Positions 1 to 64,000 of a stretch of DNA of 64,000 nucleotides are shown in pieces. The position numbers were made by a program, and so were the translations under genes. Within the stretch, counting starts at the first letter, position 1, and each line of letters opens with the position of its first letter. The DNA comes from Microbacterium sp. zg-Y1090. GTDB lineage: Bacteria; Actinomycetota; Actinomycetes; Actinomycetales; Microbacteriaceae. The DNA lies in NCBI RefSeq assembly GCF_030246945.1, contig NZ_CP126742.1:1922001-1986000 (forward strand), written 5' to 3'. The notes under the pieces were generated by a model. It ran no database searches. It was given only the letters and a program-made list of their open reading frames with translations, and was not told the origin of the DNA.

Positions 1-43
1 CGCCGCGCGGCGCCGCGCAGTGGCCGAGCCGGCGCGGCGATGA
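1..43 (+). CDS. 3' tail of a truncated upstream gene (possible ECF S component)
   Basis: An open frame enters from the left edge and ends with TGA at 41-43, overlapping the ATG of the next gene as ATGA. The 13 visible codons are rich in Ala and Arg and identify nothing. The T and A subunits of an ECF transporter follow, so the missing gene could be the substrate-binding S component such as BioY. That is inference from position only. Confidence 0.3.
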   Translation, partial: AARRRAVAEPARR

Positions 44-705
44 GGAGCTTCGCCGCTGCTCCCCCCGCGCAGGGCGCCCGGTGGCTGCGCACGGCACCGG
101 CGCGTCTGAAGCTGCTCGCCGTGCTGCTCTTCGCCGTGATCGTGGTGGCCACCCCCCGCGAGTGGTTCGCCGCGTTCGCGCTGTACGCGGCCGTCGTCGC
201 CGGTTTCCTCCTCGCCGCGCGGGTGACGCCGCGCACCCTGCTGGCGCGCATGGGCATCGAGATCCCGTTCCTCGTCTTCGCCGTGCTCATGCCCTTCGTC
301 GCCACGGGCCCGCGCGTCGACGTGTGGGGTCTGCAGCTGTCCGTCGAAGGACTCTGGGGAGGGTGGGGGCTGCTCGCCAAGGCGACGCTGGCGCTCATGG
401 CATCCATCGTGCTGGTCAGCACCACCGAGCCCCGCGCGATCATCCTGGCGCTCGAGCAGCTGCATCTCCCCCGGCAGCTCACCGCCATCGCGGGGTTCAT
501 GCTGCGCTACCTCGACGTCATCGTGGGTGAGTGGCGGCGCATGCGCGTGGCCCAGGACTCGCGGGGGTTCGGTGCCCGCGGCCACCGGTCCTGGCCGGTG
601 CTGGCCCGCGGGGTGGGCGCGCTGTTCACACGTTCCCACGGCCGCGGCGAGCGCGTGCACCTGGCGATGCTCTCGCGCGGATACCTGGAACCGGCGCGGG
701 CATGA
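40..705 (+). CDS. ECF transporter transmembrane (T) protein, EcfT/CbiQ family
   Basis: This is the membrane subunit of an energy-coupling factor vitamin or metal importer, which transmits ATPase motion to a substrate-binding S protein. The 221 residues show about four to five hydrophobic segments between residues 20 and 165. A cytoplasmic C-terminal part carries two Arg-Gly motifs, in QDSRGF (about 172-177) and MLSRGY (about 211-216). These match the coupling-helix motifs by which EcfT contacts the ATPase. The gene overlaps the ATPase gene by 4 bases (ATGA). The substrate cannot be read from the T subunit; biotin or cobalt are the usual candidates for a T-A pair of this type. Confidence 0.85.
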   Translation: MRSFAAAPPAQGARWLRTAPARLKLLAVLLFAVIVVATPREWFAAFALYAAVVAGFLLAARVTPRTLLARMGIEIPFLVFAVLMPFVATGPRVDVWGLQLSVEGLWGGWGLLAKATLALMASIVLVSTTEPRAIILALEQLHLPRQLTAIAGFMLRYLDVIVGEWRRMRVAQDSRGFGARGHRSWPVLARGVGALFTRSHGRGERVHLAMLSRGYLEPARA

Positions 706-1454
706 GCTCTGCCGCCGTCTCGGTGCGCTCCCTGCACTACCGCTACCCCGGCACGCGGGCGCAATCGGTGCTGGCCGGTGTCGACTTCGACATCACCGCC
801 GGCGAGCGGGTGGCGATCCTCGGTCCGAACGGCGCCGGCAAGACCACCCTCATGCTGCACCTCAACGGCATCCTGATGCCCGACGAGGGCTGGGTGGACG
901 TCGACGGCACGCGCATCGACCGCGATACGGTGCGCGAGGTGCGCCGCCGCGTCGGTCTGGTGTTCCAGGATCCGGACGACCAGCTGTTCATGCCGACCGT
1001 GGGTGAGGACGTCGCGTTCGGCCCGGCCAACTACGGCGTCGCGGCGGCGGAGCTGAGGGCGCGCGTGGACGGCGCCCTCGCGACGGTCGGGCTGCACGAC
1101 GTCGCGGACCGGCAGCCGCAGCACCTCTCGCTGGGCCAGCGGCGCCGCGCGGCGATCGCCACGATCCTGTCGATGGACGTGGACGTGATGGTGCTGGACG
1201 AGCCGACCTCCAACCTGGACCCCGGCTCCCGACGGGAACTGTCGGCGACCCTCGCCGCGCTCCCCGCGACCCAGATCGTCGTGACCCACGACCTGCCCTA
1301 CGCGCTGGAACTGTGCCCTCGGGCACTCATCCTCGACGGCGGCAGGATCGTCGCCGACGGACCGACCCGCTCACTGCTGTCGGATGCCGCGCTCATGGCG
1401 GCCCACGGTCTGGAGCTGCCGTGGGGGTTCGACCCGTCCTACGGCCGGCGCTGA
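702..1454 (+). CDS. ECF transporter ATP-binding protein, EcfA/CbiO family
   Basis: This is the ATPase subunit that powers the adjacent EcfT. The 250-residue protein has Walker A GPNGAGKTT at 41-49, a Q-loop at 89-94 with the PDDQ sequence typical of CbiO-type ATPases, signature LSLGQ at 142-146 (Leu replaces the first Gly of LSGGQ), Walker B with DEPTS at 166-170 and an H-loop TH at 195-196. I chose the ATG at 702 because it overlaps the EcfT stop as ATGA and places the ABC domain at the N-terminus. An upstream in-frame start at 531 would add residues without family similarity. Only one ATPase gene is present, so a homodimer is likely. Confidence 0.88.
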   Translation: MSSAAVSVRSLHYRYPGTRAQSVLAGVDFDITAGERVAILGPNGAGKTTLMLHLNGILMPDEGWVDVDGTRIDRDTVREVRRRVGLVFQDPDDQLFMPTVGEDVAFGPANYGVAAAELRARVDGALATVGLHDVADRQPQHLSLGQRRRAAIATILSMDVDVMVLDEPTSNLDPGSRRELSATLAALPATQIVVTHDLPYALELCPRALILDGGRIVADGPTRSLLSDAALMAAHGLELPWGFDPSYGRR

Positions 1455-1466
1455 CGACACCGCGCT

Positions 1467-1531
1467 GAGACGAATGCCACCGGACGAGAGCGCGGGTGAT
1501 GACCACCGTCTCGTCCGTCAGGATTCGTCTC
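1467..1531. terminator. Long imperfect inverted repeat between convergent genes
   Basis: Arms at 1467-1489 and 1509-1531 share GAGACGAAT at the outer end and CGGACGAGA at the inner end, separated by a 19-base loop. The repeat lies between the convergent ends of the ECF ATPase gene and otsB, where a bidirectional terminator is expected. There is no U-run; a G-rich stretch (about 1538-1575) follows it. Confidence 0.45.
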
Positions 1532-1575
1532 GACTTCGGGGCGGGGCGGGGCGGCGGGGCGGGGCGTGGCGGGGG

Positions 1576-2352
1576 CTACCGGCGGGCGCGGGCGGCGGCG
1601 AGGCGCGTGAGCAGGTCGGCGAGCTCCGGGATGCCGGGAACCGTCACATCCGCGGCGGTGGGGCCCTCCCCCACACGCACGCCCAGGTCGCCGGACTGCA
1701 GGCTGCGCAGCGCGTCTTCGTCGGTGACGTCGTCGCCGGCGAAGAGCACGGCGGTCGCCCGCGTGCGTTCGCGCAGCACCGCGACCGCGGAATCCTTGCC
1801 CTCGTGCCGGAAGGCGTACTCGACGATGTCGCGTCCTGCCCGCCGGCGCCAGGACGGCGCCTCGGCGGCGACGATCTCGTCGACGAGCCCGTTCGCCTCG
1901 ACGGCGGTCGCGGCGTCCGCCCGGCGCGTGTGCACGCCGAGACCGAACGCCTTCGGCTCGATCCAGACACCGGGCAGGTGCGCCGTCGCCGCCTCCGCGC
2001 GTCCCTGCAGGCGGTCGCGCAGCGCGGCGGCGTCCGCGTCGTCCTCGTCGGAGCGCAGCCCGGAACGGGGCTCCCAGTACTCCGCACCGTGCGACCCCGC
2101 CAGCCAGAGCGGCGAGTCGTCGAGGTGCTCGGCGATCAGCCGCAGATCCTTCATGCTGCGGCCGGAGACCAGTGCCACCACGGTGTCGGGCAGGGCGGAC
2201 AGCGCCTCGACGGCATCCCGCGCCGCCGGCAGCATGCGCGAGGCCATCGGGTCGTCCTGCAGCGGTGAGAGCGTGCCGTCGAAGTCGAGCGCGACCAGCA
2301 GGCGGCGCGTGGCTGCCAGCGCCGACAGGGCCTGCCCCTGGTCGGCGCTCAC
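1576..2352 (-). CDS. otsB: Trehalose-6-phosphate phosphatase
   Basis: The enzyme hydrolyses trehalose 6-phosphate to trehalose and phosphate, the second step of the OtsAB pathway for the osmoprotectant trehalose. It is a HAD-superfamily protein of 258 residues. Motif I is LDFDGT at 22-27 with nucleophile Asp23 and Asp25, motif II is SGR at 63-65, the conserved Lys is about 186, and the metal motif GDDVTDED is at 206-213. The start is a GTG overlapping the otsA stop by 4 bases (GTGA), so translation is probably coupled. Length and motifs fit the family well. Confidence 0.93.
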   Translation of the reverse strand: MSADQGQALSALAATRRLLVALDFDGTLSPLQDDPMASRMLPAARDAVEALSALPDTVVALVSGRSMKDLRLIAEHLDDSPLWLAGSHGAEYWEPRSGLRSDEDDADAAALRDRLQGRAEAATAHLPGVWIEPKAFGLGVHTRRADAATAVEANGLVDEIVAAEAPSWRRRAGRDIVEYAFRHEGKDSAVAVLRERTRATAVLFAGDDVTDEDALRSLQSGDLGVRVGEGPTAADVTVPGIPELADLLTRLAAARARR

Positions 2353-3764
2353 GAGCGGGCCCGTCGCACGGCGTCGAGCGATTCCAGGAACTCGCGCGAC
2401 CAGTCGTTGACATCGTGCTCGCGCACCTTGCGCCGCAGGCTCCGCATGCGGCGGCCCTGCTCGGCGGCGGGCATCTCCACCGCGCGCACGATCGATTCCT
2501 TGAGCCCCTCGATGTCGTGCGGGTTGATGCGCAGCGCGGTGCCCAGTTCATCGGCCGCACCGGCGAACTCGCTGAGCACCAGCACCCCGCGGTTGTCGAT
2601 GCGGGAGGCGACGTACTCCTTCGCAACGAGGTTCATTCCGTCGCGCAGCGCAGTGACGAGCATCACGTCGGCGGCGAGGTAGAGGGCCACCATCTCCTCA
2701 CGGGGGAACGCCTGATGCAGGTAGCGGATGGCGGTGTGGTCCATCGTGTCGTGATCGCCGTTGATGCGGCCCACGGTCTGCTCGATCTCATCGCGCAGCT
2801 GCATGTAGGCGGCGACGCGCTCGCGGCTGGGGCTGGCCACCTGCACCAGGGTGACGTCCTCCACCGAGAGCCGGCCGTCCTCCAGCAGCTCGCCGAACGC
2901 CTTGAGGCGATGACGGATGCCCTTGGTGTAGTCGAGCCGGTCGACGCCCAGCAGCACCTTCTTGGGGTTGCCGAGGCTCTCGCGGATCTCGGCCGCGCGC
3001 GCCTGGATGTCCGGACGCTCGGCGAGGGCGATGTAGTCGTCGGCGTCGATGGAGATCGGGAACGCCTTCGCCAGCGCCATGCGCTCACGCCCGTCTTCTG
3101 TCGGCACCCGGATGCCGCTGGCCTTGGTCTCGTACCGCAGCTGGCGCCGCACCGCGCGGGCGAAATTGGAGGCGTCGGCGACCCGCTGGAACCCGATGAC
3201 GTCCGCGCCCAGCAGCCCTTCCAGCACCTGGCGCCGCCAGGGCAGTTGCGAATAGAGGCCGTACGCGGGGAACGGAATGTGGTGGAAGTACCCGATCACG
3301 AGATCGGGCCGCAGCTCCCTCAGCATGCGGGGAACAAGCTGCAGCTGATAGTCCTGCACCCACACGGTCGCGCCGTCTGCGGCCACCGCCGCGGCGGCCT
3401 CGGCGAAGCGGCGGTTGACCCGCACATAGGCCTGCCACCACTCGCGGCGATAGCGGGGGGCGGCGATCACGTCATGGTAGAGCGGCCAGATGGTGTCGTT
3501 GGCGAAGCCCTCGTAGTAGAGCTCCACGTCCTCGGACGTCAGGTGGACGGGCACCAGGTGCATGCCCTCGAAGTCGAACGGGCCGACCTCGACGTCTGCC
3601 TGGCCCGGCCAGCCCACCCACGCGCCCTCGGTCGCGCGCATCACCGGGGCCAAGGCGGTCACCAGCCCGCCCGGCGACGTGCGCCACTGCTCCTCGCCAT
3701 CCCCGGTTCCCGATCTGTCCACCGGAAGACGGTTGGCGACGACGACGAAATCGGCAGTACTCAT
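2349..3764 (-). CDS. otsA: Trehalose-6-phosphate synthase (GT20)
   Basis: The enzyme transfers glucose from a nucleotide sugar to glucose 6-phosphate, giving trehalose 6-phosphate. The 471-residue protein carries GT20 hallmarks: ANRLPV at 10-15, WVQDYQL at 135-141, FHHIPFP at 160-166, GVDRLDYTKGI at 273-283 and the C-terminal sugar-nucleotide loop RDGMNLVAKEYV. The ATG at 3764 is preceded by GGAGG at a spacing of 8 bases. The open frame extends upstream, but that part has no family similarity. A GATAAT box (minus strand, 3789-3794) lies 25 bases upstream and is a plausible -10. otsB follows with a 4-base overlap. Confidence 0.95.
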   Translation of the reverse strand: MSTADFVVVANRLPVDRSGTGDGEEQWRTSPGGLVTALAPVMRATEGAWVGWPGQADVEVGPFDFEGMHLVPVHLTSEDVELYYEGFANDTIWPLYHDVIAAPRYRREWWQAYVRVNRRFAEAAAAVAADGATVWVQDYQLQLVPRMLRELRPDLVIGYFHHIPFPAYGLYSQLPWRRQVLEGLLGADVIGFQRVADASNFARAVRRQLRYETKASGIRVPTEDGRERMALAKAFPISIDADDYIALAERPDIQARAAEIRESLGNPKKVLLGVDRLDYTKGIRHRLKAFGELLEDGRLSVEDVTLVQVASPSRERVAAYMQLRDEIEQTVGRINGDHDTMDHTAIRYLHQAFPREEMVALYLAADVMLVTALRDGMNLVAKEYVASRIDNRGVLVLSEFAGAADELGTALRINPHDIEGLKESIVRAVEMPAAEQGRRMRSLRRKVREHDVNDWSREFLESLDAVRRARS

Positions 3765-3883
3765 GAGGATCCTCCGTGCGGCGGGCGGATTATCCAGGCT
3801 ATCGCCCGACCACGGGCGCCTCCCGGGGTTGCGCCGCCGACGCGGTTCTGTCAATACCCGCTTTCCGGCGCCGGTCTGCGCGG

Positions 3884-3889
3884 TAGCGT
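3884..3889 (+). promoter_or_regulatory. Candidate -10 box of a leaderless promoter
   Basis: TAGCGT ends 6 bases before the ATG at 3896 and there is no Shine-Dalgarno sequence. Transcription would begin at or next to the start codon. No clear -35 box is seen. Confidence 0.45.
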
Positions 3890-3895
3890 TGCGGG

Positions 3896-4156
3896 ATGCG
3901 CGGCTATCTCTTCGGCTCCGGACTCATCACCAGCATCACCAGCGGCATCACGCTGCTGCGCGGACTGCGCAACGACGAGCCCTTCACGTGGCGCACGGCG
4001 CTCGCCTGGGCGAGTTGGGGCATCTCGCTCGCCCTCGCCATCGGCGCCGTCGTCGACATGCGCCGCGCCAAGCGGGGGCACCTGGTCGCCGGCGACTCCC
4101 CGGTGAAGGGCAAGGAGCAGAAGCTCATGAAGCAGCGCCTGCACAAGGCCGACTGA
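3896..4156 (+). CDS. Small membrane protein of unknown function
   Basis: This is an 86-residue protein that I do not recognise. Two hydrophobic stretches (about residues 5-22 and 33-53) suggest two membrane segments joined by a short polar loop. A basic tail of about 30 residues follows, containing MRRAKRG and a Lys-rich end that should lie in the cytoplasm. It stands alone between the divergent otsA gene and the convergent thiolase gene. The start is supported by a TANNNT box 6 bases upstream. Codon composition matches the neighbours, so it is probably a real gene. Confidence 0.65.
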   Translation: MRGYLFGSGLITSITSGITLLRGLRNDEPFTWRTALAWASWGISLALAIGAVVDMRRAKRGHLVAGDSPVKGKEQKLMKQRLHKAD

Positions 4157-4181
4157 CCGTCGGCGCGTCCGCGCCGCCCGA

Positions 4182-5366
4182 TCAGCGCGTCAGGATGAGC
4201 GCATCGCCCTGACCGCCGCCACCGCAGAGCGCCACGCCGGCCGTGCCGCTCCCCCGGCGCACGAGCTCGTGCACGGCGTGCACCACCAGACGGTTGCCGC
4301 TCGCCCCGATCGGGTGGCCGATCGCGATGCCTCCGCCGTGGATGTTGACGATGTCCTCGCCGATCCCGAGTTCGGACTGGGACTGCGCGACGACGGCGCC
4401 GAACGCCTCGTTGATCTCGACGAAGTCGAGGTCGCCTGCCGACATCCCCTGCTTGCGCAGCGCCTGCTCCATCGCCCGCGCCGGCTGCGCGTGCAGGGAG
4501 TTGTCGGGCCCGGCGACTTGACCGGCCGCACCGACGACCGCCAGCACGTCCCAGCCCTGGTCATCGGCGTGGCTGCGGGTGGTGAGCACCACGGCCGAGG
4601 CGCCGTCGGAGATCTGCGAGGCGTTGCCGGCGGTGATGGTCCCCTCCGAGGCGAACGCGGGCCGCAGGCGCGCGAGGGTGTCCACCGTCGTGTCGGGGCG
4701 CACGCCCTCATCGCGCGTGACGACCAGCGGGTCGCCCTTGCGCTGCGGCACCTCGACGGGGACGATCTCGTCGTCGAAGACGCCGGCATCCTGTGCCGCG
4801 GCGGCCCGCTGATGCGAGAGCGCCGCGACGTGATCCTGCGTCTCGCGGGTGATGCCGAGCCCGCCGTTGTGGCGCTCGGTCGACGCGCCCATGCTCTCGC
4901 GGTCGTAGGCGTCGGTGAGTCCGTCGTGCGCCATGTGGTCCAGCACCTCGACGCTCCCGTAGGACCAGCCGTCGCGGGATCCCGTGAGCAGGTGCGGAGC
5001 GCGGGTCATCGACTCCATGCCGGCCGCCACGACGACGCGCGCATCGCCGGTCTGGATCATGCGCTTGGCGTCGATCACGGCCGACAGGCCTGAGAGGCAC
5101 ACCTTGTTGACCGAGGATGCCGGCACGTCCCAGCCGATGCCCGCGGCCACGGCCGCCTGGCGTGCGGGGTTCTGTCCCGAGCCGGCGGGAAGCACCTGCC
5201 CGACGATGACGGCGTCGATGGCGTCCGCGGGGATGCCGCCGCGCTCGAGGGCGCCGCGGATGGCGAGGGCGCCGAGTTCGGGAGCGGTGAACGAGGCGAG
5301 CTGGCCCTTGAGGCGTCCCTGCGGGGTCCGGGCGGCGGCGACGATGACGACGTCTTCGTGGTTCAT
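4182..5366 (-). CDS. Acetyl-CoA C-acetyltransferase (thiolase)
   Basis: The enzyme cleaves acetoacetyl-CoA with CoA to two acetyl-CoA, or runs in reverse. At 394 residues it has the normal thiolase length. It carries the acyl-accepting Cys90 in [18 protein letters not shown] in the C-terminal half, the catalytic His in [14 protein letters not shown] and the second catalytic Cys in ALCGGGGQG. It overlaps the CoA-transferase B gene by 4 bases and is the last gene of scoA-scoB-thiolase. Beside an acetoacetate CoA-transferase and a 3-hydroxybutyrate dehydrogenase, its likely role is the final step of ketone-body breakdown. Confidence 0.93.
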
Positions 5367-6016
5367 GCTTCCACCCTAAGAGTGTCGGAGAGGGCCAGCG
5401 GCGGCTCGGTGGCGGCCCGCACCTCGGCGACGGTCACGCCCGGGGCCGTCTCGACGAGCACGAGCCCGTCGGGCGTGACGTCGATGACGGCGAGGTCGGT
5501 GATGATGCGGTCGACGACTCCGCGGCCGGTGAGGGGCAGCGAGCAGGCGTCGACGATCTTGGGCGAGCCGTCGCGGGCGACATGCTCCATCAGCACGATG
5601 ACCCGCGCCGCGCCGTGGACGAGGTCCATCGCGCCGCCGGGGCCCTTCACCATCTTTCCGGGGATCATCCAGTTCGCGAGGTCCCCGGTGGCCGAGACCT
5701 GCATCGCTCCCAGGATGGCGGCGTCGATCTTGCCGCCGCGGATCATGCCGAAGCTCGTCGCGGAGTCGAAGTAGGCCGCACCCGGCAGCACCGTGACGGT
5801 CTCCTTGCCCGCGTTGATGAGGTCGGGGTCGACGTGCGCCTCGGTCGGATACGGCCCGACACCGAGGATGCCGTTCTCGGACTGCAGCACGACCGTCACG
5901 CCGTCCGGGACGTGATTGGGAACCAGGGTGGGAAGACCGATGCCGAGGTTGACGTACGAGCCGTCGGTGAGCTCCCGGGCCGCGCGGGCGGCCATCTCAT
6001 CGCGAGTCAGCGCCAT
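5363..6016 (-). CDS. scoB: 3-oxoacid CoA-transferase, subunit B
   Basis: This is the beta subunit of a family I CoA-transferase, which moves CoA from succinyl-CoA to acetoacetate (SCOT) or, in paralogues, to 3-oxoadipate (PcaJ). The 217 residues contain the active-site glutamate in QSENGILG (Glu47), the residue that forms the glutamyl-CoA thioester in this family. The gene starts 3 bases after scoA and overlaps the thiolase by 4 bases. Preference for acetoacetate over 3-oxoadipate is inferred from the 3-hydroxybutyrate dehydrogenase nearby and the absence of protocatechuate genes in the window. Confidence 0.88.
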
Positions 6017-6019
6017 GGG

Positions 6020-6793
6020 TCACTTCCCTTCTGCACGCACGGTGCGTCGTTCGATGCGTTTGGGGATGTCGCCGCCGACCTCGACCAGCCGATGGACGTA
6101 CACGCCGGGGAGGTGCACGTCGTCGGGGTCGATCTCGCCTGGCTGCACGACCTGCTCGACCTGCGCGATGCAGACTCTGCCCGCCATCGCCGCGAGCGGG
6201 TTGAAATTGCGCGCCGCCTTGTTGAACACCAGGTTGCCGTGGGTGTCGCCGCGCAGCGCGTGGACGAGGGCGAAGTCGGTGACGATCGCCTCCTCGAGCA
6301 CGTAAGGCAACGGCCGGCCGGTGGTGTCGAACGTGCGCACGTCCTTCGCCGGTGACGCCACGGCGATGCCGCCGGAGCCGTCATAACGGCGGGGCAGTCC
6401 GCCCTCGGCCACCTGGGTGCCGACGCCGGTCTGCGTGTAGAACGCGGCGATGCCGGCACCACCGGCGCGCAGCTTCTCGGCGAGCGTGCCCTGCGGCGTC
6501 AGTTCGAGCTCCAGCTCACCGCTGAGGAACTGCCGCTCGAACTCCTTGTTCTCCCCCACGTACGACGACGTCATCTTGCGGATGCGTCCGGCGCCCAGCA
6601 GCACGCCGAGCCCCCAGTCGTCGACCCCGCAGTTGTTGGAGACGACGGAGAGGTCGGTGGTGCCCTGCGCGAGCAGCGCCTCGATGAGCGCGATCGGGTT
6701 GCCCGAGAGACCGAAACCTCCGACGGCCAGCGACGCCCCGTCGGGGATGTCGGCGACCGCGGCGGCCGCGGAGGGGAAGGTCTTGTCGATCAC
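6020..6793 (-). CDS. scoA: 3-oxoacid CoA-transferase, subunit A
   Basis: This is the alpha subunit of the acetoacetate/3-oxoacid CoA-transferase. It has the CoA-transferase glycine motif GGFGLSG near residues 25-31 and a long conserved middle region with SNNCG and YVGENKEFERQ, typical of ScoA. I chose the GTG at 6793 because AAGGAG lies 7 bases upstream and the protein (257 residues) then starts like its relatives. An ATG at 6829 would add 12 residues without an SD. It heads the three-gene operon ending in thiolase and is transcribed divergently from the IclR regulator. Confidence 0.88.
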   Translation of the reverse strand: MIDKTFPSAAAAVADIPDGASLAVGGFGLSGNPIALIEALLAQGTTDLSVVSNNCGVDDWGLGVLLGAGRIRKMTSSYVGENKEFERQFLSGELELELTPQGTLAEKLRAGGAGIAAFYTQTGVGTQVAEGGLPRRYDGSGGIAVASPAKDVRTFDTTGRPLPYVLEEAIVTDFALVHALRGDTHGNLVFNKAARNFNPLAAMAGRVCIAQVEQVVQPGEIDPDDVHLPGVYVHRLVEVGGDIPKRIERRTVRAEGK

Positions 6794-6862
6794 GGGCACT
6801 CCTTCGTGAGCCGGGTGTCCTGCCACCATGCGCGCCGTCGCTGTGGCGCGGCAACCCGGTTC

Positions 6863-6904
6863 TTGTGATGTGGGCGCCGCTGCGTCTATGTTCCACTATG
6901 TGGA
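6863..6904 (+). promoter_or_regulatory. iclR promoter with overlapping palindromic operator
   Basis: TTGTGA (6863-6868) and TATGTT (6887-6892) are separated by 18 bases and place the transcription start at about 6900, the G of a GTG codon. A perfect 13-base palindrome TCCACTATGTGGA (6892-6904) overlaps the -10 end and the start site. IclR-family regulators commonly bind short palindromes of this kind, so autorepression is likely. Control of the divergent scoA operon (start 6793) is possible. Confidence 0.55.
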
Positions 6905-7694
6905 CACCCCGCCCCGTTCTGCCGTTCCTGGAGCCCAGACCGTCGCCCGCGCGGCGCGCCTGCTGCGCCTCGTCACGGCGGCGGCGGGTGGAGGTGGGGC
7001 CGCGTTGCACCAGCTCGCCCACGATGCGGGACTCTCACGGTCGACCGCCCACCGTCTGCTCTCGGCGCTGCGCGTCGAGGGCCTCGTGGACCAGGACGAG
7101 AGCTCCTCGCGGTGGATGCCGGGGCCCGAGCTCTTCCTGATGGGCTCGGTGGCCGCCGCGCGCTACGACATCACCGACCTCGCACGCGACATCGTGCGTT
7201 CCCTCGCGGTGAAGACCGAGGAGAGCGCGTTCCTGTCGGTGCGTCGCGGCGATGAGACGGTGTGCCTCGTCCGCGAGGACGGTGCCTTCCCCATCCGCTC
7301 TTTCGTGCTGAGCGAAGGAGTGCGGTTCCCGCTGGGCGTGGCATCCGCGGGGCTGGCGATCCTCGCCTTCCTCCCCGACGACGACGCGGACGCGTACCTG
7401 GCGCGGCATCCCGAGCTCGCCGACCGGTTCGGCGCGCGGCATGCGCCGGCCGCGCTGCGCACCCGCGTAGCCGACACCCGCGACCGCGGCTACGCGGTCA
7501 ATCCGGGGCTCATCGTCGAAGGCTCGTGGGGACTGGGCGCGGCGGTGTTCGACCGTGCCGGACGGCCGGAGTGGGCGCTGAGCCTCACCGGCGTGGAATT
7601 CCGATTCTCCCCCGAACGCCTGCCGGCGCTCGGCCGCACCCTGCTCGCGCACGCGCACCAGCTGTCCTCCCGCATCGCCGCCGCGCGCGGGTAG
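6900..7694 (+). CDS. IclR-family transcriptional regulator
   Basis: This is a DNA-binding regulator with an N-terminal winged helix-turn-helix (LHQLAHDAGLSRSTAHRLL, about residues 35-54). The C-terminal effector domain contains SVRRGDETVCL, FPLGVASAGLAILA and NPGLIVEGSWGLGAAV, all typical of IclR. It is divergent from scoA-scoB-thiolase, so it most likely controls that operon in response to an organic acid. The GTG at 6900 gives 264 residues and coincides with the predicted transcription start; the ATG at 6888 is the alternative. Either is compatible with the family. Confidence 0.85.
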   Translation: MDTPPRSAVPGAQTVARAARLLRLVTAAAGGGGAALHQLAHDAGLSRSTAHRLLSALRVEGLVDQDESSSRWMPGPELFLMGSVAAARYDITDLARDIVRSLAVKTEESAFLSVRRGDETVCLVREDGAFPIRSFVLSEGVRFPLGVASAGLAILAFLPDDDADAYLARHPELADRFGARHAPAALRTRVADTRDRGYAVNPGLIVEGSWGLGAAVFDRAGRPEWALSLTGVEFRFSPERLPALGRTLLAHAHQLSSRIAAARG

Positions 7695-7744
7695 GGGCCG
7701 GCCCCACGGCCGAGCCCCCGTCACGACGCGCGCGCCGACCGCGC

Positions 7745-8638
7745 TCAACCGGCCGGCGCGAGAGCCTCCCTCACGTGCCCGGCGACAGCGGCGGCGCCGT
7801 CGCGCGAGAGCACGATCGTGTAGTGGTTGAACCCGTCGATGCGGTGATGGCGCACCTGCGGCATCCGGTCGAGCACCGCACGCAGGTGGGGCGGCGGATA
7901 CAGCCCGGGCACCTCGTCGCGCAGGCCACGCGGCACCGTCAGCAGCACGGTCGTGTGGGCCAGCGCGGCGAGCGCGGCGGGAAGGGTCGGGCCGCTGTTC
8001 ATGTCGACGGTGTCGTCGGCCATGGTGCGGTAGCTGGTGGCCGGGCGCTGGCGGTCGGCGTCGGGTGACAGGTCGTAGGCGAAGTAGTCCTCCAGCTCGG
8101 CGGACCACGCCTCGCGGAAGGCGGGGTGGTCGCGCCAGAAGTCCACGTAGGCCGCCTCGTCGGCGAAGCGCAGGTTCAGCCGCTCCGCCGTCGATCCCAG
8201 GATGTGGGAGACGACCGTGTCGGCATCGAGTCCCGCCGGAACGTCCAACGGCAGTCCGCCGTCGACGAGCAGCAGCGAGGAGACGCGCTCCGGATGCCGG
8301 TGCGCGAGGGCCACGGCGACGAACGCGCCCATCGAATGGCCGACGACGAGGGTGCGCTGCACCCCGGCGGCGTCGAGCACGGCGGCCATGTCGTCGGCGT
8401 GCGCGGCGAGGCCGCCCGCACCGGTCACCCCGTTGCTGCGGCCACGACCCCGCAGGTCCGGGGCGATCAGGCGCACACCCGGCAGCTGCTCGGCCAGCCA
8501 CGGCCATGCCCGGTGCGACGAGGTCACCCCGTGGATCAGCAGTGCGGTCGGGGCGTCGGGCGCGTCCGCCTCCCACACCCCCACGCGCAGGGCTCCCCCG
8601 GGCACCGGCACGTCGAGGGTGCGGTAATCGCGGCTCAT
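7745..8638 (-). CDS. Alpha/beta hydrolase
   Basis: This 297-residue alpha/beta-hydrolase has the oxyanion motif LLIHGVTSSH (34-43), the nucleophile elbow VVGHSMGA with Ser102 and a C-terminal His in DGFNHYTIVL. The overall layout resembles esterases and haloalkane or epoxide hydrolases that act on small substrates. It is the last gene of the livK-to-hydrolase operon and overlaps the 3-hydroxybutyrate dehydrogenase gene by 4 bases (ATGA). That position suggests it releases a hydroxy acid, for example from a 3-hydroxybutyrate ester or oligomer, but the substrate is not known. Confidence 0.82.
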   Translation of the reverse strand: MSRDYRTLDVPVPGGALRVGVWEADAPDAPTALLIHGVTSSHRAWPWLAEQLPGVRLIAPDLRGRGRSNGVTGAGGLAAHADDMAAVLDAAGVQRTLVVGHSMGAFVAVALAHRHPERVSSLLLVDGGLPLDVPAGLDADTVVSHILGSTAERLNLRFADEAAYVDFWRDHPAFREAWSAELEDYFAYDLSPDADRQRPATSYRTMADDTVDMNSGPTLPAALAALAHTTVLLTVPRGLRDEVPGLYPPPHLRAVLDRMPQVRHHRIDGFNHYTIVLSRDGAAAVAGHVREALAPAG

Positions 8639-9393
8639 CGCGCCGTCCATCCGCCGTCGATCGTGTACGACGCTCCGGTGACCATGCCGGCTTTGTCCGA
8701 CACGAGCCATCCGGCGAGCGAGGCGACCTCGTCCGCTTCGACCAGGCGCTTCACGGCGATCTCGGTGAGCATCACCTTCTCCACGACCTCGGCCTCCGGG
8801 ATGCCGTGCACGCGCGCCTGATCGGCGATCTGGCGCTCCACGAGCGGCGTGCGCACGTACGCCGGGTTGATGCAGTTGCTCGTGACCCCGTGCGGTCCCC
8901 CCTCGAGGGCGGTGACCTTCGACAGCCCCTCGAGGGCATGCTTCGCGGTGACGTACGCGGATTTGAACGGGCTCGCCCGCAGCCCGTGGGCGCTGGAGAC
9001 GTTGACGATGCGCCCCCATCCCCGGGCGTACATCCCCGGCAGCGCGGCGCGGATGAGCAGAAAGGGCGACTCGACCATGAGGCGCTGGATGAGGCGGAAC
9101 GTCTCCGGCTCGAACTCCTCGATGGGCGCGACCCGCTGGATGCCGGCGTTGTTGACGAGGATGTCGACGTCGAGGGAGAGGTCCTCCTGCGCGGCGGTGT
9201 CGGCGAGGTCCACCACCCAGGCCTCTCCCCCGGCGGCGTCGGCGGCCGCGGCAGCCGCATCGGCGTCGCGGTCGGCGACGATGACGTGGGCACCGCGCGC
9301 GGCGAACTCCTGCACGCAGGCCAGCCCGATGCCGCTGCCGCCGCCGGTCACGAGCGCGCGACGGCCCATCAGATCGCGGTCAGTCATCGCCAT
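8635..9393 (-). CDS. bdhA: 3-hydroxybutyrate dehydrogenase (SDR family)
   Basis: The enzyme oxidises 3-hydroxybutyrate to acetoacetate with NAD. The 252-residue short-chain dehydrogenase has TGGGSGIG at 16-23, NNAG at 81-84, Ser133-Ser134, Tyr147 and Lys151. The residues that bind the hydroxybutyrate carboxylate in characterised bacterial enzymes appear at matching spacing: Gln86 after NNAGI, His136, Lys144 in SPFKSAY and Gln188. The Asn of the classical SDR tetrad is replaced near residue 106 (Met in LMVESP). The start overlaps the TetR gene by 14 bases. It is internal to the livK operon. Confidence 0.88.
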   Translation of the reverse strand: MAMTDRDLMGRRALVTGGGSGIGLACVQEFAARGAHVIVADRDADAAAAAADAAGGEAWVVDLADTAAQEDLSLDVDILVNNAGIQRVAPIEEFEPETFRLIQRLMVESPFLLIRAALPGMYARGWGRIVNVSSAHGLRASPFKSAYVTAKHALEGLSKVTALEGGPHGVTSNCINPAYVRTPLVERQIADQARVHGIPEAEVVEKVMLTEIAVKRLVEADEVASLAGWLVSDKAGMVTGASYTIDGGWTAR

Positions 9394-10054
9394 TCCCCTC
9401 GCGGACGGCGAGCGCGTTGCGCACGAATCGCATCATGTGATCGACCACCGCGGTCGGGATCTCGGCGGGCGGCGCGCCCGTGGCACCCCGCTCCCACAGC
9501 AGGTACCGCATGCCGATGAGCTCGCCGGCGCCCATGAGCGCCCACGCCGTGACCTCGGGGTCGAGCCCGGGATCGACCTCCCCCTGACCCTGGGCCGCCC
9601 GCAGGCCCGCCTCGTACCCGTCGACGATGCGCGTGTAGTGCAGCCGCAGCATCTCGGGCGAGACGAACTCCGCCTCGCGCACGATGCGGTACAGCGCCGG
9701 ATGCGCCGCCGTGAACCGGAAGAACCCCTCGAAGCCCGCACGCTCGGCCTCGACGCGCGACGACGTCGTGGCCATCGCCTCGGCCATCGCGTGACGGACG
9801 CGGCGGTTGAGGTCGACGACCAGCTCCTCGAAGATCTGCTGCTTGCTGTCGAAGTAGAGATAGAAGGTGCCGAGGCCGATGCCGGCGTGCTCGGTGATCT
9901 TCACGATCGACGCCTCGTGGTAGCCGGACGCGGCGAAGACGGCCTCCGCCGCTTCGAGCAGCCGGCGCCGGGTGGCCTCTCCCCGCTTGGTCAAGGGGCG
10001 GCCGCTCGTGGACAGTGCCGCATCCGGCGGCTCGAACGCCTCGATGGTGCTCAT
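9380..10054 (-). CDS. TetR-family transcriptional regulator
   Basis: This 224-residue repressor-type regulator has the TetR N-terminal helix-turn-helix. TRRRLLEAAEAVFAASGY is followed by ASIVKITEHAGIGLGTFYLYF (about residues 28-68), then a helical ligand-binding domain. It overlaps the acyl-CoA ligase stop by 4 bases and the bdhA start by 14 bases, so it is co-transcribed with the transporter and enzymes. A regulator inside its own operon usually controls that operon. The palindrome next to the livK promoter (16437-16456) is the obvious candidate target. The ligand may be an acyl-CoA or hydroxy acid; this is inference. Confidence 0.85.
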   Translation of the reverse strand: MSTIEAFEPPDAALSTSGRPLTKRGEATRRRLLEAAEAVFAASGYHEASIVKITEHAGIGLGTFYLYFDSKQQIFEELVVDLNRRVRHAMAEAMATTSSRVEAERAGFEGFFRFTAAHPALYRIVREAEFVSPEMLRLHYTRIVDGYEAGLRAAQGQGEVDPGLDPEVTAWALMGAGELIGMRYLLWERGATGAPPAEIPTAVVDHMMRFVRNALAVREGNGDD

Positions 10055-11670
10055 GCGGGGTCTCCTTCGAGGGTGGGGATCGGTGTCGGTGCAGACGCGC
10101 AGACGGATGCCGTGGCGGCGGGTGCCGCCACCAGAGCCGCCGCCTGGGCACGCAGCTGGGTGCGGGCGAGTTTGTCGATCGTGCTGCGCGGCAGCGCGTC
10201 GACGAACGCCACGCGGGCGGGCACCTTGTAGGCGGCCAGCTCGCGGCGCGCGTGCGCCAGCAGCTCATCCGCGCCGAGGAGGGCACCGGGCGCGCGCACG
10301 ACGAACGCGACGCCGCGCTCGCCCCAGACCGGGTCGGGCGCTCCGACCACCGCGACCTCGGCGACGGCCGGGTGCCCGCCCAGCGCCCGCTCCACCTCTG
10401 CGGGCGCGACGTTCTCGCCGCCCGAGATGAAGATGTCCTTCAGCCTGTCGACGATGCGGTAGACCCCGTCGGCGTCGCGTGCGGCGATGTCGCCGGTGCG
10501 CAGCCACGCGCCGGCGCGGGCACGGTCCGTCGCGGCGGGGTCGTCGAGGTACCCGGCGAAGACGCTCGGGCCACGCACCCACAGCTCGCCCGTGGCGGCG
10601 CCCTGCAGTTCCAGCCCGGTCTCCGGGTCGGCGAGCATGACCTCGACGTGCGGGTAGGGGCGGCCGACGGCGCCGGAGTGCGCGGCAGCCTGCCCGGCGG
10701 GAAGGCACAGCACGTTCGGCGCCGCCTCGGTCAGTCCGTATCCCTGGGTGAGGGTCACACCGGTATCCGCCCACCGGTCCGCCGTGTCGGGCGACATCGT
10801 CGCGCCGCCGACGAGGGCGAGGCGCAGGCTGCCGAGGCCCTCCGGCCCGAAGCGGGGGTCGTCGGCGAGCTGCCGGTACTGCGTCGGCACGCCCATCATC
10901 GCGGTGACCCCTCGCTCGGCGATGAGCTGCAGCACGCGGCCCGGCTGGAACGAGCGCTCCAGCACGACGGTGGCGCCCACCCACCAGGCGAGCAGGGGCT
11001 GCACGTTCCAGGCGGCCACATGGAACTGCGGCAGGATCGCCAGCACGACGTCGTCGGCGGTGAGCTGCAGGGCACCCGACAGCGCGAGGTTGTTCCAGAA
11101 GCAGTTGGCATGGGTGAGCACCACGCCCTTGGGTGCCGCTTCGCTGCCGGAGGTGAAGATGACCAGCAGCGGGTCGTCGTCACGCACCGGGCGGGGCGCG
11201 GCATCCGACGCGTCGGCCGGGGGCGGTGCCGCGGCCTCCACCCCTGTCGTGCCCAGCGCCGCCACGGGCGGCCGCCGCGTCAGCCGGCCGAAGGCGTCGT
11301 CCGCGAGAGCGGCGTACTCGTCGTCGACGAGCATGAGCGCAGGCGCGGCGCGGTCGATCAGCTCCGCGAGCTCGCGCGGGGCGAGTCGCCACGACAGCGG
11401 AACGAACGCCAGCCCGCTGCGGGCGCAGGCGAAGAACGCCGCGACGTGGTCGATGGAGTTGCCCGAGATGGTCGCGATGCGCTGCCCCGCCCGGTAGCCC
11501 GCGCCCTCGAGCCGCTGCGCAAGAGCCGCAGCGCGCTGTTCGAGCTCGCCGTAGGTGATCGTCACGCCCCGGTCGTCGATGGCGATGCGCGCGGGTGACG
11601 CACCGGCGCGATCGGTGAGCCACCGGCCGACGGTGTGCGGGCCGTCGGCGCCCCGTGCGTCGGCGCTCAC
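10051..11670 (-). CDS. AMP-forming acyl-CoA synthetase (fatty-acid/short-chain CoA ligase)
   Basis: The enzyme activates a carboxylic acid with ATP and CoA through an acyl-adenylate. The 539 residues contain the P-loop TSGSEAAPKG at 173-182, GYGLTEAAP in the middle, the hinge TGDIA, DRLKDIFISGGENV and the C-terminal catalytic Lys in STIDKLARTQL. The GTG start overlaps livM as GTGA. The substrate is not evident. The neighbours (Liv-type importer, 3-hydroxybutyrate dehydrogenase) suggest a short or hydroxylated acid such as 3-hydroxybutyrate or acetoacetate. The last 30 residues are Ala/Pro-rich and probably disordered. Confidence 0.85.
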   Translation of the reverse strand: MSADARGADGPHTVGRWLTDRAGASPARIAIDDRGVTITYGELEQRAAALAQRLEGAGYRAGQRIATISGNSIDHVAAFFACARSGLAFVPLSWRLAPRELAELIDRAAPALMLVDDEYAALADDAFGRLTRRPPVAALGTTGVEAAAPPPADASDAAPRPVRDDDPLLVIFTSGSEAAPKGVVLTHANCFWNNLALSGALQLTADDVVLAILPQFHVAAWNVQPLLAWWVGATVVLERSFQPGRVLQLIAERGVTAMMGVPTQYRQLADDPRFGPEGLGSLRLALVGGATMSPDTADRWADTGVTLTQGYGLTEAAPNVLCLPAGQAAAHSGAVGRPYPHVEVMLADPETGLELQGAATGELWVRGPSVFAGYLDDPAATDRARAGAWLRTGDIAARDADGVYRIVDRLKDIFISGGENVAPAEVERALGGHPAVAEVAVVGAPDPVWGERGVAFVVRAPGALLGADELLAHARRELAAYKVPARVAFVDALPRSTIDKLARTQLRAQAAALVAAPAATASVCASAPTPIPTLEGDPA

Positions 11671-12806
11671 ACCCGCACCGGCGTCGGCTCGTCAAGCGTC
11701 TCGCTGTCGTCGAGCCGGTGCAGGCTCGCCCGGGTGCGCTCGCCGCGACGACGGCGCACGGCGGCATCGACGGTGCCGGCGATCCCGCCGGGGAGGAACA
11801 TCACCACGAGGATGAACAGCACCCCGAGCAGGAACATCGGCTCCGACAGCGGCACGCGCAGGATGTCCGGAAGCGCGTCGATCGCGTCGGAGCGGGCCAG
11901 CACCGTCAGGCGCTGGTCGAGCAGGGTGTACAGCACGCCTCCCACGATGGCACCCCAGCGGAATCCGACGCCACCGAGCACGACCATCACCAGCACGGTG
12001 ATCGTGAGATCCGCCGACACCGACGCGGGCTGCGTCCCGGACTGCAGCAGCAGGTAGGCCATGCCGGCGAGCCCGGCGCACAGGGCGGCGACGACGAACA
12101 CGAGCAACTTCGCACGGTAGGGAGACAGCCCCAGCACCTGCACCCGCAGCTCGTTCTCGCGCGTCGCCTCGGCGAGGTGTCCCAGCCGCGAGCGGTCGAC
12201 CCACAGCACGATCAGGTACACCACCACCACGACGGCCAGCGTCAGCCAGTACAGGTTGCGGGTGTTGACCACCCCGACCAGCCAGTCCGGCACCTGCGCG
12301 GTGGCCAGCCCCAGGCCCTCCTCGCCGCCGGTGACCTGCTGATTGCGACGCACCAGCACCGAACCCGCCTGCGCGAAGGCGAGGGTGACCATCGCGAAGG
12401 GGATGCCGGAGACCCGCATCGCCACCGAGCCGGTGATGAGCGCCACCACGAGCCCGCCGATGAGAGCCAGCGGCACGGCCGCGACCAGCGGCAGCGCGGC
12501 CGCCTTCAGCAGGATGCCGAGCCCGTAGGCCCCGGCACCGAACGACAGGGCATGGCCGAACGACAGCATGCCGGCGGTCCCCAGCAGCAGGTTGTACGAC
12601 AGCGCCAGCGCGGCGAACACCATGCACAGCGACATCAGCGCGAGGCTGCCGGGGGTGTAGGTGGCGCCGGGCAGGATGCCGGGGATCGAGAGGTTCAGCA
12701 GCGGCAGCACCGCCAGCAGCACGACGAGGGCGCCGCCCAGGGCGGGCGGCAGCATCCGTCCTGCGCGCCCGCGGACCAGGGTGGGGATGCCGGTGGTGGT
12801 GGTCAT
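11667..12806 (-). CDS. livM: Branched-chain amino acid-type ABC transporter permease LivM
   Basis: This is one of two integral membrane subunits of a HAAT-family importer. The 379 residues form roughly ten hydrophobic segments. The family loop LSYNLLLGTAGMLSFGHALSFG is followed later by the EAA-like cytoplasmic loop RENELRVQVLGLSPYRAKLL. The basic C-terminal tail (VRRRRGER) is cytoplasmic. It lies one base after livH and overlaps the acyl-CoA ligase start by 4 bases. The Liv family imports branched-chain amino acids but also urea, amides and aromatic acids, so the name does not fix the substrate. The context here favours a carboxylic acid. Confidence 0.88.
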   Translation of the reverse strand: MTTTTGIPTLVRGRAGRMLPPALGGALVVLLAVLPLLNLSIPGILPGATYTPGSLALMSLCMVFAALALSYNLLLGTAGMLSFGHALSFGAGAYGLGILLKAAALPLVAAVPLALIGGLVVALITGSVAMRVSGIPFAMVTLAFAQAGSVLVRRNQQVTGGEEGLGLATAQVPDWLVGVVNTRNLYWLTLAVVVVVYLIVLWVDRSRLGHLAEATRENELRVQVLGLSPYRAKLLVFVVAALCAGLAGMAYLLLQSGTQPASVSADLTITVLVMVVLGGVGFRWGAIVGGVLYTLLDQRLTVLARSDAIDALPDILRVPLSEPMFLLGVLFILVVMFLPGGIAGTVDAAVRRRRGERTRASLHRLDDSETLDEPTPVRV

Positions 12807-12807
12807 G

Positions 12808-13683
12808 TCATGCCCGCTTTCCGAGGAGCCCCGAGGGTCGCACCAGCAGCACGACCGCGAGGAGGATCACGACGATGAAATCGCCCGTGCCCTGCAGATA
12901 GGTGTTGGCCACCTGCTGCAGCACCGCCACCACGACGGAGGCGATCGCGGCGCCGGTCAGCGACCCGAGGCCTCCCACGACGGTCACGATGAAGGCGAAG
13001 ATGAGCAGCGTCGAACCGAGGTGGGCCGACACGAACGTCTGCGCGTGCATGGCCAGCACGCCGCCGATGCCCGCCGCCGCCCCGCCGATCGCGAACACGA
13101 CGGTGAACGAGCGGCGCACGTCGATGCCGAGCGCCGTCACCATCGCGCGGTTCTCGACGCCGGCGCGGATGATCATGCCGTAGCGGGTCCTGCGCAGGAA
13201 CAGCACGAGGGCCAGCAGCACGAGGACGGCCGCGATGATCAGCACCCAGTATTTGTTGGGAATGCTCGCCCCCAGCACCGGGGTGGTCGCCGCCAGCCAC
13301 GGCGGGCCGGAGATGTTGATGGCATCCGTCCCCCAGATCCCCTCGAACAGGGCCACGGCGGCGAAGGAGAGCCCGACCGTGACGAGCACCTGTTCGATGT
13401 GCCGTTCGTAGAGCGGGCGGATGAGAACGAGCTCGGTGAGGGTGGCGAACAGCGCCCCGACGCCGGCGCCGACCAGCAGCGAGGCGAGGAACCCGCCCCA
13501 TGACTGCGTGCCCAGCGCCTGCGCCACCTGCCAGCCGACGAACGCGCTCAAGGTGAGGAACGCGCCGTGGGCGAAGTTCAGCACATGCATGAGGCCGTAG
13601 ATCAGGCTCAGTCCGCTGGCGACGAGGAAGTACAGCGCCCCGAGACCGACGCCGGTGATGAGGGTGAGGACGAGGGTGCTCAT
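12808..13683 (-). CDS. livH: Branched-chain amino acid-type ABC transporter permease LivH
   Basis: This is the second membrane subunit of the importer, 291 residues with about eight hydrophobic segments. Family motifs include LSLIYGLMHVLNFAHGAFL near residues 26-44, RTRYGMIIRAGVENRAMVTALG (cytoplasmic coupling loop) and SLTGAAIASVVVAVLQQV near the C-terminus. The ATG at 13683 overlaps the livF stop by 4 bases and the stop falls one base before the livM start, so LivH and LivM are made in tight coupling. They should form the heteromeric channel served by LivG and LivF. Confidence 0.9.
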   Translation of the reverse strand: MSTLVLTLITGVGLGALYFLVASGLSLIYGLMHVLNFAHGAFLTLSAFVGWQVAQALGTQSWGGFLASLLVGAGVGALFATLTELVLIRPLYERHIEQVLVTVGLSFAAVALFEGIWGTDAINISGPPWLAATTPVLGASIPNKYWVLIIAAVLVLLALVLFLRRTRYGMIIRAGVENRAMVTALGIDVRRSFTVVFAIGGAAAGIGGVLAMHAQTFVSAHLGSTLLIFAFIVTVVGGLGSLTGAAIASVVVAVLQQVANTYLQGTGDFIVVILLAVVLLVRPSGLLGKRA

Positions 13684-14393
13684 GCGTGGGCCTCCGCACT
13701 GACGCCGAGGAGCCGGGTGGTGAGGGCGGGGTCGTCGAGGATGCCGCGGGCGCTGCCGGTGTGCACGACGCGTCCGCCGGCGATGACGACGGCGTCGCCG
13801 GCCAGCGCGCGCACCACCTCGAGGTTCTGCTCCACGAGCAGGATGGGCACCACCTTCGACGCCTCCCGCAGGGCCTCTGTCACCTGAGCGACGATCATCG
13901 GGGCCAGGCCCTTGGTGGGTTCGTCCACCAGCAGCAGCCGGTTGTCGTTGAGCAGTGCCCGGGCGACGGAGACCATCTGCTGCTGCCCGCCCGAGAGGGT
14001 GCCGGCGCGCTGGTCGCGCCGCTGCACGAGGTCGGGGAAGAGCGCGTCGACGAACTCGCGGCGCGGGTTGCGCTGCCGTTCCGCGAGGGCCAGGTTCTCG
14101 GCGACGGTGAGGCCCGCGAACACCTCACGGTCTTCCGGGACGTACCCGACGCCGCGCTGCACGATGCGGTGCGTCGGCAGGGAGTCGATGCGCTCCCCCG
14201 CAAGCACCACGGTCCCGCGCCGGTGGATGAGGCCGAGCACCGCCCGCAGCGTCGAGGTCTTGCCGACGCCGTTGCGGCCGAGCACCGCGGTGATGCCGGT
14301 GGACGGCACCTGGAAGGTCACGGATTCCACGACCTGCTGCCCGGCGATGGTGGCCGACAGGTCGGTCACCTCGAGGATCGGCTCGGCGCTCAT
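13680..14393 (-). CDS. livF: Branched-chain amino acid-type ABC transporter ATPase LivF
   Basis: This is an ATP-binding subunit of 237 residues. Walker A is GRNGVGKTS near residues 38-46, the Q-loop region reads YVPEDREVFAGLTV, the signature is LSGGQQQMV, Walker B is LLLVDEPTKGLAP and the H-loop is replaced by the family-typical LLVEQN. The Liv-specific GYVPE(D) sequence before the signature separates LivF from LivG. It overlaps livH and livG by 4 bases each. It pairs with LivG as the nucleotide-binding heterodimer. Confidence 0.9.
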   Translation of the reverse strand: MSAEPILEVTDLSATIAGQQVVESVTFQVPSTGITAVLGRNGVGKTSTLRAVLGLIHRRGTVVLAGERIDSLPTHRIVQRGVGYVPEDREVFAGLTVAENLALAERQRNPRREFVDALFPDLVQRRDQRAGTLSGGQQQMVSVARALLNDNRLLLVDEPTKGLAPMIVAQVTEALREASKVVPILLVEQNLEVVRALAGDAVVIAGGRVVHTGSARGILDDPALTTRLLGVSAEAHA

Positions 14394-15187
14394 GCGGCCG
14401 TCCCCGTCCCGAGGTAGGCGCTCTGCACGGTGGGGTTCGCCATGATGCGCTCCGGGGTGTCCAATGCGATGATGGTGCCGAAGTACAGCACGGCCACGAG
14501 GTCCACCAGTCCCATCAGCACGTCGATGTGATGCTCGACCATCAGCACGGTGCAGTTCTTTTCGCGGTGCATCCGGCGGATGTTCTCCACGAGCCCCGCC
14601 ACGTCCCCCGACGCGACCCCGGCCATCGGCTCGTCCAGCAGCACCAGCCGCGCGTCGGTCGCCAGCAGCACCGCGATCTCGAGCTTGCGCTTGTCCCCGT
14701 GCCCCATGTCCCCTGCCGGGGTGTCGAGACGGTGCCCGAGCCCCACCTCCTCCAGCATCGCCACGGCCCGCTCGGTCGCGGCATCCGTTCGCCGGGGGAA
14801 GCGCAGCAACGAGTAGTCGCCGCCCTCGCCGACCTGCGCGGCGAGGCGCACGTTCTCCAGCACACTCAGGCGCGGGAACAGGCTGGACGTCTGGAAGGTG
14901 CGTCCCAGCCCCGCCCGCGCCCGGGCGGGCACCGACAGCGACGTGATGTCCGCGCCGTCCATCAGGATGCGACCGGCCGTGGGCTTGACGATGCCGGAGA
15001 CCGCGTTGAACAGCGTGGTCTTCCCGGCGCCGTTGGGCCCGATCACGCCGACGAGACGTCCGGGCGGGATCTCGAGGTCGACGTCGTGGAGGATGGTCGC
15101 GCCGCCGATCTGCAGGCCGAGGCCTTCGATGCTCAGCGCGGCGGGAGCGGCGTCGGTGCGGGGCGCGGACGGGACGGGGATGCTCAT
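14390..15187 (-). CDS. livG: Branched-chain amino acid-type ABC transporter ATPase LivG
   Basis: This is the second ATP-binding subunit, 265 residues. Walker A is GPNGAGKTT, followed by LFNAVSGIVKPTAGRI. GLGRTFQ marks the Q-loop, GDKRKLEIA is the LivG-type signature (it lacks the usual LSGGQ), Walker B is LVLLDEPMAG and the H-loop sits in MVEHHIDVLM. The LivG-type terminal motif YLGTG is present. There are 12 bases between the livK stop and the livG start, and livF follows with a 4-base overlap. Confidence 0.9.
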   Translation of the reverse strand: MSIPVPSAPRTDAAPAALSIEGLGLQIGGATILHDVDLEIPPGRLVGVIGPNGAGKTTLFNAVSGIVKPTAGRILMDGADITSLSVPARARAGLGRTFQTSSLFPRLSVLENVRLAAQVGEGGDYSLLRFPRRTDAATERAVAMLEEVGLGHRLDTPAGDMGHGDKRKLEIAVLLATDARLVLLDEPMAGVASGDVAGLVENIRRMHREKNCTVLMVEHHIDVLMGLVDLVAVLYFGTIIALDTPERIMANPTVQSAYLGTGTAA

Positions 15188-15199
15188 GCCTGCGTCCGC

Positions 15200-16405
15200 T
15201 CAGCCGGCTTCGGCGGGGGCGACCGCGTCGGCGGGAGCGGTGTCGACGAGTTCGGGAACCAGCGCCCCGTCGGCGGCGACGAGCTTCACCTGGTACATCT
15301 CCTGCAGCAGGGCGTGGTCGGAGGCGCGCACCGTCGTCGGGCCCTTCGGGCCGCCGAACGAATAGCCCTCGAGGGCGGCGATCATCGCGTCGACGTCCCC
15401 GGCTCCCTCCCGCACCGCCTGCACCAGCATGAGCGCGGCGGTGAAGCCGTCGGGGGTGAAGAGGTCCGGCGTGCCGCCATCGGCTTCGACCCGCTCGATC
15501 ATCGCGGCGTTGACCTCGTTGTCGGGCCCGCCGGCGAAGTAGTGGTTGAGGAAGCTGATCTTCTCGGATGCCTCGCCGTAGGCGCCGAACGTCGCCGCAT
15601 CACCGAGACCGGTGACGACCGGGATCGCGTCGAGCACGCCCTGCTGGCTCATCGCCTGCCACATCGCGCCGGAGGTGGCCCCTGCCCACGCGACGAACAC
15701 GAGGTCGGGGCTGCCGGCGATCACCTGCTGGGCGAACGGCGTGAACTCGGTGACGTCCTCGGCGACGAGCACGCTGTCGACCTCGGCCCCCTGGGCGCCG
15801 AGGATCGCCGAGACGGCGGCCTCGTTGCCCTGACCGAAGGCGTTGTTCTGCGCGAAGACGGTGATCTTCTTGCCCTCGATGTCGTCGAGGAAGGTGCCGG
15901 CGGTGGCGACGTCCTGCGCGCTCTGCCGGCCGGTGCGGAACGTGTACTCGTTGATGCCCGTCACCGCGTCGGCGGCGGCGGGGCCGGAGAGGAACAGCAC
16001 CTGGTTCTGCGCGGCCTGCTCGGCCAGTGCGAGCGCGACACCCGACGATGCGCTGCCGGCGAGGATGTTCACGCCTTCGCCGATGAGCTCCTTGGCGATG
16101 GTGACGGCGGTGTCGGGGTCGCCGGCGTCGTCGCGGTACTCGATCACGAGCGCCGTGCCGTCGACCTCGTTGGTGCCGTCGGTGGCGTAGTCGAGTCCGG
16201 CGCGGAATCCCTCGAGGTACTGCTTGCCGTACCCGGCGAGCGGTCCGGTCTCGCTGGTGATGACGCCGACGGTGACCTCCGCGGGTCCTTCGGCGCCGGG
16301 TTCGGCCGCGCCGCCGGCGGCATCCGGCGAGGGCGCGCACGCCGAGAGGACGAGGGCGGCCGCGGCGACCACGGAGCCCAGGAGCAACTTCTTCGTAACG
16401 CGCAT
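15200..16405 (-). CDS. livK: ABC transporter substrate-binding lipoprotein, LivK-like
   Basis: This is the extracytoplasmic receptor of the importer, anchored as a lipoprotein. The N-terminus has a short basic region, a hydrophobic stretch and lipobox LSAC at residues 23-26, followed by an Ala/Pro/Glu-rich linker. The rest (401 residues in all) is a two-lobed periplasmic-binding fold of the Leu/Ile/Val type (VGVITSETGPLAGYG, ILAGSASSGVALAL). The ATG at 16405 has AAAGG 8 bases upstream and gives a standard signal peptide; upstream in-frame starts do not. It heads a nine-gene operon with a well-formed promoter. Confidence 0.9.
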   Translation of the reverse strand: MRVTKKLLLGSVVAAAALVLSACAPSPDAAGGAAEPGAEGPAEVTVGVITSETGPLAGYGKQYLEGFRAGLDYATDGTNEVDGTALVIEYRDDAGDPDTAVTIAKELIGEGVNILAGSASSGVALALAEQAAQNQVLFLSGPAAADAVTGINEYTFRTGRQSAQDVATAGTFLDDIEGKKITVFAQNNAFGQGNEAAVSAILGAQGAEVDSVLVAEDVTEFTPFAQQVIAGSPDLVFVAWAGATSGAMWQAMSQQGVLDAIPVVTGLGDAATFGAYGEASEKISFLNHYFAGGPDNEVNAAMIERVEADGGTPDLFTPDGFTAALMLVQAVREGAGDVDAMIAALEGYSFGGPKGPTTVRASDHALLQEMYQVKLVAADGALVPELVDTAPADAVAPAEAG

Positions 16406-16436
16406 GGGCGTGCCTTTCACCATTGAGAGGATGCAA

Positions 16437-16491
16437 ACCTGAGATGTGATTCAGGTATTGCGAATCTAGGGACCGGGCAGGGCGAAGTCAA
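16437..16491 (-). promoter_or_regulatory. livK operon promoter with palindromic operator
   Basis: On the minus strand TTGACT (16486-16491) and TAGATT (16463-16468) are separated by exactly 17 bases, close to the sigma-70 consensus. Just downstream, at the expected transcription start, lies the palindrome ACCTGA-N8-TCAGGT (16437-16456), extended by GCAA/TTGC with a one-base bulge. This is a likely repressor site, most simply for the TetR regulator encoded in the operon. An RNA hairpin at the 5' end is the alternative. Confidence 0.65.
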
Positions 16492-16617
16492 GGGTCGGAA
16501 CCACCGGGCGGCGATCACCCGCCGGACTTGCGTGTGTTCCCACCACAGGGTGTCTGCTGTCTGCAGCGGATGCCGTCGCCCGAGGCGATGCACCCCGAGA
16601 CGGAAAGGACCTGCATC

Positions 16618-16887
16618 ATGAAAGCCCTCAGAGTCACGATCGTGATCGTCGTCGTCATCGCATGGGTCGCCGCGGCGGGAAGCCTGATCACGGCCTTTGT
16701 CGACCTCTCCTCGCTCCCCGCGTTCGCGCGCGGCGCGCTCGGGCTGTGGCCGGACCCCGGCACGCCGGCATCCCTGGCGGTGCGGTTCGGGGCGATCGGC
16801 GTGGTCGTGGCCGGGATCGTGGCGCTGCGCGTCCTGGGCAAGGCGATGGAGCGCCGGAACAGCTCCCGCGCCGCCGCCGAAGCGTAG
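16618..16887 (+). CDS. Small membrane protein of unknown function
   Basis: This 89-residue protein has two predicted membrane helices (about residues 7-28 and 54-74) and a short basic C-terminal tail. The ATG at 16618 is preceded by GGAAAGGA at a good spacing, so I prefer it to the upstream in-frame start at 16528. I recognise no domain. It is alone between the divergent livK operon and a convergent hypothetical gene, and its codon composition matches the host. Confidence 0.6.
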   Translation: MKALRVTIVIVVVIAWVAAAGSLITAFVDLSSLPAFARGALGLWPDPGTPASLAVRFGAIGVVVAGIVALRVLGKAMERRNSSRAAAEA

Positions 16888-16960
16888 CGTCGCGCCCGGC
16901 GCTTCCGCACACACCTGGTCATGAGCCTGGGCCGCGCGCCTTCAGGCGGACGGCGCCCGG

Positions 16961-17779
16961 TCAGGAAGGCAGGGCAGTGACCGTGCCGCCGCTTCCTGGT
17001 TGGCGGGAGAAGGAGACTCCGTACGTGTGCATCATCCATTCAGCGACGACCGATTTGACGAACTCGACCGCAACGAACCACTCCATCGGGGGCGGCACGT
17101 ATCCCGGCCACGCCTCGCGCGGCGTGTAGTAGGCCTCCGATCCGTGCCGCCGGTTGTCGCCAAGGCTCGGATCGTTGGCCGAGTTCTCGAAACTCACCCG
17201 CTGCTCAGCAAACGATGGATCGAGACTTTCCAGCCATCGCACGAATTTCGCTTTCCCCTTGAAATGACCTATCAGCAGATCCCACACCCGCCAGAGATCG
17301 ATCCATACCCAGTCGTCATCGATGTGCTGGAGGAGTGCAAAGATTCGCCTCACCCACGGCTCTCTGGCAGCGAGCCGAAGTAGCGCATCGGCGGATGCTG
17401 GATCAAGGCCATTCGTCGACGTCGAGTAGCCGTAGATGGCTGTGACACGAAAGTCCATCATCTCGGTGGCCTGACCGTCATACACGTGAGTCAGTCGAGC
17501 CGGGTTCGCATGACTGTCCGACCTAAGGAGCGCCGCGATCCCGTTCATCGCCTGCAAGAGCCCCTCAGCGGTGTCACGAACAGCCCAGGCCTCTCGACGG
17601 TCATCGGCCGCATCCAGCGCCGTCGCCGACAAGTACCATCCTCTCTCATCGAACCCAACGAGCGGATCCGCATCGAAGAGGACGCGCAGCACTTGAAATT
17701 CGGTGACCTCAGATGCGTCGGTCCCCGACGCGGCGTACTGGCTCACCGTGTTACTAGTGAGCCGCGCCTTCACCCGCAT
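16961..17779 (-). CDS. Hypothetical protein, soluble, near tRNA-Lys
   Basis: I do not recognise this 272-residue protein. It has no signal peptide or obvious membrane segment. It contains several Trp-rich stretches (WVWIDLWRVWDLLIGHFKGK around residues 157-176, MEWFVAVEFVKSVVAEWMM near the C-terminus), suggesting a helical fold. Its third-position G+C is visibly lower than that of its neighbours and it lies beside tRNA-Lys, a common integration site, so it may be acquired DNA. The start is supported by TAGGTT exactly 6 bases before the ATG at 17779. Function unknown. Confidence 0.6.
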   Translation of the reverse strand: MRVKARLTSNTVSQYAASGTDASEVTEFQVLRVLFDADPLVGFDERGWYLSATALDAADDRREAWAVRDTAEGLLQAMNGIAALLRSDSHANPARLTHVYDGQATEMMDFRVTAIYGYSTSTNGLDPASADALLRLAAREPWVRRIFALLQHIDDDWVWIDLWRVWDLLIGHFKGKAKFVRWLESLDPSFAEQRVSFENSANDPSLGDNRRHGSEAYYTPREAWPGYVPPPMEWFVAVEFVKSVVAEWMMHTYGVSFSRQPGSGGTVTALPS

Positions 17780-17785
17780 GCCTAG

Positions 17786-17791
17786 AACCTA
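17786..17791 (-). promoter_or_regulatory. Candidate -10 box of a leaderless promoter
   Basis: On the minus strand TAGGTT is followed by 6 bases and then the ATG at 17779, with no Shine-Dalgarno sequence. The same hexamer and spacing occur before the ATPase gene of the mobile element. Confidence 0.5.
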
Positions 17792-17857
17792 ATACCTGAC
17801 GCGCGTCATAGTGATGGGTCATAACGCGGTGAAAACGCGGGATTGACTGAGGTTCCT

Positions 17858-17898
17858 GAAAGAAGAAGCCCCGCACACTGGCGAGAGTGTGCGGGGCT
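17858..17898 (-). terminator. Intrinsic terminator of tRNA-Lys
   Basis: A perfect 13-base stem (arms 17867-17879 and 17886-17898, 6-base loop) is followed on the minus strand by a U-rich run TTCTTCTTTC. It lies directly 3' of the tRNA gene. Confidence 0.85.
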
Positions 17899-17902
17899 AC
17901 CG

Positions 17903-17975
17903 TGCACCCCCTGGGACTCGAACCCAGAACCCACTGATTAAGAGTCAGTTGCTCTGCCGATTGAGCTAGAGGTGC
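17903..17975 (-). tRNA. tRNA-Lys, anticodon CTT
   Basis: The cloverleaf reads cleanly on the minus strand. The acceptor stem is GCACCTC with GGGGTGC, the D-arm is AGCTCAATCGGCAGAGC, and the anticodon stem ACTGA/TCAGT encloses loop CTCTTAA (anticodon CTT). The T-arm has GGTTCGAGTCC. The discriminator base is A. CCA is not encoded, since the next bases are CGG. Size is 73 bases. Confidence 0.95.
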
Positions 17976-18054
17976 AGATTCGCACGGGGCGAACCGAGGA
18001 GCAACGTTACCATCCCGACACCGCACTTCGCCAATCGGGCCCTCTCCGCCCCGG

Positions 18055-18060
18055 TATCGT
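18055..18060 (+). promoter_or_regulatory. Candidate -10 box of a leaderless promoter
   Basis: TATCGT lies 7 bases before the GTG at 18068, with no Shine-Dalgarno sequence between. It fits transcription starting at the start codon. Confidence 0.4.
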
Positions 18061-18067
18061 TGTGGTC

Positions 18068-18904
18068 GTGCCTCCCGCCTCCCCGACCTCGCCATGGTCG
18101 ACGCCGTTCGACGGCGACCTCGCGGAGGACCTGGCTCTCGCCCTGCGGCTGGCCGACGCCGCCGATGCTGTCTCGATGGCGCGCTTCGACTCCCCCGACC
18201 TCGACGTGCAGACGAAGGCCGACGCGACGCACGTGACCGAGGCCGATCTCGCCACCGAGCGCGCGATCCGCTCGCTCCTCGAGCTCGAGCGCCGCGGCGA
18301 CGGCGTGTTCGGCGAGGAGTACGGCACCAGCGGGGATGCCGCCCGCCAGTGGATCATCGATCCGATCGACGGCACGGCGAACTACCTCAAGGGCATCCCG
18401 ATGTGGACGACCCTCATCGCGCTCGCGGTGGACGGTGTGCCGCGCGTCGGCGTGGCCAGCCAGCCGGCGATCGGCCGGCGCTGGTGGGCCGCGACCGGCC
18501 TCGGCGCCTGGACCGACTCCCCCGACGGTGCGGCCCGCCGCCTGTCGGTCTCACCGGTCGACCGCATCGATCGCGCCAGCGCCAGCTTCCAGAGCATCTC
18601 GCAGTGGGATGACGCCGGCCACCTCGACGCCCTGCTGCGCCTCTCGCGGGCGGTCTGGCGCGACCGCGGCTACGGGGATGCCTGGCCGTACATGCTGTTG
18701 GCAGAGGGCCGCCTGGAGTTCGTCGCCGAGTTCGACGTCAAGGAGTACGACATCGCCGCGCTGGTGCCGATCGTCACCGAGGCCGGCGGACGGTTCACCG
18801 CATTCGACGGTACCGAGTCGATCGCCGAGCGCTCGTCGCTCGCGACGAACGGCGTCCTGCACGACGACTTCCTGCGCCTGCTGCACCCCCCCACCACCCC
18901 CTGA
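18068..18904 (+). CDS. Inositol monophosphatase-family phosphatase, probable histidinol-phosphatase
   Basis: This is a Mg-dependent, Li-sensitive-type phosphatase fold of 278 residues. The metal-binding motifs are GEEYG (about 78-82), WIIDPIDGTANYLKG (about 94-108) and a C-terminal WPYMLLAEGRLEFVAE segment. In actinobacteria relatives of this size with GEEYG are commonly the histidinol-phosphatase HisN of histidine synthesis; an inositol or sugar phosphatase is the alternative. The frame opens further upstream, but the GTG at 18068 is chosen because TATCGT lies 7 bases before it. It is divergent from tRNA-Lys. Confidence 0.75.
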   Translation: MPPASPTSPWSTPFDGDLAEDLALALRLADAADAVSMARFDSPDLDVQTKADATHVTEADLATERAIRSLLELERRGDGVFGEEYGTSGDAARQWIIDPIDGTANYLKGIPMWTTLIALAVDGVPRVGVASQPAIGRRWWAATGLGAWTDSPDGAARRLSVSPVDRIDRASASFQSISQWDDAGHLDALLRLSRAVWRDRGYGDAWPYMLLAEGRLEFVAEFDVKEYDIAALVPIVTEAGGRFTAFDGTESIAERSSLATNGVLHDDFLRLLHPPTTP

Positions 18905-18927
18905 CACCACGACCGACGGAACCCCCG

Positions 18928-19518
18928 ATGCCTTCGCCGCGCCTGCTCTTCACCGCCGCCCCGCTCCTGCTCGCCACCGCGCTCGCCCTCACCGGGTGCA
19001 GCGGGGCCGCCGCCGAGCCCGAGACGACCTCCACCCCCGCCCCCACGGTCGGAGCCGGGGAGACGATCGTGCCGTCGGCGGAGCCGGAGCCCGACGACAC
19101 CCCCCAGGCGGCCCCGCCGACCCCGACCTGCACCGAGATCGTCTCCGCCGCGACGATCGCAGGGTTCGAGAGCGTCGGCTGGACGCACCGCGAGGAGCCG
19201 TTCCGCATCGGGTCGATGGTCGTCGAAGACGGCATCCAGTGCTCGTGGGCCGATTTCGCCGTCCCCGGCGGACCCCTGCAGGTCTTCGGATGGGCTCCCC
19301 TCGAGGGCTCGGACGCGAAGGCAGCGCAGCGGGATCTCACCGCGGCCGGCTGGCTGCGCGAGAGCGGCGACGAGGGCGTGTACATCACTGAGAACCCGCA
19401 GATGGCTCTCACCCGCGACGAGGACGGGTACGGGATGACCTACCTCTTCGGCGACGGCTGGGTCACCCTCGCCGACACCAAGCAGAGTCTCGTGCTCGTG
19501 GAGCGACCGCAGGCCTGA
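18928..19518 (+). CDS. Putative lipoprotein of unknown function
   Basis: This 196-residue exported protein has a signal peptide with lipobox LTGC (Cys about residue 24). A Pro/Glu/Thr-rich linker of about 45 residues follows, then a globular domain starting near TCTEIVSA. That domain contains two further Cys (TCTEI and IQCSW) that could form a disulphide. I recognise no family. It follows the phosphatase gene by 23 bases in the same direction and could be co-transcribed. Confidence 0.7.
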   Translation: MPSPRLLFTAAPLLLATALALTGCSGAAAEPETTSTPAPTVGAGETIVPSAEPEPDDTPQAAPPTPTCTEIVSAATIAGFESVGWTHREEPFRIGSMVVEDGIQCSWADFAVPGGPLQVFGWAPLEGSDAKAAQRDLTAAGWLRESGDEGVYITENPQMALTRDEDGYGMTYLFGDGWVTLADTKQSLVLVERPQA

Positions 19519-19626
19519 TCGGCGCACCTCCGGCTTCCCCCGTCATCGCCGCCACGCGCTTGTCAATCCGGTGACGTCGGAGCCCAGCGGGGCGTAGGTT
19601 GGCATCTCCGACGGAGGGAGACACAC

Positions 19627-19791
19627 ATGGACAGCAACGCTTCGGCCGACCAGAACACGGACGGCGAGGGCACGACCAAGCCCGGCGGGCTCGGCCAGGA
19701 CGGCACCATCCCCGCCAACCCCGATGGCGTCGCAGCTGGGGTCACGGACGAGGCGTCGACCTTCGAACCGGAGGAAGACGAGCAGGCCTGA
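19627..19791 (+). CDS. Small acidic disordered protein (54 aa)
   Basis: The ATG at 19627 is preceded by GGAGGGAG at 6 bases, one of the best ribosome-binding sites in the window. The frame runs 54 codons to TGA and a perfect terminator follows 16 bases later. The product is very acidic and rich in Gly, Asp, Glu and Thr, with no hydrophobic core; it should be disordered. Upstream, TAGGTT (19595-19600) may be its -10. The expression signals argue that it is a real gene; its function is unknown. Confidence 0.6.
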   Translation: MDSNASADQNTDGEGTTKPGGLGQDGTIPANPDGVAAGVTDEASTFEPEEDEQA

Positions 19792-19807
19792 TCGTCCGCA
19801 GGACACA

Positions 19808-19840
19808 AGGAAACCCCCGGGAGGACCCCGGGGGTTTCCT
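19808..19840. terminator. Bidirectional intrinsic terminator
   Basis: A perfect 13-base stem (AGGAAACCCCCGG at 19808-19820, complement at 19828-19840) has a 7-base loop and lies between the convergent 54-aa gene and the gene ending at 19852. The A-rich base of one arm gives a short U-run in either direction. Confidence 0.85.
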
Positions 19841-19851
19841 GCTGCCGGCGC

Positions 19852-20679
19852 TCAGCCAGCGGGGAAATATGCCGCGTCGCCCGCGATGCCGGGCTTGACC
19901 GCGATCAGATCGCCCTCGGACGCGTCGACCGGGGCGAGGAGCGCGACGTTGCCCGTGCGGGTCTCGCCGCCGACCAGGGGCCCCGCCGTGCCCAGTCCGT
20001 CCGGCACGGTCACAGTGGCCACGTCGGTGGGTTCCCCGCCGGCCGGGAGATAGTCGGTGACGACGAACGAGGGGTACTCGCCCTCGTCGGCGTCGCCCGT
20101 GTAGGTGACGGTGAGGTTGGCGAGGACGTACTCATACCCCTCGGCCGGCGGCGCGTTGACGGCGTTCTCGGCGAGCACCGCATCGGTCTGTCCCGCCGTG
20201 ACGCTGTTGACGGCGATGTCCCACTCCGCGAAGGCGACGGTCGTCCCCCACGGCAGCGGCTCGTCGCGGGAGGTCTCCGCCACCGCGACGACATCCCCGG
20301 TGCGCGCAGTCTCCGGCTCCTCGGATGCCTGGGTGACGGCGAAGCCGACCATGATGAAGAAGGCGATGAAGCCGATGATGGTGCCCACCGCCGAGGTGAT
20401 GAGCGCGGCGATGCCGAGCGCTTTGCCCTGCCCCCTGCGGAACAGCGAGACGATTCCCGCGACGAAGGCGATCGGCAGCAGGATCCAGCCGACGAACATG
20501 ATGCCGGGGATGCAGGCGAGCACCGTTCCCACGACGGCGGCGATGAGCGCGGCGAGCCCCAGGACGTTGAGCGGACGCCCGCCCGGGGTCGGGGCGGGAT
20601 CAGCGGGACGGGTCTGGTGAGGCGGAGGCGTGGGCGCACCGATGGTCGGCGCCTGCCCCTCGGGATGGGGAGAAGTCAT
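19852..20679 (-). CDS. Membrane-anchored protein with DUF4190-like helices and an extracellular domain
   Basis: This 275-residue protein begins with a Pro-rich tail of about 35 residues. Two or three membrane helices follow (about 38-60, 64-80 and 88-112) with the GKALGIAALITSAVG pattern of DUF4190-type proteins. An external domain of about 150 residues resembles the DUF4352/telokin-like domains found on such anchors. The function is unknown. The ATG at 20679 has CAGAGT 6 bases upstream, compatible with leaderless expression. It converges on the 54-aa gene. Confidence 0.65.
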   Translation of the reverse strand: MTSPHPEGQAPTIGAPTPPPHQTRPADPAPTPGGRPLNVLGLAALIAAVVGTVLACIPGIMFVGWILLPIAFVAGIVSLFRRGQGKALGIAALITSAVGTIIGFIAFFIMVGFAVTQASEEPETARTGDVVAVAETSRDEPLPWGTTVAFAEWDIAVNSVTAGQTDAVLAENAVNAPPAEGYEYVLANLTVTYTGDADEGEYPSFVVTDYLPAGGEPTDVATVTVPDGLGTAGPLVGGETRTGNVALLAPVDASEGDLIAVKPGIAGDAAYFPAG

Positions 20680-20843
20680 CCCTCCACTCTGTCAGCGACG
20701 GTCGAGGCCGACCGAGGGTTGCGCCGGCGAGGGGATCACCGCGATACTCCTCCCCCGCGCGGCGGAGCCGTGCGTGCGCACCCGACCGTCGGGGCGTGTC
20801 AAGTCCCTCTGCAGGCTGTCGCCTGCGAGTGCACAGTGGCCTC

Positions 20844-21086
20844 ATGACTTCTGAGAACACCGGCCTGTCCGAGCCCGACGCCGTCCGCAAGGACATGTCC
20901 TACAGCCCTGCGAGTGAGACCGAGACGCAGCGCAAGCAGGAGGACCCCCTCCCCGACACCATCGACGACGAGATCGACGCCGACCAGGTGGTCGTGGCCC
21001 CCGGTACCGGCGGGCCCGATGACGCCGGCGAGGTCGAGGTCGACCCTGCCGACCTCCACATGCCGGGGCGGCCCGCGCAGGACTGA
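20844..21086 (+). CDS. Small acidic disordered protein (80 aa)
   Basis: This 80-residue protein is strongly acidic (clusters such as DDEIDADQ and DDAGEVEVDPAD), with no hydrophobic segment or recognisable domain. The ATG at 20844 has CACAGT 6 bases upstream and no SD, suggesting leaderless expression. An in-frame ATG at 20796 would add 16 residues without support. It is alone, divergent from the membrane protein at 19852-20679. Confidence 0.5.
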   Translation: MTSENTGLSEPDAVRKDMSYSPASETETQRKQEDPLPDTIDDEIDADQVVVAPGTGGPDDAGEVEVDPADLHMPGRPAQD

Positions 21087-21172
21087 CGCGTCGGCACGGG
21101 TCACGGCGCGTTCCCGCCCCTGTCCGCTCCCCCTGCTGAGGGCTAAGGTCCTGGCAGGCGAGAGGAGTGACG

Positions 21173-21832
21173 GTGGTGGATGCGGCATCCGACGGCCGCG
21201 GCCCCTGGCATCGCGCCGGCGCCCGCGTCGCGGCGACCTTCACGCTGCTGGCGGTCGTGACGGCCCTCACCTGGCTCCTCGGAGCCCCGCTCATCGCGCC
21301 CGCCGTGGGGTGGACGGTCGCAGCCGGGACCTACGCGGTCTGGTCGTGGATCGCTGTCAGGGGGATGGATGCCGAAGCCACCGCCGCCCATGCGACCCGA
21401 GAGGATCCGACGCGGCGAACGGGCCACACCCTGCTGATCCTCGCCAGCATCGCGAGCTTCGGAGTGATCGGCGTGCTGCTGGCCGAGAGCGGCCGCGCCG
21501 GCGGCGCGGAGACGATCTTCCTCATCGCAGCCGGCTTGATGACGGTCACCGCCTCGTGGTTCCTGATCCACATCCTCTTCATGCTGCGCTACGCCGCCAC
21601 GTACTATCTCGCCGGCGGCACCGGCATCGACTTCAACCAGAGCGAGCCGCCGTGCTATCGGGACTTCGCCTACCTCGCCTTCACGCTGGGCATGACCTAC
21701 CAGGTGTCCGACACCGATCTGACGAGCCACGAGATGCGCCGCGAGGCGCTGCGGCACGCCCTCCTGTCCTTTCTCTGGGGCGTGGTGGTGCTGGCGACCA
21801 CCATCAGCCTCATCACCAACATCGCGACCTGA
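21173..21832 (+). CDS. DUF1345 membrane protein
   Basis: This 219-residue integral membrane protein has about five hydrophobic helices. The sequence TGIDFNQSEPPCYRDFAYLAFTLGMTYQVSDT is the hallmark of the DUF1345 family, whose function is unknown. The GTG at 21173 is preferred because AGAGGAG lies 5 bases upstream; GTG codons at 21167 and 21176 are alternatives. It is preceded by the 80-aa acidic protein gene and converges on the S4-domain gene. Confidence 0.75.
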   Translation: MVDAASDGRGPWHRAGARVAATFTLLAVVTALTWLLGAPLIAPAVGWTVAAGTYAVWSWIAVRGMDAEATAAHATREDPTRRTGHTLLILASIASFGVIGVLLAESGRAGGAETIFLIAAGLMTVTASWFLIHILFMLRYAATYYLAGGTGIDFNQSEPPCYRDFAYLAFTLGMTYQVSDTDLTSHEMRREALRHALLSFLWGVVVLATTISLITNIAT

Positions 21833-21854
21833 GCGCGAAGGGTACGACGGCCTT

Positions 21855-22082
21855 CTACCGCGCGACGCGGACGCGACGCTCTTCGAAGCCGACGACGTCG
21901 CCGATCTGCAGCTGCCGTCCGCGGCGGCGGTCGACCTCGCCGTTCACCGTGACGTAGCCGTCGATGATGGCTTCCTTCACGTCGCCGCCGCTGTCGAGGA
22001 CGCTCGCGAACTTGAGGAACTGGCCGAGGCGGATGGATTCCCCGCCGATCGAGACGTCTTCGACCGCACCCGGATTGCTCAT
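21855..22082 (-). CDS. S4-domain RNA-binding protein
   Basis: This 75-residue protein consists essentially of an S4 RNA-binding fold: IRLGQFLKFASVLDSGGDVKEAI, then DGYVTVNGEVDRRRGRQLQIGDVV. It resembles the YaaA/RlbA-type small S4 proteins, which bind structured RNA or ribosomal particles. It lies beside tmRNA, but no functional link is shown. TAGCAT lies 6 bases before the ATG, without an SD, indicating a leaderless transcript. Confidence 0.82.
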   Translation of the reverse strand: MSNPGAVEDVSIGGESIRLGQFLKFASVLDSGGDVKEAIIDGYVTVNGEVDRRRGRQLQIGDVVGFEERRVRVAR

Positions 22083-22088
22083 CGTCCC

Positions 22089-22094
22089 ATGCTA
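22089..22094 (-). promoter_or_regulatory. Candidate -10 box of a leaderless promoter
   Basis: On the minus strand TAGCAT-GGGACG-ATG places the predicted transcription start at the S4-domain gene's start codon at 22082. Confidence 0.5.
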
Positions 22095-22151
22095 GGCGAC
22101 GGGCCGGTGCCCAAAGAGTGTGACCGTGAGCGGCGGAGGCCACCCCCTACC

Positions 22152-22202
22152 AAAAGAAAAGAGGCTCAGAGCCCGCGGGGTTCCGCGGGCTCTGAGCCTC
22201 TT
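22152..22202 (-). terminator. Intrinsic terminator of tmRNA
   Basis: A perfect 20-base stem (22159-22178 with 22183-22202) has a GGTT loop and is followed on the minus strand by TTTTCTTTTGG. It lies 14 bases beyond the tmRNA 3' end and is the strongest terminator in the window. Confidence 0.92.
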
Positions 22203-22216
22203 CCGTGACAACGGTC

Positions 22217-22587
22217 TGGTGGAGATGGGGGGAATCGAACCCCCGTCCATCGCTGGGATACTGCGTTTTCTCCGGGCGCAGTCTGTAGAGACGTTCTGCT
22301 CGGCTCCGACCTTTGTCACAGACACCTAAGTCGACGAGCCCAGTCTGGAAAAAGTCCCGCGTGACGTCCAGACGCCGTCACACAGCAAGATCCCTAGATG
22401 ACGCCAGGGTCCGTGTCGGGATCACACACGGTCTGACGGACTATCGGGCTCGCTTACGCAGCGAGGGCGAAGTCAGTGCGCTTGGATTCGGCACTTATTG
22501 GTTTTGCAGAGATCGTTAACGAGATAACCCTGCATCCTCGGCCCGCTTCTCGCAGAGACTCAGGCGATGTCGAAACCGATCATCCCC
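22217..22587 (-). ncRNA. ssrA: Transfer-messenger RNA (tmRNA)
   Basis: tmRNA rescues ribosomes stalled on broken mRNA and tags the product for proteolysis. The tRNA-like ends are clear: 5' GGGGATG pairs with 3' CATCTCC, an encoded CCA ends at 22217, and GGTTCGATTCCCCCC forms the T-arm. The reading frame ends in AESKRTDFALAA followed by TAA (22454-22492). The resume codon is most likely the GCC opening that tag; an in-frame GCA five codons earlier is the alternative. The gene is 371 bases and lies downstream of smpB, whose product is its partner. Confidence 0.95.
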
Positions 22588-22729
22588 GTGAATCCCTCTT
22601 TCGAAGGAACCGCTGTCACGCTGTGGAGTTGCCAATCGGATGCCGAAGCACCCGAGCATCTCAGACTATAACGGATGCCACCCCCACACCATTCCGCGGC
22701 GCCCGGGAACCGCGTGCGAGGCGTCCGCG

Positions 22730-22735
22730 TAGAGT
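22730..22735 (+). promoter_or_regulatory. Candidate -10 box of a leaderless promoter
   Basis: TAGAGT-CTGTGC-ATG: a -10-like box ends 6 bases before the start at 22742, with no Shine-Dalgarno sequence. Confidence 0.45.
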
Positions 22736-22741
22736 CTGTGC

Positions 22742-23398
22742 ATGAGCGACGTCATCATCTCCGTCCGCGGCGAGCACGAGCGCCGGGTGGCCCCCGAGCA
22801 CGGCGTGGTCAGCCTCAACGTGACCGCCGAGGGCCCCGACCGGTCGGAGGTCGTCGGTCGCGTGACCGCCTTGACCGAGCCGCTCACCGCCGCCCTCGAC
22901 GCCGGACGTGCGGAGGGCCGCATCGTGGAGTGGTCCAGCGGCCGTGTGACGGTGTGGACGGAGCGACCCTGGAACGACGGGCAGCGTCTCGCGCCGGTCC
23001 ACCACGCCAGCGTCGAGCTGTCGGTGACCTTCGACGACGCCGCACTGCTGTCGACCTGGGTGACCGACACCGCGGAGCGCGACGGCGTGCAGATCGCCGG
23101 TGTCGACTGGCAGCTGACGCCGGCGACGCGGGGGGCGGTCGAGCGCGACGTGGCATCCGAAGCAGTCGGTGTGGCCGTGGACCGCGCGACGGCCTACGCC
23201 GCAGCGCTGGGGCGCGGCACCGTCACGCCGCTGGAGGTCGCCGATGTCGGCCTGCTCGTCACGCCCGACCACGCCGACTCACCGCGGATGATGCGCGCGT
23301 CGTTCGCCGTCGACGAGAGCGCCGGCCCGGCTCTGCGCCTGCAGCCCGAGGACATCGTCGTGAGCGCAGCCGTCGAGGCACGCTTCAGCGCGCACTGA
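22742..23398 (+). CDS. SIMPL (DUF541) domain protein
   Basis: This 218-residue protein opens with IISVRGEHERRVAPEHGVVSLNVTAEG, the start of a SIMPL/DUF541 domain. The fold continues to VVSAAVEARF at the C-terminus. Family members include oxidative-stress-related and signalling-interacting proteins, but the biochemical role is mostly unknown. No signal peptide or membrane segment is seen, so this one should be cytoplasmic. It is divergent from tmRNA and converges on smpB. Confidence 0.78.
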   Translation: MSDVIISVRGEHERRVAPEHGVVSLNVTAEGPDRSEVVGRVTALTEPLTAALDAGRAEGRIVEWSSGRVTVWTERPWNDGQRLAPVHHASVELSVTFDDAALLSTWVTDTAERDGVQIAGVDWQLTPATRGAVERDVASEAVGVAVDRATAYAAALGRGTVTPLEVADVGLLVTPDHADSPRMMRASFAVDESAGPALRLQPEDIVVSAAVEARFSAH

Positions 23399-23428
23399 CC
23401 GGCGCGCCGCACACCCGGCCGCTCTCGG

Positions 23429-23905
23429 TCAGTCGCCCAGACGGTTGCGCGAGCGCATGGCCCGCTCGGCCTCGCGCTTGTCCTCGCGCTCGCGGATCGT
23501 CTGGCGCTTCTCGTACTCGCGCTTGCCCTTCGCGACCGCGATCTCCACCTTGGCGCGGCCGTCGGAGAAGTACAGACGCAACGGCACCAGCGTGTAGCCA
23601 CCCGCCGAGACGGCATGGGAGATCTTCACGATCTCGTCCTTGTGCAGCAGCAGCTTGCGGGTGCGCTTGGACGCGTGGTTGGTCCAGTGGCCCTGCGAGT
23701 ACTCCGGGATGTGCACGGAGTCGAGGAAAGCCTCTCCCCCGTCGATGTACGCATACCCGTCGGTGAGATTGGCGCGACCCTGCCGCAGCGACTTCACCTC
23801 GGTACCGGTGAGCACGAGGCCCGCCTCGTACGTCTTCTCGATGGCGTAGTCGTGGCGCGCGCGACGATTGGTCGCGACGACCTTCTCCCCGCGTTCCCTG
23901 GGCAT
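23429..23905 (-). CDS. smpB: SsrA-binding protein SmpB
   Basis: This protein binds the tRNA-like domain of tmRNA and delivers it to stalled ribosomes. The 158-residue OB-fold protein has [30 protein letters not shown] at the N-terminus and a basic C-terminal tail ([26 protein letters not shown]) that enters the mRNA channel. The ATG at 23905 has AGGAG 5 bases upstream; the GTG at 23911 is unlikely. It follows ftsE-ftsX, the usual order in actinobacteria, with ssrA about 840 bases further on. Confidence 0.95.
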
Positions 23906-23987
23906 GATCACTCCTCTTGGTCAGCCGCGACGGGCGCGCGACAGCCCACCAGCATAGCGGGTTCGAGAACGGGCCCGTCCGTGGAGG

Positions 23988-24902
23988 CTAGGTGCGCAGC
24001 CAGCGACGGATGGCGAAGCCCGCCGATCCCGCGGCGAGCACGACGCCGATCAGGATCACGATGGGCAGCACGACGGCGGCATCCCCGAGGTTCACCCAGG
24101 TGGTCACGAACTCGACCCGGCCGCGCAGGTAATCGTTCACGCCGAACTGCACCCCGGCAATGATCGTGGCACAGGCCAGCAGGGATCCGATGAACGCCGC
24201 AAAGACGCCCTCGAGGATGAACGGCGTCTGGATGAACCGGTTCGACGCACCCACCAGGCGCATGATGCCGAGCTCTCTGCGCCGCGCGTAGGCCGACAGC
24301 CGGATCGTCGTCGCGATCAGCAGCACCGCGGCGACCAGCATGAGCGCGGCGATGCCGACGGCCAGGTACGTCGCAACGGTGAGCGCTGAGAACAGCGGGT
24401 CGAGGTACTGCAGCTGGTCGGCGACCTCTTCCACGCCGGCCATGCCGCCGAAGGCCTCGATCATGACCTCGGACTGGGTCTGGTCGACCAGGTTGATCCA
24501 GAAGGTCTGGTTGAGCTGATCGGCGGTGACGATGCTGGCGTAGTCCTCCCCCAGCAGGTCGATGACGTTCTGGTACGCCTCGTCCTGCGTCTCGAACCGC
24601 ACGTCGCGGATGAGAGGGCTCAGCGCCGGGCTGTCGAGCTTCTCCTGCACCTGCGCGACCTGCTCCTCGCCGGCCACGCCCTCGACGCACGTGGGGGCGA
24701 GGGAGTTGCCGGTGCACATATACACGGCGACCTGGGCACGGTCCACCCAGTAGTCCTGCATCTTGCCGATCTGCATCTGGATGAGCATCGCGGCGCCGAC
24801 GAAGGTCAGCGAGACGAAGGTCACCAGCACGACGGAGATGACCATCGACACGTTGCGGCGCAGGCCGGACAGCGCCTCGCCCAGGATGAGGCCCATTCTC
24901 AC
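23988..24902 (-). CDS. ftsX: Cell-division protein FtsX
   Basis: This is the membrane subunit of the FtsEX complex, which activates peptidoglycan hydrolases at the septum. The 304 residues show the expected four membrane helices: one near residues 20-45, then three from about 180 to 295. Between them lies a large extracellular loop with two Cys (YMCTGNSLAPTCVEG) likely to form a disulphide. The GTG at 24902 overlaps the ftsE stop (GTGA); the ATG at 24896 is the alternative. smpB follows. Confidence 0.93.
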   Translation of the reverse strand: MRMGLILGEALSGLRRNVSMVISVVLVTFVSLTFVGAAMLIQMQIGKMQDYWVDRAQVAVYMCTGNSLAPTCVEGVAGEEQVAQVQEKLDSPALSPLIRDVRFETQDEAYQNVIDLLGEDYASIVTADQLNQTFWINLVDQTQSEVMIEAFGGMAGVEEVADQLQYLDPLFSALTVATYLAVGIAALMLVAAVLLIATTIRLSAYARRRELGIMRLVGASNRFIQTPFILEGVFAAFIGSLLACATIIAGVQFGVNDYLRGRVEFVTTWVNLGDAAVVLPIVILIGVVLAAGSAGFAIRRWLRT

Positions 24903-26152
24903 GAGGTCGGTCCCACTTCGTCGTCTGCGGTGCGTCCACCCAAGCCCAGCCGGTCGGCGAGGCCGAGTTCGTCGAGCTCCACAGGAGGCAGCTCGATCGT
25001 GACGGGGTTCGTGCGGGTCGGCGGCTCGACCGGCGCGGCCCCCGCGTCGGATGCCGGAGAGTCGGCGGATGCCGCGGCCGTCTCGGCCGGCGTCGCGAGG
25101 GCGACGGAGGCGGTCGGCGCCGACTCCTGCGTGGCTTCGCGCGCCTCGGTCGCCCGCGGCTGCCGCACCCGGCGGTCGGAGGTCTGCGTGGGCGTCTGAT
25201 CGCCCGCGGGAACCGTGGGCGTGACGGGGGTCGTGGACGTGGCGGGCGTCACGGGCGTGACGCCTGCGGCGGCGGCAGCGGCGGGCTGGGCCGATGCGGC
25301 AACGTCACCCCGCGCGGCCGCGCGAGCGCGGTCCGTCGTGCCGGTGAACGGCGTGGCCTCCCCGCCCGCGGTGCCGATGATCTCGCGCTGCAGCTCCAGC
25401 ACCGCGGTGAGGGCGGCGACGGCCGCCGCGCCCTTCTCCTGAGCGGGCTGCAGCGTGGGGATGTCGGAGATGTCGCCGTAGCCGCCGTGCCGCTCGTCGC
25501 GCACCATGACACCACCCCGCAGCTCGATGACACGTCGCTGCATCTGATCGACGAATCCGGCCTCGTGGGTGGCCATGACCACCGTCGTGCCACCGGCGTT
25601 GATGCGTGCCAGCAGCTGCATGATGTCGACGGAGGTGGCGGGGTCGAGGTTTCCGGTGGGCTCGTCGGCCAGCAGGATCTGCGGCCGGTTCACCAGCGCA
25701 CGGGCGATGGCGACGCGCTGCTGCTCACCGCCGGAGAGCTCGTGCGGCAGCCGCTTCTGCTTGCCCTCGAGGCCGACGAGGGCGAGCACCTCGGGCACGG
25801 CCTGCTGGATGAACGCCCGAGACGACCCGATCACCTGCAGGGTGAAGGCGACGTTCTGGAAGACGGTCTTGTTCGGCAGCAGCCGGAAGTCCTGGAACAC
25901 CGACCCGATGTGGCGGCGGAAGTAGGGCACCTTGCGGTTGGACAGGGTGCGCAGGTCGCGGCCGAGCACGACGACGCGGCCCTCGCTGGGGCCGTCCTCG
26001 CGCAGGATGAGCCTGAGGCACGACGACTTCCCCGAGCCCGACGCCCCCACGAGGAACACGAACTCGCCGCGCTGCACCTCGAAGTCGACATCGTTGAGAG
26101 CGGGTTTCGTGGTGCCGCGATAGCGCTTCGTGACGTTCTCGAACCGGATCAT
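24899..26152 (-). CDS. ftsE: Cell-division ATPase FtsE with long C-terminal extension
   Basis: This is the ATPase of FtsEX. Residues 1-225 are a standard FtsE: Walker [10 protein letters not shown] near 36-44, signature LSGGEQQR, Walker [13 protein letters not shown] and the H-loop in ATHEAGFV. The protein continues for about 190 residues beyond the usual end. This tail is rich in Ala, Pro and Thr and should be disordered, but it ends in the ordered-looking acidic/hydrophobic motif [20 protein letters not shown]. The tail is in frame with host-like codon use, so it is not a frameshift artefact. It overlaps ftsX by 4 bases. Confidence 0.93.
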
Positions 26153-26192
26153 GACCCACCGAGCCTAAGCCGAGTGGATGCCGCAGCCGCGC

Positions 26193-26233
26193 GCGACACC
26201 CGCAGGTCACGGCATCCGTGCTGCGGGTGTCGC
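26193..26233. terminator. Terminator-like inverted repeat between rskA and ftsE
   Basis: A perfect 13-base stem (GCGACACCCGCAG at 26193-26205, complement at 26221-26233) has a 15-base loop and lies directly downstream of the anti-sigma gene and upstream of ftsE. There is no U-run, so it may act as a weak terminator or a processing signal. Confidence 0.55.
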
Positions 26234-26240
26234 AGGCGGT

Positions 26241-27140
26241 TCAGGCGGGCTGCAGCGCGCCGCGCACGATCGAGTCGCCGGAGTGGGCGGGGTTGCCGTC
26301 CTCCTCCTCCTGCGAGATGTCGACGAGGCGGAACGTGTCGAGGTCGACGTCGGCCGGCACATCGAACTCGCCTTCGCGTCCTTCGAGCACGCCCAGGCTC
26401 ACGAGATCGGAGCCGTCCTCCGCGATCAGCCACACCTCTCGGTAGCCGTCGTCGGGCACGGATGCGTCAAGGCTGACCACCACGCGATTGTGCCCGTCGA
26501 CGTCCTCCAGCACAGCAGCGCCCACCGCGCCCTCGTGACCGGGGAAGCCATCGAGGGTCGCCTCGGCGACGATCCTCGGAGTGCGCGCGGCGTCCACCGA
26601 AGCCCAGACACCCACCACGACCGCGACGGCTGCGAAAGCACCCACCAGGGCGAGCAGGATCGGCAGTCGCCGGGATCGGCGGGGTGCACGGCCCCCGGCG
26701 GACGGCCGCGCGGGTGGCCGGTCGCCGGCCCGCGGCATCCTGTCCGCCCGGCGGGTGGTGTGCGCGGCCGCGGTCCCCTGCACGCCGGAAGCGGTGTGGG
26801 CTGACTCGGAGGGCGTGACGGCGTCCGCGTGCGGCGCGGGCTCGTCGGCGTGCGCGACCGAGGGCGTGTCGACGTGTGCAACCGGCGCCGCCGGAGAAGC
26901 CGTGGGGCCGTGCGGGGTGATGCCCACTTCGGCACTGATGGCCTCCCACACCCGCGGGGGCGGCGTCAGCAGCGGCTCCTGGGCGAAGGCGCCGCGGGCG
27001 GCACCCGCGGCCATCGCGAACGCCGCGATCTCGTCGGCGCACTCGGCGCAGCCTTCGAGGTGCTCGAGGTCCTGCGCCGACACGGCGTCGGTGTCGCCGA
27101 TCGCGATGAGGGCGGCGACGTCGGGGTCAAGGTGCGACAT
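26241..27140 (-). CDS. Anti-sigma factor, RskA family
   Basis: This is a membrane-spanning inhibitor of the sigma factor encoded just upstream. The 299-residue protein has an N-terminal anti-sigma domain with HLEGCAECADEIAAF (about residues 27-41). A long Pro/Ala/His-rich cytoplasmic linker follows, then one membrane helix (PILLALVGAFAAVAVVVGVWA, about 159-179) and an extracellular RskA C-terminal domain (YREVWLIAEDGSDLVSLGVL). Release of the sigma factor would follow proteolysis of this protein. It overlaps the sigma gene by 14 bases. Confidence 0.88.
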   Translation of the reverse strand: MSHLDPDVAALIAIGDTDAVSAQDLEHLEGCAECADEIAAFAMAAGAARGAFAQEPLLTPPPRVWEAISAEVGITPHGPTASPAAPVAHVDTPSVAHADEPAPHADAVTPSESAHTASGVQGTAAAHTTRRADRMPRAGDRPPARPSAGGRAPRRSRRLPILLALVGAFAAVAVVVGVWASVDAARTPRIVAEATLDGFPGHEGAVGAAVLEDVDGHNRVVVSLDASVPDDGYREVWLIAEDGSDLVSLGVLEGREGEFDVPADVDLDTFRLVDISQEEEDGNPAHSGDSIVRGALQPA

Positions 27141-27717
27141 CTGCGGCCTCCAATCGTGTGCGCAGTCTGACCAGACTTCTTCGGATGTGACTCTTCACCG
27201 TACCCAGCGGCATGGCGAGCCTTTCGCTGATCTGCGAGTGGGTGAGATCGTCGAAGAACGCCAGCCTGATCACCTGTTGCGCATCCGGATCGAGATTCGC
27301 GATCTCCTGCGCGATCATCAGGGTGTCCTCCACGTCGACCGGTTCGACCTCGGGGACGAGGGCCTCGGACATCGCGGCCTGTTCCAGACGCGCGGTACGT
27401 GACCGCGCCTCGTGCGCGTCGGCGATGCGGCGGCGCGCGATGCCGACCAGCCATCCGGGGAGGTTGCCCCGGTCGGGCCTGAAGGACTCACGAGAGGTCC
27501 AGGCGGACACGAAGGTGCGCTGGGTGACGTCTTCCGCCTCGGCCAGGTCTCCCAGTGACCGCACCGCGATCGTGTAGACCAGCCGGGACCAGCGGTCGTA
27601 CATCTCCTTCAGCGCCTGCGGATCGCCGGCGCCATACCTTCTCGCGAGGTCGCCGTCGTCTTCGATGTGCCTCTCCTTCCGCACGTCGCGGCCGGCGGCA
27701 TCCTTGACGAAGGTCAT
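27127..27717 (-). CDS. ECF-type RNA polymerase sigma factor, SigK-like
   Basis: This 196-residue group 4 sigma factor has region 2 (LKEMYDRWSRLVYTIAVRSLGDLAEAEDVTQRTFVSAW) and region 4 (LDPDAQQVIRLAFFDDLTHSQISERLAMPLGTVKSHIRRSL). The pairing with an RskA-type anti-sigma and the DLTHSQIS region 4 resemble SigK/SigL-like factors. It overlaps the sortase gene by 4 bases and rskA by 14. Its own operon has a matching promoter upstream of the DUF4397 gene, so it probably autoactivates the surface module. Confidence 0.88.
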   Translation of the reverse strand: MTFVKDAAGRDVRKERHIEDDGDLARRYGAGDPQALKEMYDRWSRLVYTIAVRSLGDLAEAEDVTQRTFVSAWTSRESFRPDRGNLPGWLVGIARRRIADAHEARSRTARLEQAAMSEALVPEVEPVDVEDTLMIAQEIANLDPDAQQVIRLAFFDDLTHSQISERLAMPLGTVKSHIRRSLVRLRTRLEAADVAP

Positions 27718-28358
27718 GGCGACGCTCGGGCGACGAGCACAACGTTATCGCTGTACGTGCGTGTCTGCTCATCGAAATCACCACCGCACGTGATCAGGAC
27801 GAGGCTGCGCGCACCGTCGCGGTCGAACAGCTCGTCGACGGGCAGAGCCGCCCGGGGGATGTAGGTGACGCTCTCGACGGTGTAGGAGCTGGTGGCCCCC
27901 GCCGCGTCGGTGACCTGAACGGTCTGCCCCGGCTGGGCCTCGCGCAGCCGGGCGAGCGGACCGATGCCGTAGACGCGGGAGTCCACGTGGGCGGCGATGA
28001 CGGTGGTCCCGTCGTCGTCACCGGGCGCCGACCCGTATCGGTACCAGCCACCCACGGCCGGGTCGGTGGGGATCTCCATCGAGCCGTCGTCCTGCACGCC
28101 GACCGGCGCCACCGGCATATCGACCTGCAGATCCGGCACGACCAGCCGTTCCGGCGCGGCACTGCCCTCCTTGACGGGCGGCGGCGTGGCGGCGGTGACG
28201 GGAACGTCGACCGCAGCGGTGGGCCGCGGCGTCTCGCTGGGAGCCGCCACGGAGGGCGGAGCCGAAGCCCCGCCCTCCGCGTCGGGGGGTGAGCAGGCCG
28301 CGAGAGCCGTCATGGCCGTCAGAGCTACGACGAGCATCAGCCCTCGCGACGCCTTCAT
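27714..28358 (-). CDS. Class F sortase
   Basis: This is a putative transpeptidase that joins surface proteins to the cell wall or processes them. The 214-residue protein has a signal/lipobox-like N-terminus (ALAAC), a Pro-rich linker and a sortase beta-barrel. The barrel carries catalytic His in VIAAHVDS, Cys in LVLITCGG and Arg in EQTRTYSDN, the set expected for a sortase. The ATG at 28358 gives the clean export signal; the longer frame does not. It is one base downstream of the DUF4397 gene, the obvious substrate. Confidence 0.87.
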   Translation of the reverse strand: MKASRGLMLVVALTAMTALAACSPPDAEGGASAPPSVAAPSETPRPTAAVDVPVTAATPPPVKEGSAAPERLVVPDLQVDMPVAPVGVQDDGSMEIPTDPAVGGWYRYGSAPGDDDGTTVIAAHVDSRVYGIGPLARLREAQPGQTVQVTDAAGATSSYTVESVTYIPRAALPVDELFDRDGARSLVLITCGGDFDEQTRTYSDNVVLVARASP

Positions 28359-28359
28359 G

Positions 28360-29181
28360 TCAGCGGCGCTTGGCCGTGGCGGTACGCACAGCCACGACGG
28401 AACCGGCCGCCAGTGCCAGCAGCAGTCCACCACCGAGGGCCATGGTCCACACCGGCTGGTTCTCGGCCACGAGGCCCGCAGAACCGGTGTTCACGCCACC
28501 GGGGTTCGAGTGCAGGCCGGTCACGGTCTGCACGGCGAGGGCGAGGTTGCCGTCCTCAGCGCTGCCCCACGCGTAAGCGATCGTCAGCACGCCTTCCTGC
28601 ACGTCGACGTCTGCCGGGCCGATCACCGGGTCGGTGGTGCCTTCCAGAGCGACGGCGGCCGAGACCACACCCGCGGGGAGGTTCAGCGTCGCCTCTTCGG
28701 GGTTGACCAGGCCGGTCACGACGGGCGAGCCGCCGGCGAGGATGTCCACGGCCGGGGCGGCTGCCACGTGGCGGACGGTCAGGCGACCTTCGCCGGGTGC
28801 GGTCGGGGCGGTGTCGTTGGTGAACAGCGTCGCGGAGGGCTCGCCGGCTTCGGTGAGGTGCGCCACCGCGGTGTAGCTCTTGTTCGCCTCGAGCGTCAGG
28901 GTGATCGGACCGAGCACGGGCGCCGAGTCGTCTGCGGCATCCGTCGCCGTCAGCGCGACCTCGTAGTCCCCGGCGGGCAGGTCCAGCGGACCGGCGAGGT
29001 CGCCGGGCTGGAAGTCGTCGAGCGTGAGCTCGCCGTTGACGTACACATCGACCGGTGTGTCGGGGATGCCGTGAAGTACCGACAGGTCGGCCGTGGTCTC
29101 CGAGATGGCGTACGCCGGGGAGAGCGCCGCGAAGGCGGCGAGTGCGCCGACCACCACGCCGGCTGAGAGTGTCTTACGCAC
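28360..29181 (-). CDS. Secreted DUF4397 protein with C-terminal membrane anchor
   Basis: This 273-residue surface protein has a signal peptide (to about PAYA), two DUF4397 repeats (LSVLHGIPDTPVDVYVNGE, and LTVRHVAAAPAVDILAGGS about 105 residues later) and a C-terminal hydrophobic helix ending in KRR. That tail looks like a sorting signal, but LPXTG is absent. GVNTG (229-233) stands about 14 residues before the helix. The GTG at 29181 has AAGGAG 6 bases upstream. First gene of the four-gene sortase/sigma operon. Confidence 0.85.
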   Translation of the reverse strand: MRKTLSAGVVVGALAAFAALSPAYAISETTADLSVLHGIPDTPVDVYVNGELTLDDFQPGDLAGPLDLPAGDYEVALTATDAADDSAPVLGPITLTLEANKSYTAVAHLTEAGEPSATLFTNDTAPTAPGEGRLTVRHVAAAPAVDILAGGSPVVTGLVNPEEATLNLPAGVVSAAVALEGTTDPVIGPADVDVQEGVLTIAYAWGSAEDGNLALAVQTVTGLHSNPGGVNTGSAGLVAENQPVWTMALGGGLLLALAAGSVVAVRTATAKRR

Positions 29182-29229
29182 GAGGAACTCCTTCTGCTGT
29201 TGCGCGACCGTTTCGCGCTTCACAGAGGT

Positions 29230-29256
29230 ATTCCGCCCGGACGTCCCGTTTGGATG
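29230..29256 (-). promoter_or_regulatory. Candidate ECF (SigK-type) promoter of the surface-protein operon
   Basis: On the minus strand CATCC (29252-29256) and CGGAAT (29230-29235) are separated by 16 bases. This resembles promoters described for mycobacterial SigK (CATCC and CCGAAT) and is unlike sigma-70 boxes. The start would lie about 40 bases before the GTG of the DUF4397 gene. Confidence 0.5.
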
Positions 29257-29264
29257 CAGCTGAA

Positions 29265-29292
29265 TGAAAAAAATTCCTCAGCGCATCCGAGG
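29265..29292 (-). terminator. Intrinsic terminator of prfB
   Basis: On the minus strand CCTCGG-loop-CTGAGG is followed by AATTTTTTT. The stem is 6 base pairs with one G-U pair and lies 4 bases after the prfB stop. The seven-T run is the longest in this region. Confidence 0.75.
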
Positions 29293-29295
29293 GGG

Positions 29296-30405
29296 TCAGT
29301 CCTCGATCTTGCGCTTGCGCCAGCGGATGCCGGCCGCGATCAGCCCGTCGAGGTCGCCGTCGAACACGGCCGCCGGGTTTCCGACCTCGTAGCCGGTGCG
29401 CAGGTCCTTCACGAGCTGCTGACCATAGAGGAAGTACGAGCGCATCTGGTCGCCCCAGCTGGCGGTGATGGTGCCGGCCAGCTCCTTCTTCTTGGCCGCC
29501 TCCTCCTCGCGCTTGAGCAGCAGCAGGCGGGTCTGCAGCACGCGCATGGCGACCGCGCGGTTCTGGATCTGGCTCTTCTCGTTCTGCATCGACACGACGA
29601 TCCCGGTCGGGATGTGCGTGATGCGCACGGCCGAGTCGGTGGTGTTGACCGACTGGCCGCCGGGGCCGGACGAACGGAAGACATCCACCCGGATGTCACC
29701 CTCGGGCACGTCGACCTCCTTGGCCTCCTCCATCACCGGGATGACCTCGACGGCGGCGAAGCTGGTCTGGCGCTTGTCCGCCGAGCCGAACGGGCTGATG
29801 CGGGCGAGGCGGTGCGTGCCGGCTTCGACCGACAGCGTGCCGTAGGCGTAGGGGGCGTCGACTTCGAACGTGGCCGACTTGATGCCCGCTCCCTCGGCGT
29901 AGGAGGTGTCGAGGATCTTCACGGGGTACTTGTGACGCTCGGCCCAGCGCAGGTACATGCGCAGCAGCATCTCGGCGAAGTCGGTCGCGTCGTCGCCGCC
30001 GGCGCCGGAGCGGATCGTGACCACCGCGGCGCGGTCGTCGTACTCGCCGTCGAGCAGCGTCTGCACCTCGAGCTGGCCGATGACGTCTTCGAGCTCGGCG
30101 AGCTCTTTACGCGCCTCATCGGCGGCGTCCTCGTCGCCCATCTCCGTCGCGAGTTCGACGAGCACGTCGAGGTCGTCGAGCCGGCTCTCGATGTCGGTGA
30201 TGCGCTTCAGCTCGCTCTGGCGGTGGCTGAGGGCGCTGGTGACCTTCTGGGCCTTCTCGACGTCGTCCCAGAGGTTCGGGGCGCCGGCCGCTTCGGAGAG
30301 GCGCGCGATCTCCGCGGTCAGCGACTCGACGTCCACCACCGCCTGGATGTCGGAGAAGGTGGAACGCAGCGCCTGGATGTCGGCGGACAGATCGAGTTCA
30401 AACAT
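29296..30405 (-). CDS. prfB: Peptide chain release factor 2
   Basis: RF2 recognises UGA and UAA and triggers peptide release. The 369-residue protein has the anticodon-like motif SPF in [15 protein letters not shown] and the catalytic GGQ in [19 protein letters not shown] coiled-coil N-terminal domain and the variant [14 protein letters not shown] also fit RF2. The frame is continuous, so there is no programmed frameshift of the E. coli type. The ATG at 30405 has GGAGGGTG directly upstream; the longer open frame is not coding. Confidence 0.95.
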
Positions 30406-30425
30406 CACCCTCCAGACTAACGTGG

Positions 30426-31724
30426 ATGCCGATGACTCACGGCGAAGACGATCCCCGCATCGCCGCAACGCTCTGGCGTCTGGCGCCGATGATCTACGGC
30501 CCGACGGTGCTGTTCGCGCTGGGCGAGGGCGCGGTCCTCCCCCTGCTGCCCATCTTCGCCGCCCAGCTGGGAGCGGATGTCGCCACGGCGGCCCTCGTGG
30601 CATCCGCCCTCGTCGTCGGCCAGCTGTGCGGCAACATCCCCGCCGGGTGGGTGGTCGCGCGATTCGGTGAGCGCGTCACGATGACGCTCGCCGGCACCCT
30701 GTCGCTGGGAGCGGCGGCCGCGCTGCTCGTCGCGCCGAGCCTCGTGACGCTCGCCGCGGGCGTCTTCCTCGTCGGCTTCTGCGCGGCGGCGTTCGGGCTG
30801 GCGCGCCACTCGTTCATGACCACGCGGGTTCCGCTGGCCTTCCGCGCGCGGGCGCTCTCGCTGCTGGGCGGCACGTTCCGGCTCGGCATGTTCATCGGCC
30901 CGTTCGTCGCGGCGGCGCTGCTGGCGCTGTTCGGCGACGCCCATGCGACGATCTGGTTCTTCGGCGTATGCCTGGTCGCCACGGTGCTGCTCGTGCTGCT
31001 GGGACCCGACCCCGAGACCGCGCTGACCGGGCGCGGCGGAACGCGAGCCACGCGCCGGCCGGCTGCGGCAGACACCGGCGAACCGGTGACCGGCGCGGTG
31101 CCGGTGCCCGGGCGGGCCCCTCGGCCAGGGGTCTTCCGCACGATGTGGCGCCACCGCGGCGTGCTCGGCCGGCTGGGGATCGCGGCGGCGATGCTGTCGG
31201 CGATGCGCTCGGCCCGCCAGGTGGTGCTGCCGCTGTGGGGCGTGTCGATCGGACTCGACGCGCAGACCATCGCCTTGGTCGTGGGCGTCTCCGGCGCGAT
31301 CGACTTCGCCCTGTTCTATGCCAGCGGCCAGGTGATGGACCGGTTCGGCCGCCTGTGGGCCGCGCTTCCGGCGATGGTGCTCATGGGCGCCGGATTCCTG
31401 GCGCTGTCCTTCACGCACGATGGTGATCAGGCGGCGATGTGGTTCGCGATGTTCGCCGCCGTGCTGGGCGTGGGCAACGGCCTGTCCAGCGGCATCCTGC
31501 TCACCCTCGGCGCCGACACCGCGCCGAAGGACGACCCGGCGCCCTACCTCGGGTCGTGGCGCACGCTGACGGATGCCGGTGGTGCGGCTGCGCCCCTGAT
31601 CATCTCCGCGCTGGCGACCTTCTCGCTGTCGGTCGCCGCCGGGGCGATGGGCGTGCTGGGCCTGGTCGGGGCGCTCGCCTTCGTGCGCTGGGTGCCGCGG
31701 TTCGTGCCGAGGGAGCGGGCGTGA
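30426..31724 (+). CDS. MFS transporter (multidrug-efflux type)
   Basis: This 432-residue secondary transporter has about twelve hydrophobic segments split by a polar loop of about 50 residues in the middle ([13 protein letters not shown] to FRTMWRH). The motif [13 protein letters not shown] after the second helix corresponds to MFS motif A (GxxxDRxGRR). The substrate is unknown; the general form is that of drug or metabolite exporters. It is divergent from prfB with only 20 bases between starts. TAACGT lies 8 bases before a second in-frame ATG at 30432, which may be the true start. Confidence 0.82.
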
Positions 31725-31760
31725 GGGCGGGGATGGGGCGCGGCGGAGGTTCGGGCTGCT

Positions 31761-31800
31761 GAGGCGGTGCGGGCCGGGCTGAGGCGGTGCGGGCCGGGCT
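31761..31800. repeat. Two identical 20-base direct repeats
   Basis: GAGGCGGTGCGGGCCGGGCT occurs twice in tandem (31761-31780 and 31781-31800), followed by a partial GAGGGCG. It is non-coding, just upstream of the hexamer array. Confidence 0.9.
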
Positions 31801-31810
31801 GAGGGCGCAC

Positions 31811-31864
31811 GGGTCTGGGTCCGGGTCCGGGTCCGGGTCCGGGTCCGGGTCCGGGTCTGGGTCG
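31811..31864. repeat. Hexanucleotide array GGGTC(C/T/G), nine units
   Basis: Nine consecutive 6-base units run as one GGGTCT, six GGGTCC, one GGGTCT and one GGGTCG. The array lies in the 250-base interval between the MFS gene and the DUF222/HNH gene. Rest of the interval: a DnaA-box-like TTGTCCACA (31904-31912) and a hairpin CTGACCGGGG...CCCCGGATCAG (31921-31944) just before the HNH gene. Confidence 0.9.
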
Positions 31865-33153
31865 CGTGAGCGCGCCTTCTCCCCATCCTCGACAGAGGAT
31901 GAGTTGTCCACAATTTGCCTCTGACCGGGGATTCCCCGGATCAGAATGTCGGAGGCCCCCGGGAGAATGGATGCATGATCCTCTCCCCCGCACCGACCGA
32001 CATCGCCGACGGCGACGTGTCCCTCGGCGCGGTGGTGGCACTGCTGCAGGACGCACGCCGCAAGGTCGCCGCCGCTCAGGCCGACGAGATCCGCCTGCTG
32101 GCGCGGGCGCACGCGATCGCCTCCGAGCAGACCGCCCGGGTCCCGTCCAGCGAAGGCCGCGAGCGCGAGATGCCGGCGCGGTCGATCGCCGCCGAGATCG
32201 CCGCAGCCCTGCGGCGACCCGACCGCGGCATGCAGAACCGCATGCACGACGCGGCGGGGCTCGTGTCGGGCTTCGCCGCGACCGTCGCGGCGCTGCACGC
32301 GGGCGCCATCGAGGTCGGGCATGTGCGGGCGATCCACGACGCCGGCGCCGGCATCACCGATCCCGAGTCGCGCGCCCGGTTCGAGCAGGCCGCGTTGGCC
32401 GTCGCCGAACGCGAGACGGTCGGGCGCGCCAAGCCGATCGTCGCCGTGCTCGCTGCGCGCATCCACCCCGTTCCGCTCGCCGAGCGCCACGTCCAGGCGG
32501 CAGCGCAGCGGCGGGTCTGGGTGCGCGACCTCGACGAGGGGATGGCCGAGCTGGTGGCACTGCTGCCGGCCGAGCTCGCGCACGGCATCCGTGACCGGCT
32601 CACGCAGCATGCCCGCGCACTGGTCGCGGCCACCCGGGAGCGCGCGGCGGACGTCGCCGTGGCTCGGGCGTGTCCGGATGACGAGAGCGGCGGCGCTTCC
32701 CTCGTCCCTGACACGATCGCGACCGACAGCCGCACGACCGACCAGATCCGCGCTGATGTGCTGACCGATCTGCTGCTGACCGCTCAGGCGACCTCTCCGG
32801 CGCAGACGGGAGCCCTCCCGCCCGGCGCCGCCATCCGCGCACGCGTGCAGGTCGTGATCCCCGCCGCGACGCTCTGCGGCGCCGGGGACGAGCCGGCCGA
32901 ACTCGTCGGTTTCGGTCCGATCAGTCCCGCCATCGCGCGGCGGATCGCCGCAGGAACCGAGATCTGGGACCGCGTTTTCGTCTCCCCCACGACGGGGATC
33001 GTCGAACAGGTCGACCGCTACCGGCCGACGCCGGCGCAGCGACGCCTCCTCGACAGTCGCGACGAGCACTGCCGATTCCCCGGGTGCCGCCGCGCAGCGC
33101 GCGACTGCGATCTCGACCACACCGTCGACGCGGCGCGCGGCGGCCCGACGGCG

Positions 33154-33165
33154 CTCGCGAACCTC
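33154..33165 (+). other. Left attachment site core (attL)
   Basis: CTCGCGAACCTC matches the right-end CTCGCAAACCTC with one mismatch; the last six bases AACCTC are identical. Host sequence lies to the left and element sequence (GCAAGTTTGG) to the right. Confidence 0.75.
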
Positions 33166-33197
33166 GCAAGTTTGGAAGCCGCCCGTAGACTTGCCGG

Positions 33198-33203
33198 TAG
33201 GTT
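33198..33203 (+). promoter_or_regulatory. Candidate -10 box of the ATPase gene (leaderless)
   Basis: TAGGTT-GTGCGC-ATG: the box ends 6 bases before the ATG at 33210. It lies 33 bases inside the element, so the cargo promoter travels with it. Confidence 0.5.
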
Positions 33204-33209
33204 GTGCGC

Positions 33210-34601
33210 ATGGCGCATGACAATGGCGAGACCCGGCCAGTAGCTCCCGTGACGCTGACATGGTCGGGCTTTCGCGGGTTTAGGGAACCAACCTCGTTCA
33301 CACTGCCGCGCCTCACGCTCCTCATCGGTCGCAACAACGTGGGGAAGTCCTCCGCATACGCGCCCCTGCTGATGATGAAGCAGACGTTAGACGCGACGAG
33401 TTCTGAAACAGCACTCCTATCCCGCGGGCCGCTCATCGATGCGGGGCCGTTCCGAGACTACGTGAGCGGACACGATGAAAGCCGCGAGGTGTGTCTCGAC
33501 GTTGCGTTCTCCGGCGCGCCCTCAGATGCAATCACGCAAGCCGAGACGGTGTTTCGCAGCGTCAACGGTCAGGCGCCGTTTCTTGCGCGTCAGCGGCTGC
33601 TTTCAGCAGACGGTCAGGTGTTGATGGGCCGCAGCCGACAGGCTCCCGGACAACCATTCGTCGTCAAGTCCCCATTGCTACCCAAGCAGGAGAGCACGGG
33701 GCGCCCTTTCCGAGAGTTGAGCGACTTCCGCAAGGAGATCCGAGCCGAACAGCCAGAGGGCTTTCTTTTCTCGGGATTCGCCGGCGTGCTGATTCCCCGC
33801 TCAATCCAATCGAAGAAGGATCGGTGGGCGAAGGTTCAAGGCTTCTATGAAGCAGGCTTCTCGCTGTACGAGCGCCAGTGGGGCTTTAAAGCACGCATGA
33901 CCCAGTTCCTGCGCGATCTCGCCTACATCGGGCCTCTGCGTTCCTTGGCGCAGCGCACCTACAGATTGGCAGCGGAGTCGCCCAGTGATGTCGGCAGCAC
34001 GGGTGAGCACACGCCAGAGATTCTGTTTCGCCTTCGCGACGAGGCCGCAGGGAACTCGGTAAATGAGTGGCTTGTGAAGCTCGGCTACGGCCGTCTCGCG
34101 TTCACAGAGTTGAGCGATGAGTACTTCCAAATGCAGATTGAGCCCGCTCCGGGTCTTCTCGTGAACATCGCAGACTCAGGTGTCGGGTTGTCCCAAGTCG
34201 TGCCGCTGTTGGCGCAAGCTGCTCTCTTGGATGAAGACGCGACACTGATCGCGCAACAACCCGAGATCCATTTGAACCCCGCCCAACAATCAGTGGTCAC
34301 TGACTTCCTCATCTCGCGAGCGAATGATGGTGTCCGAGTGGTCATCGAATCTCATAGCGAACACGTGCTTCTTCGTCTCCGGCGCAGGATTGCAGAGGGG
34401 ACGCTGAAGGCCGATGAGGTCGCGGTCTACTTCGTGGATAGTTCTGACGGCGCGACGACAATGCGACAAATCTCGCTAGGCGAACACGCGGAGCTAGACC
34501 GCGGTCAATGGCCCCAGGGCTTTTTCGAGGACCAGCTTGAGGATTCGTTTGCACTAGCGGTGGCACAAGCGACAGGCGGTGAGAAGATTGCTGCTGACTG
34601 A
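33210..34601 (+). CDS. AAA-family ATPase, DUF3696-like (OLD/ABC-type), putative defence component
   Basis: This 463-residue ABC/SMC-like ATPase has Walker A GRNNVGKSS at 40-48, a long insertion (about 60-235), AYIGPLR at 238-244, signature-like SGVGLSQV at 323-330, Walker B TLIAQQPEIHLNP with Glu352 and switch His382 in ESHSEH. The C-terminal QWPQGFFEDQLEDSFAL is typical of DUF3696. Such ATPases pair with nucleases as sensors in defence systems. The ATG at 33210 is chosen for its leaderless promoter; the frame opens at a GTG at 33204. A PIN gene follows with overlap. Defence role is inference. Confidence 0.85.
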   Translation: MAHDNGETRPVAPVTLTWSGFRGFREPTSFTLPRLTLLIGRNNVGKSSAYAPLLMMKQTLDATSSETALLSRGPLIDAGPFRDYVSGHDESREVCLDVAFSGAPSDAITQAETVFRSVNGQAPFLARQRLLSADGQVLMGRSRQAPGQPFVVKSPLLPKQESTGRPFRELSDFRKEIRAEQPEGFLFSGFAGVLIPRSIQSKKDRWAKVQGFYEAGFSLYERQWGFKARMTQFLRDLAYIGPLRSLAQRTYRLAAESPSDVGSTGEHTPEILFRLRDEAAGNSVNEWLVKLGYGRLAFTELSDEYFQMQIEPAPGLLVNIADSGVGLSQVVPLLAQAALLDEDATLIAQQPEIHLNPAQQSVVTDFLISRANDGVRVVIESHSEHVLLRLRRRIAEGTLKADEVAVYFVDSSDGATTMRQISLGEHAELDRGQWPQGFFEDQLEDSFALAVAQATGGEKIAAD

Positions 34602-35073
34602 ACTTTGCGAAGTGGATGTCGTTCTCGACACGAACGTTCTTAGTCACGCCGAGAACACGGGGGCCATACAACGAGCGAGCGCCGTCGCTGTCCTCGACTG
34701 GATGCGGAATAGCCAGGTGCGTTGGGTACTCGACGATCAGGGCAAGGCGGCGCCGGATCCGAAGACCAGTCTTCTTTTTCAGGAGTACCGGGCCACACTA
34801 AGCCCGCAAAGCGCCTCGCTGCGTCTGCTGATTGAGTTCCTTTCCTACCAGCGTGTCGTGTTTGCGCCGCGTCCGGGGCAAGCCATACGCGCTTCGATTC
34901 GACGGTTGATCCCAGGCAACGTCAATGACCGCGCGGTGCTCGGCGCAGCGCATGGCACAAGTGACCGGGTGTTGGTCTCCAACGACACCACGGACTTTTC
35001 CGATGCGGTGCGCGACGCGGTGTGGGGCGAACTAGAGGTCAACATCATCACGTCCGCCGAGGCCGCGGCGTAG
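34579..35073 (+). CDS. PIN-like nuclease, partner of the upstream ATPase
   Basis: This 164-residue protein has the PIN-fold acidic set. VVLDTNVL carries Asp17, Glu69 lies mid-protein, NDRAVLGAA carries Asp117 and VSNDTTDF carries Asp136 and Asp139. PIN proteins cut RNA or, less often, DNA. From the GTG at 34579 it overlaps the ATPase by 23 bases; a GTG at 34612 (directly before VVLDTN) would start 10 bases after the ATPase stop and is equally possible. Either arrangement implies co-translation. No antitoxin-type gene accompanies it, unlike VapBC pairs, so the ATPase is the probable controller. Confidence 0.75.
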   Translation: MRRLLLTELCEVDVVLDTNVLSHAENTGAIQRASAVAVLDWMRNSQVRWVLDDQGKAAPDPKTSLLFQEYRATLSPQSASLRLLIEFLSYQRVVFAPRPGQAIRASIRRLIPGNVNDRAVLGAAHGTSDRVLVSNDTTDFSDAVRDAVWGELEVNIITSAEAAA

Positions 35074-35391
35074 CCGCTGCTTGACTTGAATCTGCAACAT
35101 AACTCGCTGACGTAACCACGACCCGGTGGCAAAGGAATCGCGGAGCGATTCCGCGGCAGCCGCGCCGCGCAGCGGCGCTGGGCTGCAATGTCCGCCGGGT
35201 CTGGTTTACTGATGTCGAACTCGTGGACGGTACGATCCCAGGCCCTAGCGAGTGAGAGAACTGAGACTAGAGGGACCCTTGTCTGGGAGGGTTGCGCGGC
35301 ACTATCGGCCAGTGTCTGGACATAATCGCGCGGAACGTGACTGAGCTTTGTTTGGGCCGCCTTCTGTCCGCGCGCCCCGAAGGTTCCGTTT
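35074..35391. other. Non-coding region of the element; candidate replication origin
   Basis: These 318 bases between the PIN gene and rep hold no convincing gene. A perfect hairpin GGAATCGC-GGA-GCGATTCC (35134-35152) is followed by GC-rich symmetric sequence to about 35180, the kind of structure nicked by rolling-circle Rep proteins. A possible promoter TTGTCT-N18-TATCGG (35279-35308) and a CATAAT box (35321-35326) precede rep. The origin function is inferred from position only. Confidence 0.45.
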
Positions 35392-35407
35392 GTGTCGTCT
35401 CAGTCAC
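35337..35407. repeat. 9-base inverted repeat flanking the rep start
   Basis: GTGACTGAG (35337-35345) and its exact complement CTCAGTCAC (35399-35407) bracket the ribosome-binding site and GTG start of rep at 35392. Pairing in mRNA would sequester the start region, so the repeat may limit Rep synthesis. Confidence 0.5.
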
Positions 35408-36168
35408 TGTCCTCTCTTGTCCCCCTCGCTCGCCCCGATGCGGGGTGGTCGTTCACCCTCGTGCCCGCTGCCGGTGAGGGCGGTGGATCATTCCGCACGT
35501 CGCTGCGCCGCAAGCCGGATTACGTCGCGCGCGGCCAAGCTGCAGATCCCGCGCGCGCCGCGGCCGAAGCCGCTCGACGCGCTCGCACCCGTCTGCGCCG
35601 TTATTGCGCCGGGAATGGGCTGAACCGTCTCGGAACGCTCACCTACCGTGGCGAAGGTAACCATGATCCCGTCCTGGTTCGTCAGCATCTGGGCGTCTTC
35701 TTCCGGGATCTTCGAGCTCGAACGGGGGGCGCTGCCTTTCCGTATGCATGGGTGCCGGAGTGGCACAAGACCGCTCACGGCCTGCACGCTCACTTTGCGG
35801 TCGGGAAGTACATCAAGAAGTCGACGATCGCCGCGGCGTGGCCGCACGGATTCGTCGGGATCAAGCAGCTCGGCAATCTCCCGGTCGGGTCCACAGTTTT
35901 GTCTGAGGCGAGGGTCGCTGGCGGGTACTTGGCGAAGTACGTGGCGAAGTCGTTTTCGGATCCTGTCGCCCGCGATCTTGGGGCGCACCGGTATGACGTC
36001 GCGGAGGGGTTTCAGCCGGACCGGCTGCGGTTCAGCGGGCGGAGTCGGGAGGAAGTGCTCGCGCGGGCATCGGAGCATCTCGCGGCATCTCCTGCGGTGG
36101 TGTGGGACTCGGCGGAGGCGGAGGACTGGCAGGGGCCGCCCACGTTGTGGGCGCAGTGGGGCCGATGA
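35392..36168 (+). CDS. HUH endonuclease, rolling-circle replication initiator-like (Rep)
   Basis: This 258-residue Rep-like protein has the three HUH-family motifs in order. GTLTY is at 81-85, the metal-binding HAH is at 132-134 in TAHGLHAHFAVG, and GGYLAKYVAK at 177-186 carries the catalytic Tyr (Tyr179 or Tyr183). Such proteins nick one strand at an origin and start rolling-circle replication, and in small integrative elements may also serve mobilisation. The GTG at 35392 has GAAGG 8 bases upstream. The end overlaps the next small ORF as ATGA. It is intact and shorter than most plasmid Reps. Confidence 0.75.
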   Translation: MSSQSLSSLVPLARPDAGWSFTLVPAAGEGGGSFRTSLRRKPDYVARGQAADPARAAAEAARRARTRLRRYCAGNGLNRLGTLTYRGEGNHDPVLVRQHLGVFFRDLRARTGGAAFPYAWVPEWHKTAHGLHAHFAVGKYIKKSTIAAAWPHGFVGIKQLGNLPVGSTVLSEARVAGGYLAKYVAKSFSDPVARDLGAHRYDVAEGFQPDRLRFSGRSREEVLARASEHLAASPAVVWDSAEAEDWQGPPTLWAQWGR

Positions 36169-36404
36169 TGGGCGTGGACCATGAGGCGTTGGCGGCATGG
36201 GTCGCCGCATCCTGCGCCGCACAGGGGATTCCTGTCCACGTGTCCGATCCGGGCGTGCTCACCCGAATGCGGGCGCTGGTAGGGGTCGCTGCGCCGGTGC
36301 GCGGCGGGTCCGCCTTGGCGGAGCCGCGTGCCGGCGCTCGGCCTCTACAGCACCCACATCGGCTGGATGCGTCCCGGGTCGAACCGGTTGCTGGTGGCTG
36401 GTAG
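36165..36404 (+). CDS. Small element-encoded ORF downstream of rep
   Basis: This 79-residue ORF is coupled to rep by an ATGA overlap. Its first half (DHEALAAWVAASCAAQGIPV, then HVSDPGVLTRMRALVG) looks like a small folded, helical domain. The second half is Arg/Pro/His-rich and less convincing. Its last 60 bases run against the 3' end of the recombinase gene on the other strand, so the two genes overlap tail to tail. Function unknown; a replication or mobilisation accessory is possible from position. Confidence 0.5.
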   Translation: MMGVDHEALAAWVAASCAAQGIPVHVSDPGVLTRMRALVGVAAPVRGGSALAEPRAGARPLQHPHRLDASRVEPVAGGW

Positions 36405-37739
36405 CACGGTGGCGTAGTCAAGGACGGACCGGACGATCGCAGCTTGGCGCTCGAGCGTCATCTGCTCCCAACCTGCTTGAAGCGCCGCGCCGTTGCCGAC
36501 CAGGCGGTCCAGGTTGGTTGACGCGCTCAACCGGGACAGTTGCTGGTCGACGCCGGTCAGCTGCGCCTCGAGCGGGTCGCGTGCGGCCTTCCACTCGAAC
36601 GGCGAGATCTGCCCCTCGCTGAACATCTCCGCAAGCGCCCGCATGCGATCCTGCAGCTTCTCCCGCTGCGCGGCGAGATCAACGTACCGGTCATCCTGCG
36701 CGTGCTTCCCGGTCAAGACCGCTTCCATCTCTGGCGTATCCAGCCGGTAGAGGACGGCGGCTGCGATCCATTCCTCCGCGCGTGCCGCGTTGACCATGAT
36801 CCCGCCGCAGCCTCGATGGTCCGGCCCGGACGAACACACATACCGGCGCTCGTTCACCCTCGCCGCGGCGAACAACTTCCCCCCGCACTTCCCGCACCGC
36901 AGCAGCCCAGACAGCAGGTAGCGGCGCGGTGCGCGTCTGCCCGAGGACTGTTTCTGCTCCAGCGTGTTCAGCACCTGCTGACGTTGCTCGATGCTGATGA
37001 TCGGATCCCACACCGCCTTCCCTACGATCTCGCCACGATGCGCTCGGAGTCCAGCGATTCGGGGGGACAGCAGGATTCCGCGAATAGTCGTTGAGCGCCA
37101 CTCAACCCCGGTCGCTGTCGGCACGCCGCGCTCCCGCAGATCCTCCGCGATCGCACGCGCCGACTCGCCCGCGATGTACCGGCCCACAATCTCCCGAACA
37201 ATCGCGGCCTCGGCGGGATTGACCGTGACCTTGTCCTCCTCGTACCCATACGGGCGATTCGCGCCACCTCCTGGCAACCCGCGCTCGGCGTTCTGCTGCA
37301 TCTTCCGCCGCACCCGTTCCGACTTCCGCGCCGACTCCTTCGCCGCCACCGCCGCAGTAATCCGCGCCATGAACAACCCGTCATCGCTGCCCAGGTCCAC
37401 GTCAGTGGTCGCGGTCGCCACATGCCGCAGCCCCGCCCTCTGGGACACCGCCGTGAACTCCTCCAGCTCAATCGGGCGACGGGTCAGCCGATCCATGTTG
37501 TAGACGATGACCGCATCCCGCATGCCGTCCCGCACATCGGCAAGCATCCGCTCGTACTCCGGGCGACGCTTCCCCGAGTACGCCGACACATCGTTGTCGA
37601 CATACTCGTCAGCGACCGGCCAACCGCGCTCGGCGGCGAGTTTGCGGCAGTCCTCGAGCTGCCGCTGCACCCCCAACGCCTGCCCTGACGGGTCCGAGGA
37701 GATACGGGCATAGATCGCAGCGGCGCGGGGTTTGCTCAC
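36345..37739 (-). CDS. Large serine recombinase (integrase of the element)
   Basis: This 464-residue site-specific recombinase should insert and excise the element. The resolvase domain opens with YARISSDPSGQALGVQRQLEDC (nucleophile Ser14). DRLTRRPIELEEF and a helix ESARKSERVRRKMQ follow. The recombinase domain has NRPYGYEEDKVTVNPAEA and WRSTTIRGILLSPRIAGLRAH, then a zinc ribbon with RCGKCGGKLF and VCSSGPDHRGCGG, and a coiled coil near residues 340-400. The start is a GTG with TAATAT 6 bases upstream. No excisionase-like gene is present. Confidence 0.93.
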   Translation of the reverse strand: MSKPRAAAIYARISSDPSGQALGVQRQLEDCRKLAAERGWPVADEYVDNDVSAYSGKRRPEYERMLADVRDGMRDAVIVYNMDRLTRRPIELEEFTAVSQRAGLRHVATATTDVDLGSDDGLFMARITAAVAAKESARKSERVRRKMQQNAERGLPGGGANRPYGYEEDKVTVNPAEAAIVREIVGRYIAGESARAIAEDLRERGVPTATGVEWRSTTIRGILLSPRIAGLRAHRGEIVGKAVWDPIISIEQRQQVLNTLEQKQSSGRRAPRRYLLSGLLRCGKCGGKLFAAARVNERRYVCSSGPDHRGCGGIMVNAARAEEWIAAAVLYRLDTPEMEAVLTGKHAQDDRYVDLAAQREKLQDRMRALAEMFSEGQISPFEWKAARDPLEAQLTGVDQQLSRLSASTNLDRLVGNGAALQAGWEQMTLERQAAIVRSVLDYATVLPATSNRFDPGRIQPMWVL

Positions 37740-37745
37740 GCGGTC

Positions 37746-37774
37746 ATATTACGAACGCGCCGACAATCTCGCAA
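37746..37774 (-). promoter_or_regulatory. Recombinase promoter abutting the attachment core
   Basis: On the minus strand TTGCGA (37769-37774) and TAATAT (37746-37751) are 17 bases apart, and TAATAT ends 6 bases before the GTG at 37739. The -35 box lies inside the conserved CTCGCAAACCTC site, so recombinase bound to its own site would block its promoter. Confidence 0.6.
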
Positions 37775-37779
37775 ACCTC
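37768..37779 (+). other. Right attachment site core (attR)
   Basis: CTCGCAAACCTC is followed directly by the host codons TGC CCG CGA CAT. It differs from the left site at one base. The reconstructed element-junction site would read CTCGCAAACCTCGCAAG, a tandem of two CTCGCAA units. Confidence 0.75.
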
Positions 37780-37941
37780 TGCCCGCGACATCATCGCCTC
37801 AAGCACGCCACTGCGTGGAGCGTTCAGCAGCTGCCGCACGGCGTCCTGATCTGGACGAGCCCCACGGGACGGGTCTACCCCGATGTTCCACGACGGGCTG
37901 TGGAGTTCGACGCTCGCTCCGCGGATCCCCCGCCTTTCTGA
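37780..37941 (+). pseudogene. DUF222/HNH endonuclease gene, 3' part (53 codons)
   Basis: This is the displaced C-terminus of the gene that starts at 31975. It begins with CPRHHRLKHATAW, the second half of the HNH motif, and continues LIWTSPTGRVYPDVPRR to the stop at 37939-37941, the normal end of DUF222/HNH proteins. It has no start of its own; an in-frame stretch upstream to about 37732 is element DNA. The joined protein would be 450 residues. Confidence 0.88.
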
Positions 37942-38054
37942 GCCGGCTCATGCGCTCCGCGGCCCGGCCCTCACGTCCCCGCGGGCACCTATAGTTGGAC
38001 GTGGTACAGAAACCCATGCAACGGTGACCTGACGACGAGAGGCGACGCGAGGCG

Positions 38055-38831
38055 ATGGCGGAGGATGAGGGCGCGATCGTCGAGTTCCGCCACACCACGA
38101 AGCGTTTCAGCACGCGGTCCGAGCATGCTCCGGCGCTTGAGGACGTCAGCTTCGCGATCCGCCGGAGCGAGGTGTTCGGCGTCATCGGCGAAAGCGGCGC
38201 CGGCAAGACCACGCTCCTCGAACTCGTCAACGGACTGAGCGCGCCCACCTCCGGCTCCGTCACCGTGCAGGGCATCGATGTCGCCGGGCTCGGGCGGTCG
38301 GGCCTGCGGAGGCTGCGACAGGACATCGGCGTCGTCTTCCAAGGCATCCACCTGCTCAGCAACCGGACGGTGCGCGCGAACGTCACCCTCCCCCTGCAGC
38401 TGGCACGGGGTCGCGCGGGCAGCGCCACGCGGGCAGAGCAGCGCCGAGCCGTCGACGACATCCTCGCGTTCGTCGGCCTCTCCCACCGGGCCGACCACTT
38501 CCCCGCGCAGCTGAGCGGCGGCGAGCGCCAGCGCGTCGGCCTCGCCCGCGCGCTGGTCACCCGTCCGGCGCTGCTGCTGTGCGATGAGCCGACCTCCTCG
38601 CTCGACGCCACGACGACGGCCGAGATCCTCCGCGTGCTGGCGGACGCCCGCGACACGTTCGGAACCACCGTGGTGGTGATCACCCATGACCTCGACGTGG
38701 TCAAGGCGATCTGCGACCGCGCGGCACTGCTGGAGCACGGGCGCCTGCGCGAGCTCTTCCCCGTGACCAAGACCGACTACCGCACCCTGCCCAGCTATCA
38801 CGAGCAGGTCAGGCGGGAGCTGATGTCGTGA
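38055..38831 (+). CDS. metN: Methionine ABC transporter ATPase MetN
   Basis: This is the ATP-binding subunit of the D/L-methionine importer, 258 residues. Walker A is GESGAGKTT, the Q-loop VVFQG is followed by IHLLSNRTV, the signature is LSGGERQRV, Walker B is LLLCDEPTSSLD and the H-loop is in VITHDLDVVKAICDR. The LLSNRTV and VNGLSAPTSGSV stretches and the neighbouring MetI and MetQ identify the Met family. It lacks most of the usual C-terminal ACT-like regulatory domain, being about 85 residues shorter than E. coli MetN. It overlaps metI by 4 bases. Confidence 0.9.
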   Translation: MAEDEGAIVEFRHTTKRFSTRSEHAPALEDVSFAIRRSEVFGVIGESGAGKTTLLELVNGLSAPTSGSVTVQGIDVAGLGRSGLRRLRQDIGVVFQGIHLLSNRTVRANVTLPLQLARGRAGSATRAEQRRAVDDILAFVGLSHRADHFPAQLSGGERQRVGLARALVTRPALLLCDEPTSSLDATTTAEILRVLADARDTFGTTVVVITHDLDVVKAICDRAALLEHGRLRELFPVTKTDYRTLPSYHEQVRRELMS

Positions 38832-39499
38832 ACGCGATCAGCGAGCTCCTCGCCGAGTACGGCGAGGACATCCTCGAGGCGCTCGGCGAGACCGGATACA
38901 TGATGCTCGTCTCGACTCTCGCCGCCGTCGTGATCGGGTTGCCGCTCGGGATGGTCGTCTTCCTCACGCAGCGCGGCGGCATCGCCGAGAGCCGAGCCGT
39001 CTGGTCGGCGGCGAACATGTACATCAACATCGTCCGCTCCTTCCCGTTCCTGCTCCTGGTGGTCTTCCTCATCCCCTTCACCCGGGCGGTGATCGGCACC
39101 AGCTTCGGCACGCAGGCGGCCACCCTGCCGCTGTGCTTCGTCGCCGTCGCGATCTACGCGCGGCTGGTCGAGCAGATCCTGCGGGAGATCCCTCCCGGCA
39201 TCTCCCGCGTGGCCCGGTCGATGGGCGCCACGGTGCCGCAGGCGGTGTTCCGGGTCTATCTGCCCGAGGCGCGGCCCGGGCTCGTCTACGCCCTCACATC
39301 CGCGGCGATCAGCCTGCTGTCGTACTCCACCGTGCTCGGCGTCGTCGGGGGCGGCGGCATCGGCGACTTCGCGATGCGGTACGGCTACCAGGAGTACAAC
39401 GACGCCCTCATGTACCTCACCATCGCCGTCATCGTCGTCTGCGTGCTGACGATCCAGGCGATCGGCAACCGCACCTCCGTCCGGCTGGATCACCGGTGA
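38828..39499 (+). CDS. metI: Methionine ABC transporter permease MetI
   Basis: This is the membrane subunit, 223 residues with about five helices. The family loop EQILREIPPGISRVARSMGATVPQAVFRVYLPEA contains the EAA-type coupling motif that contacts MetN. TFGDFAMRYGYQEYND-type sequence near the end (GIGDFAMRYGYQEYN) is typical of MetI. It starts within the metN stop (4-base overlap) and is followed 44 bases later by metQ. The three genes should form one operon. Confidence 0.92.
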   Translation: MNAISELLAEYGEDILEALGETGYMMLVSTLAAVVIGLPLGMVVFLTQRGGIAESRAVWSAANMYINIVRSFPFLLLVVFLIPFTRAVIGTSFGTQAATLPLCFVAVAIYARLVEQILREIPPGISRVARSMGATVPQAVFRVYLPEARPGLVYALTSAAISLLSYSTVLGVVGGGGIGDFAMRYGYQEYNDALMYLTIAVIVVCVLTIQAIGNRTSVRLDHR

Positions 39500-39543
39500 T
39501 CCCGGCAGCACGGGCACATCCCCACCCAGGAAAGCAGGAACCC

Positions 39544-40356
39544 ATGAGATCGTCCCGATTCCGCATCGCCGCCGTCGCACTCGCGGCCGTCACCGTCCTC
39601 GCCGGCTGCGCCACCACAGCAGGCGACGGAGCGGGTGACGCCGCTCCCACCACCCTGCAGGTCGCCGCGGTGACCTCGCCGATGACCGACGTGGTCGAGG
39701 CGGCCGCCGGCGCCATCGAAGACGGCTACGAGATCGAACTCGTCGAGGTCGCCGACTACATCACGGCCAACACGATCCTCGACGACGGCGACGTCTACGC
39801 GAGCTTCTCGCAGCACCAGCCCTACATGCAGACCTTCAACGAGGGCAACGACGGCTCGCTGGTCGCGGTCCAGCCGGTCTACAACTTCGTCATCGCGTTC
39901 TACTCCAAGACGCTCGACGACATCGCCGACCTCCCCGCCGGCGCCACCGTCGCGATGCCGGACGACCCCTCCAACACGGGTCGCGCGCTCAAGCTGCTGG
40001 CCTCAGAGGGCATCGTGACCCTCGACCCCGCGGTCGATCCGTATGACGCGCGCGTCGACGACATCGTCGAGAACCCGAAGGACGTGCAGTTCCTGCAGGT
40101 GCCGATCAGCTCCCTCAATGCCGCCTACGAAGAGGCCGACCTCGTGTTCCAGTGGCCCTCCCACATCGCGGCGCTCGGGCTGAACCCGCAGGACGACGGT
40201 CTGCTGACCGAGCTGGACGATGTCTTCGCGCTCCACCTCGCCGTGGGTGAGGCGGATGCCGACTCCGAGGCCACCGCAGCATTGCAGCGGGCCTTCACCA
40301 GCGATGCCGTGCGAGAGGTCATCGAGTCGAACCCCACCATCGAGGTGGCGTTCTGA
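39544..40356 (+). CDS. metQ: Methionine-binding lipoprotein MetQ (NlpA family)
   Basis: This is the substrate-binding lipoprotein of the methionine importer, 270 residues. It has a signal peptide with lipobox LAGC (Cys about 22) and the NlpA fold (EIELVEVADYITANTIL, YASFSQHQPYMQTFN, VAMPDDPSNTGRALKLL). The first conserved segment usually begins with a VGA/TPGPH-type motif, here reduced to LQVAAVTSPMTDVVE. The ATG at 39544 has AGGA upstream and yields the only clean export signal. Last gene of the metNIQ operon. Confidence 0.9.
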   Translation: MRSSRFRIAAVALAAVTVLAGCATTAGDGAGDAAPTTLQVAAVTSPMTDVVEAAAGAIEDGYEIELVEVADYITANTILDDGDVYASFSQHQPYMQTFNEGNDGSLVAVQPVYNFVIAFYSKTLDDIADLPAGATVAMPDDPSNTGRALKLLASEGIVTLDPAVDPYDARVDDIVENPKDVQFLQVPISSLNAAYEEADLVFQWPSHIAALGLNPQDDGLLTELDDVFALHLAVGEADADSEATAALQRAFTSDAVREVIESNPTIEVAF

Positions 40357-40474
40357 CGGGCGGCTCGCCCGCCGCCCCCACCGGTCGGGCGCTCCCGTCG
40401 CGCTACGGCATCAGCAACCGGCGGCGGGGCAGGGAACGGGCGCGTCACACGGCGGTAACGCGAGGGACCGAACC

Positions 40475-40490
40475 GGAAACACGGGTTTCC
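40475..40490. promoter_or_regulatory. Palindrome upstream of ridA, candidate operator
   Basis: GGAAACACGGGTTTCC is a perfect 6-base inverted repeat with a 4-base spacer, followed immediately by TACGCT, a possible -10 box. The ridA ATG is 54 bases downstream. The regulator is unknown. Confidence 0.45.
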
Positions 40491-40544
40491 TACGCTCGTG
40501 CCACCGGCGGAAAACAGCCGGAAGCACCACCGATAGGAGACCCC

Positions 40545-40943
40545 ATGACCCGCGAACTCGTTGCCCCGGACGAGATGCTCCACCTTGTTGAGCGCTTCAA
40601 CTACGCGCCCGCCGTCAAGGTCGGGAACCTGATCTACTGCGCGGGACAGGTGGGACGTGACGCGAACATGAAGGTGATCGACTCGAGTCTCGAGGACCAC
40701 TTCGTGGCGGCGTTCGAGAACCTCGGCGCCGTGCTGCGCGCGGCCGGCTCCGACTTCGAGCACATCGTTGAGATGACCACGTTCCACGTCGGCCTGCAGG
40801 ACCATCTGCCGCTCTTCCTCGAGGTGCGCGAGCGCTTCATCCCCCGGGGACCGGTGCCGCACGCCTGGAGCGCCATCGGCGTCACCGAGCTCACGTTCCC
40901 CGGTCAGCTCGTCGAGCTGAAGGCGATCGCGCTCGTTCCCTGA
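40545..40943 (+). CDS. RidA/YjgF family protein
   Basis: RidA proteins hydrolyse reactive enamine/imine intermediates released by PLP enzymes. This 132-residue member has GNLIYCAGQVGRDANM, a family segment with an internal Cys, and ENLGAVLRAAGSDFEHIVEMTTFHV. The conserved arginine is in FIPRGPVPHAWSAIGVTEL, where RidA has RxxxPxRxxxxV; the second Arg is replaced by His, so it may belong to a RidA subgroup of different activity. It is monocistronic, with a palindromic upstream site and a terminator after it. Confidence 0.85.
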   Translation: MTRELVAPDEMLHLVERFNYAPAVKVGNLIYCAGQVGRDANMKVIDSSLEDHFVAAFENLGAVLRAAGSDFEHIVEMTTFHVGLQDHLPLFLEVRERFIPRGPVPHAWSAIGVTELTFPGQLVELKAIALVP

Positions 40944-40957
40944 CGACTGCGCTGTCG

Positions 40958-40991
40958 ATGGCCGGCCCCGGGTTCTCCCGGGCCCGGCCAT
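40958..40991 (+). terminator. Intrinsic terminator-like hairpin after the RidA gene
   Basis: A 15-base stem with one mismatch (40958-40972 with 40977-40991) has a TTCT loop and starts 15 bases after the RidA stop. There is no marked U-run. Confidence 0.7.
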
Positions 40992-41142
40992 CCGCGCTCT
41001 GGCGGCGGTGCGGGCCCGACGACGGCGAGCGGGCACCACCGCACAGCTGCGGTCGATTGCGACGGTTCCGGCCCCCGAAGGCTCCCCGGTCACCCGGGCC
41101 GAGCCCGAGCGATACCGTCGATGTATACGAAAGGACACCGCC

Positions 41143-41583
41143 ATGCCGTCTGGCTTCGATGTCTCGCCCATGAGCGGCTCCTCCTTCCCACCCCGCTACC
41201 GCGCGCCCGTCACGGGGATGGCCGAAGTCTTCCGCGTCTGGCTTCCTGGCGAGGATGAGGACGACCGGCGCACCGTCGGCCACCTCATCCGCCAGGAGCC
41301 CGACGGTCTGGCCTTCATGTCCGGCGTGGGCTCCGATGACGGCGACGCCATGCAAGGCAACCGTCGTCTCATCCAAGAGCTCCTCCGCGAGGGCTTCGCC
41401 GCCGGCACGAGCGTCACCGAGATGCGCGACGCGGTCTACCGGGCGAGCCTCACCGACGACATCGCATGGGTCGACCTCGACGACTTCTACGCCACGATCC
41501 GCGAGGAGTGGTATGGCGACCGCGCGACGGGAGCCCTCGGCGGCGGCGGGACAGGACGCCGCGACGCTGAAGGTCGCTCCTGA
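41143..41583 (+). CDS. Hypothetical protein
   Basis: This 146-residue soluble protein is not a family I recognise. A middle segment (MAEVFRVWLPGEDEDDRRTVGHLIRQEPDGLAF) and a helical part (NRRLIQELLREGFAAG, SVTEMRDAVYRAS) suggest a compact alpha/beta domain. The tail is Gly-rich. The ATG at 41143 has AAAGGAC upstream at a suitable distance; the longer frame from 41008 reads through the intergenic region. It is convergent with the broken gene at 41597. Confidence 0.55.
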   Translation: MPSGFDVSPMSGSSFPPRYRAPVTGMAEVFRVWLPGEDEDDRRTVGHLIRQEPDGLAFMSGVGSDDGDAMQGNRRLIQELLREGFAAGTSVTEMRDAVYRASLTDDIAWVDLDDFYATIREEWYGDRATGALGGGGTGRRDAEGRS

Positions 41584-41596
41584 CCGGCAGGACTCT

Positions 41597-41833
41597 TCAG
41601 CCGATTCCAGCCTCTGGCATGCTCTCCAGCTCGGCGAGCAGCTCCGCGTTCTGCGCCTCCATGGCCTCCCACTCCCCGACAAAGGCCACGAGAAGCCCCG
41701 CGCGTACCGACGAAGGCACCCCCGCGCGCTGCGCCTTGAGCACGGTGGCTTAGGCGGCGGCAGCAGCCGCCTCTCGCAAGCTCTCCGAGGCGGGGCGCCC
41801 GGCTGTCAGCGCCCTGATCTCGTGCCGCTCCAT
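41597..41833 (-). pseudogene. Small helical protein gene interrupted by an in-frame TAA
   Basis: From the ATG at 41833 the frame reads MERHEIRALTAGRPASESLREA, a run of Ala, then TAA (41750-41752). It continues in the same frame as AQRAGVPSSVRAGLLVAF and MEAQNAELLAELESM to TGA at 41597. Both halves look like coding sequence of one 78-codon helical protein. TAGCCT lies 6 bases before the ATG, matching the local leaderless promoters, so the start is probably genuine. Either the gene is dead or one base is wrong in the sequence. Confidence 0.5.
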
Positions 41834-41898
41834 GCGACAAGGCTATCCGGCCGATTCCCGAGCCCGCGCGGGCGCACGGGCGGTCCGCGGGTCTGTCC

Positions 41899-42231
41899 TC
41901 AGCGTCGGATGAACCCCTCGTCGCCGGCCGGGATGCCGCCCTCGTCGGACACGAAACGTTCGACCTTCATATGCAGGTCGTGCACGTCTCTGAGTTTCGC
42001 GATCTGCGCCATCATCGGCGATGCATGATGGCGGTCGATGGCCGCCTGGTCGGTCCAGCTGTCGATCAGCAGCACCGTCTCGGCATCGTCCATCGGGAAG
42101 AAGTACTCGTAGCGCAGGTTGCCTTCGGCGGCGCGGATCGCCGCGACCGTGCCCGACGACACCATCTGCTCGGCGAACGCCCTCGCGTTGCCGCCGACTC
42201 CCGTGTAGTAGATGTTCACCGTCACGCTCAT
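41899..42231 (-). CDS. Antibiotic biosynthesis monooxygenase (ABM) domain protein
   Basis: This 110-residue protein has the ferredoxin-like ABM fold. VTVNIYYTGVGGNARAFAEQM is followed by NLRYEYFFPMDDAETVLLIDSWTDQAAIDRHHAS, the pattern of YgiN-type quinol monooxygenases, haem-degrading enzymes and small dimeric oxygenases. The DSW and RHH residues are typical. The substrate is unknown; a quinol or aldehyde is possible. The ATG at 42231 follows AGGAGGATGT. It is monocistronic between the broken gene and the Tad cluster. Confidence 0.8.
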   Translation of the reverse strand: MSVTVNIYYTGVGGNARAFAEQMVSSGTVAAIRAAEGNLRYEYFFPMDDAETVLLIDSWTDQAAIDRHHASPMMAQIAKLRDVHDLHMKVERFVSDEGGIPAGDEGFIRR

Positions 42232-42293
42232 ACATCCTCCTGTTCTGCGTGGAGAATGCTCTCGCACAGGATGATCCTCCTCCGACTCGGCGG

Positions 42294-42731
42294 TCAGCGC
42301 AGCGCGTTGCGGCTCGTTGCGGTCGTCTCCAGCCGGACGCCGGCGGGCACGAACACGGTGGCGATCGGCGGATGCCACACCGTTGCGACCGTCACCCGGG
42401 CCGAGACCCCGTCGGGAGTCCCCGCCTCGACGAGGGTGGCGGTGCCGACGACCCCCACGAGGTCGGCCGCCTGCGCGAAGACGCCGGCGTCGGTGAGGTC
42501 GGCGCGCGGCTCCCCCGCCGTCACCGTCAGCGTGAAGCCGTCCGCACCGGCGAGCGCCGCGGCATCGGCCACGGACTCCAGCCGCTTCTGCGCGAGGTAC
42601 AGGCTCGTGGCATCCACGCAGACGAGGATCAACGCGAGGGCGAGCACGGCGTAGCCGAGGGTCAGCAGCATGATGCTGCCCTCGTCGCCGGGCGTGCCCT
42701 GCCCGGCCGGCGTCGAGGCACGCGTCCTCAT
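42294..42731 (-). CDS. TadG-like pilus assembly protein (Tad_N, Rv3654c-type)
   Basis: This 145-residue protein has a short hydrophilic N-terminus with DEGSIMLLTLGYAVLALALILVCVDATSLYLAQKRLESVADAAALAG. That is the TadG-type single membrane helix followed by the RLESVADAAALAGA signature. In actinobacteria these proteins (Rv3654c/TadE-like) belong to the Tad/Flp pilus or secretion locus. The ATG at 42731 overlaps the upstream TadE gene by 4 bases. It is the last gene of the Tad operon, and the long upstream open frame is spurious. Confidence 0.82.
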   Translation of the reverse strand: MRTRASTPAGQGTPGDEGSIMLLTLGYAVLALALILVCVDATSLYLAQKRLESVADAAALAGADGFTLTVTAGEPRADLTDAGVFAQAADLVGVVGTATLVEAGTPDGVSARVTVATVWHPPIATVFVPAGVRLETTATSRNALR

Positions 42732-43192
42732 GGCCCGCTCCAGAAGCGCGACACCTTCTGCACGGCCGTCGCCTCCACGGGCACGGCCGCGAGGTGCTCC
42801 CATCCCAGCACGGCCGGGACGAGGGGCAGCGTCACTCGCGTGGCGATCGTTACGCGCAGCGTCGCGCCCGCCGCTGGGCACGCGACGCCGACCGGGACGC
42901 ACGTGATGGAGACGTCGACGGCATCCGCCGAGAGCGCGTACTCGTCGACGACCGAAGCCAGAACCCGCTCGGTGCGCGCGGCGGCCGTCGCGGCATCCGG
43001 CGCCGTCGCCACCGCGCGGGCGATGTGGCGCGCCCCGGCCTCCGCCCCCAGGGTCTGGGACTGCACAGCACCGAGTGCCACCACGAGATACACCAGCGGC
43101 ACCAGCAGGATGACACCCACGAGGATGAACTCCAGCGCCGCCGCCCCGTCGTCTTCGGCGACCGCGTCACTCCAGGGTCTCCGCCGGGGCAT
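42728..43192 (-). CDS. TadE-like pseudopilin
   Basis: This 154-residue minor-pilin-like protein has DDGAAALEFILVGVILLVPLVYLVVALGAVQ at residues 14-44, a prepilin-like signal. Gly at -1 is followed by AAALE with the conserved Glu at +5 of the mature form, then one membrane helix. ARHIARA and the long C-terminal beta-rich region with two Cys (CVPVGVAC) match TadE proteins. It overlaps the preceding TadE-like gene by 26 bases and the TadG-like gene by 4. Confidence 0.85.
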   Translation of the reverse strand: MPRRRPWSDAVAEDDGAAALEFILVGVILLVPLVYLVVALGAVQSQTLGAEAGARHIARAVATAPDAATAAARTERVLASVVDEYALSADAVDVSITCVPVGVACPAAGATLRVTIATRVTLPLVPAVLGWEHLAAVPVEATAVQKVSRFWSGP

Positions 43193-43568
43193 GCGCGCTC
43201 ACCTCCAGCGCCTCCGGTGCTCCCAGGAGCCCGGCCAGAGGCAGCGTCGCGCGCACCGTCACCTGCACCGCGGGATGTCCGAGGTGCGTCGTGGAAGACA
43301 CCTCCACCGTCTCGGCGAAACCCTCACCGACGGTGCGCGCGATGATCGCTCGCGTGCGCGCGGCTCCGTCGGCGAGCGTGGTGTCGGCGAGCGCCGCGTG
43401 GAAGGCCCCCTCGACCGCGGCGTCATGCACGACGTTGCGCACGTACACGGCCACCCCCAGCTGCAGCACCGCCAGGGTCAGCACCGTCAGGAGCGCCCCC
43501 ACGAGCACGAACTCCACCGGGCTCGACCCGCTGTCGTCGTCGAGCCCGGGCGGGGCGACGCCGATCAG
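43167..43568 (-). CDS. TadE-like pseudopilin, apparent CTG start
   Basis: This TadE-like protein carries the processing site DDDSG^SSPVEFVLVGALLT (Gly at -1, Glu at +5) followed by one membrane helix and an extracellular domain. No ATG, GTG or TTG lies between the preceding gene and that site. The only codon fitting translational coupling is CTG at 43568, which overlaps the upstream TGA as CTGA and gives 133 residues. A GTG further upstream would overlap the pilin gene by more than 100 bases; a GTG inside VEF would delete the processing site. The protein is probable, the start uncertain. Confidence 0.7.
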   Translation of the reverse strand: MIGVAPPGLDDDSGSSPVEFVLVGALLTVLTLAVLQLGVAVYVRNVVHDAAVEGAFHAALADTTLADGAARTRAIIARTVGEGFAETVEVSSTTHLGHPAVQVTVRATLPLAGLLGAPEALEVSAHAPAETLE

Positions 43569-43762
43569 AGCCCGGAGACGCTGTTGATCGCCTGCTCGAA
43601 CAGCCCGGCGAGCGCCGGGCCCGCCACCGCCCAGATCACCACGACCAGCCCGGCCGTCATCAGCGTCACCAGCACCCAGCCGGGCACGTCGCCGCGTTCG
43701 TCGCTGCACAGCGTCCCCCACGCATTGCGCAACCGCATCGTGCCTTGTTGTTCGCGGAACAT
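43565..43762 (-). CDS. Flp-pilin-like small membrane protein of the Tad locus
   Basis: This 65-residue protein has CSDERG^DVPGWVLVTLMTAGLVVVIWAVAGPALAGLF, a charged leader ending in Gly and a single helix, the architecture of Flp pilins. Position +5 is Trp rather than Glu. Its place between TadC and TadE genes is where actinobacterial Tad loci encode the major pilin or a DUF4244 protein. The ATG at 43762 has GGAGG upstream; the ATG at 43738 is possible. It converges on no other gene and is part of the operon. Confidence 0.75.
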   Translation of the reverse strand: MFREQQGTMRLRNAWGTLCSDERGDVPGWVLVTLMTAGLVVVIWAVAGPALAGLFEQAINSVSGL

Positions 43763-43789
43763 CTCCGCCTCCTTCCGACCGCACCGCGG

Positions 43790-44719
43790 TCACCCGAATC
43801 CGACTCGAAGCATGAACACGCCAGGGAAGATCGCGAACAGCACCGACAGCGGGAGGATGAGGAAGACCAGCGGGAGCATCATGAGGATCTCCTTCCTGCC
43901 GGCCTGCTCGATCAGCATCCGCTTCGCGTCCTCGCGCGTATCCCCGGCCTGCGCCTGCAGCACGTGCGCCAGCGGCGCCCCGCGGTCCAGTGCTGCCACG
44001 AGGTGATCCAGGCTGCGGGTCAGGGCGGGGATGTCCAGGTCGCGGGCCAGCGCCAGCAGCGCGTCGGGCAGGGTCGAACCCGTGCGCACGGCCAGCACCA
44101 CCCGCCGCAGTTCGCCCGGCAATTCACCCGATCCGACATCGCCCACGCGCCGCAGCGCATCGAGCACGCTCTCCCCCGCGGACAGGCACAGCGACAGGAA
44201 CTCCAGCACGGTGGGCAGCTCCTCCTGCGCCCGCGCCACCCGAGCCCCCGCCGCGCGCGTCAGCCGCATGTCGTACAGCGCCGCGGCCATGACCGCGGCG
44301 ATCGGCGGCAGGACGACGGACCCGACCCAGAAGCGCCCTGCGACCGCCAGCGCGACCACCGTCAGCGCACCGGCGATGAGCCCGGCCAGCGCCCAGATGA
44401 GCTGCCGTCCGCGGAACTGCACCGGGTCGCCCGCCCATCCCGCCTGGCGCAGCCGCCGCTCGATCACGGCCGACCCGCCGAGCGCGGTGGCGAGCCGATC
44501 CCGCCACCCGCGCCACCAGGCTGCGAGGTCGAGATCGACGCCGGGGCCGGAGAGGGGGGTAAGCCCCAGCGGATCTGCCGTGTCCCGCAGGTAGGGCGCG
44601 ATGCGGTCCGCCAGCCGAAGCGCGCCCCATCGCGGCATCCGCTGCACAACCAGGATGATGCCCAGGGCCAGCGCGCCCCCGAGGATGACCGCGAGGGCGA
44701 TCTCGGTCACCCCGCTCAT
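43790..44719 (-). CDS. tadC: Tad pilus inner-membrane protein TadC (GspF-like)
   Basis: This 309-residue membrane protein of the type II secretion GspF family, with TadB, forms the pilus assembly platform. It has an N-terminal helix (residues 5-25), a pair of helices near 125-160, the cytoplasmic GspF domain (EELPTVLEFLSLCLSAGESVLDALRRV) and two C-terminal helices (ILMMLPLVFLILPLSVLFAIFPGVFML). The ATG at 44719 overlaps the tadB stop by 4 bases, which fixes the start inside a longer open frame. Confidence 0.87.
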   Translation of the reverse strand: MSGVTEIALAVILGGALALGIILVVQRMPRWGALRLADRIAPYLRDTADPLGLTPLSGPGVDLDLAAWWRGWRDRLATALGGSAVIERRLRQAGWAGDPVQFRGRQLIWALAGLIAGALTVVALAVAGRFWVGSVVLPPIAAVMAAALYDMRLTRAAGARVARAQEELPTVLEFLSLCLSAGESVLDALRRVGDVGSGELPGELRRVVLAVRTGSTLPDALLALARDLDIPALTRSLDHLVAALDRGAPLAHVLQAQAGDTREDAKRMLIEQAGRKEILMMLPLVFLILPLSVLFAIFPGVFMLRVGFG

Positions 44720-45573
44720 CCGAACCACCGCCGCGGCTCCGGGAGTCGGCCGATCTGCACCATGATCCGATACGCCACCACCGAGATCGCCGCGCCCGCC
44801 AGCACCACGACGACTCCCTCGGCGGTGCCGTACGCCCGGGCTCCTTCGGGCCGCAGGGCGAGCAGGCCGAGGATCACCCACGGCGCGATCACACCCAGCG
44901 TCGCGGCACCCCGGATCCACGACTGCCGGGCCTCCACCTCGGCGCGGAGGGCGGCGTCGGCACGCACCGACGCCGACAGGGCTCGCAGCACGGTCGGGAG
45001 TTCGGTGCCACCCACCTGCCGGGTCATCCGCAGCGTCTCCACGATGCGGTCGGCGACGGGGTCGGCGAGAGTGTGCTTCAGTCGCTGCACTGCAGAGTCG
45101 AAGTGTCCTGAGGCGTCGAGATCGCGGGCGAACACGGTGAACGCGGGGCGCAGCTCCGCCGGCGCGGACTGGGCCAGGCTCGCCACCGCGTCAGGCAGCG
45201 ACATGCCCGCGCGCACCGAGGCGATCAGCAGGTCGCAGATGTCGGGCCACAGCGCACGGCGGCCGCGGCGGCGCCGCGCGGCGCGCGCCCGCACCCACAC
45301 CAGCGGCGCGGCCGCCCCGGCCGCCCCTGCGACGAACGCCAGCGCGGGCAGCGCGGTGATCAGCCATGCGACGGATGCCGCGACGAGCGCCAGGGCGACC
45401 GTCGCCGCGCCGAGCGAGCGCGGGGGCACCCGCGCGAACCCCGCCGCAGCGAGCAGCCGGGCAGCGCGGCCGGAGACGGCCGGGCGCACGCGCCCGGGCT
45501 GCGGCGGCCACATCCACGGCGACATCACCAGCAGGATGCCGGCAGCGAGCGTCCCACCCCAGACGAACGTCAC
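44716..45573 (-). CDS. tadB: Tad pilus inner-membrane protein TadB (GspF-like)
   Basis: This is the second platform protein, 285 residues. It has one N-terminal helix, two helices near residues 55-90, the GspF domain (LWPDICDLLIASVRAGMSLPDAVASLAQSAPAELRPAFTVFARDL) and two helices at the C-terminal end (LGVIAPWVILGLLAL, VVVLAGAAISVVAYRIMVQI). It overlaps tadA and tadC by 4 bases each, so the three core proteins are translated together. Confidence 0.87.
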   Translation of the reverse strand: MTFVWGGTLAAGILLVMSPWMWPPQPGRVRPAVSGRAARLLAAAGFARVPPRSLGAATVALALVAASVAWLITALPALAFVAGAAGAAAPLVWVRARAARRRRGRRALWPDICDLLIASVRAGMSLPDAVASLAQSAPAELRPAFTVFARDLDASGHFDSAVQRLKHTLADPVADRIVETLRMTRQVGGTELPTVLRALSASVRADAALRAEVEARQSWIRGAATLGVIAPWVILGLLALRPEGARAYGTAEGVVVVLAGAAISVVAYRIMVQIGRLPEPRRWFG

Positions 45574-46745
45574 GGCTCGCCCGCACGGTACAGCGTGTGC
45601 GCCTCGACGACGCCGTCGACCACCCGACCGGTCGGGGCGATGATCTCCGCCACGCGCCGGCGGCCGTCTGGAACACGCTCGCAGTGCGCGACCAGATGCA
45701 CCGACGACGCGACCGCGGGCAGCACGAACCCCGGATCGATGTTGCGCCCGGCCAGCAGCGGCAGGGCGGCGAGCTTGGCGAGAGCCTCACGCGCCGAATT
45801 GGCGTGGATACTCGCAGCCCCTGGAACCCCGGTGTTCAGGGCCAGCAACAGGTCCAGCGCCTCCGCATCGCGCACCTCCCCCACGATCAGCCGGTCGGGG
45901 CGCATCCGCAGGGCTTCTTTGACCAGCCGCCGCAGCGTCACCTCGCCCGTCCCCTCCAAGCTCGGCTGCCGCCCCTGCATGCCGACGATGTCCTCGGCAT
46001 CCACCGCCAGCTCGAACGTCTCCTCCACCGTGACGATGCGCTGCTGCGGCGGGCAGGCGGCGATCAAGGCGCCGAGCAGGGTGGTCTTTCCCGTGTGCGT
46101 CGCTCCCGACACCAGCACGCTGCGTCCCGCCGCCATGGCTCCGCGCAGCATGTCGGCCGCGCGGTCGGTCAGCGATCGCGCCTCGACGAGCCGCGGCAGG
46201 TCGCGGTACATCGGCAGGAACCGGCGGATGTTCACCGACCAGTGCCGCCGGGTGATGTCGGGGATGACCACGTGCAGGCGCGATCCGTCCGGCAGCGAGG
46301 CGTCGACGAACGGCTGACTCAAGTCCACCCGGCGCCCGGTGGCGTGCAGCATCCGCTCGACGAGGTCGCGCACCGCGCTGTCGGTGAGGGTCAACGGCAG
46401 CCGCTCCGCGCGACCGGCGCGGGCGACGAAGACGCGGTCAGGAGCATTGAGCCACAGCTCCTCGACGGTCGGGTCATCGAGGTACGGCTGCAGCGGCCCG
46501 AACCCCGACACCGCGGCCAGCACCTCCCGCACGCAGGCAGCCTCGTCATCGACGGTGGCAAGGCCCCGCGCCAGCGCATAGTCGTTGTGTCGTCGCACCT
46601 CCGTCCGCGCGAACTCCGCTGCCGCCTCGCTGACCCGGCCAGGCTCGACCTGCTCCGTCCGTAGCCGGTCGCGCACGCGCTCGGTGACCGCCGCGGTCAC
46701 ATGGGCGGCGCCGGTCGGCGCGAAGGCGAGGCTCACGCGAGGCAT
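45570..46745 (-). CDS. tadA: Tad pilus/secretion ATPase TadA (CpaF family)
   Basis: This hexameric ATPase of the VirB11/CpaF type energises pilus assembly. The protein (about 391 residues) has an N-terminal helical domain, Walker A GATHTGKTTLLGAL, the Asp box EETFELAVDAEDIVGMQ, Walker B-like RPDRLIVGEVRDAEALDLLLAL and the His box NTGVPGAASIHANSAREAL. The ATG at 46745 gives MPRVSLAF; no strong SD is present, so the start could be further upstream (GTG or ATG to 46784). A consensus DnaA box TTATCCACA lies at 46777-46785. No CpaE or prepilin peptidase gene is present here. Confidence 0.9.
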   Translation of the reverse strand: MPRVSLAFAPTGAAHVTAAVTERVRDRLRTEQVEPGRVSEAAAEFARTEVRRHNDYALARGLATVDDEAACVREVLAAVSGFGPLQPYLDDPTVEELWLNAPDRVFVARAGRAERLPLTLTDSAVRDLVERMLHATGRRVDLSQPFVDASLPDGSRLHVVIPDITRRHWSVNIRRFLPMYRDLPRLVEARSLTDRAADMLRGAMAAGRSVLVSGATHTGKTTLLGALIAACPPQQRIVTVEETFELAVDAEDIVGMQGRQPSLEGTGEVTLRRLVKEALRMRPDRLIVGEVRDAEALDLLLALNTGVPGAASIHANSAREALAKLAALPLLAGRNIDPGFVLPAVASSVHLVAHCERVPDGRRRVAEIIAPTGRVVDGVVEAHTLYRAGEP

Positions 46746-46882
46746 CCTCGCAATGACCGGGTGCGGTCGTCGGGAGTTATCCACAGCGCCGCGACGGGCC
46801 GGCTCCCGCGGGACTTACCGCACGTGTGCAGTCGAATGCAAACGGTTCCTGCGCCTCGGGGCGACCCGCAAGGCTCGAGCAC

Positions 46883-47848
46883 ATGGTGTTCCTCGGTTTC
46901 CACGCATCGCATGAGCAGATCCCGCCCGGCAGGCTCCTCCAAGACGTCGTCGCGGCGGAGGCTGCCGGTTTCGACGGCGCGATGTGCTCCGACCACGTTG
47001 CGCCATGGGGCGTGCGGCAGGGCGAGTCGGGCTTCGCTCCGAGCTGGCTCGGCGCCGCCCTCGCGCGCACCGACTTCTCGATCGGCTTCGTCAACGCCCC
47101 CGGGCAGCGGTACCACCCGGTGATCGCCGCGCAGGCGTACGCGACGCTGGAGGAGATGTTCCCCGGCCGTTTCTGGGCGGCGCTCGGCAGCGGCGAGGCG
47201 ATGAACGAGCACGTCACGGGCGACCCCTGGCCGCCCAAGCCCGAGCGCAACGACCGGCTCGCCGAGACCGTCTCGATCATCCGTCGGCTGCTGGCCGGCG
47301 AAGAGGTCGACCACGAGGGCCTCGTGCGGGCGCACCGCGCGCGTCTGTGGTCGCTCCCCGACGCGCCGCCACCCCTGTTCGCCACCGCGATCAGCCCCGA
47401 GACCGCCGGGTGGGCGGCGTCGTGGGCCGATGGCCTCGTGACCGCGCTCCAGCCGCCGCCCGCGCTCGAGAAGGTGCTCGGGGCCTACGGGGCCGCGGGT
47501 GGAACCGGGCCGCGCGTGCTGCAGGTGCACGTCAGCTGGGCGCCGACCGACGCCGAGGCGCTCGCGATCGCGCGGGATCAGTGGGCCCATGCCGTGCTGA
47601 GCCCGCCCACCATCTGGGACCTCGAGCAGCCGGAGGACTTCGACGCCGCCGCGGGCGACCCGAGCGACCAGCAGATGCGCGACGCGCTGCTCATCTCGAG
47701 CGACCTCGACGAGCTCGCCGTGCGCATCGCCGACCACGCCCGGCTCGGCTTCGACCGCATCTACCTGCACCACGTGGGCCAGGACCAGCGGCCGTTCCTG
47801 AACGCGGCGCGCGACCATCTGCTGCCTCGATTGAAGGAGCTGCTGTGA
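46883..47848 (+). CDS. LLM-class flavin-dependent oxidoreductase
   Basis: This 321-residue luciferase-like TIM barrel has HASHEQIPPGRLLQDVVAAEAAGFDGAMCSDHVAPWG near the N-terminus and GEAMNEHVTGDPWPPKPERNDRLAET with VNAPGQRYHPVIAAQAYATLEEMFPGRFWAALGSGE. A non-F420 flavinoid oxidoreductase subgroup with such sequences is known to sit beside GH13 genes, as here; the reaction is unknown. It overlaps the GH13 gene as GTGA, so the two are coupled. The ATG at 46883 is chosen because it starts directly before the barrel. Confidence 0.82.
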   Translation: MVFLGFHASHEQIPPGRLLQDVVAAEAAGFDGAMCSDHVAPWGVRQGESGFAPSWLGAALARTDFSIGFVNAPGQRYHPVIAAQAYATLEEMFPGRFWAALGSGEAMNEHVTGDPWPPKPERNDRLAETVSIIRRLLAGEEVDHEGLVRAHRARLWSLPDAPPPLFATAISPETAGWAASWADGLVTALQPPPALEKVLGAYGAAGGTGPRVLQVHVSWAPTDAEALAIARDQWAHAVLSPPTIWDLEQPEDFDAAAGDPSDQQMRDALLISSDLDELAVRIADHARLGFDRIYLHHVGQDQRPFLNAARDHLLPRLKELL

Positions 47849-49512
47849 GGATCACCGATACGAGCGACCTGTGGTGGAAGTCCGCGGTCATCTACTGCCT
47901 CGACGCCGAGACGTTCCTCGACTCCAACGGGGACGGCGTGGGCGACCTGCAGGGGCTGGCCTCGCGCATCGACTATCTCGCCCAGCTCGGCGTCACCTGT
48001 CTGTGGCTCATGCCCTTCTATCCGACGCCCGACCGCGACGACGGGTACGACGTGACGGACTTCTACGGCGTCGACCCGCGCCTGGGCACGCACGGCGACC
48101 TCGTCGAGGTGATCCGCACGGCGCGTGACAGAGGCATCCGCGTGATCGTCGACCTCGTCGTGAACCACACCTCCGACCGGCATCCCTGGTTCCAGTCCGC
48201 CAAGCGCAGCCCCTCGTCGCCGTACCGCGACTTCTACGTGTGGCGCTCCGACCCGCCGCCCAAGGGGCAGAAGAACGAGGTCTTCCCCGGCGAGGCCGAC
48301 GGCATCTGGACGCGCGAGGACAAGTCGGGCAAGTGGTACATGCACAGCTTCTACCCGCACCAGCCCGACCTGAACATCGCGAACCCCGCGGTGCGCGACG
48401 AGATCGCCAAGACGGTCGGCTTCTGGCTGCAGCTGGGCATCTCCGGATTCCGCGTCGACGCCGTCCCGTTCCTGCTCGAGGCGCAGGAAGGCGCCGAGAT
48501 GGCCGACCCGCACGACATGCTGCGCGACATCCGCCGCTTTCTGCAGCGGCGCTCGAGCGAAGCGGTGCTGCTGGGCGAGGTGAACCTCCCCTACGAGCAG
48601 CAGGCCGCGTACTTCGGCGCAGGCAACGACGGCCAGGAACTGACGATGCAGTTCGACTTCGCCGGGATGCAGGCGTTCTACCTGTCGCTCGTCCGCCAGG
48701 ATCCCGAGCCCCTCGCCACGGCGCTCTCCTCGCGCCCCGCGCTTCCCGTCGAAGCGCAGTGGGCGAACTTCCTGCGCAACCACGACGAGCTCACGCTCGA
48801 CCAGCTCACCGACGACGAGCGGCAGGAGGTGTTCGAGGCCTTCGCGCCCGACGAGCACCAGCGCGTGTACGGGCGGGGAATCACCCGTCGCCTGCCGACC
48901 ATGCTCGAAGGCGACCCCCGCCGCATCCGCATGGCGTACAGCCTGCTGTTCACCCTCCCGGGCACGCCGGCGCTGTTCTACGGCGAGGAGATCGGCATGG
49001 GCGAGAACGCCGAGCTCGACAAGCGTCATGCCGTGCGCACCCCCATGCAGTGGTCGGCGGAACGCGATGGCGGGTTCTCGACCGCGCCGCCTTCTCGTCT
49101 CGTGGCCCAGCCGCCCGGTGACGGGTACTCGCCGCTGCACGTCAACGTCGCCGACCAGCTCGAAGACCGCGATTCGCTCCTGCACTTCTTCCGCGACCTC
49201 ACCTCCCGCTACCGCATCTCACCCGAGCTCGGATGGGGCGAACTGGAGATCATCGCGCATGACGCGTCGGGCGTGCTGGTGCATTCCCTGCGCGCCGACG
49301 TCGGCCGCACGGTCGCCGTGCACAACTTCACCGATGTCCCGGCGGTGGTCGCGTTCGCTCTCGCGGACGAGCCCGAGGGGACGACACTGGTCGACGTGCT
49401 CGACTCCGAGCGGCTCCCGCTCGACGACCGCGGTCGCGTCGAATTCACCCTCCCCGCGTACGGCTACCGCTGGCTGCGGGTGTCGCGCCCCGGAGACGGC
49501 CGGGTGACCTGA
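47845..49512 (+). CDS. GH13 alpha-amylase-family enzyme, trehalose-synthase-like
   Basis: This is a 555-residue glycoside hydrolase family 13 enzyme. Its conserved regions are DLVVNHTSDRHPWF (103-116), nucleophile Asp205 in GFRVDAVP, acid/base Glu245 in LLGEVNLP and transition-state Asp314 in FLRNHDEL. Overall similarity is to trehalose synthase (maltose to trehalose isomerisation), but the QPDLNIANP loop and GEVN (TreS has AEAN) mark a separate subgroup, so the activity should be tested. Start GTG at 47845, with GAAGGAG upstream, overlaps the flavin oxidoreductase stop. otsAB at 1.6-3.8 kb is an independent trehalose route. Confidence 0.85.
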   Translation: MRITDTSDLWWKSAVIYCLDAETFLDSNGDGVGDLQGLASRIDYLAQLGVTCLWLMPFYPTPDRDDGYDVTDFYGVDPRLGTHGDLVEVIRTARDRGIRVIVDLVVNHTSDRHPWFQSAKRSPSSPYRDFYVWRSDPPPKGQKNEVFPGEADGIWTREDKSGKWYMHSFYPHQPDLNIANPAVRDEIAKTVGFWLQLGISGFRVDAVPFLLEAQEGAEMADPHDMLRDIRRFLQRRSSEAVLLGEVNLPYEQQAAYFGAGNDGQELTMQFDFAGMQAFYLSLVRQDPEPLATALSSRPALPVEAQWANFLRNHDELTLDQLTDDERQEVFEAFAPDEHQRVYGRGITRRLPTMLEGDPRRIRMAYSLLFTLPGTPALFYGEEIGMGENAELDKRHAVRTPMQWSAERDGGFSTAPPSRLVAQPPGDGYSPLHVNVADQLEDRDSLLHFFRDLTSRYRISPELGWGELEIIAHDASGVLVHSLRADVGRTVAVHNFTDVPAVVAFALADEPEGTTLVDVLDSERLPLDDRGRVEFTLPAYGYRWLRVSRPGDGRVT

Positions 49513-49595
49513 GTCGCTTCCGTGGCTCCCGCGGCGGATGCCGGGACCCGGACCCGCACAGGGATCTCCGTCCGCGTTTCAGCGGGTGTCGCGCG

Positions 49596-50519
49596 TCAGA
49601 AGGGCAACAGGGGGTCGACGGCGATCGCGATGAACAGCAGCGTCAGGTACGTGATCGACGCGTGGAAGACCCGCATCGGCTTGGGCTCCGTGCCGCGCAC
49701 GGCGCGGGCGTAGAGCACGTGGGACTCGTAGACGAACCAGCCGCCGAAGACCAGCGCCGAGACGGTGTACACCAGGCCCATGCCCGCCACCGGGATCAGC
49801 AGCAGCGAGCACGCCACGGTGGCCCAGGCGTAGAGGATGACCTGCAGGCCCACCTGCGTGCCGTTGCGGGTCGCCCCGAGCATCGGCACGGACACGTCGG
49901 CGTAGTCGACCTTGTACTTCATCGACAGCGGCCAGTAGTGCGGCGGGGTCCACAGGAACACCAGCACGAACAGGATCGCGGCGCTCCACGACAGCGAGCC
50001 GGTCACGGCCGACCAGCCGATGAGCACCGGGAAGCACCCGGCGATGCCGCCCCACACGATGTTCTGCTCGGTGCGGCGCTTGAGGATCATCGTGTAGATC
50101 ACGACGTAGAAGAAGATGGCGGCCACCGACAGCGATGCGGCGACCCAGTTTGTCGTGGCCAGCAGCCACAGCGTGGATGCCACGGCGAGCACCCAGGAGA
50201 AGATGAGCGCGCCACGGGCGGAGACCTCGCCGGTGACGATCGGCCGACCCGCGGTGCGCTTCATGTGCGCGTCGATGTCGCGATCGAGGTACATGTTGAA
50301 CGCGGCGGCCGACCCGGCGCTCATCGAGCCGCCGATGACGGTGGCCAGCACCAGCCAGACGTTCGGGAACCCGCCTTCGGCGAGGATCATCACCGGCACC
50401 GTGGTGACGAGCAGCAGCTCGAGGACGCGCGGCTTCGTCAAGGCGATGTACGCGCGCACCGTCCGCCGGAACGACGGGGTCGCCGTCTGCGCGCTGCCCG
50501 ACGTCGTCGTGATGTCCAT
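49596..50519 (-). CDS. ctaB: Protohaem IX farnesyltransferase (haem O synthase)
   Basis: This enzyme adds a farnesyl group to haem B, giving haem O for cytochrome oxidases. The 307-residue UbiA-family membrane protein has nine predicted helices. The prenyl-diphosphate-binding motifs are [15 protein letters not shown] (first Asp-rich loop, about 75-89) and [10 protein letters not shown] (second), with [21 protein letters not shown] between. The ATG at 50519 has GGGGAAA upstream; GTG starts up to 50549 are possible. It is divergent from the transketolase gene, the usual arrangement in this phylum. Confidence 0.92.
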
Positions 50520-50637
50520 TTTCCCCGCTATCGCTGCTTGCACTACCACCTCAGTCTAGGCCATGGCCCCGCGGGCCCTTCCGCGCGCGCGATCGTCATA
50601 CAGCGCGCGGACCGCCCTCGCGGGTACCCCACTTCGC

Positions 50638-50643
50638 TATGCT
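50638..50643 (+). promoter_or_regulatory. Candidate -10 box of the pentose phosphate operon
   Basis: TATGCT lies 105 bases before the tkt start in the 228-base divergent interval with ctaB. On the other strand TAGACT (50553-50558) may serve ctaB. No clear -35 box is seen for either. Confidence 0.4.
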
Positions 50644-50747
50644 GAACGCACACGCGCGCCGGTGCCGCCGGCCCCCGCCACCTCTCCCGGATGAGGGCAG
50701 CGGGCTGGCCTCGACACGAAGCGCATCCCCTCGAGAAAGGCGACCGA

Positions 50748-52843
<2,096 letters not shown>

Positions 52844-52847
<4 letters not shown>

Positions 52848-53959
52848 CAACTCCCACCCAGGCCCTGTCCGACGCAGGCGTGAGCATCTGGCTCGACGAC
52901 CTGTCCCGCCAGCGCATCACCACCGGCAACCTGCAGCAGCTCATCGACACCCGAAACGTCGTGGGGGTGACCACCAACCCGACGATCTTCCAGGGCGCGA
53001 TCTCGGCCGGAATCGGCTATGAAGAGGCCATCGCCGCGCAGGCGGCCAAGGGCGCCTCGACCGACGACACGATCTTCTCGCTGACCACCACCGACGTGCA
53101 GAGTGCGTGCGACATCTTCCGCCCCATCTACGACGCCACCAAGGGCGTCGACGGCCGGGTGTCGATCGAGGTCTCCCCCGACCTCGCACACGACACCGCG
53201 GCGACCGTCGCCCAGGCCAAGGAGCTGGCGGCGGCCGTCGACCGCCCGAATGTGCTGATCAAGATCCCCGCCACCAAGGCGGGGCTGCCCGCGATCACCG
53301 AGGTCATCGCGGCGGGCATCTCGGTCAACGTCACGCTCATCTTCTCGCTGGAGCGGTACGCCGAGGTCATCGACGCGTACCTCGACGGCCTGGAGCGGGC
53401 GCACAGCGCGGACTTCGACCTGTCGCACATCCACTCCGTCGCGTCCTTCTTCGTCTCGAGAGTCGACACCGAGATCAACAAGCGTCTCGAGGCCGTGGGC
53501 ACCGGCGAGGCCGAAGGACTCATGTCGCTCGCAGGCGTCGCCAACGCGCGCCTCGCGTACGAGCTGTTCGAGCAGAAGTTCGCTGAGAAGCGGGCGACCG
53601 ACCTCGTCGGGATCGGCGCCAACGTGCAGCGGCCGCTGTGGGCGTCCACGGGGGTCAAGGACCCGAAGCTTCCCGACACGCTCTACGTCACCGAGCTCGT
53701 CGCGCCCGGCACCGTCAACACGATGCCGGAGAAGACGCTCGAGGCCACCTTCGACCACGGTCAGATCGTCGGCGACAGCATCAGCGGCACCTACGACGCC
53801 GCACGCAAGGTCTTCGCCGACCTCGACCGGCTCGGCATCGACCTCGTCGAGGTCACGCAGCTGCTCGAAGACGAGGGCGTCGACAAGTTCATCGGCTCGT
53901 GGCACGACCTGCAGGGCACCGTCACCGAGGCTCTCGAAGGGGCCAAGGCCAACGCATGA
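52844..53959 (+). CDS. tal: Transaldolase
   Basis: The enzyme transfers dihydroxyacetone units between sedoheptulose 7-phosphate and glyceraldehyde 3-phosphate. The 371-residue TIM barrel has [11 protein letters not shown] near the start, [13 protein letters not shown] at 41-53, Schiff-base Lys140 in [15 protein letters not shown] and [17 protein letters not shown] near the end. Length fits the actinobacterial type. Start and stop overlap tkt and pgi by 4 bases each. Confidence 0.95.
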
Positions 53960-55584
53960 CCTTCGACATCCGGGTCACCGGGCGCGCCAAGGCGGCGGTC
54001 GACCGCGTCCTGCCGACGCTGATCGCCGACCTCGTCGCCAGCGGCATCACCGCCGGTGACGCCGCCCTGTGGGGTCCCGCCGCCGAGGCGGACGCCGCTC
54101 AGCGTCTGGGCTGGGTGCAGGCGGTCAGCGTCTCGCGTCCGATGGTCCCCGAGATCCTCGCCCTGCGCGAGCAGCTCGTGGCGCGCGGCATCACCCGGGT
54201 CGTCCTCGCGGGGATGGGCGGGTCGTCCCTCGCCCCCGAGGTCATCGCGCAGACGGCAGGCGTGCCGCTGGTGATCCTGGATTCCACCGCGCCCGGCCAG
54301 GTGCTCGCCGCGATCGACGGCGACGGCGAGACCGGCGGCCTGGCCGAGACGGTGCTGGTCGTGTCGTCGAAGTCGGGTTCCACGGTCGAGACGGATGCCG
54401 CACGGCGCGCGTTCGAGGCCGCCTGGAGCGACCTCGGCATGGACCCGGCCGAGCACATCGTCGTCGTGACCGACCCGGGCTCGCCGCTGGACGAGTCGGC
54501 TCGTGCCGCCGGGTACCGTGTGTTCCCGGCCGACCCGACCGTGGGCGGCCGCTACTCGGCCCTCACCGCGTTCGGGCTCGTGCCCACGGGGCTCGCGGGC
54601 GTCGACATCAGCGAGCTGCTCGACGAAGCGGAGGCGACGCTGCTGGAAGTGGCGATCGACAGCCCCGACAACCCCGCGCTCGTGCTGGCCGCAGCCATCG
54701 CCGGCAGCGACCCGCTGCGCGACAAGCTGGGCCTGGTCAGCGACGGCACCCACATCATGGGCCTGCCGGACTGGATCGAGCAGCTCGTGGCCGAGTCCAC
54801 CGGCAAGGACGGCACCGGCATCCTGCCGGTCGCGCTGCTGCCGGTGTCCCCCGAGCTGGATTCCCGTCCCGACGACCTGCAGATCCTGCGCCTGGTCGAC
54901 GAGGCGCGCGAGTTCCACCTGGTCGAGCCGCACGAGGACGAGATCCTCGTCAGCGGGTCCCTCGGCGCCCAGCTGCTGGTGTGGGAGTATGCCACCGCGA
55001 TCGCCGGTCGCCTGCTCGGCATCAACCCGTTCGACCAGCCCGATGTGGAGTCCGCCAAGGTCGCCGCCCGTGCGCTGCTCGACGCCCGACCCGCGCCGAC
55101 GGAGCCGTCCTTCACGGAGCACGGCGTCGAGGTGCGGGTCTCCGACCCGGCTCTCGCGGCGTCCGGAACGATCGCCGGCGTGCTCGAGGCCCTCTGGGAC
55201 CGCATCCCGCCGGACGGCTATGTGTCGCTGCAGGCATATGTCGACCGTCGCGAGCTGTCGCAGCTCGCGGGGCTGCGCGAGATGGTCGCCGCCGACAGCG
55301 GGCGTCCGACCACCTTCGGCTGGGGACCGCGGTTCCTGCACTCGACAGGGCAGTACCATAAGGGCGGCCCGGCCACCGGTGTGTTCGTGCAGATCCTCGA
55401 CGCCGGCGAGGTCGACCTGGAGATCCCGGGCCGGCCGTTCACGTTCGGGCAGCTGATCCGCGCCCAGGCCGCCGGCGACGCCGCCGTCCTTTCCGAGACG
55501 CACGGTCGCCCCGTCGTCACCCTCACGCTCACCGAACCGCAGCCCGACGTGCTGACGCTGTTCGAAGCCGTCCTGGAGGACTGA
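53956..55584 (+). CDS. pgi: Glucose-6-phosphate isomerase
   Basis: The enzyme interconverts glucose and fructose 6-phosphates. The 542-residue SIS-domain protein has [13 protein letters not shown] around 90-102, [11 protein letters not shown] around 136-146, [15 protein letters not shown] around 196-210 and the C-terminal His/Lys in [10 protein letters not shown]. It belongs to the variant actinobacterial group encoded between tal and zwf rather than the classical PGI. It overlaps tal by 4 bases and is followed by zwf after 8 bases. Confidence 0.88.
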
Positions 55585-55592
55585 ACCCCCCG

Positions 55593-57143
55593 ATGACCGT
55601 CGAGATCCGGCGCGGCCACAATCCGCTGCGCGATCCTCACGACCGCCGCCTCAACCGCATCGCCGGCCCGAGCGCACTGGTCATCTTCGGCGTGACAGGC
55701 GACCTGTCGCGCAAGAAGCTCATGCCCGCCGTCTACGACCTGGCCAACCGCGGCCTGCTGCCGCCCGGTTTCGCGCTGGTCGGCTTCGCACGCCGTGACT
55801 GGGCGGACGAGGACTTCGCCCGCGTCGTCTACGACGCGGTGAAGCAGCACGCGCGCACACCCTTCCGCGAGGAGACGTGGAAGCAGCTGCTCCAGGGCAT
55901 CCGCTTCGTCTCCGGCGAGTTCGACGACCCGGAGGCGTTCCGTCGCCTGCGCGACACCGTGCACGCCCTCGACGTGGAGCGCGGAACAATGGGCAACCAC
56001 GCCTACTACCTGTCGATCCCGCCCAAGGACTTCCCTCTGGTGGCGAAGCAGCTGAAGTCGTCGGGACTCGTCGACGACACCGCGGCGGGCGACTCGAGCT
56101 GGCGCCGCGTCGTCATCGAGAAGCCGTTCGGCAGCAACCTGCAGACCGCCCGCGCCCTCAACGAGGCGCTGGAGGTCGCGTTCCCGGCCGACTCGATCTT
56201 CCGCATCGACCACTACCTCGGCAAGGAGACGGTCCAGAACATCCTGGCGCTCCGCTTCGCCAACGAGCTGTATGAGCCGATCTGGAACCGCAACTACGTC
56301 GATCACGTGCAGATCACCATGGCCGAGGACATCGGCGTGGGCGGGCGGGCCGGCTACTACGACGGCATCGGCGCGGCGCGCGACGTGATCCAGAACCACC
56401 TGCTGCAGCTCCTGGCGCTCACCGCGATGGAAGAGCCCATCTCCCTGGATGCCACGCACCTGCGTGCCGAGAAGGAGAAGGTCCTCGCCGCGGTGCGGCT
56501 GCCCGAGGATCTGTCGACGGCGACCGCGCGCGGCCAGTACGCCGGCGGGTGGCAGGGCGGCGAGAAGGTCACCAGCTTTCTCGACGAGGACGGCATGGAC
56601 CCGGCATCCACCACCGAGACCTACGCCGCGGTGAAGCTGGAGATCGCCACACGCCGCTGGGCCGGGGTGCCGTTCTATCTGCGCACCGGAAAACGGCTGG
56701 GCCGACGCGTCACCGAGATCGCCGTGGTGTTCAAGCGCGCCCCGCAGCACCTGTTCCTGCGCAACCAGACCACCGAGCAGGGCCAGAACGCGCTCGTCAT
56801 CCGCGTGCAGCCCGACGAGGGCGTGACCATCCGCTTCGGCTCCAAGGTCCCCGGCGCCGCCACCGAGGTGCGGGATGTGACGATGGACTTCGGCTACGGC
56901 CACGCCTTCACCGAATCGAGCCCGGAGGCCTACGAGCGCCTGATTCTCGACGTTCTGCTCGGCGATCCTCCGCTGTTCCCCCGGCATGAGGAGGTCGAGC
57001 TGAGCTGGCGGATCCTCGACCCGATCGAGCAGTACTGGAGCGAGCAGGGCGGGCCGCTCGAACAGTACTCCCCCGGATCCTGGGGTCCCCCGTCGGCCGA
57101 TGAGCTGCTGGCCCGTGACGGCCGCGTCTGGAGGCGCCCATGA
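55593..57143 (+). CDS. zwf: Glucose-6-phosphate 1-dehydrogenase
   Basis: This is the first enzyme of the oxidative pentose phosphate pathway, producing NADPH. The 516 residues contain the dinucleotide site IFGVTGDLSRKKLMPAVY (about 31-48), the substrate motif RIDHYLGKE with catalytic His at about 209 and the typical EKPFGSNLQTA. A hydrophilic N-terminal extension of about 25 residues precedes the Rossmann fold. It overlaps opcA by 4 bases, so enzyme and assembly factor are made together. Confidence 0.95.
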   Translation: MTVEIRRGHNPLRDPHDRRLNRIAGPSALVIFGVTGDLSRKKLMPAVYDLANRGLLPPGFALVGFARRDWADEDFARVVYDAVKQHARTPFREETWKQLLQGIRFVSGEFDDPEAFRRLRDTVHALDVERGTMGNHAYYLSIPPKDFPLVAKQLKSSGLVDDTAAGDSSWRRVVIEKPFGSNLQTARALNEALEVAFPADSIFRIDHYLGKETVQNILALRFANELYEPIWNRNYVDHVQITMAEDIGVGGRAGYYDGIGAARDVIQNHLLQLLALTAMEEPISLDATHLRAEKEKVLAAVRLPEDLSTATARGQYAGGWQGGEKVTSFLDEDGMDPASTTETYAAVKLEIATRRWAGVPFYLRTGKRLGRRVTEIAVVFKRAPQHLFLRNQTTEQGQNALVIRVQPDEGVTIRFGSKVPGAATEVRDVTMDFGYGHAFTESSPEAYERLILDVLLGDPPLFPRHEEVELSWRILDPIEQYWSEQGGPLEQYSPGSWGPPSADELLARDGRVWRRP

Positions 57144-58087
57144 TCCTCGACATCCCCGACACCACGGTGTCCCAGGTGGCCCGCTCGCTGGTGAAGGTGC
57201 GCGAAGAAGGCGGCGCGGTCGCCCTCGGGCGCGTGCTGACGCTTGTCATCGCCAGTTCCCACGGGCTCGAGGAGGACGCCATCGACGCCGCGAACGCGGC
57301 CTCGCGCGAACACCCGATGCGCGTGATCGTGCTCATCAGCGAGCCCGACGGCGAACCCCGTCTCGATGCGCAGATCCGCGTCGGCGGGGATGCCGGGGCG
57401 AGCGAGGTCATCGTGCTGCGCGCTCACGGCGACGCCGCCAGCAACCCCGACAGCCTCATCACGGGGCTCCTGCTGCCGGACGCCCCGGTCGTGGCATGGT
57501 GGCCGGACCACCCGCCGGCCGTCCCCGCCGAGTCCGGGATCGGACGCATCGCGCAACGGCGCATCACCGACGCCTCGAGCAAGCCGTACAACTCCGACCG
57601 TCTCAGCGCCCTGGCGCGCACATACGCCCCTGGCGACACGGACCTCGCCTGGACGCGGCTGACCCACTGGCGCGAGCAGCTCGCCGCCGTGCTGGACCAG
57701 CCGCCCTACGAGCCCGTGACCGACGTCGAGGTCGTGGGCGCCGGCAGCTCTCCGTCCACGGCCCTCCTCGCGGCCTGGCTTCGCCTGAAGCTGGAAGTCC
57801 CGGTCACGTGGCGCTACGCCGACCCCGACGAGTGGGACCACGGCATCCGCTCCGTGCGTCTCACGCGCGCCTCCGGCGACATCGTGCTCGAGCGCAGCAA
57901 CGACATCGACGCGAAGCTGGCGCAGCCTCAGCAGCCCGAGCACGAGATCGTCCTCCCCCGCCGCACCCTGCGCGAGTGCCTCGCCGAGGAGCTGCGTCGC
58001 CTCGACCCGGACGTCCTGTATGGTCGGGTGATCACACGCGGCTGGGAGCTGCTCGGCCCTGCGGTGACACGGGAGTCGCATGGCTGA
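57140..58087 (+). CDS. opcA: Glucose-6-phosphate dehydrogenase assembly protein OpcA
   Basis: OpcA is needed for full activity or assembly of G6PDH in actinobacteria and cyanobacteria. The 315-residue protein has the family segments ASSHGLEEDAIDAANAASREHPMRVIVLI, LLLPDAPVVAWWPDHPP and RITDASSKPYNSDRLSALARTYAPGDTDLAWTRLTHWREQLAA. It overlaps zwf by 4 bases and pgl by 8, which is the usual order. Confidence 0.93.
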   Translation: MILDIPDTTVSQVARSLVKVREEGGAVALGRVLTLVIASSHGLEEDAIDAANAASREHPMRVIVLISEPDGEPRLDAQIRVGGDAGASEVIVLRAHGDAASNPDSLITGLLLPDAPVVAWWPDHPPAVPAESGIGRIAQRRITDASSKPYNSDRLSALARTYAPGDTDLAWTRLTHWREQLAAVLDQPPYEPVTDVEVVGAGSSPSTALLAAWLRLKLEVPVTWRYADPDEWDHGIRSVRLTRASGDIVLERSNDIDAKLAQPQQPEHEIVLPRRTLRECLAEELRRLDPDVLYGRVITRGWELLGPAVTRESHG

Positions 58088-58865
58088 GTTCTACGCCGAG
58101 AAGCGGGTCGTCGTGCGCCCCGACCGGGAGCACATCGCACGGTCGGTCGCGACGCGCTTCCTCTCGCGGCTGACCAAGCGCGGGCGCGAGGGACAGGTCA
58201 CCCACGTGTCCCTCACCGGAGGCGCCATGGGCGCCGCCGTGCTGCGTGCGGCCGGCGACCATGCCAAGCGCGACAGCGTCGACTGGTCTCTCGTGCACTT
58301 CTGGTGGAGCGACGAGCGCTTCGTCCCCGCCGACAGCGGGGAACGCAACGAGGCGATGGCGCGTGAGGCCCTGCTCGGGCGCATCCCCGTCCCCGCCGAG
58401 AACGTCCACGCCATGCCCGCCTCCGATTCCGGGCTCGACCTCGACGAGGCCGCGACCGCCTACGAGCGCCAGCTGGCGCGTTTCGCCGACGTGGATGCCG
58501 GCCTCGCCTGGCCGACGTTCCACATCACCTTCCTCGGCGTCGGCGCCGACGGGCATATCGCGTCGCTGTTCCCCGACCGGCCGGAGATCCAGATCACCGA
58601 CCGCGCCGTCGTCGGCGTCCGCGACTCGCCGGTCCCGCCCGCGGAGCGGCTCACCCTCACCCGGCCGGTCATCAACTCCTCCGCGCGCGTCTGGATGGTC
58701 GTCGCGGGCACGGACAAGGCCGCCGCGCTGGGCCTGGTGCTCGCGGGCGCGAGCTACGACAGCGTGCCGGCAGCGGGAGCGAAGGGGCGCAAGCGCACCA
58801 TCATCTTCGTCGACCAGGATGCCGCGGCACAGGTGCCGCCGGAGCTGATCGACGGCGAGTACTGA
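58080..58865 (+). CDS. pgl: 6-phosphogluconolactonase
   Basis: The enzyme hydrolyses 6-phosphogluconolactone to 6-phosphogluconate. The 261-residue SugarP-isomerase-like protein has HVSLTGGAMGAAVL near residues 41-54, HFWWSDERFVPADSGERNE around 75-93 and FLGVGADGHIASLFPD around 150-165 with the catalytic His. Last gene of the pentose phosphate operon, overlapping opcA by 8 bases and followed by two hairpins. Confidence 0.92.
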   Translation: MAEFYAEKRVVVRPDREHIARSVATRFLSRLTKRGREGQVTHVSLTGGAMGAAVLRAAGDHAKRDSVDWSLVHFWWSDERFVPADSGERNEAMAREALLGRIPVPAENVHAMPASDSGLDLDEAATAYERQLARFADVDAGLAWPTFHITFLGVGADGHIASLFPDRPEIQITDRAVVGVRDSPVPPAERLTLTRPVINSSARVWMVVAGTDKAAALGLVLAGASYDSVPAAGAKGRKRTIIFVDQDAAAQVPPELIDGEY

Positions 58866-58870
58866 CGGCA

Positions 58871-58925
58871 GCGCCGGCGTTCCGGCGCCCGCAGGTCAGT
58901 CAGCGGCGCCGGGCTTTCCGGCGCC
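58871..58925. terminator. Two tandem hairpins between convergent pgl and rbpA
   Basis: GCGCCGG-CGTT-CCGGCGC (58871-58888) and GGCGCCGG-GCTTT-CCGGCGCC (58905-58925) form two similar stems, each followed by CGCAG. They look like a duplicated bidirectional terminator. U-runs are absent. Confidence 0.65.
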
Positions 58926-58933
58926 CGCAGATA

Positions 58934-59287
58934 TCAGAGGCCGCGGCGCTCGCGCAGCTGCGTGAGGGCGTCCTCGAGGAGGGACTCGGCCTCTTCCTCG
59001 GTGCGACGCTCCTTCACGTACGCGAGGTGCGTCTTGTACGGCTCCGGCTTGGCCAGCGCCGGGGGGTTCTCCTTATCGCGACCGGCGGGAAGGCCGGAGT
59101 GCGGGGAGTCGATCGTCTCGGGGATCTCCTCATCGGAGATGCCGGCGGCGAAGTAGCGCACCGTCTCGTTGCCGAGGGCGTCCCAGTACGAGATCGCGAC
59201 GCGGTCGGCGTGGAAGCCGTGGTCCTGCTCGCCCATGGGGCCTGCGCCCACCCTCGTGCCGCGGATCGCGTTTCCACCTGTAGCCAT
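58934..59287 (-). CDS. rbpA: RNA polymerase-binding protein RbpA
   Basis: This actinobacterial factor binds RNA polymerase and the principal sigma factor and stabilises the open promoter complex. The 117-residue protein has the core-domain segment VAISYWDALGNETVRYFAAGI, a basic linker region and the sigma-interacting C-terminal part (YKTHLAYVKERRTEEEAESLLEDALTQLRERR). It follows secG by one base in the same direction, so it is in the glycolysis/secG transcript or has its own promoter. Confidence 0.93.
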   Translation of the reverse strand: MATGGNAIRGTRVGAGPMGEQDHGFHADRVAISYWDALGNETVRYFAAGISDEEIPETIDSPHSGLPAGRDKENPPALAKPEPYKTHLAYVKERRTEEEAESLLEDALTQLRERRGL

Positions 59288-59288
59288 G

Positions 59289-59537
59289 TCAGATTCCCTG
59301 GAACTTGGTGATCAGGCCCAGGGCCACGATCGAGACGAACCACGCAAGGGCGAGGATGACGGTGAAGCGGTTGAGGTTGCGCTCGGCCAGGCCGGACGAT
59401 CCCATCGCCGACGTCATGCCGCCGCCGAACATGTCGGACAGGCCGCCGCCGCGCCCCTTGTGGAGAAGGATGAGCAGGGTCAGCAGCAGGCTGGTGATGC
59501 CGAGCATCACCTGCATGACGAACTCGAGAATGGGCAC
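59289..59537 (-). CDS. secG: Preprotein translocase subunit SecG
   Basis: SecG is the small membrane subunit of the SecYEG channel. The 82-residue protein has two helices (about 5-24 and 57-77) joined by the typical Gly-rich loop LLHKGRGGGLSDMFGGGMTSAMGSSGLAERNLNR. The GTG at 59537 begins VPILEFVMQ. TATACT (minus strand, 59587-59592) is a good -10 candidate 50 bases upstream, so secG probably has its own promoter after the tpiA terminator. Confidence 0.93.
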   Translation of the reverse strand: MPILEFVMQVMLGITSLLLTLLILLHKGRGGGLSDMFGGGMTSAMGSSGLAERNLNRFTVILALAWFVSIVALGLITKFQGI

Positions 59538-59586
59538 TGTCGTGTAAGCCTTTCGCTGTGGTCACTGCCGGACCGCACAAGGGTCG

Positions 59587-59592
59587 AGTATA
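59587..59592 (-). promoter_or_regulatory. Candidate -10 box of secG-rbpA
   Basis: TATACT on the minus strand lies between the tpiA terminator and secG. The -35 region would fall inside the terminator stem and shows no consensus. Confidence 0.4.
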
Positions 59593-59610
59593 CCGGGCGG
59601 GAGCCGCGCG

Positions 59611-59645
59611 GCGGGTTCAGCGGCCGGTGTGGCCGCTGAACCCGC
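59611..59645 (-). terminator. Hairpin terminator downstream of tpiA
   Basis: A perfect 15-base stem (59611-59625 with 59631-59645) has a GGTGT loop and starts 6 bases after the tpiA stop. It ends the gap-pgk-tpiA unit. No clear U-run follows. Confidence 0.75.
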
Positions 59646-59651
59646 GCACGG

Positions 59652-60430
59652 TCAGACTCCGACGTGCTTCTGGTAGCGGATGATCGCGGCGAACTCGTCG
59701 ACCAGCAGGCTCGCACCGCCGACCAGGGCACCGTCGACATCGGGCTCGCGCATGAAGCTGGCGATGTTGCTCGACTTCACCGAGCCGCCGTAGAGCACGC
59801 GCGTGCGCTCGGCCGCCTCGGCGCCGAGCTTCGCCGCCACCACGTCACGGAGCTTCGCGCAGACATCCTGCGCCTGCTCGGGCGTGGCCGCCTGGCCGGA
59901 GCCGATGGCCCAGACCGGCTCGTAGGCCACGACGATGTCGGCATCCGCCGCCACCGACTCCAGAGCGACCTCGAGCTGGCCGACGGGCACGGCGCTGGCG
60001 CCGTGCGTCTCCAGGTCCTCGGCGGTCTCGCCGACGCAGATCACCGGCACGAGGCCGTGCCGCAGCGCCGCCTGCACCTTCGAGGCCACGACCTCATCGG
60101 TCTCGGCGTGATACTGACGCCGCTCCGAGTGACCGATGATGACGTACCGGCAGTCGAGCTTCGACAGGAACGCGCCGGAGATCTCCCCCGTGTACGCGCC
60201 CGCATCGTGCGCCGACAGGTCCTGCGCGCCCAGGGCGAACTCGATCTTGTCGGCATCCAGCAGCGTCTGCACGGCGCGCAGATCGGTGAACGGCGGGAAG
60301 ACCGCCACCTCGACGCTGGCGCTGTCGTGCTTGGCATCCTTGAGCGTCCACGCGAGCTTCTGGACGAACGCGATCGCCTGCAGGTGATCGAGGTTCATCT
60401 TCCAGTTGCCCGCGATGAGCGGGGTGCGGT

Positions 60431-60440
<10 letters not shown>
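59652..60440 (-). CDS. tpiA: Triosephosphate isomerase
   Basis: The enzyme interconverts glyceraldehyde 3-phosphate and dihydroxyacetone phosphate. The 262-residue TIM barrel has the catalytic Lys14 in AGNWKMN, His in IIGHSERR, Glu in VVAYEPVWAIG and the phosphate loop VLYGGSVKSSN. It overlaps pgk by 10 bases, so it is translated from the gap-pgk-tpiA message. Confidence 0.95.
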
Positions 60441-61645
<1,205 letters not shown>

Positions 61646-61650
61646 GGCCG

Positions 61651-62787
<1,137 letters not shown>

Positions 62788-63405
62788 CTACAGCAGACCG
62801 GCCGTCTTCTCACGGGCCGTGCTAAACCGGTCCGCCACATTCGCCCAGTTCGCGATGTTCCAGAACGCCTTGACGTAGTCGGCGCGCACGTTCTGGTAAT
62901 CGAGGTAGTACGCGTGCTCCCAGACGTCCAGCAGCAGCAGCGGGACGGTGCCTGCGGCGAACTGCGACTGCTGGTCGAAGAACTGCTGGATGATCAGGTT
63001 CTGGCCCACGGAGTCCCAGAAGAGTCCTGCCCAGCCCGAGCCCTGCACGCCGAGCGCGGCGGCGGAGAAGTGCGCCTGGAACTTGTCGAACGAGCCGAAG
63101 TGGTCGTCGATCGCGGAGGCGAGGTCGCCGACCGGCTTGTCTCCCCCGTCCGGCGACAGGTTGGTCCAGAAGATCGAGTGGTTGACGTGGCCACCGAGGT
63201 TGAACGCGAGGTCCTTCTCGAGCTTGTTGACGTTGGCGAAGTTGCCGGTGTCGCGGGCCTCGGCGAGCTGCTCGAGGGCGGTGTTCGCACCGGTCACATA
63301 GGCCTGGTGGTGCTTGTCGTGGTGAAGCTGCATGATCTTGCCGCTGATGCTGGGCTCCAGCGCGGCGTAGTCGTACGGCAGCTCGGGCAGGGTGTATTTC
63401 GCCAT
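62788..63405 (-). CDS. sodA: Superoxide dismutase, Mn/Fe family
   Basis: The enzyme converts superoxide to hydrogen peroxide and oxygen. The 205-residue protein has metal ligands His28 ([13 protein letters not shown]), a His in [12 protein letters not shown], and Asp and His in [26 protein letters not shown] matches the family too. The choice between Mn and Fe is not decided by sequence alone. TAGGAT (minus strand, 63466-63471) lies about 60 bases upstream and may be its -10. It is monocistronic between whiA and gap. Confidence 0.95.
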
Positions 63406-63491
63406 GTTCGCTTCTTCCTGTCGGCGCCGAACCGAAGTCCTCGGAGCGGCGAGGGGACGGAGTTCATCCTAGTGAGCGACAACACGGCGCG

Positions 63492-63512
63492 CCCCGGGTT
63501 GCTTCCCCGGGG
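63492..63512. terminator. Hairpin after whiA
   Basis: CCCCGGG-TTGCTTC-CCCGGGG forms a 7-base GC stem 18 bases downstream of the whiA stop and upstream of sodA. No U-run follows. Confidence 0.6.
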
Positions 63513-63529
63513 GTGGGCATGTAACCGAG

Positions 63530-64000
63530 TCAGTCTTCGTCGCCGACGGGCACGGCTGACTCGGTGTCGGGGATGCCCTCGACTTCGGCCTTCTTGTCGG
63601 CCATCGCCAGCAGACGCCGTATGCGGCCGGCGACGGCATCCTTGGTCAGCTGCGGCTCGGCGTGATGCCCCAGCTCGTCCAGGCTCGCGTCACGGTGGGC
63701 CAGGCGCAGCTCGCCGGCCTGACGCAGGTGCGGGGGCACCTCGTCGCCGAGGATCTCCAGCGCGCGCTCCACGCGGGCGCACGCGGCGACGGCGGCCTGC
63801 GCCGAGCGGCGCAGGTTGGCGTCGTCGAAGTTGACCAGGCGGTTCACCCCTGCGCGCACCTCGCGGCGCTGGCGCAGCTGCTCCCACTCGGCGGCGGTAC
63901 GCACGGCACCCATCTCCGCGAGCGTGGCGCGGATGGCCTCACCGTCGCGCACGACGACGCGGGGAACGCCTCGCACCTCGCGCGCCTTCGCCGCGATCCC
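63530..64000 (-). CDS. whiA: Sporulation-type regulator WhiA, 3' part (truncated by window edge)
   Basis: This is the C-terminal 156 codons of WhiA, a DNA-binding protein with a homing-endonuclease-like N-terminal domain and a C-terminal helix-turn-helix. It is conserved in Gram-positive bacteria and linked to cell division and sporulation. Visible landmarks are [32 protein letters not shown] sequence ([20 protein letters not shown]), [14 protein letters not shown] and [20 protein letters not shown]. The acidic tail ends with VPVGDED. The 5' part lies beyond 64000. Confidence 0.92.

Follow-up and report, generated by a model that had tools for sequence, protein, structure and literature searches.

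A DUF3696-type ATPase and a PIN-domain nuclease, coupled across distant bacteria and carried in the cargo slot of a small Microbacterium integrative element, form a candidate phage-defense pair

We analyzed a 64,000-nucleotide stretch of the Microbacterium sp. zg-Y1090 chromosome (hereafter, the window), in which a small mobile element interrupts a DUF222-HNH gene and carries an ATPase gene followed by a nuclease gene. The features at the locus are as follows.

31915..33162, + strand: interrupted DUF222-HNH gene, left part (DUF222 3.1e-24)
33163..33169, + strand: attL core CTCGCAA, left element end, inside the DUF222-HNH gene; longest string common to both ends
33210..34601, + strand: DUF3696/AAA_15 ABC-type ATPase, 463 aa, assigned from Pfam, PADLOC, motifs and structure model
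34579..35073, + strand: PIN-domain nuclease, 164 aa, overlapping the ATPase 3' end; alternative start TTG 34588
35078..35106, + strand: conserved non-coding backbone motif, right end of the cargo slot
35392..36168, + strand: HUH-type replication protein (Rep) of the ORF2/G2P family (PF23343 2.6e-15; phrog_3419 rolling-circle replication 2.9e-15)
36345..37739, - strand: large serine recombinase (Resolvase, Recombinase, Zn_ribbon_recom; phrog_95 integrase 1.5e-109)
37768..37774, + strand: attR core CTCGCAA; longest string common to both ends
37775..37941, + strand: interrupted DUF222-HNH gene, right remnant with NLCPRHHRLKH

The CTCGCAA copies at 33163 and 37768 are spaced 4,605 bp apart, giving an element of ~4.6 kb. 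When 12 DUF222-HNH homologue loci from the genus were compared, the left and right peptides met, with a two-residue overlap, in the 11 uninterrupted ones, the twelfth being the window's own copy, which the insertion has split. Just upstream of this gene, at ~31812-31864, lies a hexamer repeat of GGTCCG/GGTCTG units that translates as GP, DP or TR dipeptides depending on the frame. The cargo slot runs from just inside attL (33163) to the backbone motif at 35078 and is filled by the ATPase and PIN genes, which were thus rightly described by the first-pass annotation as the only cargo of a small mobile element. The motif itself (35078-35106, TGCTTGACTTGAATCTGCAACATAACTCG) is kept between elements and could be a replication origin, a terminator or a recombination site; its 21-nt core occurs a single time in the genome of origin with up to 2 mismatches allowed. 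Of the genomes sampled, the Rep was present in 3 of 149 from the genus, 12 of 398 from the family and 15 of 396 from the order; these samples share some genomes, the genome of origin among them, and the weakest order-level matches are fragments.

The ATPase reading frame is open from a GTG at 33204, has an ATG at 33210 and stops at 34601, while the PIN frame overlaps it by 23 nt with both frames open; the two genes lie where they had been placed from sequence alone, and they overlap, one of the two arrangements (overlapping or abutting) given at first. Three Pfam families matched the ATPase above cut-off (AAA_15 3.2e-12, AAA_21 1.7e-7 and DUF3696 1.2e-5). Its motifs, claimed earlier to be intact, were invariant across 33 aligned sequences including the window: Walker A (G40/G45/K46), the signature (G324/G326/S328/Q329), the Walker B-type QPE352 and the switch-type histidines H382/H385. 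Modeled as a single chain, the protein has a predicted SMC/Rad50/PtuA-like fold (pLDDT 88.0), with SMC and Rad50 heads as the nearest folds. The window PIN protein matched nothing in Pfam, PADLOC or NCBIfam (E up to 1) or in PHROGs (E up to 0.1), and its homologues fall into 18 other protein clusters. Across 26 clade-1 PINs (defined below; the window and 25 loci, with L006 left out), D17, D117 and D136 were kept in 26/26 and E69 in 25/26, which bears out the complete acidic set noted at first. The single-chain model (pLDDT 93.7) has a PIN/VapC-like fold, and most of its nearest structures are those of VapC-type proteins and protein-only RNase P. A scan for an upstream antitoxin returned no ORF of at least 60 aa, either between the ATPase and PIN genes or in the stretch from attL to the ATPase, in agreement with the earlier statement that the PIN gene lacks a VapB-type antitoxin.

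We then looked for the pair in other genomes. A search of named genomes with the ATPase only yielded 80 loci, the best of 423, and in 79 of these a PIN gene lies directly downstream; the remaining locus, L058, runs off its contig. Such adjacency excludes chance pairing, and it places the pair well beyond this element, an occurrence on which the first-pass annotation had made its proposal depend. PIN profile A1 identified the gene right after the ATPase in 26 loci (clade 1), which are not all independent of the profile, since A1, built from a protein search, contains at least one PIN of these loci (P0011, from the contig of L007). In 53 of the remaining 54 loci (clade 2), the ATPase is followed by a PIN of another type; these PINs were first chosen by motif in the downstream ORF and then recovered by leave-one-out profiles, 53/53 at E < 1e-5, with L039 cut by a contig end and L047 frameshifted. 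The converse search, starting from the PIN, gave positives among relatives (2 of 58), genomes of the class (3 of 394) and genomes of the phylum (1 of 396). These correspond to three different genomes in all, and in each of these few positives the ATPase is adjacent. ATPase and PIN distances were correlated (r 0.835 for 27 pairs, 0.816 for 51 and 0.913 for 78, two short clade-2 PINs being omitted), and none of 999 permutations reached the observed r. In the midpoint-rooted ATPase tree of 80 rows, one fully supported branch separates groups of 27 and 53 rows, and the window's group of 27 includes Actinomycetota, Chloroflexota, Armatimonadota, Acidobacteriota, Pseudomonadota and Bacteroidota by label counts that leave out 36 rows. 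A candidate natural ATPase-PIN fusion, P0096, was rejected because we read the end of the ATPase within its 624 aa as frameshifted.

The first-pass annotation had proposed a search for the pair in defense islands. Related elements carry defense-type genes in the same slot (see below), but the neighborhoods of the 26 clade-1 loci, scanned with a crude set of 13 defense/mobility queries, gave a single match, a tyrosine integrase, and no defense match, so clade 1 outside the element is not placed in defense islands. The same queries, with Hma genes not among them, found nothing in the window flanks. The corresponding figure for clade 2, 11 of 54 loci, is circular, since the 13 queries came from clade-2, plasmid and element loci. 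Three clade-2 pairs (L055, L066 and L070) lie beside DUF1156 and HEPN_Swt1/DUF499 genes, surroundings that are perhaps a larger defense cluster.

Phage and plasmid sequences were also searched. In viral_contigs, no PIN relative was confirmed and the window Rep had no pattern match; phage records gave 13 partial ATPase matches, all below 60% identity and none covering 80% of the query, and these sequences lend no support to a phage origin of the pair. ATPase matches occurred in 28 plasmid records, 11 of them covering at least 80% at 25-29% identity, while the window PIN had no match in plasmid records. Among three plasmid regions inspected, two hold a clade-2 PIN and an RNA ligase and the third, from Leclercia, a 197-aa partner. 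There (L132:6998-8811), an ATPase related to the window's has an integrase upstream, and its partner gave no convincing PIN match and is Toprim-like by eye.

The element belongs to a family built from an HUH Rep, a serine recombinase, the conserved motif and one cargo slot (window 33163-37774, L089, L090, L118-L129 and L148-L157). We compared 24 further Rep loci with the window, 25 in all, some of them decayed. Among the first 15 loci, window included, the 29-nt motif (up to 5 substitutions) was found in 14, the exception being L127, and recombinase sequence in 13, the exceptions being L090, which ends in Rep, and L129. In ten loci from other families of the order, the motif was found in 10/10, using a shorter, looser version with 4 substitutions allowed, and recombinase sequence in 8/10. 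A left-hand DUF222-HNH match (tblastn) lies beside 7 of the 15 (the window, L089, L090, L119, L123, L125 and L128), and inspection by eye showed truncated HNH frames in L118, L120 and L122. The DNA from attL to the motif varies between most elements of the family. We scanned 12 of the 25 slots, window included, with Pfam and PADLOC: 7 hold defense or nuclease families, 2 hold generic ATPases and 3 gave no family, a simple tally that, having no random-gene control, does not test for enrichment. The cargo of the scanned slots other than the window's is as follows.

L090: ThsB_TIR 9.5e-19, SLATT_3 1.2e-43, TIR_2 1.1e-10
L122: PADLOC effector TIR 1.2e-7; no Pfam match
L123: PIN_8 1.1e-65; no PADLOC match
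L124: AAA_21 1.3e-19, DUF3696 1.5e-4
L125: AIPR 1.3e-31, AbiU 2.6e-27
L128: TIR_2 8.3e-9
L120, L129: generic AAA/nSTAND-type ATPases; the L129 gene is on the opposite strand
L089, L118, L121: no family above cut-off in Pfam and PADLOC

HEPN-, SLOG-, DUF4062- and LPO_1073-like readings of cargo that gave no match or lay outside the 12 slots were made by eye and stand apart from these counts. The L124 element (7009-8945) carries another AAA_15/DUF3696 ATPase, whose best PADLOC model is NsnB (1.7e-50), followed by a 176-aa partner that has no library match and is PIN-like by eye only.

A further gene accompanies part of the sister clade. On Aeromonas and Azotobacter plasmids, a gene annotated as RNA ligase comes after the clade-2 pair. 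A profile of this gene matched immediately after the PIN in 17 of 53 clade-2 loci and beside 0 of 26 clade-1 pairs; two of the 53, L039 and L084, have no room for a third gene. The ligases after clade-2 PINs (L029, L033, L034, L040-L044, L046, L051, L053, L061, L068, L072, L077, L081, L083, L130 and L131) form two subtypes, and Pfam RNA_ligase was assigned to the two examples tested, one per subtype. As the tree is drawn, the subtypes sit in separate parts of it, so the ligase joined the pair either on two occasions or on one that was followed by losses. Its place next to the PIN suggests that the nuclease cuts RNA which the cell may seek to recover. This argument for RNA cutting rests on the sister clade, since none of the 26 clade-1 pairs has the ligase, and it suggests the same of clade 1 by homology only.

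From these observations, we propose that the pair is a PARIS- or Septu-like phage-defense system in which the ATPase keeps a PIN RNase in check until a phage cue arrives, a reading to which we give a probability of about 0.62. The pair is open, its coupling is near-obligate, its members co-diverge, its predicted folds and conserved catalytic-type residues fit an ATPase and a nuclease, and its slot is swappable and takes defense families. Phage defense is probable because the pair sits in a cargo slot whose relatives often carry antivirus-type genes. The physical complex, the restraint, the trigger, the RNA or tRNA substrate and the protection against phage are what we infer. In the proposed mechanism, the two genes would act as one functional unit, with the SMC/PtuA-like ABC ATPase binding and restraining the PIN-domain endoribonuclease. 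The ATPase would sense a cue derived from the phage, perhaps one of its proteins or aberrant nucleic acid, and its change of state would free or activate the PIN. The nuclease would then cut RNA, most likely tRNA, so that translation halts ahead of the production of phage progeny. DNA and rRNA are further substrates on which PIN domains can act.

A PIN nuclease with a VapC fold on a small mobile element, in a gene that overlaps and co-diverges with its neighbor as toxin and antitoxin genes do, might instead form an addiction module, in which a PIN toxin would have the ATPase as its antitoxin-like partner, and the pair would only retain the element, with no antiviral action. We consider this unlikely, though it deserves some weight: a conserved 463-aa ATPase with all its catalytic motifs is unlike the small VapC antitoxins, 6 of the 11 other scanned slots hold TIR, SLATT, AIPR, PIN_8 or similar genes, and an element that integrates has less need of addiction. 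The resemblance of the ATPase to the DNA-binding heads of SMC and Rad50 would also suit a defense aimed at DNA, with the ATPase loading on foreign DNA and the PIN attacking phage or plasmid DNA as a structure-specific DNase. That the structures nearest to the PIN are those of VapC-type proteins and protein-only RNase P for the most part, and that RNA ligase genes follow 17 of 53 clade-2 pairs, makes such a target quite improbable.

The position of the pair beside Rep and recombinase in the window could point to a role for the element itself, such as control of its replication or excision, or exclusion of related elements. Yet the 26 clade-1 and 53 clade-2 pairs were found without use of Rep, a Brachybacterium locus (L091) holds the pair with no Rep or recombinase match, and other cargo takes the pair's place in the same backbone, leaving this role very improbable. 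The defense reading of the first-pass annotation holds to the extent that the pair is conserved as a unit well outside the element and that relatives carry defense-type genes in the same slot; its novelty is reduced, since this kind of pair is already in PADLOC.

If phage defense is the correct reading, a PIN ribonuclease would join Toprim (PARIS) and HNH (Septu and retrons) among the effectors that AAA_15-type ABC ATPases gate, and a function would be suggested for DUF3696. The link to RNA ligase offers a direct, testable hypothesis on substrate and reversal, and the element family a simple route to more systems via its cargo slot, 3 of the 12 scanned slots being without a family above cut-off. 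More tentatively, and with rather less confidence than in defense as such, the results might be read jointly: DUF3696 ATPase-PIN units would be a large, phylum-spanning class of PIN-effector immunity parallel to PARIS; one branch, by gaining the ligase (twice, or once with losses), would have become a self-contained cut-and-reseal tRNA immunity; and the Micrococcales clade-1 version would ride single-slot integrative elements that serve as defense-gene exchange cassettes homing to DUF222-HNH genes.

Among known systems, PADLOC ranked PDC-M55A (3e-60) above NsnB (1.9e-48) and HEC-03B (4.3e-46) for the window ATPase. The candidate system HEC-03 is, like the window pair, a DUF3696 ATPase (HEC-03B) followed by a PIN (HEC-03A), and the clade-1 and clade-2 PIN families are related (profile-profile probability 97.6, E 3.9e-12). 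All six clade-2 PINs scanned matched HEC-03A (1.2e-20 to 2.4e-63) and the one clade-2 ATPase scanned matched HEC-03B (7e-131), so equating clade 2 with HEC-03 extends from six PINs and one ATPase. In contrast, four clade-1 PINs matched no PADLOC model (the window's at E up to 1; three others, against HEC-03A, at E up to 10), the clade-1 ATPases form a separate, fully supported group, and no RNA ligase adjoins the 26 clade-1 pairs. The first-pass annotation had thought a DUF3696-PIN pair possibly undescribed; the HEC-03 matches mean that the idea is already in a defense library, while the window version, which the HEC-03 PIN model misses, stands as its unlisted sister. The HEC-03 name refers to embedding in Hma-type loci. 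The setting of the window pair is an integrative element. HEC-03 may be described, or have been tested, in a 2024 preprint by Payne et al. on defenses embedded in immune systems. It is used as a defense label in PMC13356809, and passages of PMC8565338 name Hma, not HEC. Our literature search found no paper joining DUF3696, a PIN domain and defense, and did not find PDC-M55 named; DUF3696 appeared in one unrelated paper and COG4938 in two. PDC-M55 resembles the pair through PDC-M55A, the best match of the window ATPase, and differs in that the window PIN matches no PADLOC model; PDC-M55A scores both clades alike (eight clade-1 ATPases 188-229 bits, one clade-2 ATPase 188).

Menshen, a system of three genes, resembles the pair through NsnB, and the other three element proteins matched no PADLOC model (E up to 1), NsnA and NsnC included. 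Menshen includes an OLD-type nuclease as well as a DUF262 gene (PMC10952713), and Pfam and PADLOC gave no match of either kind in the element. VapBC shares the VapC-fold PIN nuclease with four conserved acidic residues, but in the window the adjacent upstream gene is the ATPase and not a VapB. PIN effectors are needed for phage defense in systems DS-3 and DS-5, whose other parts are different (PMC13092281). In RloC/PrrC, an SbcC/Rad50-like ATPase is coupled to a tRNase (PMC3710099), an ABC ATPase regulating a tRNase as is proposed here, although the RNase there is a fused HEPN domain and here a separate PIN gene. Septu, which cuts a tRNA (PMC13096335), likewise has a separate small nuclease beside an ABC ATPase, but PtuB of Septu and of retron PtuA/PtuB is an HNH nuclease, and the window pair has none. 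PARIS (AriA/AriB) combines an AAA_15-type ABC ATPase with a small nuclease in one operon; its effector is a Toprim (DUF4435/Toprim AriB), as opposed to a PIN fold without a Pfam match (E up to 1) here, and the AriA models matched the window ATPase at 1.1e-15 and 1.4e-8, the level expected from generic ATPase similarity. The ABC ATPase of PARIS sequesters the nuclease and releases it on binding a phage protein, leading to tRNA cutting, for which trap-and-release was proposed (PMC12409363). In our judgment, PARIS and Septu are closer parallels than Gabija, and we propose that the window pair may follow the logic of PARIS, Septu and RloC/PrrC with PIN as the effector.
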